64,000 nt of DNA from Spirochaetales bacterium (GTDB taxonomy: Bacteria > Spirochaetota > Spirochaetia > UBA9216), in assembly GCA_016839055.1 (NCBI GenBank), contig JAEKNX010000002.1:1-64000 (forward strand). Reading direction: 5' to 3'. Within the stretch, counting starts at the first letter, position 1. Each line of letters opens with the position of its first letter. Below the pieces are notes generated by a model. That model was given only the letters and a program-made list of their open reading frames with translations, made no database searches and had not been told where the DNA came from. Below, piece after piece: positions 1-64,000 of the stretch. The position numbers and the translations under genes were made by a program.

Positions 1-114
1 CAGAATGGGCTCAACCCTTATGAATATCTAAGAAAGATTTTTACAAAGGCTCCGTTAATGAATTGCCGTGAAGATTGGTATCGGCTACTTGCCTGGAATA
101 TTCATCTCGATTGA
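1..114 (+). CDS. IS66-family transposase, C-terminal end (5' part lies outside the window)
   Basis: The frame starting at base 1 reads 37 codons and ends at a TGA at 112-114. The peptide has the pattern NGLNPYEYLRKIFTKAP followed by WYRLLAWNI, which matches the typical end of IS66 transposases (NGL-PY-YL-x-LP, then LLPWN). Nothing is known of the rest of the gene because the window cuts it, so it may be intact or decayed. It marks the left flank of a repeat-rich, transposon-scarred stretch. The assignment rests on recognition of this short C-terminal signature only. Confidence 0.6.
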   Translation, partial: QNGLNPYEYLRKIFTKAPLMNCREDWYRLLAWNIHLD

Positions 115-273
115 TTTTTCAGGGTGTGGTTGTTTTGACGCTTACGAAAGTTCTTTTGGAACTTTATAGTGCTCTTTTTTTTGGCCCTGAGAAGGGTTTG
201 GTACTCTCCCGCTAACGCAATAAGCGTTGGAACCTAATTTGACCTGCAAATGTCGAAGAAATGTGGTTGAAAG

Positions 274-357
274 CCTCGGGGGCACGTTGAGCCATATGGT
301 CTGACTGCGAAAGTGCAGATGAAGTCGAAGCGAAGCTGAAACTTCATTCGAGTAGGT
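274..357 (+). repeat. Core element A, copy 1 (variant hairpin)
   Basis: This copy begins with the CCTCGGGGGCACGTT box, continues through GCCATATGGTCTGACTGCG and ends GAGTAGGT. Its variable stem is ATGAAGT paired with ACTTCAT, enclosing a second stem AGC/GCT with a GAA loop. The stem sequence differs from the other copies but is perfectly self-complementary. The left flank (from about 227) is shared with copy 5 at 2184-2258, which defines a subfamily. Confidence 0.75.
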
Positions 358-486
358 CATCGCCAGGCTAAATCATTTTTTCAAATCACAGCTAAATCCC
401 ATATTTTATTATTAACTCACTCCCGCTAACGCAGAAAGCGTTATCTCCCTGTTTGACATACACCAGAACTAAAAACTTACCTAAAG

Positions 487-561
487 CCCCGGGGGCACGT
501 TACGCCATATGGTCTGACTGCGAAAGTGCAGATGAAGGCGCAAGCCTGAATCCGAGTAGGT
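487..561 (+). repeat. Core element A, copy 2
   Basis: This copy starts CCCCGGGGGCACGTTACGCC and ends GAGTAGGT. It carries the AGGC-gcaa-GCCT stem and the CTGC/GCAG stem. It is followed by the shared AT-rich tail GGCTAAATCATTTTTTCAAA. By eye it is identical to copies 3 and 4, which lie 504 and 758 bases further on. Confidence 0.8.
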
Positions 562-925
562 CATCGCCAGGCTAAATCATTTTTTCAAATCACAGATTAC
601 AATCAAACATTATTACCAAATAATCGCGTGGCTCTTTTCCGCAGGAAAAGGCCAGAGCAACCACAGGTTCCTCCACCCGCTAATGCAATACGCGTTGGAA
701 CCTAATTTGACGCCCTAGTACCCTGAAAAGTGGTTTACCCGCGGGACAAAGTGGGTTATGAACCTTACGCCAAGTAACCCAAGAAAAGAGTTTAAACCTC
801 GGATAAGCTGTATGGATGTTTTATGAAGTAAAACTCCAGAGCAACCGCAGGTTGCTCCATCATCGCCAGGCTAAATCATTTTTTTCAAATCACAGCTAAA
901 TCCCATATTTTATTATTAACTCACT

Positions 926-1433
926 CCCGCTAACGCAGAAAGCGTTATCTCCCTGTTTGACATACACCAGAACTAAAAACTTACCTAAAGCCCCGGGGGC
1001 ACGTTACGCCATATGGTCTGACTGCGAAAGTGCAGATGAAGGCGCAAGCCTGAATCCGAGTAGGTCATCGCCAGGCTAAATCATTTTTTCAAATCACAGA
1101 TTACAATCAAACATTATTACCAAATAATCGCGTGGCTCTTTTCCGCAGGAAAAGGCCAGAGCAACCACAGGTTGCTCCACCCGCTAACGCAGAAAGCGTT
1201 ATCTCCCTGTTTGACATACACCAGAACTAAAAACTTACCTAAAGCCCCGGGGGCACGTTACGCCATATGGTCTGACTGCGAAAGTGCAGATGAAGGCGCA
1301 AGCCTGAATCCGAGTAGGTCATCGCCAGGCTAAATCATTTTTTCAAATCACAGATTACAATCAAACATTATTACCAAATAATCGCGTGGCTCTTTTCCGC
1401 AGGAAAAGGCCAGAGCAACCACAGGTTGCTCCA
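926..1433 (+). repeat. Tandem pair of 254-bp repeat units, with core element A copies 3 and 4
   Basis: Two head-to-tail 254-base units (926-1179 and 1180-1433) look identical by eye. Each holds the TAACGC/GCGTT box, core element A (991-1065 and 1245-1319), the AT-rich tail, a CTTTTCC/GGAAAAG hairpin and a GAGCAACC/GGTTGCTC hairpin. The unit at 422-675 is a further copy with the same length. Such uniformity points to recent unequal crossing-over or gene conversion. Confidence 0.85.
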
Positions 1434-2117
1434 CCCGCTAACGCAGAAAGCGTTGGAACTCTGTTAGTCACCCGAGTGCCGTGAAAAGTGGTTTACCCGC
1501 GGGACAAAGCGAATACAAAATCTTACACGATTAACCTCATAAAAAGCTTTAAACCCTGAATACGCTGTATGGATGTTTTGGCTCAGGCATGGCTCTTTTC
1601 ACGAAGTGAAAAGGCCCGAGGAACCAAAGGTTCCTCCAAACTCCAGAGCAACCGCAGGTTGCTCCGTCATCAGCCAGGCTAAATCATTTTTACAGATAAC
1701 AGATTAATCCCTTGCCTTATAATTCATGGATGTTTTGCAAAGCAAAACTCCAGAGCAACCGCAGGTTGCTCCACCCGCTAACGCAGAAAGCGTTGGAACT
1801 CTGTTAGTCACCCGAGTGCCGTGAAAAGTGGTTTACTCGCGGGACAAAGCGAATACAAAATCTTACACGATTAACCTCATAAAAAGCTTTAAACCCTGAA
1901 TACGCTGCATGGATGTTTTGGCTCAGGCATGGCTCTTTTCACGAAGTGAAAAGGCCCGAGGAACCAAAGGTTCCTCCAAACTCCAGAGCAACCGCAGGTT
2001 GCTCCGTCATCCACGCCAGGCTAAATCATTTTTTCAAATCACAGCTTAATCTTTTGCCTTATAATTCATGGATGTTTTGGCATAGCCAAAACTCCAGAGG
2101 AACCACAGGTTGCTCCA
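1434..2117 (+). repeat. Tandem pair of about 340-bp repeat units carrying module B
   Basis: Two units (1434-1773 and 1774-2117) share the TAACGC/GCGTT box followed by GGAACTCTGTTAGTCACC and module B (about 1471-1579 and 1811-1919). Module B begins CCCGAGTGCCGTGAAAAGTG and ends near GGATGTTTT. Each unit then has a CTTTTCAC/GTGAAAAG hairpin, a GGAACC/GGTTCC hairpin and a GCAACC/GGTTGC hairpin. Diverged module B copies also lie at about 712-835 and 2539-2648. Confidence 0.8.
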
Positions 2118-2183
2118 CCCGCTAACGCAGAACGCGTTGGAACCTAATTTGACCTGCAAATGTCGAAGAAATGTGGTTGAAAG

Positions 2184-2258
2184 CCTCGGGGGCACGTTGA
2201 GCCATATGGTCTGACTGCGAAAGTGCAGATGAAGGCGCAAGCCTGAATCCGAGTAGGT
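2184..2258 (+). repeat. Core element A, copy 5
   Basis: This copy shares its left flank with copy 1 (CCTAATTTGACCTGCAAATG and onwards) but has the common AGGC-gcaa-GCCT hairpin seen in copies 2 to 4. It is followed by GTTTTGGCA-ct-GCCAAAAC and a long GGAATG/CATTCC type hairpin. It is therefore a mosaic of the two subfamilies. Confidence 0.75.
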
Positions 2259-3072
2259 TGTAGTGGACGTTTTGGCACTGCCAAAACTCCAGAGGAATGA
2301 GACTGCAAGGAACATTCCTCCGTCATCGTGGACGTTTGCCGCAGGCAAACTCCAGAGCAGCGGTAGCTGCTCCCCAGGCTAAATCATTTTTTCAAATCAC
2401 AGCTTACAATCAAACATTATTACCAAATAATTGCGTGGCTCTTTTCCGTAGGAAAAGGCCAGAGGAACCGCAGGTTCCTTCACCTGCTAACGCAGAACGC
2501 GTTATGAGGAATCTTTGATTCCTCCACCCTGTTTGGAGCCCGAGTGCCGTGAAAAGCGCTTTATTGCGGGATAAAGTGGGTTATGAACCTTACACGAAAT
2601 AGGACATCAGGAACTTTTTAAACCCGGATACACTACATGGACTTTTGGATGCAAGTCATGGCTCTTTTCCGCAGGAAAAGGCCCGAGGAGCCACCGGCTC
2701 CTCCAAACTCCAGAGCAACCGCAGGTTGCTCCGTCATCGCCCGGCTTTATATAAGCATCGGAAACTAAATAATAAATGTGATTTATTAGATGTTAATCCT
2801 TTGGTCTCCACTACTACGATTCAGTCGTTTGTTCTGGAAAAAAAGTTTTCAATTTTAATTACTACCGGTTTCGATGAAGCGCTACTAAAAGCTATATTGA
2901 AGATAAACGAAGAGTTAAATGATCTTCAAGCTCATTTAACAAATTGGAAATATAAAATAACAAACTCGCGTTCCAGTCTAAGGAGCAACACTTCCCTCAA
3001 CGGGAGGATGGAAAAGGGCGGCTACCTTAGGTAATGTTTTTTAAAAAAAGACAACCCAAAGGAGCCTCGTGC

Positions 3073-3297
3073 GTGAAGTATACCTTAAAACCCAAGAGAC
3101 TATATAGAGTTTTAATCTCGGAAGAACACGAAGAGGTAATGATCGGCATTCACCCATAAGGGTCTATACGATTCATCGCCAAACGATTCGGCAGAAATCT
3201 TTCGATAATCTCAAGAGAGATTAAAAATAACTTTACCGAAAATGATATTTTTAAAGCATGTTGGCTCCATAGTCGATCACAGAGACGAAGGCGTTAA
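3073..3297 (+). pseudogene. IS30-family transposase, N-terminal remnant
   Basis: The frame from a GTG at 3073 reads an IS30-like N-terminus: the EEHEEVMIGI stretch, then SIRFIAKRFGRNLSIISREI, which is the helix-turn-helix with the characteristic SREIK signature. A TAA at 3157-3159 interrupts it between the two, and the frame ends at another TAA at 3295-3297 after an arginine-rich run. The catalytic DDE domain is missing, since IS30 transposases are normally over 300 residues. No terminal inverted repeats were identified. The call rests on the helix-turn-helix signature; the element is dead. Confidence 0.7.
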
Positions 3298-3667
3298 TGT
3301 CGGAAGAGAGTGTGAATTGCCGAATCAATTATTCGTCAACATAGTCAAGCGTGCTTATAATCGGATGAAGCCCTTAGATTTGGGAATATATTGGTTTTAT
3401 GGTGAAGCTGAACTTTTGCCTGATGTGCTGAGTTTTATGCTTGGTAGACATCAGGATCCTGCAATACTTTATTCTGCCAACCATTGAAGCCGAACTATTA
3501 TATCATGTGATTAGCCTAAAACATTCTTTTAACGGGAGAGGCGTGTTTTGATACAAGGTGCTGTATCATTTTCCATTTAATATGGGTCGATTTTTTACTA
3601 TTACAGGAGATTTAAGAAATCCGGGGGGGAGTCTCCACTCAAGGATAATTCGAATTTATCAAAGACT

Positions 3668-3701
3668 ATCGATTATTGAAAAAGCCTCAGCAATAATCGA
3701 T
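3668..3701. repeat. Perfect inverted repeat
   Basis: ATCGATTATTG at 3668-3678 is matched by CAATAATCGAT at 3691-3701 with a 12-base spacer. There is no following T-run, so a terminator is not obvious. It lies about 80 bases before the promoter of the regulator gene and could be an operator or a transposon end. Confidence 0.5.
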
Positions 3702-3759
3702 ATATTTGTATGCAAAAATAAAATACCCTAACTAATATATGCACTAAAAAAATAATATC

Positions 3760-3788
3760 TTGCGAAAAAATATACATCATGATAAAAT
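3760..3788 (+). promoter_or_regulatory. Candidate sigma70-type promoter for the DauR-like regulator operon
   Basis: TTGCGA at 3760-3765 and TAAAAT at 3783-3788 are separated by 17 bases. The -10 box lies 36 bases before the TTG start at 3825. Confidence 0.55.
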
Positions 3789-3824
3789 ATTATATTCGTA
3801 AGAAAAAATTAGTAAGGAAAGGTT

Positions 3825-4481
3825 TTGAATAAAGAACTTCTTAATACATGTAAAGCGCTTGTAGAATTTTTGGGAAAGGTTTTGGGGGAGAATATTGAGA
3901 TAGTTCTTCATGATCTGTCTGATTATGAAAACTCGATTCTGGCTATACAGAATAGTCTTTCAGGGAGAAACGTAGGTGGACCTGTAACAGATTTTGCACT
4001 TAAAGTTTTGAAACATAGTCAATCAAATAATAAGGATTATTTTATTAACTATAAGGGTAAAACAGCGAATGGAAAGGCTTTGCGCTCATCCACAATGATT
4101 ATTCGAGATGAAAATAAAAAACCTGCTGCAATGATTTGTATAAACATTGATATATCCCAATATGAACAGGCAAAATCACTTTTGGAAACATTAATCAATG
4201 GTGATGAAAGTATGGAATTTGATGATCTTGGCGAAACTTCCGTTAAGATAACTGAAAATATAAATTCCTCTATTGAAGAGCTTACATCTTCTATGGTTGA
4301 GAAGGTTCTGGGTAATAATAGCATTCCACCTGAGCGAATGACCCTGAATGAAAAATTGGTGGTAATAAAATCACTAAATGATGAAGGCTTCTTTCTGCTT
4401 AAAGGGGCAGTAAGGGAGATCGCTGCCAGGATGAAAACATCGGAAGCAACTGTGTACAGATATATCTCCAAGATTGAATAA
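3825..4481 (+). CDS. YheO/DauR-type transcriptional regulator (PAS-like domain plus HTH)
   Basis: A DNA-binding regulator of 218 residues. The N-terminal half (about 1-120) has the YheO PAS-like sensor pattern, including NIEIVLHDL near the start and an AAMICINIDI core strand. The C-terminal part (about 160-218) is the helix-turn-helix ending in SEATVYRYISKIE. The family includes DauR, which controls D-arginine use in Pseudomonas; other members control other amino-acid genes. The TTG start at 3825 is chosen because AAGGAAAGG lies just upstream. It is the first gene of a same-strand run of amino-acid/sulfur catabolic genes, 18 bases before the next start, and probably controls them. The ligand is not known. 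Confidence 0.8.
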   Translation: MNKELLNTCKALVEFLGKVLGENIEIVLHDLSDYENSILAIQNSLSGRNVGGPVTDFALKVLKHSQSNNKDYFINYKGKTANGKALRSSTMIIRDENKKPAAMICINIDISQYEQAKSLLETLINGDESMEFDDLGETSVKITENINSSIEELTSSMVEKVLGNNSIPPERMTLNEKLVVIKSLNDEGFFLLKGAVREIAARMKTSEATVYRYISKIE

Positions 4482-4499
4482 TTATTAAAGGACTAAACA

Positions 4500-5543
4500 G
4501 TGAAACTAAAAGATAAATCTAAAGTTAATATTGGATTCTATCCAACGCCATTGCATAAATTATCCAGACTGAGCAGTTTAACTGGTAAAGCGGATATGTA
4601 CATCAAACGCGATGATATGACAGGAATAGGAGGTGGCGGCAACAAATTAAGAAAGCTTGAATATATTGTTAAGGAAGCGATTGATGCGGGTTGTAATACG
4701 CTGTTGACCTATGGCGGAGTTCAGACTAACCATGGCAGGCTGACTGCGGCAGTTGCCGGGATGAATGGGATGAAATCAGTAATAATCTGTTTTGGTCCCA
4801 TTCCCGAAAGGATGAGCGGTAATTTAGTTCTTGACCGTATGTTTGGTGCTGAACTTGTTTTTATGGATACTACTGAGATATTAAAACTTCCGCAAGATCA
4901 GATGGTTGAGGCATTTTACAAAATGAAGGACGAGTCAACCTCACAAGTATTGGAAAAATATAATGTCCAGGGTGATAAGGTTTTCGAAATTCCTATGGGG
5001 GGCCTTAGCCCTGCAGGTACATTGGGTTATTTCTATGCAGTGAAGGAAATTATGCAGCAATGTAAGGAGCAGAAAATTAATCCGGAATATCTTGTTGTTT
5101 CAAACGGAACCGGGGGAACCTATGCCGGTTTGTTTCTTGGAGCTAAATATTATAACGCCCCTTTTAAAATAAAAGCAATATCGGTTGCACCTCTTCAGGA
5201 GGATGCTCAGCAGACTCTGTCCAATTTTATCAATGATGTTAGCAAAGAATTTGAGCTGGGTATTAAATGTGATGCTTCGGATATCGATCTCTCTGCTGAT
5301 TATTACGGAGACGGGTATAATATTCCTGATGCTATTACTCGTAAAGCTGTATACAGGCTGGCGGAAACTGAGGGCGTAATTGTCGACCCTTGCTACACTG
5401 GCAAGGGGTTTAGAGGGTTTCTGGATATGGTGGAGAGAGAGGTTATTCCAGCGCAATCTTCGGCGATTTTTCTCCATACTGGTGGTGTTCCCGGCATTTG
5501 GACAGAAGAACATAATGAAGCTATGCGGAATGATCTCTGGTAA
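4500..5543 (+). CDS. D-cysteine desulfhydrase / ACC deaminase family PLP enzyme
   Basis: A fold-type II PLP enzyme of 347 residues, the usual length for the family. The motif GGGGNKLRKLEY (about 44-55) carries the PLP lysine (Lys49), and TYGGVQTNHGRLTAA is the conserved loop seen in D-cysteine desulfhydrase and 1-aminocyclopropane-1-carboxylate deaminase. A glycine-rich SNGTGGTYAG loop (about 200) should bind the cofactor phosphate. D-cysteine desulfhydrase breaks D-cysteine into pyruvate, ammonia and sulfide. Start is GTG, with AAAGGA upstream. Its place next to a C-S lyase, a RidA and a DauR-type regulator supports a role in eliminating a sulfur or amino group from a D-amino acid. Sequence alone cannot separate D-cysteine from related substrates. 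Confidence 0.8.
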   Translation: MKLKDKSKVNIGFYPTPLHKLSRLSSLTGKADMYIKRDDMTGIGGGGNKLRKLEYIVKEAIDAGCNTLLTYGGVQTNHGRLTAAVAGMNGMKSVIICFGPIPERMSGNLVLDRMFGAELVFMDTTEILKLPQDQMVEAFYKMKDESTSQVLEKYNVQGDKVFEIPMGGLSPAGTLGYFYAVKEIMQQCKEQKINPEYLVVSNGTGGTYAGLFLGAKYYNAPFKIKAISVAPLQEDAQQTLSNFINDVSKEFELGIKCDASDIDLSADYYGDGYNIPDAITRKAVYRLAETEGVIVDPCYTGKGFRGFLDMVEREVIPAQSSAIFLHTGGVPGIWTEEHNEAMRNDLW

Positions 5544-5587
5544 AAAAATTCCGTTAATAATTATTAAGGCTAAAGGAGAAAACAATT

Positions 5588-7279
5588 ATGAAATATGATT
5601 TGGATAGAATTGTTGATCGAAAGGGTACCAATAGTATCAAATGGGAATTTGGAGCTCTTCTTAATTCCAAAGTAGATGGGGACACAATTCCCCTCTGGGT
5701 AGCGGATATGGATTTTGCATGTTCAAAACCTATTCAGGACGCTATAAAAACAAGGGTGGATAAGGAGATTTTTGGTTATAGCGCACACTTTACAGGAGAA
5801 TACTTCAGGGCTGTAGGCTCCTGGATGCAGAGACGATTTAATTGGTATGTAAATTCTGAGGATATATTTATCAGTCCGGGTGTCGTTCCGGCAATTAGTG
5901 ATTTAATAAGATGTTTTTCCAAAGAAGGTGAAGGCATTATAATTCAAAAACCTGTATATTATCCATTTATGATGAGCATTGAGAATAATAAACGGGTGAT
6001 AAAAAATAATGCTCTAATTAATAATAACGGTTATTACACAATGGATTTCGATGATCTGGAAGAAAAAGCAAAAGATCCAGACAATACAATGATGGTTTTA
6101 TGTTCACCCCATAATCCTGTGGGAAGAGTCTGGAAGGAAGAAGAACTGAGGAGGGTAGGAGAAATATGCCTCTCAAATGATGTGGTTCTGGTGTCGGATG
6201 AAATACACTTTGATATAGTAAGAAAAAATGTAAAACATACTGTTTTGGAGTCTCTTTTTCCCGGAGAAGATAGAATAATAACCTGTACTGCACCCAGTAA
6301 AACCTTCAATTTGGCCGGCATGCATACATCGCATATAATAATTAAAAATGAAAAGTACAAAGAAAGATGGAATGAAGTTGTAGGCATGGGTCTGCTTTCA
6401 CCACTTTCAATTTGTGCGGTTCAGGCAGCATTTGATGAAAGTGAAGATTGGTTGGAGCAAGTAAATGATTATATAGATGGTAATATATATTATATTCAGG
6501 AATTCTTAAGTAAGCATCTTCCTGAAGCTAAATATGTTCCGGCGGAAGGAACATATCTTGCCTGGATAGACTTGGAAGCTTATGGTACAGGTGGTAAAGA
6601 TCTTGATAACAGAATGGTAGAGGGAGCAAAGGTATTGCTGGAGGGCGGTACAATGTTTGGCTCCGAAGGTGAATATTTCCAGCGAATTAATGTTGCCTGT
6701 CCAAGAAGCATACTTAATGAGTGTCTAGTCAGAGTAGCTAATACAATGAATAAACTGGCCATATCCGATAAGGTAAGAAATTTCTCATATAATACGCCCT
6801 GGGAAAATAATATTGATTTTAATTCCAAACTTGATAAGAAAACTTACCTTGTCTTTTTGAGATATTTTGGATGTACGCTTTGCCAGGTTGATATTCAGGA
6901 GTATATAAAACGGTACAAAGAATTTACTGATAAAGGTGCTCAATTATTTATAGTTCTGCAAAGTACACCTGAAATTATAAAGGAAAATGTAAAAAAAGCG
7001 GATATTCCTTATACCATAATTTGTGATCCTGAGCAGGAGTTATATAAGCTCTATAATCTTAATACTGCATACAGTGAAATGGGAATGGCCTCAAAAAAAG
7101 TACTGGTAAAAGGCATTAAAGCCCTGAATATGGGTGTAAAGCATGGGAAATATGAAGGGAATGAGCTTCAGTTACCGGCGGCCTTTTTGTTTAATATTAA
7201 GGGTGAAGCTGAATTTGTTCAGTATGGTACTGATGCGGCAGATATTCCGGATATTGATGAAATGCTAGAGAAACTATAG
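5588..7279 (+). CDS. PatB/MalY-type C-S lyase fused to a peroxiredoxin-like domain
   Basis: The protein has two parts. Residues 1-395 are a fold-type I PLP aminotransferase-like C-S beta-lyase of the PatB/MalY family: LWVADMDF near the start, CSPHNPVGRVW, SDEIHFD, and the PLP lysine Lys238 in CTAPSKTFNLAG. Such enzymes cleave cystathionine or cysteine conjugates to a thiol, pyruvate and ammonia. Residues about 400-563 are a thioredoxin-fold, AhpC/TSA-like domain with a CxxC in FGCTLCQ (Cys429, Cys432), then VLQSTPE and CDPEQELY. A free-standing C-S lyase of this family (36695-37876) ends where the fused domain begins, which confirms the junction. The reading frame is continuous. A GGAGAAAAC ribosome site precedes the ATG. 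The redoxin part may handle the thiol or persulfide released by the lyase; that is inference. Confidence 0.85.
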   Translation: MKYDLDRIVDRKGTNSIKWEFGALLNSKVDGDTIPLWVADMDFACSKPIQDAIKTRVDKEIFGYSAHFTGEYFRAVGSWMQRRFNWYVNSEDIFISPGVVPAISDLIRCFSKEGEGIIIQKPVYYPFMMSIENNKRVIKNNALINNNGYYTMDFDDLEEKAKDPDNTMMVLCSPHNPVGRVWKEEELRRVGEICLSNDVVLVSDEIHFDIVRKNVKHTVLESLFPGEDRIITCTAPSKTFNLAGMHTSHIIIKNEKYKERWNEVVGMGLLSPLSICAVQAAFDESEDWLEQVNDYIDGNIYYIQEFLSKHLPEAKYVPAEGTYLAWIDLEAYGTGGKDLDNRMVEGAKVLLEGGTMFGSEGEYFQRINVACPRSILNECLVRVANTMNKLAISDKVRNFSYNTPWENNIDFNSKLDKKTYLVFLRYFGCTLCQVDIQEYIKRYKEFTDKGAQLFIVLQSTPEIIKENVKKADIPYTIICDPEQELYKLYNLNTAYSEMGMASKKVLVKGIKALNMGVKHGKYEGNELQLPAAFLFNIKGEAEFVQYGTDAADIPDIDEMLEKL

Positions 7280-7291
7280 GAAGGTAATGAA

Positions 7292-8086
7292 ATGGAATAC
7301 AAAAAAATAATACTTATGTATTTTTCACCAGGCGGCACAACAAAAAAAACATTAGAGAATATTGCTAAAGGAATGGATGCTGAAAAGGTAGAACATTTGG
7401 ATTTAACAAATTTCGACAAGAGATGGGAAAGACGAGTATTTGAAAAAGACGAATTTGTACTTTTCGGGATGCCTGCATATTTCGGTAGAATGACGCCTTC
7501 GGCAAAAGAAATCTTTAACAGGACACTCGCCAATAATACATCATGTGTATCTGTTGTTGTGTATGGTAATAGAGCATATGAAGATTCACTATTGGAATTG
7601 AAAAATAGTGCGGAAGATTGCGGTTTTAAAGTAATTGGAGCGGCTGCGTTTGTAGCGGAACATTCATTTAATAACGGCGTTGCGGTCGGCAGGCCGGATG
7701 AAAGTGATACAGAAAAGCAAATTGAATTCGGGAGAGAAATAGCAAAAAGGCTTGGTGATATGGTTGATCCTGATAATATCCATTTAGAAGTACCGGGTGA
7801 TTTTCCATATAAAAACGCTATGGATCCGCCGATTGCTGCAACAGCAGATGATAAATGCATAAACTGCGGTAAATGTGTTGAGAATTGTCCGGTGAAAGCA
7901 ATAGATCCAAATGATCCTAAAAAAACAGATAAATTCAGATGCATATTATGTAATAGATGTATAAAAGATTGTCCTGAAGGTGCCAGAGAAATTAGAGTTC
8001 CACACTATCAGGAACAGGTGGAATTCCTTACGGCTATGGCTCAGGAACGAAGAGAACCCGAAATCTTTTTTGATACTCAAAAATAA
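7292..8086 (+). CDS. EFR1-type flavodoxin-ferredoxin fusion protein
   Basis: A 264-residue cytoplasmic electron carrier. The N-terminal part is flavodoxin-like: the FMN phosphate loop reads YFSPGGTTKKTLENIA, and VVVYGNRAYEDSLLEL is a further conserved strand and helix. The C-terminal part (about 185-235) holds two [4Fe-4S] motifs: CINCGKCVENCP and CILCNRCIKDCPEG. The match is to the EFR1 family of unknown physiological role. It starts 12 bases after the fusion lyase, with AAGGTAATG upstream, so both are almost surely co-expressed. The same lyase-EFR1 order occurs again at 36695-38652. It may supply or accept electrons for the lyase product or for its redoxin domain. Confidence 0.8.
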   Translation: MEYKKIILMYFSPGGTTKKTLENIAKGMDAEKVEHLDLTNFDKRWERRVFEKDEFVLFGMPAYFGRMTPSAKEIFNRTLANNTSCVSVVVYGNRAYEDSLLELKNSAEDCGFKVIGAAAFVAEHSFNNGVAVGRPDESDTEKQIEFGREIAKRLGDMVDPDNIHLEVPGDFPYKNAMDPPIAATADDKCINCGKCVENCPVKAIDPNDPKKTDKFRCILCNRCIKDCPEGAREIRVPHYQEQVEFLTAMAQERREPEIFFDTQK

Positions 8087-8089
8087 AAT

Positions 8090-8111
8090 TGTGATAGTAA
8101 AAATTATCACA
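8090..8111. promoter_or_regulatory. Inverted repeat before the permease gene
   Basis: TGTGATA at 8090-8096 and TATCACA at 8105-8111 form an inverted repeat with an 8-base AT-rich spacer. It falls between the EFR1 stop and the permease ribosome site. It could be an operator or an mRNA hairpin; its shape is like a short CRP-type half-site pair, but that is not proof. Confidence 0.4.
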
Positions 8112-8139
8112 GTAAAAAAATCTAAGCAGGAGGACAAAG

Positions 8140-9477
8140 ATGTCTGAGACCAGTTTTTCAACGAAGGATCTTCACAAATCACTAGGACGAAAGGAATTAT
8201 TTTCAATTTCATTTGGACAGATTATCGGTGCCGGAATTATGGCGCTAACTGGAGTGGCTATTGCAATGACAGGAAGATCGGCTAATATATCTTATGTATT
8301 GGCTGCAATTGCAGTTATTGCTCTAACAATTCCAACAATTTTTATAACAAGTTCGGTAAGGATGAGAGGCGGGCAATACACTCAAGCTGCTGTCTTTGTA
8401 AATAAAAAATTCTCCGGAATGTATATTATCATTTATATTATCTCCAATATTTCGATAGCAATGTACGCAATATCTTTTGGTGACTATTTTTTTGCACTTG
8501 TACCTTCCATCCCTCCAAAACTTATTTCAATAATAATATTGACTTTGGTTTTTGGGATCAATTTATTTGGAATAAAGAAAGCTGCTAAGACTCAGTTTTT
8601 AATGGTTTTTATTCTCGCTGCAGCTCTTGCACTATTTGTAGGTTTTGGAGTTTTTAAAATACAACCGGGATATTTCCAAAACCCCGGGTTTATGACAAAT
8701 GGTGTAACAGGTTTATTGACAGGGATGGCGATATTAACATTTGCAACAGGAGGCGCATCTCAAATCATTAATCTAAGCGCAGAAGCAAAAAACGCAAAGA
8801 AAGATATTCCTTTTGTATTAATAGTATCAACATTAATAGTTGCATTTCTTTATGCCTTGATTGCGACAGTTGCTGCTGGTGTACTTCCTGTTGAGCAAGT
8901 TGCTGGAAAACCTTTAACCCTTGTTGCTGAAACTATTTTACCATCCTGGGCCTATGTCTTTTTTATTGTGGGTGGAGCAATGTTTGCTCTCGTCACGACC
9001 CTAAACGCTACTGTTAGCTGGGTAACAAAGCCTATAATGCAGGCATGTGTTGACAATTGGTTTCCAAAATCATTTGCAAAATTACACCCCAAGTATAATA
9101 CGCCCTACAAACTCATAGCTGTGTTCTATATTGTTGGATTACTTCCTATCATATTCGGCTTCGATATTGAGTACATTGCAAACTTTGCATTATTGTTACT
9201 TTTTGCTACCGGGATTGTTCTTGGAATAGGATCGTTTAGGCTTCCAACGCTTTACCCCAGACAATGGGCAGCATCTCCGTTTCATGTAAATAAGTTCTGG
9301 TTCTATGTCTTGAATGTAATCGCTATTCTGGTTTTATTACTACAGTCCTTTTTAATGGCAGCAAATCTTGATACGGTCGGGCTTCTCGGAAATCTAGGAG
9401 TAATGGTATTTGCGGTAATTTTCGGCATAGTACGAAGCAGAAAAGTTAATATGGAAATAAGTATAGAAGATGAATAA
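8140..9477 (+). CDS. APC-family amino acid permease
   Basis: An integral membrane protein of 445 residues with about twelve hydrophobic segments. The first helix has FGQIIGAGIMALTGVAIAM, the glycine-rich substrate-binding stretch of the APC superfamily. The helix around 200 (LTGMAILTFATGGASQI) and the following acidic NLSAEAKNAKKDIP loop also fit. It should import or exchange an amino acid in symport with protons or sodium. AGGAGG lies just before the ATG. It is the sixth element of the DauR-like operon, so the substrate is probably the amino acid attacked by the two PLP lyases. A terminator follows. Confidence 0.85.
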   Translation: MSETSFSTKDLHKSLGRKELFSISFGQIIGAGIMALTGVAIAMTGRSANISYVLAAIAVIALTIPTIFITSSVRMRGGQYTQAAVFVNKKFSGMYIIIYIISNISIAMYAISFGDYFFALVPSIPPKLISIIILTLVFGINLFGIKKAAKTQFLMVFILAAALALFVGFGVFKIQPGYFQNPGFMTNGVTGLLTGMAILTFATGGASQIINLSAEAKNAKKDIPFVLIVSTLIVAFLYALIATVAAGVLPVEQVAGKPLTLVAETILPSWAYVFFIVGGAMFALVTTLNATVSWVTKPIMQACVDNWFPKSFAKLHPKYNTPYKLIAVFYIVGLLPIIFGFDIEYIANFALLLLFATGIVLGIGSFRLPTLYPRQWAASPFHVNKFWFYVLNVIAILVLLLQSFLMAANLDTVGLLGNLGVMVFAVIFGIVRSRKVNMEISIEDE

Positions 9478-9512
9478 AAAGCCCTTAATTTAATAAAGAT
9501 CTTTATCGAAAA

Positions 9513-9549
9513 AAAACCCGTAGTTTCCCTTAAAAGTGCTATGGGTTTT
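9513..9549 (+). terminator. Rho-independent terminator after the permease
   Basis: AAAACCCGTAG (9513-9523) pairs with CTATGGGTTTT (9539-9549) to give an 11-pair stem with one G-T pair, preceded by an A-run and ending in TTTT. It may also act in the other direction. Confidence 0.75.
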
Positions 9550-9681
9550 CATGTAATATATTATCATAATGGAAAAAGAAAAGAACAGCATTTTATTTTG
9601 TAATAACTGAAAAGAAGATGGACTTTAAAACTAAGAAAGGCTTGATTTTTGCTGGATTGAGCTGAAAGAAGGTGAGACTAA

Positions 9682-10083
9682 ATGAAAGATGAAAAGCTTA
9701 TAATTGAAACAAAAAATGCTCCTGCGGCCATCGGCCCCTATTCCCAGGCTGTCAGAGCCGGAGATATTGTATTTATCTCCGGTCAGTTGGGTATAGATCC
9801 GGAAACTGGAAAGCTTGTTCCAGGGGACGTAGTGAAGGAGGCTGAGCAGGCAATGAAAAATCTTGATAGCATTATCAAGGCTGCGGGAGGATCAATGGAT
9901 GATATAGTGAAAACAACCATCCTTCTTGATAACCTGGATAATTTTACAGTAGTTAACAAAATATACAGTAGTTTTTTTCCAGAGGGATTTCCTGCCCGGG
10001 CCTGCTATGAGGTCAGCAGACTCCCAGCCGGGGGCAAGGTTGAGATAGAAGCTGTCGCTTATCTTAAAAATAAGCAGGTATGA
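9682..10083 (+). CDS. ridA: RidA family reactive intermediate deaminase
   Basis: A 133-residue RidA/YjgF protein, the normal length. GPYSQAVRAGD near residue 18, FISGQLGIDP near 31 and the C-terminal RACYEVSRLPAGGKVEIEA stretch are all standard. The arginine that binds the carboxylate (Arg106) and the following Glu121 are present, so it should be an active imine/enamine deaminase. RidA hydrolyses 2-aminoacrylate, the intermediate released by PLP enzymes that eliminate from serine or cysteine. Its place right after two such PLP lyases fits that job. A probable ribosome site GAAGGTGAG precedes the ATG. It forms a pair with the next gene, 7 bases on. Confidence 0.9.
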   Translation: MKDEKLIIETKNAPAAIGPYSQAVRAGDIVFISGQLGIDPETGKLVPGDVVKEAEQAMKNLDSIIKAAGGSMDDIVKTTILLDNLDNFTVVNKIYSSFFPEGFPARACYEVSRLPAGGKVEIEAVAYLKNKQV

Positions 10084-10090
10084 GCTTGTT

Positions 10091-11143
10091 ATGATAGATA
10101 TGAGAGAGAAGTTGAGTGAGGGTAAAGAAGCACCGGATTTTAATTTTGATACTCCATGGACTCAGAATCAGAGATTTCATGACTATCTTGCCGACGGGAA
10201 AACAATATTGATTTTCTTACGTTATATGGGTTGTCCTATTTGTCAGATGCGTATAAGTAGTCTTAGAAATGACTGGACTCGGTTTAAAGCGAAGGGAGTC
10301 AATGTTCTGTTAGTTCTTCAGAGTACTCCGGAAAACATAACATCTGTTGTGTCGAAAGCGGATATCCCATTTACAATTGTTTGTGATCCGGAAGAGAAAA
10401 TATTTGGACAATATAAAGTAACTGGCGGAAATTTGTTCCAATATGCAGCGCCCTCAGTATTATCTAAAGTAATGGAAGCTAAAAAAGCAGGAATCGAACA
10501 TGGCCCTAATGAAGGCAATGAACGTCAGCTGCCGGCTGTGTTTCTGATCAACGAAGAGAAGCAGATTCGTCATGCATATTATGGCAAGAATGTTGGAGAT
10601 TCGCCTGACAATGAAGAACTTCTTCAATTGGTGGACAGGGTCTTTTCTGCTGCTCTTATAAATGATGAGATGGCAGTTGAATATAAGGAGATCGACTCAT
10701 CTCAGATTAAGCTTGTAGAACCGCTTTTCTACGAATTGATGAAGTTCCAGAAATCACAGGCAATCTGGATGAAGAAAGGATTTGATCTTATGAACTTTGA
10801 AAAAAGGATAATTAATGAACTCGGCACTTTTAAGGAGTCACGGATTATTCTGGTTACCGACGATGAAATGCCTATAGGCTTTGCATATACCTCTCTTGAT
10901 ATGGACAATTCAGGGAAATTGAAATTGTTTTATCTGAAGGATGTATATAGAGGCAGAGGGATTGGCAGTCGACTATGCGAAGATGCCTTGTGTTGGTTGA
11001 AATCAAAGCATGCCGAAAAGATTATAGTTTTTGCATCAAACGGTAATACAAGAGCTTTTAAGTTTTATGAGAACAAAGGTTTTAAATTTCAGAGAAATGT
11101 ATGGTTTGGCGCTGTTAAAAAATACGAGTACATGGGCAACTGA
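10091..11143 (+). CDS. Peroxiredoxin-like domain fused to a GNAT acetyltransferase
   Basis: A 350-residue two-domain protein. Residues 1-190 are an AhpC/TSA-like thioredoxin fold related to the C-terminal domain of the fused lyase at 5588-7279: MGCPICQ carries the CxxC (Cys48, Cys51), then VLQSTPENI, VCDPEEKIFGQY and NERQLPAVFLI. Residues about 195-350 are a GNAT N-acetyltransferase: the acetyl-CoA loop is RGRGIGSRLCEDALCWL and NTRAFKFYENKGFK is the typical end. The ATG at 10091 has only a weak ribosome site; an ATG at 10100 is an alternative. The substrate of neither domain can be read. A peroxide or persulfide reductase coupled to acetylation of an amino or thiol compound would fit the locus. 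Confidence 0.8.
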   Translation: MIDMREKLSEGKEAPDFNFDTPWTQNQRFHDYLADGKTILIFLRYMGCPICQMRISSLRNDWTRFKAKGVNVLLVLQSTPENITSVVSKADIPFTIVCDPEEKIFGQYKVTGGNLFQYAAPSVLSKVMEAKKAGIEHGPNEGNERQLPAVFLINEEKQIRHAYYGKNVGDSPDNEELLQLVDRVFSAALINDEMAVEYKEIDSSQIKLVEPLFYELMKFQKSQAIWMKKGFDLMNFEKRIINELGTFKESRIILVTDDEMPIGFAYTSLDMDNSGKLKLFYLKDVYRGRGIGSRLCEDALCWLKSKHAEKIIVFASNGNTRAFKFYENKGFKFQRNVWFGAVKKYEYMGN

Positions 11144-11768
11144 TAGTGGTATTTTAAGGAGAACCGGTTCTGTGATGTAGCAGTGATAAAAAAATACTAT
11201 ATGAATCTGAGCAAATCCTTGTTATGGTGGAAAAGAAAAGTTCTCTTTTCATGTAAAGTTGATTTGCTCGGCTTCTATTGATTGATGGCATTACATATCT
11301 GATAATAAGCTTTTTCGGAATTCTTAATAACCGATCGGGTAATCTGCAGGTAACAGCGATTACTCAATATTTTTCAAGAACAACAAATATAAACTGCGCT
11401 ATATATCCAACAGCACTGTAAATCTCTCTTTTGAATTAATCCACCATAGGTAGCTGTATTAGAGTGTCGCTTTTCCAGTTTTCAGGGATTGAATCTCTGT
11501 TATTCTGATCTGAAGTATTAAAGAAGTACATTCGTGCTAATTCACATCTAATACTTTTTCATCGTTTAATTTAAATTTATGTGACTATCCAATATTTATA
11601 TTATTCTGTTACAATTTGCGTGGTTCTTTTCACGAAGTGAAAAGGCCAGAGAAACCTATAGGTTTTTCCAAAGGCCAGTGCTATATCTGATTGCCCCGGA
11701 GCCGACGGCTCCTCCAAACACAGGTTCCTCCTGTTGCCAGGCTTTCTCTGTTACTATAGAATAGCCCC
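11144..11768. other. Intergenic stretch of 625 bases ending in hairpin repeats
   Basis: No open frame with a recognisable product. The first 450 bases are AT-rich and unremarkable. From about 11618 the stretch contains modules of the repeat array at the left end of the window: CTTTTCAC-gaa-GTGAAAAG, GAGAAACC-tata-GGTTTTTC, and GGAGCC-gac-GGCTCC, then GCCAGGCT. These abut the next gene. Confidence 0.7.
11618..11745. repeat. Dispersed copy of the hairpin repeat modules
   Basis: Four hairpin modules of the 0.1-2.7 kb array recur here in the same order and context (GTGGTTCTTTTCAC, GGCCAGAG, then stem-loops ending in TCC). Stem sequences are different from most array copies, for example GGAGCC paired with GGCTCC, but pairing is kept. 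The last module ends about 25 bases before the DTW-domain gene. Confidence 0.7.
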
Positions 11769-12407
11769 ATGTCAGAACGATGTCTTAAGTGTTTCCGTCC
11801 TCTCCAGAGCTGTTACTGCAAATATATTACTCCCGTAAACCCGGGAGTGAAATTTGTTTTTCTGATGCATCCTCACGAGGCGAAAAGGCAGAGGACCGGC
11901 ACCGGACGGCTTGCAAGCCTGTCCCTGTGGAGCTCGGAAATCATAATTGATATATCGTTCGATAACAATAAACGAACCAGGGAATTGATTTCGGACTCGA
12001 AATATTATCCGATGGTCCTCTATCCTGGGAAAACTGCTGTGCCGGCTGAGGATTTTGATTTCAAGGGTCAAGCGGAAGGTCGACAGCTTTTGATATTCCT
12101 TATCGATGCTACCTGGATTATGGCAAGAAAGATGATGTTTCGCAGCCCCGGATTACAGAAACTGCCTCGTCTGACCTTTAAACGGGAATACCGTTCGCGC
12201 TTTGCCATCAAGACCCAACCGGAAGATTACTGTCTTTCTACTATTGAATCTTCCTATTATCTTTTTAAAGAACTGCAACTCTCCGGTGTCTGTGATCCTG
12301 GTCTTGATGGAGAGGGGCTGATGACGGTATTCGACAAAATGGTGAAATTTCAGATTGAAAGTAAAGAAAAGAGAATTGCCGCCGGCCTATCCTGCATTGC
12401 TCCTTAG
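11769..12407 (+). CDS. DTW-domain tRNA-uridine aminocarboxypropyltransferase family protein
   Basis: A 212-residue DTW-domain protein. The N-terminus has the cysteine cluster CLKCFRPLQSCYC, as in family members that bind zinc. The signature D-x-T-W appears as LIDATWIMARKM at about 115, and the later CLSTIESSYYLF completes the usual pattern. Members transfer the 3-amino-3-carboxypropyl group from S-adenosylmethionine to a uridine in tRNA, giving acp3U. The protein is cytoplasmic. No ribosome site is obvious before the ATG at 11769, and the upstream bases are repeat sequence. The gene is bracketed on both sides by the hairpin repeats, so it may have moved with them or be an insertion target. 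Confidence 0.8.
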   Translation: MSERCLKCFRPLQSCYCKYITPVNPGVKFVFLMHPHEAKRQRTGTGRLASLSLWSSEIIIDISFDNNKRTRELISDSKYYPMVLYPGKTAVPAEDFDFKGQAEGRQLLIFLIDATWIMARKMMFRSPGLQKLPRLTFKREYRSRFAIKTQPEDYCLSTIESSYYLFKELQLSGVCDPGLDGEGLMTVFDKMVKFQIESKEKRIAAGLSCIAP

Positions 12408-12512
12408 ATGGTCTGACCCGATAAGTGCGGACTAAGGCGATAGCCTTAGTCCGAGTAGGTGGCAGGTTTGCCTTTGGAAAACTCCAGCGCAACGGCGTTG
12501 CTCCCCAGGTTG
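12408..12512. repeat. Dispersed, diverged core element A with a perfect 9-pair hairpin
   Basis: The stretch ATGGTCTGAC...GAGTAGGT is a diverged core element A that starts at the stop of the DTW gene. The variable stem is GACTAAGGC-gata-GCCTTAGTC, nine perfect pairs, where the array copies have imperfect pairs. It is followed by GTTTGCC-TTTGG type and CGCAACG-gc-GTTGC hairpins ending CCCCAGG. A further degraded copy (CGGGGCTGTGGTACGCC, TTTTCTGACTTG) is seen at about 12592-12630. Confidence 0.7.
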
Positions 12513-12695
12513 TTCATAATTCAACATTACAGAACCACCCCTTTATACAATTAAATGCCTCTCCAGCTAACGCCGCATTAATGGTTTCCCATAGCGGGGC
12601 TGTGGTACGCCATATTTTCTGACTTGTGAAGCAGCAACGAAGGGTTGGCAAGGCCGAACTGAAAACAGGATATTGGAAGCTTTTAAAACCTGAAG

Positions 12696-13781
12696 ATGCT
12701 GCTTCGAATTATTGACAGGAAGCATGCAATTGCATCTTTGAATTCTTATCCTTATAAGATGAATGAAGATTTTTTTGATGAACCGTTTCAATTTTTAAAA
12801 AACGCCGTCTTGAAACATTGTGACTTTATGGGCACTATAAACGAACTGCAGGATAGGACTGAGGAATTCAGGGTTTTGTCGGGGGCAAAAGTTGTGATAA
12901 TGAATGAGATATCTCTATCCGAGGATTATCTTATTTTCAGAGCTTCAGCCGGTATTGAGGAACAGAAATTGGAGAAATTTGCATATTCCGGTGAAAACGG
13001 ACAGTGATTCCGGAGCAAAGCGGACAGCAGCCTGAAGGATAAAATCCTCGCCTGTTATTATGAATAAGTGTCCGTTTTGAGTCAATCTACAGCATCGGAT
13101 ATAACAGAGCAGGAGCGGGCAAGGGATGTGCTGCTTGACCGAACTGCGATGAGCGAAGCCTATGTGAAAGAAGTCAATCATAGAGTAAAAAATAATCTTG
13201 CGATGATAGACAGTGTTCTCTCGCTTGAAATAAATGCTTTGACTGCGAGCGATTCTGCTACTATCCTTCTTTTGAACGATATCAGAGAAAGAGTAAAATC
13301 TGTAGCATTGGTACACCAGATGCTCTATGATCTGTCAAGGAAAGGGAAGATTGAGATGTTCAGCTATCTTCGAAACCTGGCTGATACTATAACAGAAAGT
13401 CATACTGTGATTAATGATGCACCTGTTCTTGATTTTGATTTATAAGGTGAGTATTGGATACCTTCAGATGAAGTTTTGCCTGGTGGAATGATCACTAATG
13501 AGTTGATTCTCAATGCATTAAAGTATGCCTTTGATTATAATACAGATGGTGTAATAAAAGTCAGCTTCAATGAACTTCTGAAAGAAGGCTATATATTATC
13601 GGTTGGTGATAACGGAAAAGCTCTTGAATCAAAAAATCTGGATAAAAAATCTTCAGGGATAGGTAAATCCCTTATGAAAGCTCTTGTTTGGCAGCTGAAA
13701 GGATCGCTGGAGATTGAAAGTATCGATAAGTATAAATATTTCCGGATCAGTTTCAGATCAGGTTCGATTAAGCACTTTTAG
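12696..13781 (+). pseudogene. GAF / HisKA_2 sensor histidine kinase broken by three in-frame stops
   Basis: One frame runs from 12696 to 13781 with stops at 13005-13007 (TGA), 13065-13067 (TAA) and 13443-13445 (TAA) and no frameshift. Before the first stop is a GAF-like fragment (VVIMNEISLSEDYLIFRASAGI). After the second is the dimerisation box with the phosphoacceptor histidine, EVNHRVKNNLAMIDSVLSLE, of the HisKA_2 group. After the third is the ATPase part, with MITNELILNALKYAF (N box) and VGDNGKALESK (G1 box). The kinase would have phosphorylated itself and a response regulator, but none is adjacent. The N-terminus is missing or very short; degraded repeat sequence lies directly upstream. 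The gene cannot give a full protein by normal translation. Confidence 0.75.
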
Positions 13782-13863
13782 TGTGGTGATTTGTAAATCT
13801 TCTCTCATCCTTTCTCCTTTTATTCAGGATCTATGAAGAAAACGGTCTTCAGCTTGTAAAGAA

Positions 13864-15261
13864 TTAAAATATTTTTCCAGGGTTAAGCAGTTCTTTAGGA
13901 TCAAAACAACGCTTTATACTGTGCATAAGATTTATTGTGGTTTCACCAAGAGAGTTTTTCAGGAATTTATTTTTCGCATGACCTATACCGTGTTCACCGG
14001 ATATCTGTCCGCCCAATTCTTTTGATTTTTCATATAGACTGTTCATTGCTGCTTCACATTTATCTTTCCAGACCGAGTCTTCTATATTGTCTTTGCAAAG
14101 ATAGATATGCAGGTTTCCATCGCCCGCATGGCCAAAACTCTGAATCCTAAGATTTTCTTTTTGTTCGAGCTCATCAACATGGTCCATGAAGGGAGAAAGT
14201 TTGGTTCTCGGAATTACAACATCGCATTCGTCCATCTCGGAAGTTGATGTTTTTATAGCTTCGAGAAATGCACCGCGCGCTTTCCATATTGAAGTCTGGC
14301 GCTCTTCGGTATCTGAGATGAAGACATCTTTCGCACCGCATTCAAGGCAGACATCAGCTGCTTTTTGATAAATTCGGGTCAGTTCCTGCTTTGAATTTGC
14401 ATCAAAGGTTAAAAGAATATATGCCTCTGCTGATTTATCCGGAAAATGCAGGCCTAAATATTCTTCTGCAGCTTCAATTACTTGAAGCTGCAGAAACTCG
14501 ATGGCTGTAGGATAGGTTCTTGATTGCAGTATTTTAGGGACTGTTTCAAAGCATTGCCTTAGATTATCAAACGGGATCAGTAGTGATAGTGATTCTTCAG
14601 GAAGAGGGATTAGCTTGAGAGTCAGTTGGGTAATAACAGCAAGGGTTCCCTCGGAACCGATGAGAAGATCCTTGATGCTGTATCCTGAACTGTTTTTTAC
14701 AACCTTACCACCTATATTGATAATCTCTCCGCTTATGAGAACTGCAGTCATTCCAAGAACATAATCACGTGTAACACCGTATTTTATAGCACGCATACCT
14801 CCGGCATTTGTCATGACGTTGCCACCTATTGTCGCAGATTTTTCACCCGGATCCGGGGGGTACATCATGCCGCGATTTATAGCTTCTTCGGCTAATGTCA
14901 TGAGAAGGACGCCTGGTTCAACTGTTGTTGTGAAATTATCATTATCAAATTCCAGTATCTTATCCATTTTTGCCAGGGAAAGCAGGATTCCTCCGTATAA
15001 TGCAACGGCATTCCCGCAAAGGCCAGTGCCTGAACCCCGAGGGGTTACCGGGATGTTGTGACTGTCTGCATACTTCATGATATCTGAAACCTGTTCTGTG
15101 GATCTGGCTTCAACAACGACTTCCGGGGAGAATTTTCCATAGATGGTCATCTCGTCATGAGTAAAATCTTCATGGATATCAGAACCGGTAAAAACATGCT
15201 CCTTACCGCAGATGCCCGTCAGGAATTCAATATCCCTATCTGTAACCTTGTTATATTTCAT
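13864..15261 (-). CDS. GlcD/LctD-type FAD-linked 2-hydroxyacid oxidase
   Basis: A cytoplasmic FAD-binding oxidoreductase of 465 residues. The N-terminal FAD (PCMH-type) fold shows VTPRGSGTGLCGNAVALYGG and EPGVLLMTLAEEA, with YPPDPGEKSATIGGNVMTNAGG. The C-terminal half ends with SFGHAGDGNLHIYL and the GGQISGEHGIGHAKN metal/substrate loop. Family members oxidise D-2-hydroxyacids such as lactate or glycolate. The chosen ATG at 15261 has AAAGGA upstream and overlaps the previous gene by 11 bases; a longer start at 15291 is possible. The order EtfB, EtfA with ferredoxin domain, then this gene is that of the electron-bifurcating lactate dehydrogenase of Acetobacterium (LctBCD). The true hydroxyacid here is not certain. 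Confidence 0.85.
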   Translation of the reverse strand: MKYNKVTDRDIEFLTGICGKEHVFTGSDIHEDFTHDEMTIYGKFSPEVVVEARSTEQVSDIMKYADSHNIPVTPRGSGTGLCGNAVALYGGILLSLAKMDKILEFDNDNFTTTVEPGVLLMTLAEEAINRGMMYPPDPGEKSATIGGNVMTNAGGMRAIKYGVTRDYVLGMTAVLISGEIINIGGKVVKNSSGYSIKDLLIGSEGTLAVITQLTLKLIPLPEESLSLLIPFDNLRQCFETVPKILQSRTYPTAIEFLQLQVIEAAEEYLGLHFPDKSAEAYILLTFDANSKQELTRIYQKAADVCLECGAKDVFISDTEERQTSIWKARGAFLEAIKTSTSEMDECDVVIPRTKLSPFMDHVDELEQKENLRIQSFGHAGDGNLHIYLCKDNIEDSVWKDKCEAAMNSLYEKSKELGGQISGEHGIGHAKNKFLKNSLGETTINLMHSIKRCFDPKELLNPGKIF

Positions 15262-16441
15262 AATTGCTGATTCCTTTGATCTTATCAACAAGAGGAGGAA
15301 GGAGCTCGTATAAATCGCCGATCATGGCGCAATGAGCAATCTTGAAGATTAAGGCATCCTTATCTTTGTTTATTGCTATTATTTTTTCAGATGAATTCAT
15401 ACATGCTGTGAATTGTATTGCGCCGGATACTCCGCATGTTATTATCAGTTTCGGTTTAACCGTTCTGCCTGACAGGCCTATTTGCCGGGTGTAATCTGCC
15501 CAGCCTTTTTCAACCAGAGGGCGGGTTACGGCATATTCGCCTCCGAGACTGTTAGCAAGCTCCTTTACTAATTCTAGGTCTTCCTTTTTTGCTACACCCT
15601 GACCGGCAACTATGAGTACTTCTGCATCAGTTATTGACGGTGCCGCTTCCTTGGGAATTATATCTAAGACATCGATACTTGAAGTTGTTATCTGTCTTGA
15701 GGTGTTTCGGTTTATAACATTGCCATGCGGTTCACATTTTTCCGCGCAGTTCATTACTTTATAGCGAACTGTAGCAAATTGAGGCCGTGTGTGTGCGGTT
15801 ATTATCTGGGCCATTATGTTCCCGCCGAAAGCTGGTCTGATTTGGATTAGATCGGTATTCTTCTTAATCTTCAGGCGTGTACAATCTGCTGTGAGACCGG
15901 TTTTGAATCTGGTAGAAATACGGGGCGCAAGCGAGCGTCCTATTGATGTGCTTCCTATGAGAACGACAGAAGGTTTGATCTCTTTGATTAGATCTTCAAA
16001 GACATTTGCATACAAATCCGCAGAAAAACGTTTTAGACGTTCGTTATCATAGACAAATACGGTATCTACACCATATTCCAGAAATTTCTGCGAAATATTT
16101 TTGAGCTTGTGTCCAATAAGCAGGCAATAAACCGGCATATCAACCTTGGCCGCAAGCTCCCGACCTATTCCGATGAGCTCGAAGGTTATAGGGTGAATTT
16201 TATTTTCATAATATTCAGCGTAAACAAGGATGCCCTGCCAGTCTGTTTTATCTATCAATTGCTGTTTTTCTTCAATTTTGATAGCATTCTGCGGACAGTT
16301 TCTTATACATAACCTGCACATCCTGCAGGCAGCGTTGATTGTGATACTGGTTTCCATCTCTTCGATAGCATCAAATGGGCAAACGGATATGCACCTTCCA
16401 CATAAATCACAAAGCTCTGAATCAATATTTATACTTGCCAA
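15251..16441 (-). CDS. etfA: Electron transfer flavoprotein alpha subunit with N-terminal 2[4Fe-4S] ferredoxin
   Basis: A 396-residue EtfA. Residues 1-60 form a ferredoxin-like part with CDLCGRCISVCP and CRMCRLCIRNCP, each able to hold a [4Fe-4S] cluster. The rest is EtfA: the FAD site in the C-terminal domain reads GLSGRTVKPKLIITCGVSGAIQF, followed by IIAINKDKDALIFKIAHCAMIGDL. The extra ferredoxin domain is typical of bifurcating Etf such as LctC, where electrons from NADH and ferredoxin are mixed to oxidise lactate. The start is TTG at 16441 with GAGGAG six bases before it. It overlaps glcD-like by 11 bases and follows etfB by 10, so the three are one transcript. Confidence 0.9.
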   Translation of the reverse strand: MASINIDSELCDLCGRCISVCPFDAIEEMETSITINAACRMCRLCIRNCPQNAIKIEEKQQLIDKTDWQGILVYAEYYENKIHPITFELIGIGRELAAKVDMPVYCLLIGHKLKNISQKFLEYGVDTVFVYDNERLKRFSADLYANVFEDLIKEIKPSVVLIGSTSIGRSLAPRISTRFKTGLTADCTRLKIKKNTDLIQIRPAFGGNIMAQIITAHTRPQFATVRYKVMNCAEKCEPHGNVINRNTSRQITTSSIDVLDIIPKEAAPSITDAEVLIVAGQGVAKKEDLELVKELANSLGGEYAVTRPLVEKGWADYTRQIGLSGRTVKPKLIITCGVSGAIQFTACMNSSEKIIAINKDKDALIFKIAHCAMIGDLYELLPPLVDKIKGISNYEI

Positions 16442-16451
16442 TCTGTACTCC

Positions 16452-17240
16452 TCATATAAACTTCCATTGCTTTAACAATTCATAGGCGTATTGTGAGCCG
16501 TCAGTATCAGCACAGTCGATTATTACCTGTTCTACATTATGTTCCGGTTTGAAAATCCGCTCTACCTGTGTCGGGGAGCCTTTGAGTCCGTAATTTGATT
16601 CAGAGGTATCCGGCAAATCCATAAGAGATAAATTTGTGATTGGGCGATCTTTTGTTTTTAGCATATTTAGGTATGAAGGCAACCTCGGCGTACATATATT
16701 ACTTTCAATTGTTATAAGGCAGGGATAGGGGAGGCGTACAACCTCGAAACTGTATTCCATATTTTGCTCAACAATTATACTTTGATTATTCACTTCCTTG
16801 ATTCTGGAAACCCATGCTACATGCGGGATATTAAGATGTTCGGCGATTGCGGGCCCTACCTGTGCTGTGTCGCCATCGGTCGTCTGCTTTCCGCAGATAA
16901 TCAGATCGTAGCTACCTATTTTGGAAATCCCGCCTGCAAGGGTGTATGATGTTGCGAGTACATCTGAGCCTGCAAACCTTTTATCGGACAGGATATATCC
17001 GTCATCAACACCTATCATAAAGGCTTCTTTAATAATCAATTCAGCCTGGGAAGGCCCCATTGTTAAAACGGTTACCCTTGCACCTGTCTGTTCTTTCAGT
17101 TTGAGGGCAGTTTCTATAGCAAATAAATCATAGGGATTCATTTTGCTGCTGATGCCGTCCCGCTTTAGAACCCCTGTCTCTTCGTCTATTTCAACCTGCG
17201 TAGTTCCGGGTACCTGTTTAATACAAACAATAATATTCAT
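16452..17240 (-). CDS. etfB: Electron transfer flavoprotein beta subunit
   Basis: A 262-residue EtfB. It begins with the family N-terminus MNIIVCIKQVPGTT, continues with GSRKMNPYD-like SSKMNPYDLFAIETAL, and has the FAD/AMP-binding CGKQTTDGDTAQVGPAIAEHL near residue 115. It partners the EtfA encoded next on the same strand. The gene is 33 bases downstream of the GntR-SMP-30 fusion, on the same strand, so the regulator and the bifurcating complex are likely co-transcribed. Confidence 0.92.
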   Translation of the reverse strand: MNIIVCIKQVPGTTQVEIDEETGVLKRDGISSKMNPYDLFAIETALKLKEQTGARVTVLTMGPSQAELIIKEAFMIGVDDGYILSDKRFAGSDVLATSYTLAGGISKIGSYDLIICGKQTTDGDTAQVGPAIAEHLNIPHVAWVSRIKEVNNQSIIVEQNMEYSFEVVRLPYPCLITIESNICTPRLPSYLNMLKTKDRPITNLSLMDLPDTSESNYGLKGSPTQVERIFKPEHNVEQVIIDCADTDGSQYAYELLKQWKFI

Positions 17241-17273
17241 TTAATTATCCCTACTTCAATCTGTCAACTTCTA

Positions 17274-18824
17274 TCACATGATTTGTGAACGATATTCGGG
17301 CTTACCTGCTGTCATAAGTTCAGTTTTGAAGATTGCACCTGCTTTTTCACCGTTTCGATTCCGGTTTTCTCCTCCGGCGGATGTGATAAAGAGAGTCTTT
17401 AAATCGCAGCCTGCAAAGCAAATGCTGGTCGTGTTTAATGCTGGTATCTCTATATTCTTTATAAGTTGTCCCTCGGGAGAAATCATTATCAGGGTTCCTC
17501 CATTCCAGAGAGCTGCTATGATGTTTCCTTCGCTGTCTACGGTCAGGCCGTCGGGTTCGATTGAGTTATCGACTTGATAAAAAAGTTTTTTATTCTCTAT
17601 TTCTCCGGTTTCCTTATTATAATCGTATCGATTGATACTGTGACGGGTAGAATCATTATGATAGAAAAAAGCAAGATCGGGTGAAAATCCCATACCGTTT
17701 GAGATGGAGACGTCTTTTATTACCTTTGACATCTTTCCGTTTGTTTCAATCCTGTATACCGCACCCTGTTGAGTTCTGGATGCTATGGAACCCAGGAAAA
17801 CCCTTCCTTTTGGATCGGCTATTGCATCGTTGAAATAGACGGAGTCGACATCCTGAGGGAATTTAATATTTAAAGGGCGGAGTGTTTTTGAGTCTATATT
17901 AAATGAACCTATTGTGCCGTTGTTGAAAAAAAGTAACAGTTCTCCATTTTCCTGAAGGGTCAGACCTCCTATGTGATCACCCTTATATAGAATCTCAGGA
18001 TTTGCTGTTCCGTTTTTTGAGCTGTAAAGAAGTCCTTTTCGGATATCGAGCCAAACAAGAAGATCCCTGTCGGGATGCCAGAGGGGGGACTCTCCGAGAA
18101 TCATTTCCATATCAAAGGCTGTATCTAGAGAGTATGGCTGAGTTTCTCTGTCATTAAGTCCGCGGTAGATGTTTTTTAGGTGATTAGACAGGTGAGTATT
18201 CATAAGGTTGACAGCTTTCTCGGTGTCTCCCTCTTCAATTGCTGTAAGGATAGCCTGGTGATCTTCTACCGAGGCGGTGGCGCTTGAATAATAATCACTT
18301 ATACTGCCCATTGAAAGATTCCGCATTATATTGATGCTGAAAATCAAGTTGGTGATAGCATTTTTTAAGTATGGATTACCACTATGCTGATATAGTGTTT
18401 CATGAAAATTAAAATCTATTTTGAGGAAGTTGAGCTGGTTGCTGTTTTTGATTGCCTCACGGGATCTGTTGACTACCCTGTGAAGCTGGTCAAAGGCATT
18501 TTTATTAGGGTTTTCACATAGTCTTTTTATTGCAATCTCTTCGATAGCACGGCGAAGTTCAACGATTGAATCGATCTCGTCTCTGGAAAGGGTTTTTACA
18601 TAGTATCCTTTCCATTGGACTTTTTTGAGTATCTCGGCTTCGGTGAGCTGTGCGAGTGCTTCGCGTACTGAGGCGCGGCTTACTCCGAGCTTTTCGGCAA
18701 GATCCTGATCGTTTATTCTTTCTTCAGGTTTCCATATTCCTTCAAGAAGCCCGTCTTTTATATAATCGGATATATCATCAGCTTTGCTTGTTTTAATGTT
18801 TTCTGTAGTTCTTGCTTTGTTCAT
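17274..18824 (-). CDS. GntR-family (FCD) regulator fused to an SMP-30/gluconolactonase domain
   Basis: The 516-residue protein joins a regulator and an enzyme fold. Residues 10-80 are a winged helix (DLAEKLGVSRASVREALAQL). Residues about 85-225 are the FCD ligand domain with the Asp/His metal pattern in DFNFHETLYQHSGN and VEDHQAILTAIEEGD. Residues about 238-510 are a six-bladed propeller of the SMP-30/regucalcin/gluconolactonase family; the likely metal ligands are present: Glu in MILGESPLWHP, Asn in YFNDAIADPKG and SISNGMGFSPD, Asp in EPDGLTVDSEGN. The frame is continuous. It heads the etfBA-glcD operon and is divergent from an ABC/catabolic operon, so it probably controls both. The propeller may sense or hydrolyse a sugar lactone. 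A free SMP-30 paralogue is at 61705-62580. Confidence 0.85.
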   Translation of the reverse strand: MNKARTTENIKTSKADDISDYIKDGLLEGIWKPEERINDQDLAEKLGVSRASVREALAQLTEAEILKKVQWKGYYVKTLSRDEIDSIVELRRAIEEIAIKRLCENPNKNAFDQLHRVVNRSREAIKNSNQLNFLKIDFNFHETLYQHSGNPYLKNAITNLIFSINIMRNLSMGSISDYYSSATASVEDHQAILTAIEEGDTEKAVNLMNTHLSNHLKNIYRGLNDRETQPYSLDTAFDMEMILGESPLWHPDRDLLVWLDIRKGLLYSSKNGTANPEILYKGDHIGGLTLQENGELLLFFNNGTIGSFNIDSKTLRPLNIKFPQDVDSVYFNDAIADPKGRVFLGSIASRTQQGAVYRIETNGKMSKVIKDVSISNGMGFSPDLAFFYHNDSTRHSINRYDYNKETGEIENKKLFYQVDNSIEPDGLTVDSEGNIIAALWNGGTLIMISPEGQLIKNIEIPALNTTSICFAGCDLKTLFITSAGGENRNRNGEKAGAIFKTELMTAGKPEYRSQIM

Positions 18825-18851
18825 GATCTTACTATAGATGAATAATTATTG

Positions 18852-18871
18852 TTTGTAAACATTTTTACAAA
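18852..18871. promoter_or_regulatory. Palindromic operator candidate for the GntR-SMP-30 regulator
   Basis: TTTGTAAA at 18852-18859 and TTTACAAA at 18864-18871 are perfect inverted repeats with a 4-base gap. It sits 28 bases before the regulator start and inside the divergent region. GntR/FCD proteins usually bind short palindromes containing GT-AC half-sites, which fits. Binding is inferred, not shown. Confidence 0.5.
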
Positions 18872-18905
18872 TATAAAATTACAAATTCTAAATTTCAAAT
18901 TTAAA

Positions 18906-18934
18906 TTGACAATACGATTTTTACGATCTATTCT
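18906..18934 (+). promoter_or_regulatory. Candidate promoter of the ABC/catabolic operon
   Basis: TTGACA at 18906-18911 and TATTCT at 18929-18934 are 17 bases apart. It reads towards the binding-protein gene at 19041 and lies 35 bases from the palindromic operator candidate. Confidence 0.5.
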
Positions 18935-19040
18935 GAATATAGTACATATGCTTATACTTTAGTCCAAACATCATGAGTCCTGATAGGTAACTGTATTGAA
19001 ATCAAAACAGAAAACAGAAAACAGAAAAAAGGAGAAAAAG

Positions 19041-20303
19041 ATGAAAAGAGCATTGTTGATCGTACTAGTTCTGATGGTCGTTGCTTTTGGCGTATATGCC
19101 GGAGGAACAGCCGAGAAAGAAACGGAAAGTGTTGTTCTTAGAGCCCTGATAAGGCCCGATGAGGGAGGAAATGTTCAGAAGTATGCAGATATTTTTGAAG
19201 CCGAAACAGGTATCCGGGTGGAGGTGGATTTTGTAGGTTGGGCAGAAATCCATGACAAATCCATATCAACCCTGAGTGCAGGCGGCGGCGGTTATGATAT
19301 AATTTTTGTTCCATCCGCAAATGTTGTTGAATTTACCTCAGTAGGGGATTTTGAAGCCTTAAACAATATGATTTCTTCCGGAGAAAAAGCCGACTGGTTG
19401 CAGCCAGTACTCGATCTATATACCAGAGAAGGTGATTTGGTTGCTATGCCTTGGTATTCCGGCGGTGCTCACATGGTTTATAACAAGGAAATTCTCGATA
19501 AGGCCGGTGTTGATCCTGAGAAGATTGTAACGTGGAATGATTTTAAAGATGCTTGTAAAAAAATCAAAGCTGCTGAACTTTTAAAATATGTTTATACTCC
19601 AACAGCAAAGTATCCCGGGAATTTTTACTATGCATGGGGAAGTATGGTAGCTTCCAGCGGAGAGTCCTTTTTTGATGCAGCTGGAAAGCCTGTATTTGAT
19701 AAGGGTTCAGCTGTACTTGATTCTCTTAAACTTGTTTCGGAAGGAACTAAAGAGGGTCTGTTTGATCCTGCTGCTATTGCTATGGACGACTATGAAGCAC
19801 TTATTCAGTTCGGCAGTGGAGACACCGCCTTCATGATGAATTCTACATGGTCCGCAACTCAGGCTTATCGTAATGCCGATTTGTCCAAGGTAACAGGGAA
19901 AGTCGGCTACATGCTGATTCCAGGATGGAAAAGCGAGCCCCGCTCTGGAGGATTTCTCTATGCCGGAGGATTGGGGATCCTGAAAAGTTCCAGGTATAAG
20001 GAAGAGGCGAAGCAGTTCTTGACTCTTCTCACTAGTGCCGATGCTCAGAAACATCATGCTATCGAAGGCGCAAACCTTCCGACAAGAGTTGCCCTTTTTG
20101 AGGATAAAGAGATTGATTCTTCATGGGCTGGTTACAAAGCATTAACAGCTCAGTTGTCATACGGTTCTTTTCTTCCGCAGTACAGCTGGTTTGAGGAGTG
20201 GCGTCAGGCTACCAGCGGAGTTGTGCAGAAAACAATAGCCGGAAATATAACACCTGAAAAGGCTTTTGATTTGATTCTGGAAAATGCCAGAAAGGCTCAA
20301 TAA
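19041..20303 (+). CDS. ABC transporter extracellular sugar-binding protein (family 1)
   Basis: A 420-residue exported solute-binding protein. Its N-terminus is a signal peptide ending VYAGG, with the hydrophobic core LLIVLVLMVVAFGVYA. Features of the family 1 (MalE-like) fold include KYADIFEAETGIRVEVDFV and MPWYSGGAHMVYNKEIL. It should capture a sugar or sugar derivative and deliver it to the two permeases that follow. The ATG at 19041 is preferred over a TTG at 18996 because AAAGGAG precedes it and the signal peptide begins there. It is the first gene of an eight-gene operon. Confidence 0.88.
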   Translation: MKRALLIVLVLMVVAFGVYAGGTAEKETESVVLRALIRPDEGGNVQKYADIFEAETGIRVEVDFVGWAEIHDKSISTLSAGGGGYDIIFVPSANVVEFTSVGDFEALNNMISSGEKADWLQPVLDLYTREGDLVAMPWYSGGAHMVYNKEILDKAGVDPEKIVTWNDFKDACKKIKAAELLKYVYTPTAKYPGNFYYAWGSMVASSGESFFDAAGKPVFDKGSAVLDSLKLVSEGTKEGLFDPAAIAMDDYEALIQFGSGDTAFMMNSTWSATQAYRNADLSKVTGKVGYMLIPGWKSEPRSGGFLYAGGLGILKSSRYKEEAKQFLTLLTSADAQKHHAIEGANLPTRVALFEDKEIDSSWAGYKALTAQLSYGSFLPQYSWFEEWRQATSGVVQKTIAGNITPEKAFDLILENARKAQ

Positions 20304-20340
20304 TATAGCTTAAAATTTTCAAGGAGGATGCGGCAGAATC

Positions 20341-21237
20341 ATGACTAATACATCTGTAAAGAGAAAACAGGAGCTGAAGCTTGCATTGGGACTGGTTCTG
20401 CCGGCTCTGATTATTATGGCTGCGGTGAACCTTTATCCCCTGATTTATTCCTTTGTGATCAGTTTGAGGGATTATGATTTTCACGGGGATAAGAGTTATC
20501 CCTTCTGCGGCCTGGAAAACTATATTTATATATTTGAGGATGTTCGTTTCTGGAGGAGTCTAGGTATTACTCTCATATTTACGGCCGGAGCGGTGACGCT
20601 TGAAATCGGTCTCGCTTTGATGTGTGCTCTGGCTTTAAATCGCAAATTTAGAGGGCAGGGAGCACTTCGTGTAATCGCTCTCCTGCCCTGGGCTATACCT
20701 CCGGTTGTAAACGGAATATTGTGGAAGTGGATACTAAACCCCCGTTATGGTGCTTTAAACGGCTTGTTGATGCAGCTGGGCGTTATAGATGAATACATTG
20801 TTTGGCTTGGGAGCCCGTCACTTGCAATGTTGATGGTTATCCTTACTGATGTATGGAAAGAAACTCCTTTCATCATGCTGCTGCTTTTGGCAGCTCTACA
20901 GTCGGTGCCCTCATACCTTTATGATGCAGCGAAGATTGACGGCGCAGGTGCCTTCAGGACTTTTAAGGAGGTTACTCTGGCATTAATAAGACCTGCTCTT
21001 TTTGTAGCGCTTTCATTGAGGACGATATGGGCTTTGAAGAGTTTTGATCTTATCTACGCTCTTACACAAGGCGGACCATCCAACAGCACTGAGGTTTTAG
21101 GATACTATACATATCAAAAATCTTTTGTATCGCTTCATATGGGAAGAGGTGCGGCAGCCGCTTACATTATGACCTTCATTGTCCTTTTGATAGTAATTTT
21201 TTATCAGAAGGCTGTTTATCAGGATGTGGAGTATTGA
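20341..21237 (+). CDS. ABC sugar permease, MalF/UgpA type
   Basis: A 298-residue inner-membrane permease with six hydrophobic segments. The EAA loop that contacts the ATPase reads DAAKIDGAGAFRTFKEVTL. AAGGAGG lies 10 bases before the ATG. No ATPase gene is present in the operon, so the system must borrow one, as many family 1 importers do with an MsmK/UgpC-type ATPase. Confidence 0.9.
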   Translation: MTNTSVKRKQELKLALGLVLPALIIMAAVNLYPLIYSFVISLRDYDFHGDKSYPFCGLENYIYIFEDVRFWRSLGITLIFTAGAVTLEIGLALMCALALNRKFRGQGALRVIALLPWAIPPVVNGILWKWILNPRYGALNGLLMQLGVIDEYIVWLGSPSLAMLMVILTDVWKETPFIMLLLLAALQSVPSYLYDAAKIDGAGAFRTFKEVTLALIRPALFVALSLRTIWALKSFDLIYALTQGGPSNSTEVLGYYTYQKSFVSLHMGRGAAAAYIMTFIVLLIVIFYQKAVYQDVEY

Positions 21238-21238
21238 T

Positions 21239-22093
21239 ATGAAAAAAAACAGCATCAGAACAGTTATTTTTATAATATTTGTAATTTTCTTTATCCTGAT
21301 TGTGCTTTTCCCATTTTACTGGATGATTGTTTCCAGTATAAGTCCGCAGGTTGAGCTGACTGAAAAACCACCTCATTGGATTCCTCAGGAACCGAGTCTT
21401 AAGCGATTCGTAAATCTATTATTCGGCGGAGAGGGCGGAAACGCGGCAAGACAGAGAGTTTTTGTTTCAAGTCTGATTACCAGTGTTATTGTAAGCGTTT
21501 CTACTACCATAATATGTCTGGTAACTGGAACCATGGCGGCATATGCATTGGCTCGAATCAGGATTGCCGGAGTTATGAAAATTCTTGTAGGCATTCTGAT
21601 AGCACAGATGATCCCAATGATTGTAATTGTAATTCCTCTGTTTCTCTTTTTGAAAGGGGTAGGTCTTTACGATAGCAGGCTGGGGCTTTCTATTGTTTTC
21701 ACCGGTCTCATGCTTCCAACAGTAATCTGGATTATGTTCGGTTATTTAAAAACCATTCCAACTCAGCTTGAGGAAGCCGCGATTATGGACGGCTGTTCTC
21801 CGTTTGCAGCAATGGTGAGGATCGTTATCCCATTGTCTGTGCCGGGCCTGGTTGCGGTCGGGGCGTTTACGTTTCTGAATACATGGAATAACTTTTTTGT
21901 TTCCCTGGTCTTGACCGCTTCCCGGGCAAAGCCGCTTACGGTAGTCATAACAGAGTTTTCAAGTCAATTTGGGATTGACTACGGACTTATGGCAACCGGC
22001 GGAGTTATTGGTTGTATTCCCCCGATATTGCTGACGATTCTGCTGCAGAAACATATCGTCTCCGGCCTGACTGCCGGAGCAGTGAAAGGTTAG
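21239..22093 (+). CDS. ABC sugar permease, MalG/UgpE type
   Basis: A 284-residue permease with six membrane segments. The EAA loop is EEAAIMDGCSPFAAMVRIVI. The ATG at 21239 starts 1 base after the stop of the previous gene, with AGGATGTGGAG upstream; an ATG at 21224 in the same frame would overlap that gene. It pairs with the MalF-type permease to form the channel. Confidence 0.9.
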   Translation: MKKNSIRTVIFIIFVIFFILIVLFPFYWMIVSSISPQVELTEKPPHWIPQEPSLKRFVNLLFGGEGGNAARQRVFVSSLITSVIVSVSTTIICLVTGTMAAYALARIRIAGVMKILVGILIAQMIPMIVIVIPLFLFLKGVGLYDSRLGLSIVFTGLMLPTVIWIMFGYLKTIPTQLEEAAIMDGCSPFAAMVRIVIPLSVPGLVAVGAFTFLNTWNNFFVSLVLTASRAKPLTVVITEFSSQFGIDYGLMATGGVIGCIPPILLTILLQKHIVSGLTAGAVKG

Positions 22094-22100
22094 GTGCAAA

Positions 22101-23165
22101 ATGCTTATTTTCGACAGTCATGCTCATATAATTTCTCCGCTTGCCGGAGCCTGCGGTTACTCGAGTTCTGAAGAGCATCTGGCAGTCTGTCAGGCAGCTA
22201 TGAGGGATCATCTTTCTCAGCCATCGAGATTGGTTGACGACAACAGTATTGTAAATGAGAAAAAATTATGGAATCTAAAGGATCGTTCTATTAAGGGCAG
22301 GTTGGATACCTCGTTCAGGGTCGGCGATTTTGGACGCTTTCAATGGAATCAGGACGGTAGGCAATGCTACATTCAGTATCTGCCACCTTATGCCACCGAT
22401 ATGTCCTGTCCTCCGGGGATGCTTAAAGCCATGATGGATTATGCAGGAGTTAATAAAGCAGTGCTGCAATGCGGCGGAGTCTACGGGCGGTTGAACGGTT
22501 ATTACGCACAGATAATGAAAGATAATCCTCGTTTCAGGGAAGTATTTTATCCTCTGGCTTCCGTAAATCCTGTCGAGGATCCTGTCGGTGCGGGTGCTGA
22601 GGTAGAAAGAGCGGTAAAAGACGACGGCCTGGCCGGGATCTGGATTTTTCCGGAGCAAGGGCTCTTTGACTTCCATTGTAGAGACTTCTGGGATCGGGCG
22701 GCAGCCTTAGGTGTTCCGGTCTTTCTCGCATTCTTTCCGGATTTAGACTGGACCAAGCGGATTCTTGCAATGTCGCACTGGATTAACGAGTACCCTGAAC
22801 TGCCAATTGTGCTTCCACAGGCCTTTCCCCTTCCGGCTGGAGAAGTTCCAATTGTAGACTTTCCGTCTTCAGTGGAAAGGCTTCTTATGAAAGGTAATAT
22901 ATTTGTTGAAATAATCTATCCGATAAGCCAGGGGAACAGGGAAGCTTATCCATTTAATAGAAGTTTGAAAGCCTTTAGAGAAGTATATTCCCGGCTTGGT
23001 GCTGAAAAGCTGGTGTGGGGATCTGATATTCCGATGGTTGAACGCTATTGTACCTATGCACAATCTTTAAATTATCTTGGAAATTATTCTAATTTCCTTT
23101 CGGAAATGGACTTGGAAAAGATTCTGGGTAAAAACTTAGAGGAAATATTTAAAAGGAAACAATAA
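22101..23165 (+). CDS. Amidohydrolase-2 family metal-dependent hydrolase
   Basis: A 354-residue TIM-barrel hydrolase. FDSHAHII at the start gives the HxH metal pair (His7, His9), and LVWGSDIPMVERY near the end carries the metal-binding aspartate of amidohydrolase family 2. This family includes lactonases, decarboxylases and amide hydrolases. There is no signal peptide, so it is cytoplasmic. It starts 7 bases after the second permease. In context it may open a lactone or remove an acyl group from the imported compound; the reaction cannot be named. Confidence 0.75.
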   Translation: MLIFDSHAHIISPLAGACGYSSSEEHLAVCQAAMRDHLSQPSRLVDDNSIVNEKKLWNLKDRSIKGRLDTSFRVGDFGRFQWNQDGRQCYIQYLPPYATDMSCPPGMLKAMMDYAGVNKAVLQCGGVYGRLNGYYAQIMKDNPRFREVFYPLASVNPVEDPVGAGAEVERAVKDDGLAGIWIFPEQGLFDFHCRDFWDRAAALGVPVFLAFFPDLDWTKRILAMSHWINEYPELPIVLPQAFPLPAGEVPIVDFPSSVERLLMKGNIFVEIIYPISQGNREAYPFNRSLKAFREVYSRLGAEKLVWGSDIPMVERYCTYAQSLNYLGNYSNFLSEMDLEKILGKNLEEIFKRKQ

Positions 23166-23170
23166 CTGCT

Positions 23171-24289
23171 ATGACAATCTACGATAGACTTAAAATAAAA
23201 ACCTATATAAATGCTTACGGCACAGTAACCCGTTACGGAGGTTCGCTGATGTCTCCTGAGATAATTAGAACCATGGAAGAAGCTTCAAAAAGCTTTGTTG
23301 ATATGGAAGAGTTTCATCAAAAAGCCGGTGAACATATTGCCTCACTTTTAGGTTGTGAGGCAGCCTTTGTTACAAGCGGGGCTGAAGCTGGAATTGCTGT
23401 GGCTACAGCCGGAATTATAGCCGGGAAAAACATTGTTAATATTTTCGCCCTTCCTGATTCGGACAATATGAAGAATGAGGTACTGATTCTTAAAAGTCAT
23501 CGTTCCAGATATGATCAGGGGATCAGGGTTGCAGGTGGGGTACTTAAAGATATTGGTTCAACTGATCTCGTTTATCCTGAAATGCTGGAGGCCGGGATAA
23601 GTGAGAAAACCGGTTTTATTTTTTATTTAGCCGAGGCCGCTGATGAGCGGGGTTCTTTACCTCTGTCCGATGTTGCTGGTATTTGCAGGAAGCATGGTAT
23701 TCCTCTGGTGGTAGATGCAGCGGCCGAGCTGCCTCCGCTGGATAATTTCAGGAATTTCCTGGAACAGGGAGCTGACCTTGTAATTTTCAGCGGAGGGAAA
23801 GATATTGCCGGTCCACAGTCGTCAGGCCTTATTGTTGGCCGTAAGGAGCTGATAGAGCGGTGCCGGGCTAATTCTTGTCCGAATCACAGTATCGGACGGG
23901 CAATGAAGGTCGACAAGGAAACCCTCGCTGGTTTTGTTCGTGCAGTTGAACTCTATGTCGATACAGATTTTATTGAAAAAACAAGTCGGTGGACTGAGAT
24001 TGCGGAAATGATTTTTGAAGGACTTAATGATTTAACGGGCATAAGGGTTGTTAAAGACCTTCCTTTTGAGCCTGGAATCCAGCCGAGAAATATTCCCCGT
24101 GTTTTTGTGAGTCCGGAAAAAGGCGGATTGAACAGGGTTAATGACTGGCATCGAAAGCTTCAGGATGGAGAGCCGGGGGTTATAACCGGTATATACCGGG
24201 AGAGTCTTATGATTAATCCTCAATGTCTGGGCATTGAGGAGGTCGATGTTGTTGTAAACAGGCTTTCGGAAATAGTGAGGGGGGAATAA
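23171..24289 (+). CDS. SelA/DgaE-like PLP-dependent enzyme
   Basis: A 372-residue fold-type I PLP enzyme. It matches the group related to SelA that includes DgaE (D-glucosaminate-6-phosphate ammonia-lyase). INAYGTVTRYGGSLMSPEI near the start and FVTSGAEAGIAVATAGIIAG are characteristic. The PLP lysine is Lys210 in FSGGKDIAGPQSSG, with VVDAAAELPP upstream. Ammonia or water elimination from a sugar acid is the likely chemistry. The neighbouring RidA (25065-25523) would clear an enamine/imine product. The stop overlaps the next ATG (ATAATGA-like). Confidence 0.75.
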   Translation: MTIYDRLKIKTYINAYGTVTRYGGSLMSPEIIRTMEEASKSFVDMEEFHQKAGEHIASLLGCEAAFVTSGAEAGIAVATAGIIAGKNIVNIFALPDSDNMKNEVLILKSHRSRYDQGIRVAGGVLKDIGSTDLVYPEMLEAGISEKTGFIFYLAEAADERGSLPLSDVAGICRKHGIPLVVDAAAELPPLDNFRNFLEQGADLVIFSGGKDIAGPQSSGLIVGRKELIERCRANSCPNHSIGRAMKVDKETLAGFVRAVELYVDTDFIEKTSRWTEIAEMIFEGLNDLTGIRVVKDLPFEPGIQPRNIPRVFVSPEKGGLNRVNDWHRKLQDGEPGVITGIYRESLMINPQCLGIEEVDVVVNRLSEIVRGE

Positions 24290-25056
24290 TGAAACATGAA
24301 CTTTATGGGAAAAGAGCCCTTGTTTTCGGGGCCAGCTCGGGGATAGGGCGAGCTTTGGCTATAGCGCTCGGACAGGCCGGGGCCAGGGTTGCTGTCAGCT
24401 ATAATAATAATGCTGCCGGTGCTGAGCAGACAATGAGTTTGATTCCTGAACAGCAGCGGGCGATAATATTGAAGGCTGATCTTTTAAAGCCGGTAGAGGT
24501 GGAACAGACAGTCACGGGGGCAGTAAAAGCTCTTAAGGGTTTAGATTTTGCTATTCTGGTTGCAGCTCAGTTTCATATGGCTCCTTTAACAGAATGCCAA
24601 AATAATATCATTGAGGAAGTCGTCTCACGAAACGTAGTGGCTCCTTTTGTTTTTGCACGTGAGGTTTTGAAAGAACTAAAACGGAACGGAGGAGGGAAGA
24701 TATTTTTTGTCGGTACTAGTCAGGGGCATCGTCCTTTGATAAATACATCCTTATATGCGGGAACTAAGGGGATTCTCTTGAATCTGGTGAAAAGCATCTG
24801 CCTTGAACACGGTCGAGATAATATTCAGGCTCTGTTATTAAGTCCGGGGGTTACAATGTCGGCAGGGAATATTGAAAACTTCAGCTCGGATGATGAGCGC
24901 AACAACGCAGAAATGATAATTCCTGCAGGTAAAATTCTGCAACCGGAACAGTTTGCTGATATTGCTATGCGGCTTTTAGGAGAAGACTCCGGATATATTA
25001 CCGGATCAGAGATTATGGTAGACGGCGGGCTTCTTTGTACCGGCGCACAGGTATAG
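24289..25056 (+). CDS. Short-chain dehydrogenase/reductase
   Basis: A 255-residue classical SDR. The cofactor loop is VFGASSGIGRALA near residue 12. The active-site tyrosine and lysine are in LYAGTKGILLNL, and a serine is in FVGTSQGH. ADL after the third strand suggests NAD(P). The C-terminal SEIMVDGG is typical. It should oxidise or reduce a hydroxyl or keto group of the substrate in this pathway. It is within the operon, with 8 bases to the next start. Confidence 0.85.
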   Translation: MKHELYGKRALVFGASSGIGRALAIALGQAGARVAVSYNNNAAGAEQTMSLIPEQQRAIILKADLLKPVEVEQTVTGAVKALKGLDFAILVAAQFHMAPLTECQNNIIEEVVSRNVVAPFVFAREVLKELKRNGGGKIFFVGTSQGHRPLINTSLYAGTKGILLNLVKSICLEHGRDNIQALLLSPGVTMSAGNIENFSSDDERNNAEMIIPAGKILQPEQFADIAMRLLGEDSGYITGSEIMVDGGLLCTGAQV

Positions 25057-25064
25057 GAGATTCT

Positions 25065-25523
25065 ATGAGTATTGAAGAGCGTTTGAAAGAACTAAATCTT
25101 GTGATTCCTGATCCGCCGGAACCAGTTGCTAATTTTGTTCCGTGCCGCACTGCCGGGAAATTGGTCTTTATCAGCGGACAGGGCCCGGTGATAAATAATC
25201 TTCCGGTACATATGGGAAAGCTTGGTAAGGAAATCTCTCTTGAAGACGGATATGAAGCTGCAAGACTTTGCGCACTGAATCTATTGTCTCAGTTAAAAAA
25301 TAAAATATCTGATTGGAATCAGCTTAAAAAGATTGTCAGTGTTCGGGGATTTGTTGCAAGTACAGAAAATTTTTATGATCAGCCAAAGGTTGTAAATGGT
25401 TGTTCCGATCTGCTCTGCGATATATTCGGTGACCGGGGCATTCATGCTCGCTGCGCGCTGGGAGTAAATGTTCTACCTGGAAATATCCCTGTTGAGGTAG
25501 AGATGGTTGTGGAGCTTTGCTGA
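25065..25523 (+). CDS. RidA family protein (second, divergent RidA)
   Basis: A 152-residue YjgF/RidA member of the longer, more divergent kind. FISGQGPV near residue 35 and the C-terminal HARCALGVNVLP with VEVEMVVEL retain the arginine and glutamate used by deaminases. The ATG at 25065 is chosen because GGAGA lies just before it; an earlier start at 25035 would overlap the SDR. It follows the PLP enzyme and SDR and may hydrolyse an imine from ammonia elimination. Confidence 0.8.
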   Translation: MSIEERLKELNLVIPDPPEPVANFVPCRTAGKLVFISGQGPVINNLPVHMGKLGKEISLEDGYEAARLCALNLLSQLKNKISDWNQLKKIVSVRGFVASTENFYDQPKVVNGCSDLLCDIFGDRGIHARCALGVNVLPGNIPVEVEMVVELC

Positions 25524-25538
25524 TAGGGAAATGGTGAT

Positions 25539-26444
25539 TTGAATATATTGCCCAGCGCGGGTTGCCGCATTTTAAAAAACAAGCATCTTGAAGTAGAAGT
25601 AATTATTCCGGGTACTTTCTATACAGAATCCAGATTTGACTGGCTGGGAATGGTTAGCCGGATATCTGATACTGAAGGAAATTGCTATCTCGGACAGGAG
25701 TTTTTATCAGCTTCTCAGGCTTCTGGAAAGACTGGAGGAATCGGTTTGTCAGGCGAATTTCTAACTATGTCCCCCTGGGGCTATGCTCAGGCTAAGCCTG
25801 GGGAAGAGTTTCTTAAGCCTGGAGTCGGTTTTCTTACTCGTGTGGGGTATGAAGATTATTCGTTCTTTCAGGATTATCCAGTAAGACCATTTACGACGGA
25901 GATTAAAAGCCTGAAAGACGGAATTGAATTCACGCAGAAGAGTTGTCGGTTAAAGGAGTCGGTATTTAATTTGTTTAAAAGCATAGAGCTTGAGGGTGAT
26001 AAGTTGATAATATCCTCAGAATTGGAAAATTGCGGAGGAGATTATCTTAGCGGAGATGAGTATTGTCATAATTTCCTGAGTTTTCTCGGGCACGGTATTG
26101 TTCCCGGATTAGAATTCAATTACCAGGCGGATAGTGAGCTGTTGTGGGAAAATTGTGACAGAAACTTGGTAGACCTGGTTCAAGGAGATTTCAGCTTTAA
26201 ACGCGTTCCTGAAAAGGAGTTTTTTTGTTCTTCCAGATTTCAAAAACCATTTTCTGAAGCATCCTGGTCGGTTAGAGACCGCTTTAGTGGTCTTGGAGTA
26301 AGCTGTTTGGAGAATTTTCCTGTTGCGAAAATGGCAATATGGGGAACCGCTAAGGTGTTCTCTCCGGAAGCCTTTCATGAATTTACTATTGAGCCAGGTA
26401 TGAGCCTCTTCTGGCAGAGGGTTTATCGCTTTGCTAATTATTAA
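25539..26444 (+). CDS. Galactose-mutarotase-like protein (aldose epimerase superfamily)
   Basis: A 301-residue beta-sandwich protein of the mutarotase superfamily. The pattern FDWLGMVSRI near 33, GIGLSGEF near 69 and WQRVYRF at the end support the fold. The start is TTG at 25539, about 16 bases after the RidA stop, with GGTGA upstream; the start is not certain. Such proteins interconvert anomers or bind the sugar. It is the last gene of the operon. The identity of the sugar cannot be read. Confidence 0.6.
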   Translation: MNILPSAGCRILKNKHLEVEVIIPGTFYTESRFDWLGMVSRISDTEGNCYLGQEFLSASQASGKTGGIGLSGEFLTMSPWGYAQAKPGEEFLKPGVGFLTRVGYEDYSFFQDYPVRPFTTEIKSLKDGIEFTQKSCRLKESVFNLFKSIELEGDKLIISSELENCGGDYLSGDEYCHNFLSFLGHGIVPGLEFNYQADSELLWENCDRNLVDLVQGDFSFKRVPEKEFFCSSRFQKPFSEASWSVRDRFSGLGVSCLENFPVAKMAIWGTAKVFSPEAFHEFTIEPGMSLFWQRVYRFANY

Positions 26445-26483
26445 TATCCTGAGGATTATAAAGAGCTATCCTTCCTGAGTTTA

Positions 26484-26933
26484 TTATTTTTGTCCTTTTC
26501 GGATAAATTCAATTGCCTTCTCAGCCGGCAGAAAGTCGCCAAATGTAACAGTCACCTCGGGGAACTTTCTGAAGATACTCAGGGTGTATTGTTTTATTTC
26601 AGTAACCACAGTTTCGGTGAGCTGGTAATCTTCATCTTCCGGGCAGACAAAGACTTTTACATCTTCTTCTTTCTCTCCCTGATACTCTTCGATCATTTCA
26701 AGCATCCCGAGTATTCTGCAGCTTACCTGCGTTCCTACCTTGAAATCTGTGTCGGATATCAGCCAGGCATCGAGACAGTCGCCGTCTTCGCCGATGGTGC
26801 CGGGGATGAAGCCGTATTGATAAGTGGCGGCAGATAGGAGTTCTTCTTCCTTTAAAAACTCGAGTGTCTTCTCGTTGAACTTGCTGCGCAGTTTACTGTT
26901 TTTACGATTTTGAATAAAGACGTTTACTGTCAT
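26484..26933 (-). CDS. Inorganic pyrophosphatase (family I-like)
   Basis: A 149-residue protein. EDGDCLDAW near residue 54 is the family I pyrophosphatase signature D-x-D-x-x-D, and GFIPGTIG precedes it. The start is the ATG at 26933 (MTVNVFIQNRKNS); a longer frame to 27011 has an unusual proline- and histidine-rich extension. It would hydrolyse pyrophosphate to phosphate. It is shorter than the usual 170-180 residues, so a related hydrolase is possible. Confidence 0.7.
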   Translation of the reverse strand: MTVNVFIQNRKNSKLRSKFNEKTLEFLKEEELLSAATYQYGFIPGTIGEDGDCLDAWLISDTDFKVGTQVSCRILGMLEMIEEYQGEKEEDVKVFVCPEDEDYQLTETVVTEIKQYTLSIFRKFPEVTVTFGDFLPAEKAIEFIRKGQK

Positions 26934-27015
26934 GGTTATATTATAACATGGCCGCTGTGGGGATGGCTCGGGAGGAGCATGAGAATAGGCGTGCCGCCCG
27001 GAGGCGGCCAATGAT

Positions 27016-28056
27016 TTATTTATCGAGAAAACTGTTTAAGTAAATATTGAATTGCCTGGGCAGCTCTCTGCTTATGACTTTCTGAACATCGACGTTTAAT
27101 CGTGACCTGGCCGCTGATTCTGAAGTAGAGGCGGATATGCCGCTCTCATCTATCGAGATAATAGTCAGGCCGTTTTCATTAATAATTTCAAGGGATAAGT
27201 ACCATTTGAAGTTCTCGTAATCATTGTTGCGCTCAATTTTTTCAGAGATCAGGCTGCCTTCAGCCATTAGTTCGGCTTTGCTGGCTAGAGAGAATCCCAT
27301 ATCGGTGAATGTGTCCGAAATTGCGGAGGCTATTGCTGTCGAGTCTTTACCGGTAAAGTTAATTCGGAAGGTTAGATCTTGTGCTGCCCGGGTTCTGACT
27401 GTTTTTAAGTCATCGAGGCTGTAGCCGAGATTCAGGGTGTCGGCCATCTGCGGATGAAGGATGTCGAGCTGCTCGAGGAGGACTTCATTGCTCACGGCAA
27501 TTACGAAGGCCGAATCATAGTAGGCGTATTTTTCTATCTTTGTGTTTCCATTATCTCCGTTATCTTTTAACCGCAGGAGGACGTGGCTCTGATCTTCTAT
27601 CCTTTTCCGGTACAGCTCTGCTGTTTCTACGCGGTTGAGATAGGCTGCCACTATCACGGTTCCCATATCGTTGGTCCAGGACTCTCCGAATTTCAGATTC
27701 GACAGGGTCTGATCACTGAGCTGTGAAATCTTGTCTGTTACGCGGGTCTCATCGGTTACTGAGGTGAGCACACCCTGTTTGCGCATGTCGGCGTATCTGT
27801 TCTCGATAGTAGTGTCTACTTTAATACGGCTCTCGAAAATGAGGGCCATGTTTGCGGCCGCTTTTGACTGAGCCTTTGAGAGGCTGTCTCCTTCGCCGAG
27901 TACAGCAAGATACTGACTGGGCGGGTAGGCTGAGTCTATGTCGGTTATCCAGGATGGTTGTCCCCGGCCCGAAGCGCTGCCGGCTGTCGGAGTTGAAGCA
28001 CAGCCTGCAAGCAGGAGAATTGGTAATAATAAAAATGGAATAATTTTTTTTAACAT
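27016..28056 (-). CDS. LPP20-like lipoprotein
   Basis: A 346-residue lipoprotein. Lipobox LLAGC is at residues 15-19. An LPP20-like region follows (QYLAVLGEGDSLSKAQSKAA), a domain seen in several outer-membrane lipoproteins. It is likely anchored in the outer membrane, facing the periplasm. It is the third gene of a minus-strand trio with a COG3014-like and an LpoB-like protein. Its role is unknown. Confidence 0.75.
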   Translation of the reverse strand: MLKKIIPFLLLPILLLAGCASTPTAGSASGRGQPSWITDIDSAYPPSQYLAVLGEGDSLSKAQSKAAANMALIFESRIKVDTTIENRYADMRKQGVLTSVTDETRVTDKISQLSDQTLSNLKFGESWTNDMGTVIVAAYLNRVETAELYRKRIEDQSHVLLRLKDNGDNGNTKIEKYAYYDSAFVIAVSNEVLLEQLDILHPQMADTLNLGYSLDDLKTVRTRAAQDLTFRINFTGKDSTAIASAISDTFTDMGFSLASKAELMAEGSLISEKIERNNDYENFKWYLSLEIINENGLTIISIDESGISASTSESAARSRLNVDVQKVISRELPRQFNIYLNSFLDK

Positions 28057-28069
28057 TTTAGTACCTCAT

Positions 28070-29476
28070 CTAAAATATGAAAAACGATTCGATAATCGAA
28101 TTGTCTTTATTTATCTCCATATTTTCCTTTGAGTCGATAAAAAGGAGATGTCCGCTATTATAATATTCTATTCTGAAATTGTAGGTTCCCGGAGAAAGGT
28201 AGGCCTCTCCGGTGTATGCCTGTGCCGGAAAGAAGTTTGAAACGCGAAGGTCCGCGTTTTCGGTGGCATCAACTGCCACGTCTGTTGCAATATCGAATAT
28301 CGATTTAAGGAGTCCCAGACCAGAGCCTTCAATCTCCTTGTCTATTGCCTGATCGGCCGCCTCTTTAACTATGCCTTTAATCAGCGCCCGAGTAACTGTT
28401 TTTCCCACTGTCAGCGGCAATTCTTTGGAGAAAGTCCTCTGGGCAATGTGTTCCATGTCTTCGGTTAGGCCGAGATCTGCAATTAAGCTGTCGTCTGCAT
28501 ATACCCGGATGTTGTTGACAGGAACGCTTCTGTTCTCCATCCTCGGGAATTGAAATTTAATATGAAAGCCTGCTTCAATGCCGGGGACATACATGGCAGT
28601 GAGGCCTGTCATCTGATAGAGGTAGTCCCCCGAGTTCTGTTCGAGCGAAGAGAAAGTAATCATATCATGCTGAGAGTTAATGTAGTAGGTTGTCGCCACC
28701 TTGTTCGGGGATTGTCCGGTGAAGACGAAGAAATTAACCGGAAGCTCATGGCCTTCGGCAGGACTTGCATCCGGCGGGGATGGAGCAGGGAAGGGGTAGA
28801 GTTCCGGCTGGCTCAAATAAGACTCTTTTATCAGGCCCCTGTCAATTCGGGCATCATCCCAGTCTCCCATATTCCGGTAGAGGACGCAGCCGATGTATCT
28901 GGCCAGGGCGTCATTATGAAATTCATTGATGACCTTCGGAACTACGGCCTTACTGCTTTCGCTGCTTCGCGAGTACTGGTCGTACATGAGGTTGTACTTA
29001 TCCTGAAGCAGATTAAGCTTGTTATTTACTCTTCGGACTTCCACGAGGGCGCTCTCGGTATCATCGAGGGCAATATAATTCAGACTCTTGAATATGTTGA
29101 TATACAGGTCTTCATATACCTCTCCGTCGTAATCAAGGGCATTGTCATTTAGAAGTCCTGAGCCGATGGCCTTGGATATGCTCTGCGTGTAGAGCTCTTC
29201 GATGCCGTATTCGGCCTCACTTAAGGCGGAATTGCTTTCCTCGTATTTGCCCGCGTAATGGTACAGCATCCCTAAGTCAAGATAATAGAGAACTCTCTCT
29301 TTCTCCTGGTAGGTTTTACCCTTGGACTCTTCTATGATCGCGGCGGCAGCCAGGTAGTTTCTCTGCCGGACATGGACTTCAGCCTCCACATATTGAGATT
29401 GGGAGGTCCGCATGCTGGCGCAGGAGACGGACAGAAGAACGATTACAATAATAGATAGTGGGCGCAGTGCTTTCAT
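28070..29476 (-). CDS. COG3014-like lipoprotein with TPR-like repeats
   Basis: A 468-residue lipoprotein. Lipobox VSCA is at about 17-20. The N-terminal third reads like TPR helices (YYLDLGMLYHYAGKYEES, then SLNYIALDDTESALVEV). The later part is rich in beta-strands and ends in a short FFIF tail. This pattern is that of the conserved uncharacterised family COG3014. It lies between the LpoB-like and LPP20-like genes, 5 and 13 bases away, so the three form an operon. Confidence 0.75.
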   Translation of the reverse strand: MKALRPLSIIVIVLLSVSCASMRTSQSQYVEAEVHVRQRNYLAAAAIIEESKGKTYQEKERVLYYLDLGMLYHYAGKYEESNSALSEAEYGIEELYTQSISKAIGSGLLNDNALDYDGEVYEDLYINIFKSLNYIALDDTESALVEVRRVNNKLNLLQDKYNLMYDQYSRSSESSKAVVPKVINEFHNDALARYIGCVLYRNMGDWDDARIDRGLIKESYLSQPELYPFPAPSPPDASPAEGHELPVNFFVFTGQSPNKVATTYYINSQHDMITFSSLEQNSGDYLYQMTGLTAMYVPGIEAGFHIKFQFPRMENRSVPVNNIRVYADDSLIADLGLTEDMEHIAQRTFSKELPLTVGKTVTRALIKGIVKEAADQAIDKEIEGSGLGLLKSIFDIATDVAVDATENADLRVSNFFPAQAYTGEAYLSPGTYNFRIEYYNSGHLLFIDSKENMEINKDNSIIESFFIF

Positions 29477-29481
29477 GGCGT

Positions 29482-30087
29482 CTACCAGGAACTTTTAGAG
29501 CGCTCGACTGCTTTCTTTATATCTTTGGAGTCGATCCAGATTTTCTGGTTCGTCTCGATATCGATCATTTCCATGTCTACGGTATAGAGGGTGACTTTTT
29601 TACCTTCGACCGCATCAGTCTGGCTTGTGAAGACGCCAATGAGCATGACATCGGCTCCGGTTTCGGCTGCGAGGGCAGCCATGCTTTCTTCGGTTGCATT
29701 CCCCTGTTGATCGAGTTTCTCATCGCGAAGCTGAAGCCTTTCATCAGAGTTTGCTACGAAGATCACTTCTCCGCTGTTCACGAGTTCTCTTTCAATGTCT
29801 TTTGTGAAGGTTTTTGTCTCTATATGTTCCGAGCTTCGGTTGCTGATGTAACCTACAATGACGACAGGTGCTCTGCCTTCCGCTTCGATAAATTTATTAA
29901 GCCATCGGCCGCCAAGAAGGCTGTCTATCATATACTCTGCAGTAAGGCGGGAATCGGTGTCATTCCATCGTCCGCTGAGATCTACCACCTCATCGGACGC
30001 TATTCTGCTGACTGTGGCTGTAGTAGCGCATCCGGTAATCAATATGGCTATCAAGGTGAGAGTTATTATAAATATTTTTTTATTCAT
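29482..30087 (-). CDS. LpoB-like lipoprotein (penicillin-binding protein activator family)
   Basis: A 201-residue lipoprotein. Lipobox LITGC is near 17-21. The LpoB-like body has VVIVGYISNRSSEHIET near 65 and ETGADVMLIGVFTSQTD. In enterobacteria LpoB activates a peptidoglycan synthase from the outer membrane. In this organism that role is not proven. The ATG at 30087 is chosen because AAGGAGAAG lies just before it. It is the first gene of the lipoprotein trio. Confidence 0.75.
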   Translation of the reverse strand: MNKKIFIITLTLIAILITGCATTATVSRIASDEVVDLSGRWNDTDSRLTAEYMIDSLLGGRWLNKFIEAEGRAPVVIVGYISNRSSEHIETKTFTKDIERELVNSGEVIFVANSDERLQLRDEKLDQQGNATEESMAALAAETGADVMLIGVFTSQTDAVEGKKVTLYTVDMEMIDIETNQKIWIDSKDIKKAVERSKSSW

Positions 30088-30316
30088 TTCTTCTCCTTTT
30101 AGGGCTGATTTCTTGACCCCTTTTGACACTTATTCTACCTTATCCTATAATTGTTTTGGTTGTAAATAAATATTTAATAAATCTCTCTAAGATTCGAGGA
30201 ATTTTTTATGAATGCAATCAATTATAGATCCATTGCTGAAAACCGCGTTTGATTAAAGAATTGAGTCGGAAATAATCGATCATGATTAGTATATTAGAAC
30301 GAGGGGGGCTAAGGCC

Positions 30317-30347
30317 AAAAAAAACCGTCCCTGCTGGGACGGTTTTT
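30317..30347 (-). terminator. Rho-independent terminator of the 30365-30811 gene
   Basis: AAAACCGTCCC pairs with GGGACGGTTTT across a TGCT loop. On the minus strand it is followed by a run of T, so it ends transcription of the gene at 30365-30811. Confidence 0.85.
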
Positions 30348-30364
30348 GAACTTCTGTTGTTCTG

Positions 30365-30811
30365 TTAGGCGGCTTTTTTCTTGCCGGTATTTGTTTCGTT
30401 CGCGGGGGCGAAAGTATTGAACAAGCGTGAGAAGATTCCGGGACGGTTTTTTTTATTAATACGAACGTAGTCGGCCGCGGCCTGTTCTGCGAAGATGCCC
30501 TGGTCTTCCTCTTTGAGGTAAAACCAATGATTCGAAACTGCTAGATAAAGATCTCCGACGGTCATTTGGGGATTTGTTCTTTTAACACTCCATGAACTTA
30601 TTGCTCTTCTGAGCGGAGTGTAGATGTTTTCGTACCATGAGAAGAGGGCGTCATCCCATGAAATGTCACGTCGAAGTTCCTGGTTTAAAAACTGATTGTG
30701 TACTTCAACGTGTTCCGTAAGGGTTTTCCATCCTTCTTCGTTACTGAACTCAATACCTTCCTGTGTAAAGATACTCTTCATAATGCTGGTCTCTTTTATA
30801 TTCTGAGTCAT
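30365..30811 (-). CDS. Hypothetical protein
   Basis: A 148-residue soluble protein of unknown function. It is rich in aromatic residues: the stretch WDDALFSWYENIYTPLRRAI is notable, and the C-terminus is basic. No signal peptide or membrane segment. GAGGAG precedes the ATG, and a strong terminator follows, so it is a real single-gene unit. No family was recognised. Confidence 0.7.
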   Translation of the reverse strand: MTQNIKETSIMKSIFTQEGIEFSNEEGWKTLTEHVEVHNQFLNQELRRDISWDDALFSWYENIYTPLRRAISSWSVKRTNPQMTVGDLYLAVSNHWFYLKEEDQGIFAEQAAADYVRINKKNRPGIFSRLFNTFAPANETNTGKKKAA

Positions 30812-31123
30812 ATTGTACTCCTCTTTGTTTATTTAACTTGTATTGATAAAATAATACTTATAATAAGAAAAATCAAGTGATAGTGAAGAAAAAAGTTGAC
30901 AAATATGTGAATATACCCATACAGAGGCTAAATTAAACAATTGCAACGACAAACCTCGTTCTATCAGTATAAATATGCACAAATGTGTAAAAATTGACAC
31001 GAATTACTTCGGGAACATCTCTATTTTCGAAACTGATGGTTTTGTTGTGAGATTTTTCATCAATTCTGATGGGCGAGGTAGAACCAGAGGTTTGTCCGGT
31101 ATTACGAGATTGACGTTTTTCTA
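30812..31123. other. Intergenic stretch of about 310 bases
   Basis: It holds the probable promoter of the minus-strand gene at 30365-30811 (TTGATT and TATTTT about 17 bases apart, read on the minus strand, near 30852-30880). A TTGACA at 30894-30899 on the plus strand has no good -10 partner. A 60-codon plus frame (30975-31157) has no ribosome site and runs into the next gene; it is not supported. Confidence 0.5.
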
Positions 31124-31822
31124 CTACCTGTACCTGGCTTCCCTGAGGTCATCCTGAAGGATCCCAATTGTCTCCTTCATTATCTCGATGGTGAGTTTCT
31201 GAAAGCCGTCGGAAAGCTCCTCTTCGGTGAGGTTGCCCAGGCTGGCTATTGTCACGGCATTGCCTATTATATTGTCAAAACCGAAGAAGCCGGGGGTCAG
31301 CTCTTGAGATACTCCGACATGTCTCTGCCAGATTATTTCCCGGTCAACTCTGTGCCAGAGCCTTACTTCCATGTTTATAACCAATTCAACATATCCGCTT
31401 GAGGACCATGATTGAATACCGTATTCTTCGATATCCACTTCGAGGATGACGTCGGAATCACGAACTTTGTCTACCGCATAGGCATTTAGGGTCTTAATCA
31501 TCCGGTCATAGGTGAGCTCGGCCACAAACTCGGGTAGATATAATCCCGCAAGCGCAGAATATAGTTTTTCTTCCGCTTTTCTGGCTTCGTCCGCCTTCAG
31601 AAGGTTCGTTCCGAATTCGATAATGGCCAGCAATTCGCTTCCTTCCCCGTAGTAGCCCAAGTGGTAATCCACGTTAACAGTGGGCTCAGGTGGTGCCTTC
31701 ATGTCGAGGGCGATTCTTGAGTCTGTAAGATCCCATTCATCGAGTCTGTTAATCGTCGAACATCCGGCAAAAAGCAAGGCCAAGGTCAGTATAAGGCCCG
31801 CGCCTGTTATATATTTTCTCAT
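31124..31822 (-). CDS. Hypothetical lipoprotein
   Basis: A 232-residue lipoprotein with lipobox LLFAGC at about 15-20. The rest alternates polar helices and strands, with DVILEVDIEEYGIQSW near 135 and IIWQRHVGVSQ. It resembles periplasmic lipoproteins of the same kind as the trio at 27-30 kb, but no family was recognised. ATG at 31822 has an AGGAG upstream. A strong inverted repeat lies in its leader. Confidence 0.7.
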   Translation of the reverse strand: MRKYITGAGLILTLALLFAGCSTINRLDEWDLTDSRIALDMKAPPEPTVNVDYHLGYYGEGSELLAIIEFGTNLLKADEARKAEEKLYSALAGLYLPEFVAELTYDRMIKTLNAYAVDKVRDSDVILEVDIEEYGIQSWSSSGYVELVINMEVRLWHRVDREIIWQRHVGVSQELTPGFFGFDNIIGNAVTIASLGNLTEEELSDGFQKLTIEIMKETIGILQDDLREARYR

Positions 31823-31845
31823 TTTATCTCCTGTTGTCAAAAACA

Positions 31846-31872
31846 CTTCGAAAAATAAACAATTTTTCGAAG
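31846..31872. promoter_or_regulatory. Inverted repeat in the leader of the 31124-31822 lipoprotein
   Basis: CTTCGAAAAA (31846-31855) and TTTTTCGAAG (31863-31872) are perfect inverted repeats with a 7-base loop. It begins 23 bases before the lipoprotein ATG on the minus strand. It could be an operator or leader hairpin. Confidence 0.45.
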
Positions 31873-32044
31873 AGCCTTTATACTCTTATTTAACACGGAA
31901 AGACTAATATATTGTTACTTATTCCCAGGGGAATATCAATTTATATTCTTCGTTTCGGGTATATTATTTTATAGAATGTGTTTGAATCTACAGAATGAGG
32001 AAGAACTATGAACCAATTCTAATTGTCGGTATTGATTTTCAATG

Positions 32045-33196
32045 TCATATGGAAACACGATTTCGTCCAGTGGTTTTTGAATGATACAGCATTTCATCTG
32101 CGCGTTTTAATGTATCTTCGAAGAACTGTTCAGAACCGTCATAAATAGCAATACCTGCACTTATTGTCACGTTAAATTGAACATTTTTAAAACTGAAAGG
32201 AATCAAAGCTATAGATTGCCTTATTCGTTCGGCACAATCAATGATTGATTGTTTATTTTCGAATTGTCCGACTATCACGAATTCTTCGCCCCCGAACCGT
32301 ATGCAGAAGTCGTTTGGTCTTACTTTACTTGCCATCATATGTGCAATCTGTGAGAGCACAACATCCCCATATTTATGTCCATATTGATCATTAACTGCTT
32401 TAAAATGATCAATGTCAATGAAAATGGCGGCCAGCAGATGATCCTTTTCACGGCGATACTTACTTAAAATCGGCGGCAATATTTCATTTAAAAACCGTTT
32501 TGTGAAGAGATTAGTCAGCGGGTCTCTTACGACAAGCGTTTCAAGCTGCCGAATATAATGATTCACTAGGAGAAAGGCAAAAACAAAGTACACAACAAAA
32601 ATTGTACTGAGAAATCCTGAGGTATTTATTATAGCCCTGCGGATGTTTTCATGCATTTCATCAAGATAAACTCCAGTGCCTAACACCCAGTTCCAGGGTT
32701 CGAAATAAGTTACATAGGAGATTTTGGGATACTCCTCTACTGAATGCGGCTTTGGTCAGTTATATACTACCCAGTCACCACCTGCTTTTGCCTTTAAGAT
32801 GAAGTCCTGAAAAATATATCGACCGTTGCTGTCAGTCCAATCCAGCTGATTAATCCCGACTCTTTCCGGTGTGAAAGGCTGCATTAGTAGAATCCCTTCT
32901 CCGTTGTTGATCCAGAAATAGCCGTTATCTTCATAGGTGGCCGATTCCAGTAAACTCAGAGCAAGATTCTGGGCATCTGTGAGTGATAACTTTCCCGTTA
33001 GCGACAATTGATATAGGTGTTCTATTGTGCTAATTCCGACTTCCGAGATGTGTTTTGACTGAGCTTTTTTTTCGTTTTCAAGACTGGCCGAATATGATCT
33101 GAAAAAGAAAAATAGAAAAGCAAAGCTCCCTATGATGATCAGAATGATTATTCCAGTCAGCCGTTTGTAGACAGTGGAGTTGGGTGAACTAATCAT
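32045..33196 (-). pseudogene. Cache-GGDEF diguanylate cyclase interrupted by one TGA
   Basis: One minus-strand frame runs from 33196 to 32045 and is interrupted only by a TGA at 32756-32758. The N-terminal part has a membrane segment (GIIILIIIGSFAFLFFFF) and a Cache domain (SATYEDNGYFWINNGEGILL). After the stop come PKPHSVEEYPKISYV and WVLGTGVYLDEM, a second membrane segment, and a GGDEF domain with RPND inhibitory site and FGGEEF active site. The stop falls exactly where Cache proteins have Trp in the WPKP motif, so one TGG to TGA change explains it. The enzyme would make cyclic di-GMP. As written it gives only a Cache fragment, unless the stop is read through or the change is an error. The downstream frame could restart at 32686 but would lose part of the sensor. 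Confidence 0.85.
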
Positions 33197-33837
33197 TTTA
33201 ACCTCATAAATTATTTCCGGATGTCAAACACATACTGTATTATAATCTTTTATTTTCAAATATCAAATGCTATTAGATTTCAGCATTGTCATTCAACGGA
33301 CTCCCGGATAATGATTAAGCTGATTGATTCAGCAATTCTAAATTTAATCTCCGGAAGCGGCTGAATAATCTTTAAAATGTCTAAATATCTCAATCATTCC
33401 TCTTTGCCACGTGTTGAAAAGTTCTAATTCCTGCTTCCGGGACGTCAGTAGTTCTGAATTCGGCTGCCTTTGTATGCCGCCGCTGGGGACCCCGATGCCG
33501 TCAGGAAAAATTGAGGTCTTCCGAACCTTTTTCTGATGGTGTCGGGGTCAGCAAGGGCCGACATACGGGGGAATTGCAGTCAAATTCAGAATTGCTGTGA
33601 TTGATTTCAATATAATGACAAAAAGCGAATAATAAATTATAGTTTAGTCAGCAATAATGGGAGGCATATCATGGTTTGGCTTTTATATAAATCTGTTGGA
33701 GGAAGAACTCTCGGGAGCTTCCTTACGTAGATAAAGAGAAAATCAAACAGGTGTCAGATACAGTAGGAGAACGTCTCTCTTTATATTCCTTCGGAAGCAT
33801 TCAATTGTTTTACAGCAAAAAATGGAGGAATTGAATC
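33197..33837. other. Intergenic stretch of 640 bases with a long inverted repeat
   Basis: No gene is supported. The centre holds a long imperfect inverted repeat (33447-33598). Nearer the ABC-F gene a frame without a stop can be read from about 33708 (ELPYVDKEKIKQVSDTVGE) that ends just before 33838. It has no start and may be a remnant of a decayed short gene. Confidence 0.55.
33447..33598. repeat. Long imperfect inverted repeat (about 65-base arms)
   Basis: The left arm (33447-33512) matches the complement of the right arm (33526-33598): shared blocks are TTCTGAATT, CTGC, GTATG, ACCCCGA and TCAG followed by AAAA. The centre is a short spacer around TTGAGGTCTTCCGAAC. It could form a long hairpin in RNA or be a miniature transposon. 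No terminator-like T-run follows. Confidence 0.7.
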
Positions 33838-35715
33838 ATGGAATTGATAATAGCAGAAAATTTGAGCTTTCATAGTGGCTCTAAAGATATACTCAAAGAC
33901 GGCAGCTTTAGAATACTCGAAGGCCAGAAAGTGGGCCTCATCGGAGCAAACGGCTCGGGAAAGACCACACTTATACGGATGATTTTAGGCGAGCTTGAGG
34001 CAGACGGCGGCAGGCTTAAAATTAAACCGGGGCTTAAGACGGGCTATGTTCCTCAGCAGCCGGATTATGATGAGGATCAGAGCATTGAGGATTTTTTGAT
34101 TTCAGATCTTGCAGGTCTTCTTGAAGCGATGAATGCCGCAGCTGAGAAGATGAGCGCCGGCAGCTCCGCCTGGATGGATGAGTTTCTGACTGATTATCAG
34201 AGGTGCAGTGATGACTTTGAGGCGGGAGGCGGCTATGAGGCCCTGGAGAGGGGGGAAACCTATTTAAGGCGGCTTGGGCTTGATAACCCGATGAATCAGA
34301 AGATGGGGAGCCTGTCGGGCGGGGAGCGAAGTCTCGTGTTCTTTGCGTCGGCCCTGTTGTCATCTCCCGAGCTGCTTATTCTCGATGAACCCGGAAACCA
34401 TCTTGATTACCTGGGCCTTGCGTGGCTGGAGACATTCATCGCAGGCTTTAAAGGTGCGGTGATAATAGTATCCCATAACAGGTATCTGCTTGATAGTACC
34501 TGCGGTATGATTATTGCGATGGAAAAGGGAAAACTCTCAGTACACAAGGGCAACTATTCGGCTTACAAGGTGGATAGATACAGATTCGCACTGAAAGCGC
34601 AGAGTGATTGGGAAGCCAGTCGGAAGCTAATTGACAAGCTTGAGAAGCGGATAAAGGAGCTGCAGAGCATAGCTATGAATCAGTATAATCCTCCTGCCAC
34701 TGTCATGTCTCAATTGGGAGCGGCGAAGACTAAACTAGAAGCTGAGAAAACTAGGGGACTAACGAAACCTGAACTCGATAATGATGCTATGAAACTCAAT
34801 TTCGGCATCGAATTGTCAAAATCGAACATTGCTCTTCAAATAAAGGATTTGAATATTGCCTTTGGAGACCGGGTTCTTTTTAACCAGCTAGGGCTTGAGA
34901 TAAATTGCGGTGAGAAGGTTGCCCTGGTAGGTGCGAACGGAAGCGGTAAGACAACACTGATCAATACAGTCCTGAAGCAGGGTCAGTGGCATAATCCTTC
35001 GCTCCGCATAGGTCCTAGTCAGAAGATAGGTTATTTGTCGCAGACGGCTGTTTTTAGCGAAACGGCCGTCACGATTGAGGATGAGATTAGAAGCTGGGGG
35101 CCGCTGACGCGGGATGGCGCCTTCAGCATTGCCGGGAATTTTGCGTTCGAATACGGAGATCTTGAAAAACCGCTCTCCGTCCTCTCTGGGGGAGAGGTTA
35201 ACCGGCTGCAGCTAGCACGGCTAATGTACGAGCAGATAAATTTCCTTATTCTCGATGAGCCTACCAATCACATGGATATCCAGAGCCGTGAGGCGATAGA
35301 GCAGGCCATCGCAAAATTCAAGGGGACTGTCCTGGTAATCTCCCATGATCGATACTTCCTTGATCAGCTCGTGGATCGCGTTGTTGAGATTGAGAATGGG
35401 ATGCTTGTTTCTCACCCTGGTAATTTTTCTGATTATTTCAAGAAAAAGTATCCTGTCCTTCCCAGGTTGAGCGGGGATTCCGGAAGGCGCGGCCTTGAGC
35501 GAAGGAAATCCGCCTCCGGTGCCGGAGAGAGTGTTCTGGTAATTGAGAGGCGCATTGAAGAGCTTGAGAGTGAGAAGCTTGAGCTTGAGCGGGAACTCGA
35601 GGCCTCCTTTTCAGGGCGGGACCGGAAGACCGGACTCAAAGCGGCGGCAAAGCTTGATAAACTCTCTATTAGGCTTGTAAAGTTGTATGCTGAGTGGGAG
35701 GCCTCTGCCGGGTGA
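33838..35715 (+). CDS. ABC-F family ATPase
   Basis: A 625-residue soluble protein with two ABC ATPase halves. The first Walker A is GANGSGKTTLIRMI near 40, with signature LSGGERSLVFFA. The second is GANGSGKTTLINTV near 365, with signature LSGGEVNRLQLA, and Walker B LILDEPTNHMD. A linker of about 80 residues, rich in lysine and glutamate, separates them, and a coiled-coil tail ends the protein. ABC-F proteins act on ribosomes as translation factors or antibiotic resistance factors; which one this is cannot be told. No membrane segments. GGAGG lies just before the ATG. Confidence 0.92.
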   Translation: MELIIAENLSFHSGSKDILKDGSFRILEGQKVGLIGANGSGKTTLIRMILGELEADGGRLKIKPGLKTGYVPQQPDYDEDQSIEDFLISDLAGLLEAMNAAAEKMSAGSSAWMDEFLTDYQRCSDDFEAGGGYEALERGETYLRRLGLDNPMNQKMGSLSGGERSLVFFASALLSSPELLILDEPGNHLDYLGLAWLETFIAGFKGAVIIVSHNRYLLDSTCGMIIAMEKGKLSVHKGNYSAYKVDRYRFALKAQSDWEASRKLIDKLEKRIKELQSIAMNQYNPPATVMSQLGAAKTKLEAEKTRGLTKPELDNDAMKLNFGIELSKSNIALQIKDLNIAFGDRVLFNQLGLEINCGEKVALVGANGSGKTTLINTVLKQGQWHNPSLRIGPSQKIGYLSQTAVFSETAVTIEDEIRSWGPLTRDGAFSIAGNFAFEYGDLEKPLSVLSGGEVNRLQLARLMYEQINFLILDEPTNHMDIQSREAIEQAIAKFKGTVLVISHDRYFLDQLVDRVVEIENGMLVSHPGNFSDYFKKKYPVLPRLSGDSGRRGLERRKSASGAGESVLVIERRIEELESEKLELERELEASFSGRDRKTGLKAAAKLDKLSIRLVKLYAEWEASAG

Positions 35716-36659
35716 TAATCAGTGCAAGCAGGCGGACGGATATTCCGGCCTTCTACAGTGAGTGGATGATCAGTCGCCTCCGGGCGGGGGAGGTTCTTGT
35801 CCGCAACCCGTTTAATAAAACTCAGGTGAGCCGGGTTCCGTTGACGCCGGCGGCTGTTGACTGCATTGTCTTCTGGACGAAGGATGCCGGACCCATGTTG
35901 CCCTTTCTTGATGAGCTTGATAAATTGGGCTATATCTATTATTTTCTTTATACGCTGAATCCCTATGGTCGCGGCATAGAGTGCGGTTTCGATAATACAG
36001 AGTGCAGGCTTGAAACATTCAAAGAGTTATCGAGTCGGCTAGGCGCGGAGCGGGTTATCTGGAGATATGATCCAGTACTCATTACCGGAGAGTACGACAA
36101 GAAGTTTCACTTGAATGCATTCGGTCAGCTTGCCGCTCAGCTATCCGGATACACCAGGAAATGTGTCTTCAGTTACCTTGAGGAATACCGGAAGATTAAG
36201 TGCAATATGGAAGGAATCAATCTGATCACGCCCTCTGATTCCTTGAAAAGAGAAATAGCAGGCGGTATGAGCCGCCTGTCGAATTCTAACTCGATAAAGC
36301 TTACGTCCTGCGCCGTTGATTATAATTTTTCGGATTTGGGCATTGAGGAAAACCGCTGTGTCGATGATGATCTGATTGAAGAGTTAGGCGGGGGCAATTT
36401 AAAGGTTAAAAAAGATCCTGCCCAGAGGAAATCGTGCGGATGTGTTGAAAGTAAGGATATAGGAACATATAATAGCTGCAGGGGAGGCTGTCTCTACTGT
36501 TATGCGAACATTAATAAGGAAGCCGCCCGGAGAAAGTCTGAAAAGTATAACCCGGCGGCACCAATGCTCTGTGATGAGCTTCTGGGTGATGAGGCAGTGA
36601 GCCTGTATAAAAAAAACGAATCTCCCGGAGTTCAGAATAAGCAGAGAGAGCTGTTCTGA
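35712..36659 (+). CDS. DUF1848 family protein
   Basis: A 315-residue protein of the DUF1848 family. Typical features are the N-terminal VIISASRRTDIPAFYSEWM, RNPFNKTQ and VFWTKDAGPM, and a C-terminal cysteine group (SCGCVESKDIGTYNSC, GGCLYCYAN). The function is unknown; the cysteines look able to bind a metal or Fe-S cluster. The GTG start at 35712 overlaps the ABC-F stop (GTGA), so the two are translated together. An ATG at 35694 is an alternative but overlaps more. Confidence 0.82.
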   Translation: MIISASRRTDIPAFYSEWMISRLRAGEVLVRNPFNKTQVSRVPLTPAAVDCIVFWTKDAGPMLPFLDELDKLGYIYYFLYTLNPYGRGIECGFDNTECRLETFKELSSRLGAERVIWRYDPVLITGEYDKKFHLNAFGQLAAQLSGYTRKCVFSYLEEYRKIKCNMEGINLITPSDSLKREIAGGMSRLSNSNSIKLTSCAVDYNFSDLGIEENRCVDDDLIEELGGGNLKVKKDPAQRKSCGCVESKDIGTYNSCRGGCLYCYANINKEAARRKSEKYNPAAPMLCDELLGDEAVSLYKKNESPGVQNKQRELF

Positions 36660-36694
36660 CTGTAAATTTTTTATATAATTTCTCGGAGGAAACT

Positions 36695-37876
36695 ATGAAA
36701 TATGATCTAAACCGGATTGTCGACCGAACCGGGACTAACAGCCTGAAGTGGGAGTTTGGCTCAAGGGTTCATCCTAAGGTAACCGGAAATACCCTCCCTT
36801 TATGGGTGGCTGACATGGACTTCCCGTGTGCCGAGCCGATTTTGCTGGCATTGAGGAAGAGAATTGACCGTGAGATCTTCGGCTACAGCCTGCACTACAC
36901 CGGCGAGTATTTCAGGGCAGTATGTTCCTGGATGCAGCGCCGGTTTAACTGGTGGGTTCACTCAGAAGATATCTTTGTAGCCCCCGGCATAGTCCCGGCA
37001 CTTTCTGATCTCGTGCGCTGTTTTTCAAAAGAAGGAGACGGTGTAATAATTCAACGTCCTGTTTACGGACCCTTTACCTCGAGGGTAGAGCGTAACGGAA
37101 GGTTTGTGGTTGATAACGCCTTAATAAATAAAGACGGTTACTACAGCATGGACTTCGATGATCTTGAAGCGAAGGCTTCTGACCCTAAGAATACAATGAT
37201 GATTCTGTGTTCTCCCCATAACCCGGTGGGCAGGGTCTGGACTGAGGAGGAACTTAAAAAAGTTGCCGATATCTGTTTTTCTAATGATGTAGTCCTCGTT
37301 TCGGATGAGATTCACTATGATATCGTCAGATCCGGGGAAACTCATCTGGTGCTGGATTCCCTGTTCCCAGGGGATGACCGGATAATTACCTGTACCGCTC
37401 CGAGCAAGAGTTTTAACCTTGCAGGCATGCAGGTTTCCCATATTGTTATCAGAAATGATGAATATAAAAAAAGATGGGAGGCTGCGACTGGCCATCCTAT
37501 GCTCTCTCCTCTTGCAATAACAGCGGTTCAGGCGGCTTATAATGAGAGTGAAGACTGGCTCGGACAGGTCAATGACTACATCGACTTGAACCTTGAGTTC
37601 ATCCATACTTTTTTAAAAGAGCATCTTCCGGACGCCGTGTACCGGGTGCCTGAGGGAACATACCTTGCCTGGATTGATCTTGGCGCCTACGTCTTTGAGG
37701 GAGATAGTTTGACTGATTTTTTAATCGAGGATGCCGGTGTATTCATCGACGGCGGCAATAAATTCGGGCCGGAGTACGGCTCTTTTCAGAGAATAAATGC
37801 CGCCTGTCCGAGGGCTATCCTAGAGGATTGTCTGGGCAGGGTCGCATCCAGCCTGAAAAAAAGGAGTTCAAAATGA
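36695..37876 (+). CDS. PatB/MalY-type C-S lyase (aminotransferase-like), without redoxin domain
   Basis: A 393-residue PLP C-S lyase, very similar along its whole length to the lyase part of the fusion at 5588-7279: LWVADMDFPC, CSPHNPVGRVW, SDEIHYDIV and the PLP motif CTAPSKSFNLAG. It should cleave a cysteine conjugate or cystathionine, giving a thiol, ammonia and pyruvate. GGAGG lies 6 bases before the ATG. It overlaps the next gene by four bases (ATGA). The two form a second copy of the lyase-EFR1 pair; only the redoxin fusion is missing here. Confidence 0.88.
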   Translation: MKYDLNRIVDRTGTNSLKWEFGSRVHPKVTGNTLPLWVADMDFPCAEPILLALRKRIDREIFGYSLHYTGEYFRAVCSWMQRRFNWWVHSEDIFVAPGIVPALSDLVRCFSKEGDGVIIQRPVYGPFTSRVERNGRFVVDNALINKDGYYSMDFDDLEAKASDPKNTMMILCSPHNPVGRVWTEEELKKVADICFSNDVVLVSDEIHYDIVRSGETHLVLDSLFPGDDRIITCTAPSKSFNLAGMQVSHIVIRNDEYKKRWEAATGHPMLSPLAITAVQAAYNESEDWLGQVNDYIDLNLEFIHTFLKEHLPDAVYRVPEGTYLAWIDLGAYVFEGDSLTDFLIEDAGVFIDGGNKFGPEYGSFQRINAACPRAILEDCLGRVASSLKKRSSK

Positions 37877-38652
37877 AATACAACAAACTGAAACTTATAT
37901 ACTTTTCTCCTGCGGGAACAACAAGACGGACTCTGGAAAATATTGCTGAAGGCTGTGGAATTGACCATATTGAGAGTATTGATATAACTGATTTTGACAC
38001 CCGGTGGAAAACCCATGAGTTCGGACCCGATGAGCTTGTATTAATCGGTATGCCCGTCTATGCCGGAAGAATTCCAGCTCCGGTTGCCTTGTTTTTTAAC
38101 AGGGTAAAAGTGGATGGAGCTGCCTGTGTTCCGGTTGTCGTCTATGGAAACCGGGCCTATGAGGACGCCCTTCTTGAACTTAAAAATATTGCAGAGGCCT
38201 GCGGTTTTTATACTGTTGCCGCCGGGGCCTTTATAGCCGAACATTCCCTCTGCTCCAGCGTCGCCCGGGGCCGCCCTGATGCTGCAGATCGGGAGCAGCA
38301 GGCGGACTTCGGCCGGAGAATAATGAGTATGTTGGAGAGTTCGGACCGGAGAGATGAGCCTATTGTTGTACCCGGGAACTTTCCATATAAAAACGGCATG
38401 GACCTCCCTTTTTCACCTGAGGCGGGTGAGAATTGTAATCTATGTGGAGACTGTGTTCCGGTCTGCCCCGTGAAGGCTATCGATCCGCGGAAACCCTCGA
38501 GGACGGATGAGCTGCGCTGCATCCTCTGCGGTGCATGCATAAAGGCTTGCCCTCTAGGGGCCAGGACTATGCTGCACCCTCGTCTGCAGAGTCTTGAATC
38601 TGGCATAGCTAAGATTGGAAACGAGCGGAAGCCGGCCGAGCTTTTTATATAA
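37873..38652 (+). CDS. EFR1-type flavodoxin-ferredoxin protein (second copy)
   Basis: A 259-residue protein like the one at 7292-8086. The FMN loop is YFSPAGTTRRTLENIA. Fe-S motifs are CNLCGDCVPVCP and CILCGACIKACPLG. The ATG at 37873 is chosen because it overlaps the lyase stop with AAGGAG upstream; a frame open from 37828 would add an unlikely extension. It is co-translated with the lyase. Confidence 0.85.
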   Translation: MKYNKLKLIYFSPAGTTRRTLENIAEGCGIDHIESIDITDFDTRWKTHEFGPDELVLIGMPVYAGRIPAPVALFFNRVKVDGAACVPVVVYGNRAYEDALLELKNIAEACGFYTVAAGAFIAEHSLCSSVARGRPDAADREQQADFGRRIMSMLESSDRRDEPIVVPGNFPYKNGMDLPFSPEAGENCNLCGDCVPVCPVKAIDPRKPSRTDELRCILCGACIKACPLGARTMLHPRLQSLESGIAKIGNERKPAELFI

Positions 38653-38688
38653 TAAGCTTAATTTTGGGTTATTTAAGGTTCAAGCCTG

Positions 38689-39246
38689 TTATATCTTAAA
38701 AATAAAATTTAATTCAGCAAATATTCCGGGGTAACAAAATACTCCGGAATATTTTGTGAGGCTACCGTTGAGCGAGAGTTTTGCACCAACCGACGGTTCA
38801 ATAGAAAAATTATCAACTATATTCAGCCGGTATCCCGCCGATAGATCTATGTCTACGGCCGCTATCACATCCATAGAATGCAACTCATTATCATATATGA
38901 ATGGGCAGAAAAAAAGACTTAAACCAGTTCCAGCTGCCATGAAGAGCCCCTCCTCTTGTTTGATAAAGAAAAATGACATATCTACACCGGTGTTAACCGA
39001 GAATGCCGGTATCACTGAAATAGGGAATACAGCAAATGTAATTCCGGGACCGAATGTTAGGCCGATTTCAAGATTGTCTTTTTTGAATAAATCGAGCTGA
39101 AGGTCGAAATTTACCTGAGCCGAGACGGGAGCCGGTACGGGGCTGTAAAAGGATGCAGCCTGCACCAGTCCACTTCCTGAGATAAATAAAATTATTATTA
39201 TTATTATATTTAATCTAAAGACCTTAGTCATTTTATGTTTAACCAT
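38689..39246 (-). CDS. Hypothetical exported protein
   Basis: A 185-residue protein with a signal peptide rich in isoleucine: RLNIIIIIILFISGSGLVQA. The mature part alternates hydrophobic and polar residues and ends in FIFKI, as in small outer-membrane beta-barrels, but no family is recognised. Six isoleucine codons come from an ATT/AAT microsatellite at about 39191-39208. Its start overlaps the stop of the next gene on the minus strand. Confidence 0.6.
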   Translation of the reverse strand: MVKHKMTKVFRLNIIIIIILFISGSGLVQAASFYSPVPAPVSAQVNFDLQLDLFKKDNLEIGLTFGPGITFAVFPISVIPAFSVNTGVDMSFFFIKQEEGLFMAAGTGLSLFFCPFIYDNELHSMDVIAAVDIDLSAGYRLNIVDNFSIEPSVGAKLSLNGSLTKYSGVFCYPGIFAELNFIFKI

Positions 39247-40043
39247 GTCTGAACCGCCTTATGATCTGAACCCGAGATGGTGTGAGTTCTATGATTAACC
39301 GCTGTGAAATGTTTTGAGTGAAATATATAATCAATTCTTGCAAGAAAGGGGGCTGTGTTGACAGGCTTCCAGGTGAAATCATAGTAATTAGGTCCTGCCA
39401 GGATGGAATCAGCTAAGCCCGATGAGATAAGGGGGGAGAGCAGTTCGTCTGAGGCAAATGTATTGAGATCTCCGGCAATTATTACGAGATCATCGTCCCT
39501 TAAGGCGGCACCAGAGGAAGTGTTCAATAGTTTCCCATCTTCTATCATTGCTGAAATCTCTGTAAATGCTTTTAGCCTTAGTTCTTTCAGTTCCTCCGGC
39601 ATCATAATCGCAGGCGGAATATGTGCTCCGATTATTGTTATCGGAACTGCGTCAACGATAACTCTTGATGCATAGAATGGTTTTAGGAAGACCGGGTCGA
39701 AACCATAGGAATAAGCAAGGTCAATATATTCAAAAACTGCGGGCAGGCGCGACGCAATAACCCCGTTAAAAGCATTGTGAGAGGACTCATTAAAAGAATG
39801 AACCGAATACCCCGAAGAGACGAAGAGCTCTGAGTCGACATTGAGTATCACAGAGGCTTCGTGGAGGATGTAGACATCCGCCTTCAATTCTATAAGTTCG
39901 TTTGTAATGACACCGGCCGGAGTTGTATTTGAATAGAGCAGATTGGCGGTGACGATATTAAGATCCGAGCTTGCGATCGGATTGGGTATATCGCAGGATG
40001 AGATAGTAAATGTTATTATTAAAACAATCAGTATTTTTTTCAA
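39228..40043 (-). CDS. Lipoprotein of the endonuclease/exonuclease/phosphatase superfamily
   Basis: A 271-residue lipoprotein. Lipobox TISSC is near 13-17. The EEP fold is shown by VTANLLYSN, HEAS (metal glutamate), IGAHIPP, AGDLNTFAS, RIDYIFHS and GSDHKAVQ at the end. Members hydrolyse phosphodiester bonds in DNA, RNA or lipids, using Mg. Being lipid-anchored outside the cytoplasm, it may scavenge nucleic acids or phospholipids. It is the first gene of a two-gene minus-strand operon. Confidence 0.8.
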   Translation of the reverse strand: MKKILIVLIITFTISSCDIPNPIASSDLNIVTANLLYSNTTPAGVITNELIELKADVYILHEASVILNVDSELFVSSGYSVHSFNESSHNAFNGVIASRLPAVFEYIDLAYSYGFDPVFLKPFYASRVIVDAVPITIIGAHIPPAIMMPEELKELRLKAFTEISAMIEDGKLLNTSSGAALRDDDLVIIAGDLNTFASDELLSPLISSGLADSILAGPNYYDFTWKPVNTAPFLARIDYIFHSKHFTAVNHRTHTISGSDHKAVQTWLNIK

Positions 40044-40172
40044 TTGAAACTCCGGCGTTAATTTAGATCAGAAAATTTAATTTGGCAATACAGTAAAAAA
40101 ATCTTCCAAGTCTTGAATAAATTCTCATCCGGCGTTATATATAATCATCTACTAATATGGAGAGCTAAAACC

Positions 40173-40889
40173 TTGAATTATAAGCATTTATCTGATGAAT
40201 TAACTAAACTACTCGGCCTCCCGCAGCCTGCTGTTGGTGTTAAACTGATTAAGGATGACTTCATCCCTGAAGGATGGGAAAGGGGCGATAAACAAACTTT
40301 CTGCCAGTTCATAATGATGGCTCGTGAAGGCGGTCGTCTTATTGCTGATGCAGAGAATATCAGCTGCCCCAATGGTGCTTCAGCCTTGGGTTTTATTGAT
40401 GTTCCTGAAAAGCTTACAACCGGGGCCCTTCTTGAGACTATCGGGGCATTTCAGCAGGAAGCCGGCGCCGAGGCCGTTGCGTCAATTCCGCGTTTTAACC
40501 GGGACGAGTTTACCAGGATAGCTCTCGCTCCGCTTGCTCAAGTCAGCTGGGACCCTGATGTTGTTATGCTTGAAACCCTCCCTGAGCATGTTATGTGGTT
40601 GAACCTGGCCTCTATTTATTCAGGCGGCGGAAGGCTGAATTTCAGCACAAGTGTCTCAAACGGGACTTGCAGCGACCTCACGGTTGTTCCCCAGCGCAGC
40701 GGACAGATTAACATCTCCGCCGGATGCTACGGATGCCGTAATGCGACGAGTGTTCCCCCAGAGTATATGTACGCGTCTTTCCCGGGAAAGAGGCTTGAAG
40801 GGATTGTTGACGCGCTTCAGAAAATTAACGAGAAGGCAATGCCGAGGACGAGGAGTAAAAAAGCTTATAAGCGTCTTATTTCTGTTTAA
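40173..40889 (+). CDS. DUF169 family protein
   Basis: A 238-residue protein of the DUF169 family. GLPQPAVGVKLI near the start and the FCQFIMMAREGG motif are typical, and the C-terminal GCYGCRNA carries two cysteines. The function is not known. A TTG at 40173 with GGAG upstream is preferred; the frame also opens from 40113 with no ribosome site. It is a single gene between the EEP lipoprotein and the CHASE4-GGDEF gene. Confidence 0.7.
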   Translation: MNYKHLSDELTKLLGLPQPAVGVKLIKDDFIPEGWERGDKQTFCQFIMMAREGGRLIADAENISCPNGASALGFIDVPEKLTTGALLETIGAFQQEAGAEAVASIPRFNRDEFTRIALAPLAQVSWDPDVVMLETLPEHVMWLNLASIYSGGGRLNFSTSVSNGTCSDLTVVPQRSGQINISAGCYGCRNATSVPPEYMYASFPGKRLEGIVDALQKINEKAMPRTRSKKAYKRLISV

Positions 40890-40953
40890 AAATTTTCTTT
40901 AATTGAATTACCGGTCTGCAGCGTCTATAATTTTAGTTTGAAAGGAGTGATTG

Positions 40954-42549
40954 ATGAGACGGCAGCCCGGGCCTATAAGTAAAACATTTATCAATTTAAA
41001 CCTGATTTTTTTACTTTGTTTTCTTTTGACCATGATTCTTATCAGTTTTTTATTCATCCTGCCGAAATATTATTCTTCCGAGATGAAAAAGGTAGAGCAG
41101 AGGGTCGAACAGCTTGATACTCTTATTAGGCTGGAACTTGAACATCTTGATCTTTACTGTCGGGACTGGGCTTTGTGGACGGATACCTGGAAATTTGTTC
41201 AGGATGGTAATTCTGAATATAAGGACAGTAATCTTGGTGAAGAAAGTCTTAAAATTGGTGAGCTCAGTTTCTTTTTCTTTTTTAATATAGAAGGCGACCT
41301 GATTTCTGCTAGCTGGTTCGATCCTGAAACAGGATCTTTTTTCAAAAGCGGGGATGGTGAGATGCCTTTATCTTTCAAAAATCTGCTTTTCACTGAAAGA
41401 GATGTGAATACTGAACACATGAAGATCGGTTTTATAAGAGACCTCAGCGGAGATTGGGTGTATCTTTTCTCATCTCGTACTATTTTAAAAAGCGATATAA
41501 GCGGCCCTGCAGCCGGTACTCTTATTGCCGGGCGGGTGATGGATGAGACAATGTTGCTTGAACTTGGAAATACTTTTCAGATGCCGCTTGTCCTTCTTGA
41601 CCGGCGTGATACTGATTCTATTGCCTTAAGGACTTCTCTTGGAGTTCCTTACGAACTTAGAAGAACATCAGCTTTCAGCAGAGAACCCTGGAGTGTGGTT
41701 TTCCCGCTGAAGCTCTTCATCCCAGAGGACGGGAGATCCCTGAACTTTTTACATTATACAGACATCATACATGAAGGCATGAAGTCCGTTATAGCCATAA
41801 ATATTATAGTAATATTTATATTCTTAATGTTGTTATGGCTGTATAATTTTCTCGTTTCAAAAATAGTCATAAGGCCTATACTAGAGCTAATCAATTATGT
41901 TGAACAAAAATGCATTCTATTTAATACAGATGAAGAAGGATTTAAGCGAAAACCCAATGAGATTGCGCAGCTTTCTATGCGATTTCATTTTTTACTTGAA
42001 AAACTCACTAATCAGAACAAGAATCTTTCAGTTAAGGCTCAAACCGATGGTCTAACCGGGCTTGACAGGCGGGAACCTCTGCTTGAAAGGCTTAACGCCG
42101 TATGCAGTCGATGTGACTCAGATGGTTTGCAGACTGTCAGTGTTTTAATGATTGATATTGATCATTTTAAACGCATCAACGATACCTGGGGACACCCGGT
42201 GGGTGATGAGGTTATAAAGGGTATAGCGCCGGTGTTGAGATCATGCCTCAGAGAAGGTGATGTTGTTGGTAGATACGGCGGAGAGGAGTTTCTAATTGTT
42301 CTAAAGGACCTTTCATCTGAGATTGTTCTTGTGCTTGCAGAAAGAATTAGATTCCGGGTAGAGCAGAGCCAGTGGTCTTTTGGCGGGACGGTAACTGTAA
42401 GTATTGGATATTCAATTAAAGGCTGCCCCTGTGAATCTTCAGAATTGATAGAAGACGCTGATTCATACCTCTACAGTGCAAAACATAACGGCCGCAACCG
42501 GATTGAAGGATTTGAAGTAATTCCATCCGGTAAAAGAGAAAAAAAATAG
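40954..42549 (+). CDS. CHASE4-GGDEF diguanylate cyclase
   Basis: A 531-residue inner-membrane protein. Transmembrane segment near 18-37; extracytoplasmic sensor (about 45-270) with the CHASE4-like CRDWALWTDTWKFV; second membrane segment near 275-300; GGDEF domain from about 365. The active site is RYGGEEFLIV and the REGD five residues before it is the inhibitory site. It should make cyclic di-GMP in response to a periplasmic ligand. ATG at 40954 has AAAGGAG upstream. Confidence 0.88.
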   Translation: MRRQPGPISKTFINLNLIFLLCFLLTMILISFLFILPKYYSSEMKKVEQRVEQLDTLIRLELEHLDLYCRDWALWTDTWKFVQDGNSEYKDSNLGEESLKIGELSFFFFFNIEGDLISASWFDPETGSFFKSGDGEMPLSFKNLLFTERDVNTEHMKIGFIRDLSGDWVYLFSSRTILKSDISGPAAGTLIAGRVMDETMLLELGNTFQMPLVLLDRRDTDSIALRTSLGVPYELRRTSAFSREPWSVVFPLKLFIPEDGRSLNFLHYTDIIHEGMKSVIAINIIVIFIFLMLLWLYNFLVSKIVIRPILELINYVEQKCILFNTDEEGFKRKPNEIAQLSMRFHFLLEKLTNQNKNLSVKAQTDGLTGLDRREPLLERLNAVCSRCDSDGLQTVSVLMIDIDHFKRINDTWGHPVGDEVIKGIAPVLRSCLREGDVVGRYGGEEFLIVLKDLSSEIVLVLAERIRFRVEQSQWSFGGTVTVSIGYSIKGCPCESSELIEDADSYLYSAKHNGRNRIEGFEVIPSGKREKK

Positions 42550-42603
42550 TTTATTTTTTATTGGAATTATGAATAATTATTTTATAAAATGTTGGAGAAA
42601 AAG

Positions 42604-44127
42604 ATGAAAAAAATACTGATTGTACTGCTCTTTAGTCTATTTGCGTTTTCTTGCCTGACTACAGGAGATCTCAATGAAAAAGTAGTTGTATCCACTGTCG
42701 AGATCGCGGATGTTGATGTCGTCTTTGCCGTCGTGGAAGTAGAGCCCGCGCAGCCTGCCGAAGAACTAAAGCTTCTTCCAACCGAACAGCAGATTATTGA
42801 TGCTGTTAAAGCCTATGACCTGGAAACCCTTACTGATCTTCTCGATGGTATTGATGACGTAAAAACTATAGTCGGGGAAGATGTCCTGCTTCTTCACCTT
42901 GCCGAAGAGGCGATGGGAATGAGCGGTGATAAAAACGAGATTTCCGCGCTCTTAATTGAGAAGAAAGCGTATCTTCTTCAGCGTGATGAGAACGGAAAGA
43001 GTTTTGAGCGCCTGGTTATAGAAATGGAGATGGCTGGAACCCCAAGGCATGAATATATTATGGAAGTTCTCGGTGACAAGTTTCAGAAACGAATTGAGGC
43101 TCTTCGGGCCGATTCCCTCGATGATATTAAAGCGATGACCGGTTTTATGCCGGTAGATGAAAACCTGCTGCTCGACGCGGTTGGTGAAAAAGCCGCCAGG
43201 ATTGCCGTCTGGGCAATTGAGTCTGGATTACCGGTAGACCTTGTTGAAAAGAAACACGGACAGAATCTCATGCATCTGGCCTGTAATAACAAACCCTATG
43301 ATCATGCCTTCGATGATCGAACAGGGCTTGTGAAGGCTCTTATTTCCGCCGGGGCTGATGTGAACCACTCAGACAAGAAGGGCGATACCCCGATCGGCCG
43401 CCTTTTTCTCTCTGTACAGTCTGATCCCTCAAGAAAGATGGGAAGTCCCTGTAAACTTGCCGAAGTTCTCATAAACTCTGGTGCTGATGTTAATCAGATT
43501 ACAACGAGTAACTATTCGCTCCTTCGAATTGCCGCCGAGGCAAAGCTTGATGAGACTGTCAGGCTGCTTCTTGATAGGGGCGCTGTAATGGACGAGGGTA
43601 CTCTTGTATCTATGAATCTCTCTACTGAGGCCATGCTGATGTTTATTGCAGCCGGGGCGGATACCGCATTCTTTGCAGATAATCTTACGGGTATATTTGA
43701 TGCTGAAGCCCGTTATGAATTTACCGTTGCGCTGATGGAAAACGGCGTTGATGTTGCAGCCTTCGATCTGAGACAAGTGCGTAATGATCTGAAAACTCTT
43801 GCTTACCTCGTTGAGAATGGAGCGGACATAAATGCCGGAATGATTATGGTGGCTGTCATTTCCGATTACAAGGGGATGGAAGTTATCGAGTATCTCGTTG
43901 AAAACGGTGCGGATCTCACAAAAAGATATATGAAGGATATGACGGTTCTTCATTATGCCGTGAAGGATAGAAGAAACGATGTTGTTGTTTATCTGATAGA
44001 GCATGGTGCGGAACTTAATCCGGTTGATTCAACCGGCAAGACTCCGCTTGATTACTGCAGTTCAAAAAATACAAAGCTTACGGCTATTCTCGTTGATTCC
44101 GGTGCGAAGAACGCCTCAGAATTGTAG
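42604..44127 (+). CDS. Ankyrin-repeat lipoprotein
   Basis: A 507-residue lipoprotein. Lipobox FAFSC is near 14-18. From about 220 several ankyrin repeats appear: LVKALISAGADVNHSDKKGD, AEVLINSGADVNQ, AYLVENGADI, EYLVENGADL and VYLIEHGAELNPVD. Some copies are degenerate. Ankyrin repeats bind proteins; the partner is unknown. The ATG at 42604 has GGAGAAAAAG upstream; a further ATG at 42589 would only add five residues. A terminator follows. Confidence 0.85.
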   Translation: MKKILIVLLFSLFAFSCLTTGDLNEKVVVSTVEIADVDVVFAVVEVEPAQPAEELKLLPTEQQIIDAVKAYDLETLTDLLDGIDDVKTIVGEDVLLLHLAEEAMGMSGDKNEISALLIEKKAYLLQRDENGKSFERLVIEMEMAGTPRHEYIMEVLGDKFQKRIEALRADSLDDIKAMTGFMPVDENLLLDAVGEKAARIAVWAIESGLPVDLVEKKHGQNLMHLACNNKPYDHAFDDRTGLVKALISAGADVNHSDKKGDTPIGRLFLSVQSDPSRKMGSPCKLAEVLINSGADVNQITTSNYSLLRIAAEAKLDETVRLLLDRGAVMDEGTLVSMNLSTEAMLMFIAAGADTAFFADNLTGIFDAEARYEFTVALMENGVDVAAFDLRQVRNDLKTLAYLVENGADINAGMIMVAVISDYKGMEVIEYLVENGADLTKRYMKDMTVLHYAVKDRRNDVVVYLIEHGAELNPVDSTGKTPLDYCSSKNTKLTAILVDSGAKNASEL

Positions 44128-44145
44128 AAACCAGGGATTAAAGCA

Positions 44146-44181
44146 AACCATCCCCGCACTGTAGTTCTTGCGGGGATGGTT
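44146..44181 (+). terminator. Terminator-like hairpin after the ankyrin gene
   Basis: AACCATCCCCGCA (44146-44158) pairs with TGCGGGGATGGTT (44169-44181), 13 perfect pairs with a 10-base loop. Only a short T-rich tail follows, so it may be a terminator for both this gene and the opposing gene. Confidence 0.7.
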
Positions 44182-44247
44182 ATATCTAGAACAACTTTAA
44201 TACTGCGTTTAATGTATTATAATTGTTATGATCGACAGACCATGTTT

Positions 44248-46239
44248 TTACAGGTTCAGGGATGATATATAATCTTTAAGTGTCTTCTCTGCCCCGAGAA
44301 TCTCATTCTGCTTCATCGAAATGTCCGAATTAAGCTGCCCCAGCTCTTTCTCCTGGGAGGCAAAGGTTCCGGAGTACTGCTTAAACAGGTCGGACTCCTT
44401 GTCCAGGACCTTCATGTTTTCGCGCATCCTTAACTGATCCCGTTCAATCCGGCTGAGGTGATTGTTTAGATTGTTTATTTCAAGCCTGATATTCTCTACC
44501 TTAGTCTTAAGTTCGGCAATACTGTTAAGCGCCTTCTTCATGGCAGGTGTTATCCCTGACCATTCGACATAGACGGCTATATCTGATTGTCTGAAATTAT
44601 TGAGGCTGAACTGCCTTGAGATAATATATTCCTCGCTTACCTTGATAGGTTTATCCCAGGTAGAGACAGTGAACCGATATTCGCTCTGGGTTTCTTCGGC
44701 AATTTCGGGGTTCATGGTTAACTTCCAGCCGCTCTCCTTCGGATAAATTATAAGGAGCTCATTCTCATCACCTTCAACATGGTAGAGCGTCTCTCTTGTG
44801 AGCATGTCGGTCCGATAGAGGATCCCGTCGGTGATTTTTAAGGCGGTAATCTTCTGCCCCTGGCTAGTGCTCAGTTTGTCAACTTCGAGGGTACCGTGCT
44901 GTGCATAGGTCAGGAGTCTGTTGCTGCCTGGTATCATCTCAGGAAGCAGCGCGTCGCCTCCGTAGAAGCGTCCTTCGGTTACGGTAACAGGTCCCGCGGC
45001 CCAGTGAGCCTCGGTGTTGTTTGTAAGCCGTATGCCCTTGAAAACAAGCCCGTAGGAGGGGTCATAGATGCCAAGAGATGTTCCCGCTTCTCCTTCGCTA
45101 ACGATGGGGATCATTGCCGATGAGCGGGCGTTTATAGTCACAGGATGGTTTATCTCATAGCGGTAGAAGTTTCCTTCTCTGACTCCCGGGGCCTGGGATG
45201 TAAGGGCAGGCGGAGAGTAGGGCTCTTCGGCATAGGCATAGTCGTAGGCTTCTGCCTCCATTGCCATCGACGGAGCCTCTGAATATGCCCGGCTCATCGA
45301 AGCCTGAGGAGGGGGTTGTTCCAGGCCCTTGGCATATGATGTCGGCCCCATCGGTGTTTCGGCGGCTATATCGACGCTGCGGCGGGTAATATAGCGGGGG
45401 GTCGACAGGTCCATAGTAAAAGCATTGGGCTTGCCCGCGACGAAGGACAGTCGGATGTCCTCCCAACTGCTGCCGCCGGTGTTCTGGACAATGGCCCAGC
45501 CTTCGAGCCGCGGAACACCGTCCTCATCGAGTACTATTCTGTAGCTTGTCTTCCACAGCGGTACCGCCTTGATGTAGCTGAGTCTGATCCTTCGCTCGCC
45601 GCTTCCCCTGAATGAAATTCTCAGGTTTCGTACGGTTTTAAGGCGGGAGTCGGCAATGAGCTTCAGGGCTGAGTTAAGTTCCTTCTGTAGAACTGGATCA
45701 TCGAACTGAAGACTGCCGAGATCACTTATATCAATGGCGGAGATTCCGCCGGAGTTCATTAGATTTAGGATAGTCCTGGGGCCCTCTTCGCTCTGGGCCT
45801 GTTCGACATTGAAAATCCGGCCGCTCTGAGTCTGTCCGCCGGATTTCACGGTGACTGATTCACCCTGTGTCCGGAACAGAAAGTCGGTGACTGACGGAGA
45901 GCCTGAGGGGTTCAGTCTGAAGTCCCCGAGGGTCACCGAGAGGGGATCAATGCTGTCGAAGTTGACCACATCCACGGTTCCGCCGTCGAGATCCTCTATG
46001 TTTAGGCTCTTTAGCAGATCATTTATGTCTTTGGGATCCGCCTGAAAGGTTAAGACTTCATCATCGTTAACCTTCGTCTCATGGACCATCTGCGCGAGCC
46101 CTGCGGTAAAAAGGGTCACTCTCGTAACCGGGAGACGTCCGGGGACAGCCTGTTCGGTCTCGAGAACACCTTCTCCGGCACTGTATACCGGCAGAGAAAA
46201 AATCAGCAATAGAATAAAACACAATGTAAATCTGTTCAT
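44248..46239 (-). CDS. DUF4139 domain-containing exported protein
   Basis: A 663-residue protein with a signal peptide ending VYSAGEG. The body has the DUF4139 pattern: VTRVTLFTAGLAQMVHE near the start, and WKTSYRIVL and WAIVQNTGGSSWEDIRLSFV in the middle (the last is the typical strand around NxxGxxWxxVxLxL). The C-terminus is a coiled coil (ELKTKVENIRLEINNLNNHL). The family is of unknown function, in bacterial envelopes. A single gene. Confidence 0.8.
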   Translation of the reverse strand: MNRFTLCFILLLIFSLPVYSAGEGVLETEQAVPGRLPVTRVTLFTAGLAQMVHETKVNDDEVLTFQADPKDINDLLKSLNIEDLDGGTVDVVNFDSIDPLSVTLGDFRLNPSGSPSVTDFLFRTQGESVTVKSGGQTQSGRIFNVEQAQSEEGPRTILNLMNSGGISAIDISDLGSLQFDDPVLQKELNSALKLIADSRLKTVRNLRISFRGSGERRIRLSYIKAVPLWKTSYRIVLDEDGVPRLEGWAIVQNTGGSSWEDIRLSFVAGKPNAFTMDLSTPRYITRRSVDIAAETPMGPTSYAKGLEQPPPQASMSRAYSEAPSMAMEAEAYDYAYAEEPYSPPALTSQAPGVREGNFYRYEINHPVTINARSSAMIPIVSEGEAGTSLGIYDPSYGLVFKGIRLTNNTEAHWAAGPVTVTEGRFYGGDALLPEMIPGSNRLLTYAQHGTLEVDKLSTSQGQKITALKITDGILYRTDMLTRETLYHVEGDENELLIIYPKESGWKLTMNPEIAEETQSEYRFTVSTWDKPIKVSEEYIISRQFSLNNFRQSDIAVYVEWSGITPAMKKALNSIAELKTKVENIRLEINNLNNHLSRIERDQLRMRENMKVLDKESDLFKQYSGTFASQEKELGQLNSDISMKQNEILGAEKTLKDYISSLNL

Positions 46240-46247
46240 GAGGACAA

Positions 46248-46442
46248 TTATATCACAGGGCAGGCTTTGAATAAATGAATTGCTGTCGCTTTGAGGGGAA
46301 AATAGATTTTAGCACCAGGTTTCAGGTTGAGGCTTATCGGCCCTGACTTGACTGGAATTATTCCCGCAATTGATTCAGGCAATACAGTTTTTTCGGTTCC
46401 GGTTGATCCCATGAGAACGAAGAAATCATCCCGCTCTGTCAA
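46248..46442 (-). pseudogene. Remnant molybdate/tungstate-type ABC ATPase (internal deletion)
   Basis: A 64-codon frame joins the start of an ABC ATPase to its end. DFFVLMGSTGTEKTVLPES resembles the Walker A region DFFVLLGPTGAGKT of tungstate/molybdate ATPases (WtpC/ModC), with the key glycine changed. It runs straight into SLNLKPGAKIYFPLKATAIH, which looks like the C-terminal TOBE ligand domain. The ATPase core (signature, Walker B) is missing, so it cannot work. It overlaps the hydrogenase gene by 17 bases on the same strand. The call is by eye; the short length makes it less than certain. Confidence 0.6.
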
Positions 46443-47868
46443 GAAATGAGTTCAGTTTTTTAATCGTTACCCTTGGATTGCAGATTATTCCGGGGCCGCA
46501 GATACATCCGCCCTCGCATGACATCACCTCGATCATGTTGTTCTTCAGCTTACCGGCGGCGGCCACCTTAAGCAGGTTCAGGCTTTTTCGTGATAATCCG
46601 TCCACTAAAAGCGGGTTAAAGATTGCCTTCATCTCCGGGGAAAGATAATGCCCCACGGCATCCGAGACTCCCTTGATTGCCGGGAAGGCCCTGGAGCTGA
46701 AACTTGCCCCGTCGGCTAACATTTCATCCTCGGCGCAGTCATCCACATCAATGTCGAGGGCTATGAAGATGGCACCAAGCTCCTCGAAGGTGAGCACCCA
46801 ATCAGCCGACCTGTCCCGGAGCGCCTCCATTTTCTTGGCCGTACATGGGCCGATGAAGACCTTCTTCGCTCCTGGGAACATTTTTGAGGCCGAGGCGGCG
46901 GCGAAGTTCATCGGAGTTTTTGTGCCTGAGACAAAGGGTTTGAAGACCGGAACGTGTTTTTCGACCGCCGCGATGTAGGCAGGGCAACAGGAGGTTCCCA
47001 TGACAGGTTCCCCCGATTCCATCTTATGAGTGAACTCGGCAGCTTCTTCCCTTGCAGTTCGGTCGGCCCCGCCTGCCGCTTCCATGACAGCCGTGAATCC
47101 AGCCTTTTTTAATGCCCCCGCAAGCTGTCCTAGGCTTCCGGGGAACTGTCCGATTACCGAAGGTGCCAGTATGGCGACTGTTTCTCCTCCGGTTTTAATG
47201 TGGCCGGCTACGTCTATTATCTGACTTCGTTCCATGACGGCCCCGAAGGGGCAGCTTCGGCTGCATTTTCCGCAGAAGATGCATTTATCGTAATCAATAT
47301 TCATCCGGCCCTTGTCGTCTCGCTGGACGGCTCCGACGGGACAGCTGTCCTCACAGGGTACCGGTGTATAAATGATTGCGTTATAGGGACAGACTTCTTT
47401 GCATTTTCCACAGTTTCTACAAAGATCCTTGTTGATGATTGATCGGCCGTTAATGAAGGTCACCGCATTAACAGGGCAGTTTGTCTGACAGGGACGGGCG
47501 AGGCAGCCCTTGCATTCATCGGTCACATGGTATGAGACTTTCACGCATGAGCTGCAGGCAGTGTCAATCACCGTCAAAACCGGCGCCGTGATTTCAATCC
47601 GCTTCTGCGCGTCATCAAGAAAGCTGCGGAGACTCCGAAACTCGTCATCATCTTCCTCGATGCTGATTCCAAGCAGGGCCAATATTCGGTAGCGCGTCAT
47701 TGCCCTGTCTTTGTATAGGCAGCAACGGTATGAAGAATCATTTTTTGGATTCAGATCGATCGGAATACGGTCAATATTCTCTGCAAGCCGATCATTGAAA
47801 AAATGCCGCAGCAGGACCGATGTCAGTTCCTTTCTCAGGTAATTGCTGTTATTATTCATTGTCAGCAT
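46426..47868 (-). CDS. [FeFe]-hydrogenase-like protein with several Fe-S clusters
   Basis: A 480-residue protein. The N-terminal half has several cysteine motifs for Fe-S clusters, such as CKGCLARPCQTNCP, CRNCGKCKEVCP and CIFCGKCSRSCP. The C-terminal H-cluster domain keeps all three cysteine motifs: TSCCPAY, GPCTAKKME and CEGGCICGPG. Hence the H-cluster can be bound, and it should make or take up hydrogen. Its domain order resembles group B enzymes. It is the last gene of a five-gene minus-strand cluster with overlapping starts; GGGAG precedes the ATG. It is like HfsD/HfsB-type clusters known in Thermoanaerobacterium. The maturation genes (hydEFG) are not in this window. Confidence 0.85.
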   Translation of the reverse strand: MLTMNNNSNYLRKELTSVLLRHFFNDRLAENIDRIPIDLNPKNDSSYRCCLYKDRAMTRYRILALLGISIEEDDDEFRSLRSFLDDAQKRIEITAPVLTVIDTACSSCVKVSYHVTDECKGCLARPCQTNCPVNAVTFINGRSIINKDLCRNCGKCKEVCPYNAIIYTPVPCEDSCPVGAVQRDDKGRMNIDYDKCIFCGKCSRSCPFGAVMERSQIIDVAGHIKTGGETVAILAPSVIGQFPGSLGQLAGALKKAGFTAVMEAAGGADRTAREEAAEFTHKMESGEPVMGTSCCPAYIAAVEKHVPVFKPFVSGTKTPMNFAAASASKMFPGAKKVFIGPCTAKKMEALRDRSADWVLTFEELGAIFIALDIDVDDCAEDEMLADGASFSSRAFPAIKGVSDAVGHYLSPEMKAIFNPLLVDGLSRKSLNLLKVAAAGKLKNNMIEVMSCEGGCICGPGIICNPRVTIKKLNSFLDRAG

Positions 47869-48151
47869 AGATTACTCCCGCAAACTCGGCTTCAACGGCT
47901 ATCAGAATTTTTTCAATCGTTGCCTGCTCAATTATTTTACCATCAACTTCAACGAAGGGAGATTTTAGCCGGTTTGGTGATTGTGAATCACCAGAGGGCT
48001 GACGACACATTCCCAAACAGGTTGAACCCGAAATTTTCACATGATATTTCAGGTGTTCAGGGATGAAATCTTCCAGAGTCAAAAGATCTGAGGCTCCCAT
48101 TACATAACAGGTAGTTCCTGTGCATATTCGGATGTTGATTGTTTTTTCCAT
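47852..48151 (-). CDS. Thioredoxin-like [2Fe-2S] protein (NuoE-like)
   Basis: A 99-residue protein. CTGTTCYVMG and CLGMCRQPSG supply four cysteines in the pattern of the [2Fe-2S] domain of NuoE. Such small proteins pass electrons between NADH-linked subunits and hydrogenase. It overlaps the hydrogenase start by 17 bases. A second small protein of this kind opens the cluster (51060-51314). Confidence 0.8.
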   Translation of the reverse strand: MEKTINIRICTGTTCYVMGASDLLTLEDFIPEHLKYHVKISGSTCLGMCRQPSGDSQSPNRLKSPFVEVDGKIIEQATIEKILIAVEAEFAGVIYADNE

Positions 48152-48160
48152 CTAAAACTC

Positions 48161-49339
48161 CTAAAGATATTCCAAAAATGTCTGTTTGAGATATTTTTCT
48201 TCCAGTATTCTTTTTATCCTGTTTATAATGGTTCGTCTTAAGGCGATTTCAATCGGGATGTTCGGATCCTGGTGTGCTTCATTGATTTTAGTTCCGACTA
48301 TAAAGTGTACTTCATCCGATTCCATAAGGAGGTTTATCAGCCTCGATGCCGCGTTGCTGCCGCAGCCTGTTTCTTCCCGTCTGTCAAGCAGCTCGGCTGT
48401 CGCCGAGAGGGTAAGAATACCTTCGGTAACAAGTACGGCGCTCTTCATACTCGAGCAGGGGGGGATGTTCTCGGCCCGGCTCCTCAGGTCTGTGTCAATT
48501 TCCTCGCCTATGCCTCTGGCAATAATTTGAGCGGTTGTTCCTCCGCAGATTATTTTGTTGCCGCTGAAATTTCTGAATTTCTCTATAAGAATGCTGTCAC
48601 GCTGCTTGTCTATCGGCGGCCCTGAAAGTATGAGGAGTTTTCGTGGTTTTCGGAAGTATATTACCGCGCAGGTGATGTCATCCTTTGCCTGCTGAATATC
48701 ATTCAGGAGAGCCCGGTGAACGATTTTCCGTGAGAGACTCCGGGCCGAAATTTTTTTATCGGCGCTGATGGCTTCCAGAATAAATTTCTTTATTTTATCC
48801 ATCCGCCATCCAAGCGGCCAGGTTGAGGTTCCTATTCCTGACTGGGAAACTCCATCGCTGAAAAAGATAAGCCGGTCCTCAATTCTAAGTTTGAAGGTTG
48901 AGTAGTCCAGGATATCGGTTTTCCCCGGGAATCTTTCTTCAAGCGGGATTCGTTGTTTTCCAACCTGAATAACCTCGCCACTTCGTACGAGAATGAAAGG
49001 AGGATTGTCATATTCTACTATAGAAGTGCTGCCGGCAGGGTCTATATCAACCATCGTGAAGGTTGAGTAACTTATCTTGCGTTCGCGGCAGACCGGAAGA
49101 GTCTTCATGATCACCCTTGCCGAATGAACAATATCCATCTTGGACAGGGTGAATTTCTGTCCCATAGTCGCGGTAAGGGTTGCAAGTACGTTAGCCTTGA
49201 CTCCGCTCCCAAGTCCGTCAGACAGGGTGCATACTATCCGCCCGTCCTGTTTATCTCCGGACAGGAGGAAAACGTCACCTGCGATCTTTTCTCCCCACTT
49301 GCAGTTCTGGTAGTAATCTACCTCCAGAAAGCCATTCAT
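48161..49339 (-). CDS. SpoIIE-type PP2C phosphatase
   Basis: A 392-residue protein. The PP2C/SpoIIE metal-binding pattern is present: CTLSDGLGSGVKAN near residue 37 and FFSDGVSQSGIG near 172. It would dephosphorylate a protein. Within hydrogenase clusters of this type, a SpoIIE-like phosphatase is typically next to a PAS-containing hydrogenase-like sensor. It overlaps that sensor by four bases (ATGA). Confidence 0.8.
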   Translation of the reverse strand: MNGFLEVDYYQNCKWGEKIAGDVFLLSGDKQDGRIVCTLSDGLGSGVKANVLATLTATMGQKFTLSKMDIVHSARVIMKTLPVCRERKISYSTFTMVDIDPAGSTSIVEYDNPPFILVRSGEVIQVGKQRIPLEERFPGKTDILDYSTFKLRIEDRLIFFSDGVSQSGIGTSTWPLGWRMDKIKKFILEAISADKKISARSLSRKIVHRALLNDIQQAKDDITCAVIYFRKPRKLLILSGPPIDKQRDSILIEKFRNFSGNKIICGGTTAQIIARGIGEEIDTDLRSRAENIPPCSSMKSAVLVTEGILTLSATAELLDRREETGCGSNAASRLINLLMESDEVHFIVGTKINEAHQDPNIPIEIALRRTIINRIKRILEEKYLKQTFLEYL

Positions 49340-51063
49340 CTATTCTCTCCATCAGGTGCCTGGTAATAGGTTTCTATGAGTGAGTTCAGGATAAGCTGGG
49401 TTTCAGCCGCATTCTCTCCGAGAAGTGAGGCTATCTGCTGGACGCTTTTGAGGTTCTTCTCTATTACTTCTTCCGTTTTTCGGATTATTGTTTCGCGGCG
49501 GACGGCAGGGGAAGTTATATCCTGGAAAATTGCGCCGATCATTTTTTCCTGTCCTATGCGGAACACGAACATTCTAAAAACCTTTTTCTTGTACTGCAGT
49601 TTGCCTTCAAGCATGCTATTCTCCGAAGTCTGTATCCTGGTAAAAAGTCCGGTGTCAGGAATGAAGGTGTCAAGATCCAGTCCGGCAATCTGGCGCTCCA
49701 TTTTTTCAGTCATTTCGAGATCGATATCGGAGAAGGAAGTTATGAATTTCTGGTTGCATTCGAGTATTTTCTTCCGGCTGTCCGTGATGACGACCCCTAG
49801 CGGAAGTGCCTTCATGAGAGCGTTGCTTTTTTTCTCCGCTATCTTCCTCATGTGGGTTACGCACATCGATTTCTCGGCCTTGCCGTCAAAAACGGCAGCG
49901 GCAAAATCCCTGCAGGAGTTATAGCCGCATCCGCTGCAGTTAATCTCATCTTCCGCCGAGAACTTCTCGAGGGAGGAGAGCACTTCAATAATATTTTTTT
50001 CCGAATGCCTGCTGTTTGCTATGGGTTCAGCAGTGATTTTCTGTTCAATTACAAGCAAGTCGGTTATTTTATCGAAGCAGTTTTCGACCTTGTTGCTGCA
50101 ATTTTGATGATAATTCAGCACGTCCAGTCTTCTTTTAAGATAGCTGCCCTTCGAGGTCATTCCTTTCCCGGAAATGCAGCCGCCGTCACAGGCCAGGTAT
50201 TCAAGAAATACATTTTCATTCTCTGCAATATCTGCAATATCCTGAAATGTGTCCCTGATATTGGTGATTCCTGAGAAACTTATAAAACCTGCGTCGACGG
50301 TTGTAACATTTTTCTTTATTGTATTGAGCATGCCGCCTTCAATAGCAAATTCCGCGGCATTTCCACGGCCTTCCGGATAGAAAAACTCTTCTTCTGCCGG
50401 CTCGATGAGCATGATTTTCTCCTCTTGCAGCCAGTTTTTCAATTCGAGAAAGGTCAGGGCAAGATCAACAGGGTTGTTTTCGTCATCTGCCTCGAGTTTC
50501 TTCGAAATACAGGGTCCGATGAAGACTACTTTTATGGATTCCCCGAAATCTTTCTTGAGATAATCCGCATGCGCGTGAAGCGGGCTGACGAGATCGGAGA
50601 GGTAGGGCACAAGATCGGGCTGATACTTTCTGATAAGCTCCTTTACTGTGGGGCAGGCTGAGGAGATTATTTTCTTATCGCCTTTTTTCATTCTGGCTGA
50701 AATCCGATCGCTGATTATTCTGGCGCCGACTGATGTCTCTGATACTCCGGAGAATCCAAGTCTCTTAAGGGCTGATATGACGGCACTCTTGGATGCCTGA
50801 AATTCAGCGGGAAAAGATGGTGCAAGCGATACCCATACCTGGCTGTTTAATTCAATCATTTGCTTCGCGCGGGCTGTATCCGAACGGAGTTTCTTGGCGT
50901 TTACCGGGCATACTTCTATACACCGGCCGCAGAAGATACATAAATCGTGCCGTACTACAGCACTGCCGTCATTTACTTGAATGGCCTTAACCGGACATTG
51001 CCTTACGCATTTATAGCAATCCTGGCATCTGGTTTTCTCGGTATAAATAGGTGAAAGCATCAT
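49336..51063 (-). CDS. Sensory [FeFe]-hydrogenase-like protein with PAS domain (group C-like)
   Basis: A 575-residue protein. It has an N-terminal ferredoxin part (CQDCYKCVRQCP, CIFCGRCIEVCP), an H-cluster-like domain with SSACPTV, GPCISKKLEA and CDGGCISGKG, then a further cysteine motif CSGCGYNSCRDFA, and a C-terminal PAS domain (ALPLGVVITDSRKKILECNQ). In the first motif one of the two usual cysteines is missing (ACP, not CCP), which is typical of the sensor group of hydrogenases. It likely detects hydrogen or redox state and signals to the SpoIIE-type phosphatase encoded next. Confidence 0.82.
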   Translation of the reverse strand: MMLSPIYTEKTRCQDCYKCVRQCPVKAIQVNDGSAVVRHDLCIFCGRCIEVCPVNAKKLRSDTARAKQMIELNSQVWVSLAPSFPAEFQASKSAVISALKRLGFSGVSETSVGARIISDRISARMKKGDKKIISSACPTVKELIRKYQPDLVPYLSDLVSPLHAHADYLKKDFGESIKVVFIGPCISKKLEADDENNPVDLALTFLELKNWLQEEKIMLIEPAEEEFFYPEGRGNAAEFAIEGGMLNTIKKNVTTVDAGFISFSGITNIRDTFQDIADIAENENVFLEYLACDGGCISGKGMTSKGSYLKRRLDVLNYHQNCSNKVENCFDKITDLLVIEQKITAEPIANSRHSEKNIIEVLSSLEKFSAEDEINCSGCGYNSCRDFAAAVFDGKAEKSMCVTHMRKIAEKKSNALMKALPLGVVITDSRKKILECNQKFITSFSDIDLEMTEKMERQIAGLDLDTFIPDTGLFTRIQTSENSMLEGKLQYKKKVFRMFVFRIGQEKMIGAIFQDITSPAVRRETIIRKTEEVIEKNLKSVQQIASLLGENAAETQLILNSLIETYYQAPDGENR

Positions 51064-51314
51064 CGAGCCTCCTCTGCTGTCAGATAGTGTTTTATCAGAT
51101 CAATTATGCATTCAGGAGAAGTCCCGCTGTGGAGATTCTTATTGATGATTATATTCGGGCCGTCGGAGCAGCTGCCAAGGCATAGTTTACCATTCAGGCG
51201 TATCCGGTCTTCAAGATTTCGGTCCTTTATAAAGGTTTCGATAAATTCGAGGGATTTTGAGTTACCTCTTGAGTAGCAGGAGCTTCCCATACATATTTCA
51301 ACATCTATCATCAT
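51060..51314 (-). CDS. Thioredoxin-like [2Fe-2S] protein (NuoE-like)
   Basis: An 84-residue protein. CMGSSCYSRG and CLGSCSDGPN give the four cysteines of a [2Fe-2S] thioredoxin-like fold. It is the first gene of the hydrogenase cluster and overlaps the next by four bases (ATGA). GGAGG is just upstream of the ATG. Confidence 0.8.
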   Translation of the reverse strand: MMIDVEICMGSSCYSRGNSKSLEFIETFIKDRNLEDRIRLNGKLCLGSCSDGPNIIINKNLHSGTSPECIIDLIKHYLTAEEAR

Positions 51315-51357
51315 TGTCCTCCGGCAGATATTCGGATAAAAATATATCTATATAAGG

Positions 51358-51386
51358 ACGATACATGATGGCCCTTTCTTTGTCAA
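51358..51386 (-). promoter_or_regulatory. Candidate promoter of the hydrogenase cluster
   Basis: Read on the minus strand, TTGACA (51386-51381) and TATCGT (51363-51358) are 17 bases apart. It faces the first cluster gene, whose ATG is at 51314. Confidence 0.5.
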
Positions 51387-51595
51387 TAGATAAATATATA
51401 TCGCATATGAAGCCGTGAGGATTCTGAAGGTATTGCTTTTAGTTCTTGAGCACGTGAAAACACAACAGAGAAAATATTAAAATGATCGATTTTTGACATT
51501 CCCTCTGTATATAGATTGAAATACCGAATCATAGGCTAGTTGAAATCTAAATATAAAAATAAAAAAGGAGTAAATATAGTATATAGAACATTTAC

Positions 51596-51624
51596 TTGAC
51601 AGAAATAAAATGAAAGTACATAAT
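51596..51624 (+). promoter_or_regulatory. Promoter of alcohol dehydrogenase copy 1
   Basis: TTGACA at 51596-51601 and CATAAT at 51619-51624, with a 17-base spacer. The same boxes, spacing and GTACATAAT context are found before copy 2 (53032-53060), although most other flanking bases differ. This conservation supports the call. Confidence 0.7.
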
Positions 51625-51695
51625 TTTTTATTATCTATGAGAAAGTACTTAATAAACTGAATTACAGATAAAATATAAAATAATAGGTGGAAATT

Positions 51696-52877
51696 ATGAA
51701 AAACTTTGAATTCAGCGTACCGACTGCGGTTTATTTTGGCGCTGGAGAGGTAAACAGAATACCTGAGCTGGCCCCGAAACTCGGAAAGAAAGCAATGCTG
51801 CTCGCGGCGAAAGATACAATGAGGGCGCTGGGATTCCTCGATAAGGTTGAAGGACTTTTAAAGACGGCCGGAATTGAGGTCCTCGTATCCGATGACGTCT
51901 CACCTAATCCCCGTGATAAGGATATAAACAGACAGACTGAAGCATTCCTTAAGGCAGGCTGTGATTTTACTGTAGGTCTCGGCGGCGGAAGTGCTATGGA
52001 CAGCGCTAAGGCTGTTGCCTTCCTCGCGGCCCAGGGCGGCGGAAACATCCGTGATTACCTGGCAGGCGGCAGCAACCCCGAGATGGCAGGCGTAAAAGAC
52101 GCTCTTAAGTGCATGGTAATAACAACAACGGCCGGAACAGGCTCTGAGGTCACCCCCTGGTGGGTCATCACTAATACCGATGATCATGAGAAGCCGGGTA
52201 CGGGAAACGACAGCACGATAGCCGAGATCGCGATAATTGATCCCGAACTGATGCTGACTATCCCTGCGTCAATCACGAAGGGAACCGGAATTGATGTTCT
52301 TTTTCATGCTATGGAAGCCTATATCGCGAATACTGCAACCCCCTTTACCGATCTTTTCTGCAGGGAGGCAATGAAGCTCGTTGTTGAGAACCTCGGCACG
52401 GCGATAGAAGACGGAAAGAACCTCGAAGCAAGATCAAACATGGCCTGGGCAAATACTATTGCCGGAATAGCGATAGGCGAGGGTAAGTCTTCGACAGTCG
52501 GAATCCATGCACTCGGCCACTCCATCGGCGGCCAGACAGATGCCCCGCACGGAATGACAATGGCCGCGATAGGGCCAGCTTACATGAGGAAGACCTGGGA
52601 CGCCGATATTGAGCGTTACGCGGAAGTAACAAGGATTCTCGGCTATGCTGAAGAGGGAATGAGTGACAAGGAACTTGCCGCTAAGTCGCCCGAAGCACTT
52701 ATAAAAACTCTTGAGAAGTTCGACTGCCGGGTAAGCATGAGTGACCTGGGTGTAACAGAGGCCATGATAGAACCGATGACCGACTCTGTTTTTAAAACAA
52801 TGTCCGGCTGTCTGGACTGCAGTCTGAAGGTACTGACAAGAGACGACGTAGTTCAGCTCTATAAAGATTCACTTTAG
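51696..52877 (+). CDS. Iron-containing alcohol dehydrogenase, copy 1
   Basis: A 393-residue group III alcohol dehydrogenase. GGGSAMDSAK near 95 is the NAD loop. The iron ligands are in the motif HALGHSIGGQTDAPHG. It oxidises an alcohol or polyol, or reduces an aldehyde, with NAD(H). The ATG at 51696 has GGTGG upstream. From 51723 to 52873 it is identical by eye to copy 2 at 53135-54316; only the first 30 coding bases and the last codons differ. It stands alone after its own promoter. Confidence 0.92.
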   Translation: MKNFEFSVPTAVYFGAGEVNRIPELAPKLGKKAMLLAAKDTMRALGFLDKVEGLLKTAGIEVLVSDDVSPNPRDKDINRQTEAFLKAGCDFTVGLGGGSAMDSAKAVAFLAAQGGGNIRDYLAGGSNPEMAGVKDALKCMVITTTAGTGSEVTPWWVITNTDDHEKPGTGNDSTIAEIAIIDPELMLTIPASITKGTGIDVLFHAMEAYIANTATPFTDLFCREAMKLVVENLGTAIEDGKNLEARSNMAWANTIAGIAIGEGKSSTVGIHALGHSIGGQTDAPHGMTMAAIGPAYMRKTWDADIERYAEVTRILGYAEEGMSDKELAAKSPEALIKTLEKFDCRVSMSDLGVTEAMIEPMTDSVFKTMSGCLDCSLKVLTRDDVVQLYKDSL

Positions 52878-53031
52878 ATGTGATGCCGTATTGCAAAAGT
52901 TAGCTATACGGCATTGCAATTTTAAAATATGGAAAAATATTAAAAAATTTATTAAATAAGTCAAAAAAATAGAAAAATTATCGAGGAGGTCGTAGGAAAT
53001 CAAATATTACTTAAAGTATCAAATAAAAATG

Positions 53032-53060
53032 TTGACAGATAAAAAAAGTGAGTACATAAT
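53032..53060 (+). promoter_or_regulatory. Promoter of alcohol dehydrogenase copy 2 and the sugar operon
   Basis: TTGACA at 53032-53037 and CATAAT at 53055-53060, with a 17-base spacer. Matches the promoter of copy 1 in boxes, spacing and surrounding GTACATAAT. Confidence 0.7.
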
Positions 53061-53134
53061 CAAATACATCAACTATGACAATATGAAATAAATTATATAA
53101 ACGAATAAATTATGAGAGAGATATGGGAGTAATT

Positions 53135-54316
53135 ATGAAAAATTTTGAATTTAGCATACCAACTGCGGTTTATTTTGGCGCTGGAGAGGTAAACAGAATA
53201 CCTGAGCTGGCCCCGAAACTCGGAAAGAAAGCAATGCTGCTCGCGGCGAAAGATACAATGAGGGCGCTGGGATTCCTCGATAAGGTTGAAGGACTTTTAA
53301 AGACGGCCGGAATTGAGGTCCTCGTATCCGATGACGTCTCACCTAATCCCCGTGATAAGGATATAAACAGACAGACTGAAGCATTCCTTAAGGCAGGCTG
53401 TGATTTTACTGTAGGTCTCGGCGGCGGAAGTGCTATGGACAGCGCTAAGGCTGTTGCCTTCCTCGCGGCCCAGGGCGGCGGAAACATCCGTGATTACCTG
53501 GCAGGCGGCAGCAACCCCGAGATGGCAGGCGTAAAAGACGCTCTTAAGTGCATGGTAATAACAACAACGGCCGGAACAGGCTCTGAGGTCACCCCCTGGT
53601 GGGTCATCACTAATACCGATGATCATGAGAAGCCGGGTACGGGAAACGACAGCACGATAGCCGAGATCGCGATAATTGATCCCGAACTGATGCTGACTAT
53701 CCCTGCGTCAATCACGAAGGGAACCGGAATTGATGTTCTTTTTCATGCTATGGAAGCCTATATCGCGAATACTGCAACCCCCTTTACCGATCTTTTCTGC
53801 AGGGAGGCAATGAAGCTCGTTGTTGAGAACCTCGGCACGGCGATAGAAGACGGAAAGAACCTCGAAGCAAGATCAAACATGGCCTGGGCAAATACTATTG
53901 CCGGAATAGCGATAGGCGAGGGTAAGTCTTCGACAGTCGGAATCCATGCACTCGGCCACTCCATCGGCGGCCAGACAGATGCCCCGCACGGAATGACAAT
54001 GGCCGCGATAGGGCCAGCTTACATGAGGAAGACCTGGGACGCCGATATTGAGCGTTACGCGGAAGTAACAAGGATTCTCGGCTATGCTGAAGAGGGAATG
54101 AGTGACAAGGAACTTGCCGCTAAGTCGCCCGAAGCACTTATAAAAACTCTTGAGAAGTTCGACTGCCGGGTAAGCATGAGTGACCTGGGTGTAACAGAGG
54201 CCATGATAGAACCGATGACCGACTCTGTTTTTAAAACAATGTCCGGCTGTCTGGACTGCAGTCTGAAGGTACTGACAAGAGACGACGTAGTTCAGCTCTA
54301 TAAAGATTCACTCTAA
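53135..54316 (+). CDS. Iron-containing alcohol dehydrogenase, copy 2
   Basis: This 393-residue protein differs from copy 1 only in one of the first ten residues (isoleucine for valine). The NAD loop and the His-rich iron site are the same. GGGAG lies before the ATG at 53135. It is 12 bases ahead of the FGGY kinase gene, so it is the first gene of the operon that includes the kinase and the ABC transporter. It would oxidise a polyol or reduce a sugar aldehyde for the kinase pathway. Confidence 0.92.
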   Translation: MKNFEFSIPTAVYFGAGEVNRIPELAPKLGKKAMLLAAKDTMRALGFLDKVEGLLKTAGIEVLVSDDVSPNPRDKDINRQTEAFLKAGCDFTVGLGGGSAMDSAKAVAFLAAQGGGNIRDYLAGGSNPEMAGVKDALKCMVITTTAGTGSEVTPWWVITNTDDHEKPGTGNDSTIAEIAIIDPELMLTIPASITKGTGIDVLFHAMEAYIANTATPFTDLFCREAMKLVVENLGTAIEDGKNLEARSNMAWANTIAGIAIGEGKSSTVGIHALGHSIGGQTDAPHGMTMAAIGPAYMRKTWDADIERYAEVTRILGYAEEGMSDKELAAKSPEALIKTLEKFDCRVSMSDLGVTEAMIEPMTDSVFKTMSGCLDCSLKVLTRDDVVQLYKDSL

Positions 54317-54328
54317 GAGATAGCGGCT

Positions 54329-55870
54329 ATGGGTAACTATCTTGCAGGTATAGACATAGGCACAACAGGCGCGAAAGGCATGATCTTTGATTTGTCAGGA
54401 AATGTAGTTGGGGTTGCTTATTATGAGTACCCCTGTACATATCCGAAACCCGGATGGGTAGAACAGGATCCCGACCTTCTTGTTGATTCGGCGATGAAGG
54501 CCATGAAGGGCGCGGCCGCGAAGTCCGGGATAAATCCCTCGGAGATAGCCTCCGTCTCTCTTTCGGCACAGCGTTGCTGTGGAATTTTTCTTGATAATAA
54601 TGAAAGGCTCCTTCGGCCGATGATATCCTGGCAGGATAATAGAACTCCTGCCGAAGTTGATGAAATTGCCGCAAAAATCGATCCCGCTGAATATTATAAG
54701 AAAACCGGCTACCCGAACAGCACAACATGGCTTCTGTCAAAGATGATGTGGGTGAGGAAGAATGAACCTGAAGTATGGAGTAAAACTGCCCGAATTGTTC
54801 AGATGCATGATTACTTCCTTCGTGCCCTCGGTGTTGAAGATTACTTTGTTGATCATAATGATGCGGGTTATTTCGGTGTTTTTGACAATATAAAAGGTGA
54901 ATGGGACAGCGAGCTGCTTAAGATGTTCGACATCCCTGAAAACATCCTGCCTCGGCATGAGAAGTCGGGGACCCTTGTCGGAAAGGTCTCAAAAGCAGCA
55001 TCAGAACGCTGCGGTCTTGCCGAAGGGACTCCAATTGCCGTCGGCGCTGGTGATCAGAGCGCCGGATCGGTTGGAGCCGGTATAGTCCATAAAGGACTTA
55101 TTTCGATATCAATGGGAACAGCCGGAGCGGTGACGGCTTATCTTGACGCCCCCTTCCGGGATGAAAACTGTAAAAATATGGCAACTTCTCATCCAATAGA
55201 CGGCTGCTATCTGATGGAAGGTTATCAGGCTGCAGCCGCCAGTGTCTATCGCTGGTTCCGTGATGAAGTAGGCGGCATTGAAATGATTGAAGCCGAAAAG
55301 AACGGCTGCGACTTTTTTGAATTGATGAACGGTAAGGTAGCAAAGGTTCCACCTGGCTCAAATGGCTTGCTTGTTATGCCGTATTTTGCCAGTGCGGGAA
55401 CACCTCGCTACAATCCGTCGGCAAGGGGAGCAATCATCGGACTGACCTTCGCTCACAGCCGGGTGGAATTAGCCCGGGCCTTCATGGAAGGAATCACGAT
55501 GGACATGCGCGACATGCTTAATTCGATGATGAACTCCGGAGTCGCCATTACCGAGGCACGAATTCTCGGTGGTCCTACAAAGTCGGAAGTCTGGAACCAG
55601 ATTCAGTCGGATATCTACGGTATTCCCGTTGATACGCTGAAAGTGGGGGATGCAACTGTCCTCGGTGCGGCCATCCTCGGCGGAGTAGGTGCAGGAGTCT
55701 TCTCTTCGATAGAAGAGGGTGCCGATAAAATGGTTGTTCTTGATAAACGTTATCAGCCGAATATGGAGAATCATGAAGTCTACAACAAGCTTTATGATGT
55801 CTATTGCAGAGCTTATGACGGTCTAAATAATAACGGGGTTTTTGCCTCAATAGCTGAACTGCAGCAATAA
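54329..55870 (+). CDS. FGGY-family carbohydrate kinase
   Basis: A 513-residue kinase of the xylulokinase/glycerol kinase fold. AGIDIGTTGAKGMIFDL at the start is the phosphate-1 motif. VGAGDQSAGSVGAG and SMGTAGAVTAYL are the phosphate-2 region, and EARILGGPTKSEVW is the adenosine motif. It should phosphorylate a sugar or polyol using ATP. The substrate cannot be told from the sequence alone; L-xylulose, erythritol or AI-2-like substrates are all handled by relatives. Confidence 0.88.
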   Translation: MGNYLAGIDIGTTGAKGMIFDLSGNVVGVAYYEYPCTYPKPGWVEQDPDLLVDSAMKAMKGAAAKSGINPSEIASVSLSAQRCCGIFLDNNERLLRPMISWQDNRTPAEVDEIAAKIDPAEYYKKTGYPNSTTWLLSKMMWVRKNEPEVWSKTARIVQMHDYFLRALGVEDYFVDHNDAGYFGVFDNIKGEWDSELLKMFDIPENILPRHEKSGTLVGKVSKAASERCGLAEGTPIAVGAGDQSAGSVGAGIVHKGLISISMGTAGAVTAYLDAPFRDENCKNMATSHPIDGCYLMEGYQAAAASVYRWFRDEVGGIEMIEAEKNGCDFFELMNGKVAKVPPGSNGLLVMPYFASAGTPRYNPSARGAIIGLTFAHSRVELARAFMEGITMDMRDMLNSMMNSGVAITEARILGGPTKSEVWNQIQSDIYGIPVDTLKVGDATVLGAAILGGVGAGVFSSIEEGADKMVVLDKRYQPNMENHEVYNKLYDVYCRAYDGLNNNGVFASIAELQQ

Positions 55871-55945
55871 CTGCAGGGCTGAAAAAGTGTTTTTTAACCG
55901 GAGCCTGGTTCCGGTAAATAATAAAGATTCCTTAAGGAGGAGCAA

Positions 55946-56998
55946 ATGAAAAAATTATTATTAACGGTTCTAGTACTCTGTATGCTAGCTGGTACTGTAT
56001 TTGCCGGAGGTGAGCAGGAAGATGCCAAAGAGTACGATTTTGTAATTGGTAAGATTCCGTACACATTCGAACATGCTTATCATCAGGCGATTTGTCGAGA
56101 ATTTACAGAGTATTCCGAAAAAATGTATAACACTAAAGCTGTTATAATCGATGGTGAGAGTTCAGCTGAAGCAACACTTGCCGCTGTTGAAAATCTGATT
56201 TCCCAGGGTGTTGACGGTATCGCACTGCATTGTGGTGATGCTGGTCTTTCAGCTAAGGCTATTGACATGGCACATGCCGCAGGCGTTCCTATTGTTACTA
56301 CACTCATCAGACCTGAGAACATGACTGCTCCACATATTCAGCCGCAGGAAACTCCAAGCTCCATTTACATGGGTGCAGAGGCTGCTCGCCAGTGGAAAGC
56401 CGCTCATCCTAATACTCCTATCAAAGTTGCTATGCTTAACTTTGGTGGAATCGAGCAGGTTTGGGAAATGAGAACCGGTGCTTTCTTAGAAGGTGTTAAG
56501 TCTGTTGATCCTAATGCTGAACTCGTTACTATGCTTAATGGTCAGGGTTCAACTGTGAAATCAATGGAAATTATTCTTGATGTTCTCCAGGGCGATCCCG
56601 GTGTAAACCTCATCTTTGCTGCTAATGACGAAATGGCTCTTGGTGCACTTGCAGCATGTGAGCAGCTCGGACGTGGTAAAATGGACAACGGCGTTCCGTT
56701 GACAGAAATCATTGCAGGTCTTGACGCTTCATCAGCGGCTCTTGTTAAGATTTTTGATCCTAACTGTTCTTTCAAGCTTACTCACGGTGCTGTTAAAGAC
56801 ATCGCTCGTGCAGAAGTTGATACAGTTATGGCTATGATCAACGGTGAGATTCCAATGGACAAATACACTGAAACCAGAGTTCTTAGTCCTACATTTGACT
56901 ACTGGAACACTTCTCTTGCAGAAGCACAGAGACACCTTGAAATTAACTTTTTCTATGAAGGCGATCTTGAAGCCGACGTAAAAGCAGCAATGAAATAA
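55946..56998 (+). CDS. Ribose-type ABC transporter substrate-binding protein
   Basis: A 350-residue exported protein. The signal peptide ends VFAGG, followed by an acidic EQEDAKEYD. The periplasmic-binding domain is of the ribose/AI-2 (Peripla_BP_4) type: GVDGIALHCGDAG near 88, and GVNLIFAANDEMALGALAA in the second lobe. AAGGAGG precedes the ATG. It delivers a sugar or polyol to the two permeases. A terminator-like hairpin after it should raise its expression compared with the permeases. Confidence 0.9.
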   Translation: MKKLLLTVLVLCMLAGTVFAGGEQEDAKEYDFVIGKIPYTFEHAYHQAICREFTEYSEKMYNTKAVIIDGESSAEATLAAVENLISQGVDGIALHCGDAGLSAKAIDMAHAAGVPIVTTLIRPENMTAPHIQPQETPSSIYMGAEAARQWKAAHPNTPIKVAMLNFGGIEQVWEMRTGAFLEGVKSVDPNAELVTMLNGQGSTVKSMEIILDVLQGDPGVNLIFAANDEMALGALAACEQLGRGKMDNGVPLTEIIAGLDASSAALVKIFDPNCSFKLTHGAVKDIARAEVDTVMAMINGEIPMDKYTETRVLSPTFDYWNTSLAEAQRHLEINFFYEGDLEADVKAAMK

Positions 56999-57010
56999 TC
57001 AATTTTATTG

Positions 57011-57056
57011 AAAAGGCAGTAATGTCTAAGGACTGAACTGCCTTTTCTTTTTTTTA
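57011..57056 (+). terminator. Terminator hairpin after the binding-protein gene
   Basis: AAAAGGCAGT (57011-57020) pairs with ACTGCCTTTT (57037-57046), followed by C and a run of T. It separates the binding-protein gene from the permease genes and is probably a partial terminator, because the ABC genes continue downstream on the same strand. Confidence 0.85.
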
Positions 57057-57185
57057 TCACAAACAATGAAAAGTAATATCTAAGAAAAAACTGGAATGGT
57101 TTTTTGATATTTCTCGGAGTTTACTTATTTCCTTTACAGTCAACAAGTAAACATCCACAATCACAAATTTTTTGGAGGTACACCG

Positions 57186-58151
57186 ATGACCGGGAAATTG
57201 AAGCTGCCGAGATTTCGATCGCAGCTGCCAATTTTAGTAGGAATTATTGTTTTTATGATGATTGTTCTGACAATAATTTCTCCTAATTTTCTGAAGGTGC
57301 AGAACTTTAGTAATATTCTTTTAAAAATCGGTATATATATATTAATTGCATCCGCAGCCAACTTAATTATGATTACCGGTAATCTCGATTTATCTGTTGG
57401 AGCAGTATTGGCTTTTTCAGGCATACTTCATGCTTATATGTGCAAGCACGGAGTACCCATTCCGTTATCAATTCTAATTACCTGTATTGCCGCTATGGGC
57501 TGGGGCGTTTTTAATGGATTTATTGTAGGTAAGCTCCGTATTGTTCCTGTAGTAGCAACGCTCGGAACGATGTATATAGCCGAGGGGTTTGCGTTTCTGA
57601 TTGCCCGCTGGGATGGCGGAACAAATATAATGCTTGGTCTTCCAGGTGCTTATACCAGACTCGGACGTTATATGATGTTTGGAAAGATTCCTGTTATTAT
57701 CGTTTTTGTAGTGATAGTAGCTGCAATTTTTCTATTTATAGAGAAGAAAACTAAACTTGGCCGTTTCAGCTATGCAATAGGTGACAACCGATCTGCCGCT
57801 GAACTTTCAGGTATAAATGTAACTAAGGTAATAATTATCCTTTACGCTCTATCAGCACTGCTTGCCGGATTTTCAGGAATCCTTCAGTCATCGCGTGTCG
57901 GACTTGCCGCACCTAATGTTGGTAGAATGATGGAAACCTATGTTCTTATAGTCTGTGTTCTAGGTGGAACAAAGATGTCGGGAGGAAAGGGATCTATTAT
58001 TGGTGTACTGCTGGGAGCGGCTATAATTGGGCTGCTTGAGAACGGTCTTAACCTGCTCGGTATTGATCACTTCTATCAGGAAGTTGCTCGAGGTCTTATT
58101 CTTATAATAGCCGTGCTGGCACAGAAGAGCAGCGGCAATGGACGCAATTAA
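57186..58151 (+). CDS. Ribose-type ABC permease (first)
   Basis: A 321-residue membrane protein with eight to ten hydrophobic segments (BPD_transp_2 type). NLDLSVGAVLAFSGI near 80 is the typical permease motif. GGTKMSGGKGSIIGVLLGA is the C-terminal motif. GGAGG precedes the ATG. Pairs with the other permease (59723-60745) and the ATPase. Confidence 0.9.
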   Translation: MTGKLKLPRFRSQLPILVGIIVFMMIVLTIISPNFLKVQNFSNILLKIGIYILIASAANLIMITGNLDLSVGAVLAFSGILHAYMCKHGVPIPLSILITCIAAMGWGVFNGFIVGKLRIVPVVATLGTMYIAEGFAFLIARWDGGTNIMLGLPGAYTRLGRYMMFGKIPVIIVFVVIVAAIFLFIEKKTKLGRFSYAIGDNRSAAELSGINVTKVIIILYALSALLAGFSGILQSSRVGLAAPNVGRMMETYVLIVCVLGGTKMSGGKGSIIGVLLGAAIIGLLENGLNLLGIDHFYQEVARGLILIIAVLAQKSSGNGRN

Positions 58152-58181
58152 TGCGTATGAAGTTGAAGGTGAGGTTGGAAC

Positions 58182-59726
58182 ATGAGTAATGATGTTATAA
58201 TAGAAGTAAGAGGCCTGGAGAAGGAATTTCCGGGAGTAAGAGCACTTAAGGGTGTTGATTTTGATATTAAACGCGGAACTGTTCATTGTGTTGTCGGTGA
58301 AAACGGAGCCGGAAAATCAACCTTCATAAAGATCCTCACTGGTGCTCATAGAAGAACCGGAGGGTCGCTTAAGTTTAACGGTAACGATTTCGATCCGAAG
58401 AGTATTCGAGAAGCCATGAATGCAGGAATAAGCGTTCTGTATCAGGAATTGAATGTTGTTGACGACCTGACAACCGAAGAAAATCTTACCCTCGGTAAAG
58501 AAAAAAGTAAATTCGGTTTTATCCAGAAATCAGACGGTCTGGGCAAGATGATGGATATAATCAGAAGCCTGGATGATTCAATCGAACTTGATATGCCTGT
58601 GGACATTCTAAGTGTCGCTCAGAAACAGGTAATAGAGATTGCTAAGGCTTTATCCACCGATTGTTCTGTCCTTGTTATGGACGAACCAACAGCCTCTCTC
58701 AGTGAGGATGAGGTCAGACGTTTGTTTCTTACTGTTAAGAAACTTAAAGAGCAGGGAATAACAATTATCTTTATTTCACATAAACTAAGTGAAATCTTTG
58801 AGATAGGTGACTATGTAACTGTATTCCGTGACGGTGAGATGACAGGGACAAAGTCTGTTCCCGAAATAGCTGGTTATGAGGATGCCTTGGGCTGTCCCGA
58901 TACTTTTGATGACAAGACAATTACTGATGCCTGCACCGAACTTGTAAGGCTTATGATAGGGAAGGTCATCGATCAGGCGTATATCGCGAGTGAGAGTGAT
59001 TACTCTCAGAAGCTGCTTGAGGTAAAGAATGTAAGCAACCATAGACTTCATGATATCAATTTCGATTTATACAAGGGTGAGATACTCGGCTTTTACGGCC
59101 TCGTAGGCGCCGGAAAGACAGAAGTTGGAAGATTCTTGTATGGAATTGACAACTATGAAGGAGACATATTTGTCAACGGTGAGAAATGTGATTATAAGAA
59201 TGTAATTGGAGCGCTTGAGCAAGGTTTTGCAATGGTCCCTGAAGAACGAAGGGTAGACGGTATTTTCGGTCAGCTTCCAATACGTGCAAATATTCCAATG
59301 ATGCGGATGGACAGCGTCCTGTCTTCCGGTCTGATTAGCAGGATTAAGGAGAATAAGCTTGCCGATAAGTTTATGAAGATGATGTCTGTCGCGGCAAAAG
59401 ATCGTGAGCAGGCAGTGGCATTCCTTTCCGGTGGAAACCAGCAGAAGGTTGTTATAGCCAAATGCTTAAACCGTGATGCAGATATTATAATGCTTGATGA
59501 ACCTACCCGCGGTGTTGATGTTGGGGCTAAAGAAGAAATTCACGATATCATCCGGGGGCTCGCTAATGAGGGAAAGAGTATAATTGTATTCTCATCAGAG
59601 CTGCCTGAAATTACTCATCTCTGTGATCGTATAGTGCTGATGTATGACGGTTCAATCGGAGAGATCGTGAAAAACAAAAAAGACATTGATATCGACCACA
59701 TTATGAATATAGTGGCTGGAGGTTGA
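58182..59726 (+). CDS. Ribose-type ABC ATPase (two ATPase halves)
   Basis: A 514-residue ATPase. The first half has GENGAGKSTFIKIL and LSVAQKQVIEIAKAL (a variant signature), with Walker B VLVMDEPTASLS. The second half has GLVGAGKTEVGRFL, typical for this class, LSGGNQQKVVIAKCL and MLDEPTRGVDVGAK. Between the halves is an extra stretch (about 215-255: EIAGYEDALGCPDTFDD), longer than in most RbsA proteins. It drives import of the substrate. Confidence 0.9.
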   Translation: MSNDVIIEVRGLEKEFPGVRALKGVDFDIKRGTVHCVVGENGAGKSTFIKILTGAHRRTGGSLKFNGNDFDPKSIREAMNAGISVLYQELNVVDDLTTEENLTLGKEKSKFGFIQKSDGLGKMMDIIRSLDDSIELDMPVDILSVAQKQVIEIAKALSTDCSVLVMDEPTASLSEDEVRRLFLTVKKLKEQGITIIFISHKLSEIFEIGDYVTVFRDGEMTGTKSVPEIAGYEDALGCPDTFDDKTITDACTELVRLMIGKVIDQAYIASESDYSQKLLEVKNVSNHRLHDINFDLYKGEILGFYGLVGAGKTEVGRFLYGIDNYEGDIFVNGEKCDYKNVIGALEQGFAMVPEERRVDGIFGQLPIRANIPMMRMDSVLSSGLISRIKENKLADKFMKMMSVAAKDREQAVAFLSGGNQQKVVIAKCLNRDADIIMLDEPTRGVDVGAKEEIHDIIRGLANEGKSIIVFSSELPEITHLCDRIVLMYDGSIGEIVKNKKDIDIDHIMNIVAGG

Positions 59727-60745
59727 GTAGTATGAATAAACTGAATAAAGAAAGATTTGCTTTTTTGAAACAACCTACATTTATTTTATTTCTGGTTTTT
59801 GTTGCGCTTAACGTTTTCTTCGCACTTTCAACACCCAGGTTTTTCAAATTAAGCAACTATATGAATATGGTGAAACAATCTACCATGATAATGATTGTCG
59901 GATGCGGTGCGACCTTTCTGATGATGACCGAACATCTTGATCTTTCGGTGGGAAGTAACCTTGCACTTACTAGCATCATCTACACCTTTCTTGTTGTCTT
60001 CGGAATACCGGGACTCGGAATTGCGCCTCTGCCACTACTTACAGCTGGAATTATTGTTATAATAATCGGTGCTGTTATAGGTGTGTTAAATGGACTTCTT
60101 GTAACTAAGTTTGGTTTTGAATCATTCATTGCAACTTTGGGTATGATGTATATAGGACGCGGACTTGCTCTCGCCGTCGTAGGCGGGAATTCAATTCGTT
60201 CAGGTTTTCCGGAGAACTTCGGTGTCTTAGGTAATGATAAAGTATTAGGAATTCCGTATCTGTTCATCTTTGTTATTGCAGCTATTGTGATATTTACGGT
60301 TCTTCATAAGAAGACGCTGCTTGGTAAGCATTCGGTTGCGATAGGCGGTAATAAGAACGCGGCCTTCTTCAGCGGTATTAATCCTAAGAAGATAGTAATG
60401 ACTCTTTATATTATTACAGGAGCTCTGGCAGCAGTTGCCGGAATACTCACAGCATCAAGGCTGGAGCATGGTGATCCGAGAACGGGAACCGGTTTTGAGT
60501 TTACAGTCCTGGTTGCTGTCCTTCTCGGCGGAACTCCGCTTTCAGGCGGTAAGGGAACCATTATCGGAACCGTTATCGGTGCGATGATTATAACAGTTCT
60601 CGGTAATGGACTAAACGCAATGGACATCCTGAAATTCTGGCAGATAGTATTTAAGGGAATTATTCTTATAGGAGCAATTGTTCTCCATAGCCAGATGAGA
60701 GAAAAACGAAGAATGACGGTTGTAAACGCAGGAACCAGAAGTTAG
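59723..60745 (+). CDS. Ribose-type ABC permease (second)
   Basis: A 340-residue permease of the same family as the first. TEHLDLSVGSNLALTSI near 72 and GGTPLSGGKGTIIGTVIGA near 270 are the family motifs. It overlaps the ATPase gene by four bases (the ATG/TGA type). Together with 57186-58151 it forms the heterodimeric channel. Confidence 0.9.
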   Translation: MSSMNKLNKERFAFLKQPTFILFLVFVALNVFFALSTPRFFKLSNYMNMVKQSTMIMIVGCGATFLMMTEHLDLSVGSNLALTSIIYTFLVVFGIPGLGIAPLPLLTAGIIVIIIGAVIGVLNGLLVTKFGFESFIATLGMMYIGRGLALAVVGGNSIRSGFPENFGVLGNDKVLGIPYLFIFVIAAIVIFTVLHKKTLLGKHSVAIGGNKNAAFFSGINPKKIVMTLYIITGALAAVAGILTASRLEHGDPRTGTGFEFTVLVAVLLGGTPLSGGKGTIIGTVIGAMIITVLGNGLNAMDILKFWQIVFKGIILIGAIVLHSQMREKRRMTVVNAGTRS

Positions 60746-60810
60746 AGATTCTCCAGAACATTCCGGAGGTGTGCTATCCAAAGTAAAGGAATCAGTTGCA
60801 CTCCGCGGCG

Positions 60811-60843
60811 CCTCTGATTTGCCGAATTCCGGCATATCAGAGG
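60811..60843. promoter_or_regulatory. Long hairpin / operator candidate before the first IclR gene
   Basis: CCTCTGAT pairs with ATCAGAGG and TGCCG with CGGCA around an AATTC loop: 13 pairs with one mismatch. It has no T-run, so an operator is as likely as a terminator. It lies between the permease stop and the first IclR gene. Confidence 0.5.
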
Positions 60844-60861
60844 TGACCATAACTTTAGAAA

Positions 60862-60898
60862 CTGCCGTAGGGGCGCCCCCCCCCGCCGGCAGCTTTTG
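60862..60898 (+). terminator. Terminator candidate before the first IclR gene
   Basis: CTGCCG (60862-60867) pairs with CGGCAG (60887-60892), with a G-rich/C-rich inner stem (GGGGCGCCCC-like) and TTTT afterwards. It would end the ABC operon before the regulator gene. Confidence 0.6.
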
Positions 60899-60918
60899 AT
60901 TAAAAAATGGAAGTAGCA

Positions 60919-61695
60919 ATGAGTGTAAAAGCAGAACGATATATAATTCCTAATATTGCAAGGGCTCTTAAGATACTTGAGAGTCTTGCCAGAGAAGAGA
61001 ACGGTTCATCTATCTCCGAGCTTGCCCAGAGGTTTGAAATTCCGGTGAACTCGACATTCCGGATTCTCAAGAGTCTCGAGGCTTACGGTTATGTCGAGGA
61101 GGAGAATAGAAGGTACTTTACGACACCCAGACTGCTTTATCTCGGGTATGCGGGGATGAGTAAGAAAGGCCTTGTCCAGAATTCAGTTGATCTTATGCAT
61201 GCGCTCAGGGATGACATAAATGAAACAGTAATGCTCGGAACCCTGGTTTCAAATCAGGTTGTCATAATAGAACAGTTTCCATCCTTTGAGTTTATCAAGT
61301 TCACAACTGATATCGGTCACAGGGTTCCCGTGTATGCCTCGGCCCCCGGAAAGGCTATTCTTGCCAATCTTCCCGAGCAGGAGCTGGAGGCCGTACTCAG
61401 TCATATTAATTTCAAGCGCTTCAATGATAATACCATTCCGGGAAAGAAAGTCATGCAGGATGAAATCGAGAAGATAAGAGCAGACAAGTATTCTGTTGAT
61501 AATGGTGAAGAGATTACAGGCATTATATGTGTTGCCGCCCCTATACTTGATTATCGGCAGTATCCTGTGGCGTCAATCTGGCTCACAGGTCCTGATTTCA
61601 GGATGAAGGCAAAGGGGCTGGAGCATATTGGAATAACAGTGGCCGATTTTGCCAGGCAGATATCAAAACGTTTTGGTTTCGATCAGCCCGGCTGA
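60919..61695 (+). CDS. IclR-family transcriptional regulator (first)
   Basis: A 258-residue regulator. The winged helix (residues about 8-70) has ELAQRFEIPVNSTFRILKSL. The C-terminal IclR effector domain has HRVPVYASAPGKAILANL. It follows the ABC operon and is close in sequence to the second IclR (62792-63592). GGAAG lies before the ATG at 60919; the ATG at 60907 is also possible. It probably controls the sugar operon or the SMP-30 gene between the two IclR genes. Confidence 0.88.
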   Translation: MSVKAERYIIPNIARALKILESLAREENGSSISELAQRFEIPVNSTFRILKSLEAYGYVEEENRRYFTTPRLLYLGYAGMSKKGLVQNSVDLMHALRDDINETVMLGTLVSNQVVIIEQFPSFEFIKFTTDIGHRVPVYASAPGKAILANLPEQELEAVLSHINFKRFNDNTIPGKKVMQDEIEKIRADKYSVDNGEEITGIICVAAPILDYRQYPVASIWLTGPDFRMKAKGLEHIGITVADFARQISKRFGFDQPG

Positions 61696-61704
61696 TGGGT
61701 CGGC

Positions 61705-62580
61705 TCAGCCCTTGAAAAACAGCTCAAGCCTTCCTTTAATTTCGGAATCGAGGATGAAGAGATCTCCCGAGTCAGGGTAGGCTGCGAGCTCTTCTTCCGA
61801 TAATCCTTTCCGGGCTGTCGTGATATATAGGGTTTCAAGCTTTTCACCGCCGAAAGCCATGCAGGTAGGTGTCGGCACGGGAAGCTTTACCACCCTCTCA
61901 ACCGTTCCTTCCTGATTGTATCTTGTTAACCTGTATCCGGCCCAGTGAGCACTCCAGAGAAAGTCTTCGGCATCAATTATTAATCCGTCGGGAAGTCCGT
62001 TTTCTTCAGGAATCTCGGCAAAAAGCTTCTTGCCGGAGATCTCGCCGGTTTCTTTGTCGAAATTATAAGACCAGATGCAGCTTGCAAACATCTCTGTGAC
62101 ATAAAACCTGCTGCCGTCCTGGTTGAAAGCCAGACCGTTTGGAAGTGCAAGTCCGCCGACAGCTTCTTCGATCGTCAGATCCTTGTTTACACGGAACACG
62201 CAGCCGTCCTTAGAATAGAGATCTGCGCAGTTATATGCTCCGAAATAAAAACATCCGTCAGGTCCGGCAGTGCCGTCACCTAGGAGCATATCTTTCCTTC
62301 CCTTCAGCGGGTTGCCAAGATCTTCGATAATTTTGAAGTTTTCGTCACAGGTCACAAGCCTGTCGTCCAGTACGGCAATCCATCCTCCAGATTCCCGGAA
62401 TCCGAGACACTGAAAGTTTCCCTCGAGTTCATGTTCTACCGTCTTCCCGCTCGCAGGATCGAGCTCGGTGCAAGTCGGATTACCTGTGTCGATAAAATAC
62501 AAGAATCCAGTCGCCGGATGAACAACTGGAGCCTCCCCGCAAAAATATTGTATCTTTGTTTTCTGGAAATCGCCGCTCAT
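61705..62580 (-). CDS. SMP-30/gluconolactonase family protein
   Basis: A 291-residue propeller protein of the SMP-30/regucalcin family. GDGTAGPDGCFYFGA, LALPNGLAFNQDG and GLPDGLIIDAEDFLW have the likely metal ligands. It hydrolyses lactones of sugar acids. The ATG at 62580 is chosen for GGAG upstream; a start at 62643 would add a membrane-like segment that does not belong. It is flanked by the two IclR genes, all near the alcohol dehydrogenase and the kinase. Confidence 0.82.
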   Translation of the reverse strand: MSGDFQKTKIQYFCGEAPVVHPATGFLYFIDTGNPTCTELDPASGKTVEHELEGNFQCLGFRESGGWIAVLDDRLVTCDENFKIIEDLGNPLKGRKDMLLGDGTAGPDGCFYFGAYNCADLYSKDGCVFRVNKDLTIEEAVGGLALPNGLAFNQDGSRFYVTEMFASCIWSYNFDKETGEISGKKLFAEIPEENGLPDGLIIDAEDFLWSAHWAGYRLTRYNQEGTVERVVKLPVPTPTCMAFGGEKLETLYITTARKGLSEEELAAYPDSGDLFILDSEIKGRLELFFKG

Positions 62581-62791
62581 AAATTCTCCATATCCGATAA
62601 TATTAGTAATCAATATGGTAACATGCAATATGGAAAGAATCAAATATTTGCAGGTAAAAAATGAGAATATATGATGTGAAATTTCTAAACTGTTTATATA
62701 AAAAACATTTTAAAATAAATTATGGATATTGACTAATTAGAAAACTGCCGTGATAATTAGTTCTACTAAATTTAATTAAGGAAACAATTTT

Positions 62792-63592
62792 ATGGATGAT
62801 TTCGAACTTGACCGTGAGAAGAATAAATATCTGATTCCAAATATTGCCAGAGCTCTCAAGATTATCGAATATCTTGCCAAGGAGAAGCAGGAAGCGAGCA
62901 TTACTGAAATATCAGACGATTTTAAATATCCAAAGAACAGTGTTTTCCGAATTCTTAATACGCTTGAGTATTACGGCTATGTTGAAGAGCATCATCGAAA
63001 ATACAAGGCAACACCCAGGCTTCTCTACCTCGGCTATGCCGGTATGAGAAATAATGGTATAACCGAAAACTCGCTAGATGTGATGCACGCTATTAGAGAC
63101 GAGATTAATGAGACGGTAATGCTTGGAACGCTGCTAGGCAATGAGGTTGTAATAGTCGAACAGCTTCCGTCGTTTCAGTTTATAAAATTTACTACCGAGA
63201 TAGGGCATAGAGTTAATATTCATACCTCAGCCCCCGGTAAAGCCATCGCGGCATTTCTGCCTGAAAAGGAACAGAAAGACCTGATAAGCCATCTGACATT
63301 TACAAGATATACAAACGGCACCATCCCGAGCCAGAATGAAATGGTCAAAGAGCTTGAGAGGGTGAAAGAACTCGGATACGCAATAGACAACGGTGAAGAA
63401 GTACCCGAGGTTCACTGTGTCGGCGCGCCTATTTTTGATTACCGTAATTACCCCATCGCTGCCGTCTGGTGTTCCGGGCCTGCATTCCGGCTGGATAGAG
63501 AACAACAGTCACATTTCGGGGAGAGAATAAAAGACTACGCCATGCAGATATCAAGAAAATTCGGCTATGACCCCGGACTGAAAAGAAAGTAG
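62792..63592 (+). CDS. IclR-family transcriptional regulator (second)
   Basis: A 266-residue IclR protein. It shares most of the conserved positions with the first IclR: LIPNIARALKIIEYLAKE at the start, TPRLLYLGYAGM and NETVMLGTLLGNEVVIVEQ in the middle, and HTSAPGKAIAAFL. AAGGA lies before the ATG. The two paralogues flank the SMP-30 gene and likely answer related ligands. Confidence 0.88.
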   Translation: MDDFELDREKNKYLIPNIARALKIIEYLAKEKQEASITEISDDFKYPKNSVFRILNTLEYYGYVEEHHRKYKATPRLLYLGYAGMRNNGITENSLDVMHAIRDEINETVMLGTLLGNEVVIVEQLPSFQFIKFTTEIGHRVNIHTSAPGKAIAAFLPEKEQKDLISHLTFTRYTNGTIPSQNEMVKELERVKELGYAIDNGEEVPEVHCVGAPIFDYRNYPIAAVWCSGPAFRLDREQQSHFGERIKDYAMQISRKFGYDPGLKRK

Positions 63593-63694
63593 TCAGATGT
63601 CATTGATTTCAAAGAACTCGGAGGCCGAATTAATACAAAGACCAGAAAATTCTTCGTCAATGTTTCGGGGAACTATCTCAGTCTTCTCTGCCAT
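63593..63694 (-). CDS. Small 33-residue ORF with a strong ribosome site
   Basis: On the minus strand an ATG at 63694 is preceded by AAGGAG at a 6-base spacing and opens a 33-codon frame with a TGA at 63593. The peptide starts MAEKTEIVPRNIDEEFS and holds one cysteine. It is acidic and has no signal peptide. It is divergent from the DUF2148 gene. Function unknown; the ribosome site is the only support. Confidence 0.4.
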   Translation of the reverse strand: MAEKTEIVPRNIDEEFSGLCINSASEFFEINDI

Positions 63695-63787
63695 GATTAT
63701 CTCCTTCTGTTTTATATTCTAGTGTTTGGGCTATTGAAAACAAAGAAATATGTTAAAATACTGTCAGACAATCGATAGGAGAGATCT

Positions 63788-64000
63788 ATGATAACTGAAG
63801 ATGAGATAAAAGAACAGGTTGTAATCCAAGTTGCCCAGCAGATGCTTGTAGCGGCCAAAACAGCCCCTAAGGGGAAGGGTGTTGATAATATAGTAGCCGC
63901 CGTTCTCACCGGCGATGAGATTAAGAAGGTTTCCGATCATCTTCTTAAAATGGAGGAAGCTGGTGAGGCTCCGGAATATTTTGCGCGGGACGCCGGGAAT
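63788..64000 (+). CDS. DUF2148 family ferredoxin-domain protein (N-terminal part)
   Basis: The last 71 codons of the window begin a DUF2148-type protein. MITEDEIKEQVVIQVAQQM and then TAPKGKGVDNIVAAVLTGDEI are the conserved start. The family has a C-terminal ferredoxin-like domain that lies outside the window. GGAGA precedes the ATG. The gene is cut by the right window edge. Confidence 0.75.
   Translation, partial: MITEDEIKEQVVIQVAQQMLVAAKTAPKGKGVDNIVAAVLTGDEIKKVSDHLLKMEEAGEAPEYFARDAGN

Follow-up and report, generated by a model that had tools for sequence, protein, structure and literature searches.

A GntR/FCD regulator gene joined to an SMP-30 propeller and flanked by sugar and lactate dehydrogenase operons in a spirochaete

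The fused gene and its setting

The window, i.e. the whole stretch of 64,000 nucleotides that was analyzed, contains a single unbroken frame of 516 codons in which a GntR winged-helix domain and an FCD ligand-binding domain are followed by a six-bladed SMP-30/SGL propeller (Table 1). As proposed in the preliminary description, the gene has a divergent sugar operon on one side and leads a second operon on the other. The latter continues 33 nt downstream on the same strand, and the label given to it in that description, etfBA-glcD, is more precisely lctBCD. The last gene of the divergent operon (25539-26444, forward strand) has no Pfam or NCBIfam match.

Table 1. Coordinates of the fused gene, its domains, the flanking operons and the DNA between them, with related loci in other genomes
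Feature	Position or loci	Strand	Basis
GntR/FCD-SMP-30 fusion regulator gene, 516 aa	17274..18824	-	ORF, Pfam, PDB sequence matches, AlphaFold, fold search
GntR winged-helix DNA-binding domain, residues 15-76	18597..18782	-	Pfam PF00392
FCD ligand-binding domain, residues 87-213	18186..18566	-	Pfam
Linker, ~residues 219-242, about 20 residues	18099..18170	-	Model confidence low at 225-245
SMP-30/SGL six-bladed propeller, residues 243-483	17376..18098	-	Pfam, alignment, fold search
lctB (EtfB)	16452..17240	-	Profile matches; start 33 nt past fusion gene stop, same strand
lctC (EtfA with ferredoxin domain)	15251..16441	-	Best PDB match LctC, E=3e-130
lctD	13864..15261	-	Best PDB match LctD, E=7e-174
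Predicted fusion-gene promoter, TTTACA-17-TATAGT	18831..18859	-	Promoter prediction
Palindrome TTTGTAAA-CATT-TTTACAAA	18852..18871		Two perfect 8-nt arms
AAATTT repeat element, candidate operator	18883..18905		Common to upstream regions of related regulators
Predicted divergent-operon promoter, TTGACA-17-TATTCT	18906..18934	+	Promoter prediction
ABC sugar transporter: binding protein and two permeases	19041..22093	+	Pfam
Amidohydro_2 family hydrolase	22101..23165	+	Pfam
DgaE/SelA-like PLP enzyme	23171..24289	+	Profile matches
SDR dehydrogenase	24289..25056	+	Profile matches
Rid/YjgF family protein	25065..25523	+	Pfam, alignment
Spirochaetal lctBCD operons with neighboring FCD regulator, one clade	L126, L127, L129, L130, L131, L133
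Other SMP-30 fusions, same class	L029 (G403 C96), L095 (G432 C52), L096 (G245 C156)

The Pfam matches in the frame (GntR, 1.1e-11, above the cut-off; FCD PF07729, 2.1e-25; SGL, 5.9e-62) include an SGL profile that is covered whole (positions 1-245 of 246), and the complete SMP-30 domain initially described on the regulator, together with its coordinates, strand and frame, is borne out. Among PDB sequences the C-terminal half matches Caulobacter xylonolactonase (2e-33) and regucalcin, and the N-terminal half matches GntR regulators. Mean pLDDT is 72.7 for an AlphaFold model of the isolated propeller and 68.5 for the full-length model, which was made with an alignment of GntR relatives only. The full-length model predicts a winged helix with an FCD bundle up to residue 228, followed by a low-confidence segment (residues 225-245) and then the propeller. 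Fold comparison of the full-length model with VIA-align matched AlkR over residues 12-226 (Z 24.2) and human SMP30 over residues 236-505 (Z 23.5); with the propeller alone, xylonolactonase and SMP30 were top-ranked, with TM scores of ~0.8 to 7plb and 4gnc at 28-30% identity.

The junction sits between complete domains and gives no sign that two genes have been joined in error, in that Met239 has no Shine-Dalgarno sequence (0.4 kcal/mol) and Met241 a weak one (-3.3 kcal/mol; most neighboring starts lie at -4.6 to -10.9 kcal/mol), and the GC3 of the two halves is alike (0.399 and 0.397). A second copy of the fusion gene is absent from its own genome (5.0 Mb).

Metal sites and relatives of the two halves

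The N-terminal half has the winged helix, helical FCD domain and D/H/H/H metal site in common with other FadR/FCD regulators, including TM0439, DgoR, McbR and AlkR, and its fold matches those of TM0439, McbR and AlkR with Z 20-24; unlike all four, the fused protein has an extra complete six-bladed propeller at its C terminus. In the tree it groups (100/99) with an FCD subfamily that, unlike other FadR/FCD regulators, was found here in spirochaetes only, and throughout the alignment of which the metal-site residues D137, H141, H189 and H211 are invariant. FCD pockets bind carboxylates via such metals, an aldonate example being D-galactonate in DgoR (PMC7674646).

The propeller likewise has the hallmarks of the SMP-30/gluconolactonase family, e.g. 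human SMP30 and Caulobacter XylC, namely a complete SGL profile, the metal triad and Asn103. Metal ligands E18, N154 and D204 of human SMP30 align with E245, N376 and D425; of the 39 aligned sequences, all that have a letter at one of these positions carry the ligand there. The claim that the metal ligands are intact is thus upheld, and neither of the findings that the preliminary description had named as speaking against it, a frame joined by error or metal ligands unconserved in homologues, was made.

SMP30 depends critically on its metal and on Asn103; the sugar hydroxyls are held there by Arg101, Asn103 and Glu121 (PMC3551927). The fusion propeller retains Asn103 (as N332) but, unlike the family to which it belongs, has Tyr330 for Arg101 and Arg350 for Glu121, so leaving the sugar-binding set incomplete, and is placed behind a DNA-binding regulator. 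As read from the alignment, the metal centre is kept and the sugar pocket altered. The replacements speak against an SMP30-like specificity, not against SMP-30 family membership; Arg101 and Glu121 are not universal across the wider family (PMC3551927). Arg101 is, however, kept in 34 of the 39 aligned proteins, including all nine other members of the clade of the fusion propeller, and the end branch of the latter (1.17 changes per column, with 0.3-0.6 for its sisters) is the longest of that clade. Given the loss of Arg101 and this long branch, the ligand or role of the propeller has probably changed; given Tyr330 and Arg350, the ligand may be other than a classical sugar lactone, and the same replacements, with the long branch, could mean that catalysis has been lost.

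The nearest relatives of the propeller, three spirochaetal proteins (36-39% identical) and haloarchaeal plasmid proteins (38-40%), are all unfused. The window has another SMP-30 gene (61810-62541, reverse strand), which is unfused, belongs to a different clade and has Leu at the Arg101 position.

Both halves of the fused protein belong to known families; their combination is unusual and rare, being seen in one genome. A search for further GntR-SMP-30 proteins, which the preliminary description had proposed, returned none from ~580 Spirochaetota genomes (overlapping samples of 393 phylum, 395 class, 41 near-relative and 7 order genomes) or, by tblastn, from 72,556 plasmids; 24 plasmid records reached at least 80% coverage, all as two-piece matches, and the three that were opened contain separate genes. 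Nor was such a fusion present among ~150 SGL genes listed in 375 class genomes or on viral contigs, and a literature search for GntR-SMP-30 proteins found no paper. Since no orthologue of the fusion was found, there is no conservation of the combination. Coverage outside the Spirochaetota was shallow, comprising the plasmid tblastn and a scan of GTDB contigs with patterns of the fusion's GntR subfamily only; the scan gave six loci, all unfused and spirochaetal, and, as it used one subfamily's patterns, fusions with other GntR subfamilies may exist outside the phylum.

Long SGL frames in the class genomes have a PhyH-like or FGGY-kinase partner, or are spurious high-GC frames; by eye, SMP-30 is fused to a PhyH-like dioxygenase in two species of the class and to an FGGY-kinase-like protein in one. 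Adjacent but unfused FCD-GntR and SMP-30 gene pairs occur on Agrobacterium and Rhizobium plasmids, with ABC transporter genes adjoining them. Unlike in the fusion, these genes are separate, and neither is the closest relative of the corresponding half; by analogy, side-by-side genes of this kind would nevertheless be an obvious precursor arrangement, though of other subfamilies.

The flanking operons and the DNA between them

The operon led by the fusion gene is, as judged by sequence, that of an electron-bifurcating lactate dehydrogenase, lctBCD, of the Acetobacterium woodii type; the best PDB match of lctD is to LctD itself, the next best having an E-value of 1.5e-75, and the published LctD active-site residues (PMC9232219) are conserved in an alignment read by eye. 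Beside lctD lies a HisKA_2/HATPase histidine kinase remnant with in-frame stops (12696-13781, forward strand), which is likely a pseudogene. In A. woodii, the source of the best matches of lctC and lctD, a regulator gene is likewise found directly upstream of lctBCD, the encoded LctA being a GntR protein; unlike LctA, the fused protein carries a propeller. LctA is a repressor that is released by D-lactate (PMC13372834), and because the Acetobacterium regulator answers to this acid, a carboxylate ligand of the FCD domain would, by analogy, be at least as likely a signal as a sugar lactone handled by the propeller. A literature search found no study on the regulation of this type of lactate dehydrogenase in spirochaetes.

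Among 12 other lct loci of spirochaetes whose upstream DNA could be read, 6 have an unfused FCD regulator adjoining lctB. These six regulators form a clade of their own (100/99), apart from that of the fusion (100/99), and are probably the spirochaetal counterpart of LctA. In this tree-based comparison, which covered the spirochaetal lct regulators, the fused protein fills the LctA place without being close kin of the lctB-side regulators, and the proposal that it is LctA with an added domain was rejected on that ground. The best match to an lctB-side regulator in the same genome is 32% identical and lies on another contig. At one further locus (L125, G412 C25) lctBCD diverges from a sugar ABC transporter, as in the window, with no regulator detected between them.

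Control of the divergent operon by the fusion regulator is supported by the neighborhoods of two unfused members of its subfamily, one (L085) adjoining DgaE-like, Rid and ABC permease genes and the other (L087) a Rid gene 47% identical to that in the window.

The palindrome to which the preliminary description had pointed as a DNA-binding site is real, and the -35 predicted for the fusion gene falls within it. As a family operator, however, it was rejected: it was not found upstream of related regulators, it has no other exact copy in the 5.0-Mb genome, and its mismatched copies are no commoner (92) than those of a control pattern (97). The AAATTT repeats are the better candidate operator, since they are shared among kin, whereas the palindrome is unique and unconserved. 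They are found in most upstream regions of the subfamily, where they number 18 (4.9 +/- 2.0 in shuffles, with 0 of 1000 as high), and pairs of them occur at 4 loci where 0.085 would be expected; in the window, the element ends at the -35 of the predicted divergent promoter. The element is AT-rich, and its candidate assignment as an operator rests on few loci; the NanR operator, (GGTATA)3, provides a precedent for repeated hexamers with a GntR-type repressor (PMC8012715). The fusion gene has no Shine-Dalgarno sequence, and only ~7 nt separate the end of its predicted -10 from the ATG (18824-18859), which suggests that the transcript is leaderless.

Possible roles of the tethered propeller

One frame, with both modules complete and both metal sites intact as far as aligned residues indicate, lies between two divergent operons. 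The explanation proposed, to which a probability of about one half is assigned, is that it encodes a bifunctional one-component regulator, which arose when an SMP-30 lactonase gene was joined end to end to a GntR regulator gene of the FCD type, has a tethered lactonase-type enzyme, and represses both operons. A GntR dimer, bound to the AAATTT repeats that separate the two promoters, would repress its own operon, lctBCD, as well as the ABC/DgaE/Rid operon, with a carboxylate (an aldonate or D-lactate) at the FCD metal site releasing the repressor. The tethered propeller would be a metal-dependent lactonase-type enzyme with a substrate from the same pathway, a ring compound, and with a specificity altered by the loss of Arg101. 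Control of DNA binding by the propeller itself forms no part of this explanation, but production or sensing of the inducer by the propeller is plausible. The regulator may thus hydrolyse or sense a sugar lactone, as suggested from the initial reading of the DNA. A more specific proposal, in which the transcription factor makes its own inducer, the lactonase opening a lactone of the pathway to give an aldonate or hydroxy acid that is sensed at the FCD metal site within the same chain, is rather improbable; if true, the self-made inducer would couple catalysis to derepression at the promoter.

A possible, though on balance unlikely, alternative is that the propeller is a second sensor that binds a sugar or lactone at its metal with little hydrolysis and signals to the GntR/FCD core, so making a two-input regulator with sugar sensed via the propeller and lactate or an aldonate via the FCD domain. 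The location of the gene, with a sugar operon on one side and a lactate operon on the other, is consistent with such a role, as are a metal site that is kept though the sugar-contacting Arg101 is lost and the length of the propeller branch; yet all the metal ligands are intact, as is N332, the equivalent of which is critical to catalysis in human SMP30, and the linker is modelled as unstructured, such that no coupling path is evident. It is improbable, too, that the gene is a recent accidental joining without regulatory meaning, with the halves acting independently or the propeller decaying. That the fusion is a singleton among ~580 genomes, that SMP-30 has repeatedly been joined to unrelated partners in this class and that adjacent unfused pairs exist would all fit a neutral origin, but every catalytic metal ligand has survived despite the long branch, and in the loci read, the genes of spirochaetes that are closest to either half but unfused do not lie next to each other. 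An assembly or sequencing error, as might be suspected from a fusion in a single genome without an orthologue, out-of-frame stops near the junction and the broken kinase gene nearby, is highly improbable in view of the uninterrupted frame, the junction between complete domains, the missing or weak start signals at Met239 and Met241 and the equal GC3.

If the propeller of the proposed bifunctional regulator is active or ligand-sensing, an enzyme and a repressor of the same pathway are combined in one chain as a one-component regulator. The fusion would then lend itself, as a natural construct, to testing whether the input of a switch can be set by local catalysis, and a sugar-derived signal would be tied to an energy-conserving step of anaerobes, that of the electron-bifurcating lactate dehydrogenase.

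The window contains a second unusual fusion, at 10091-11143 on the forward strand, in which a peroxiredoxin (AhpC-TSA, residues 11-161) is joined to a GNAT acetyltransferase (residues 248-331).
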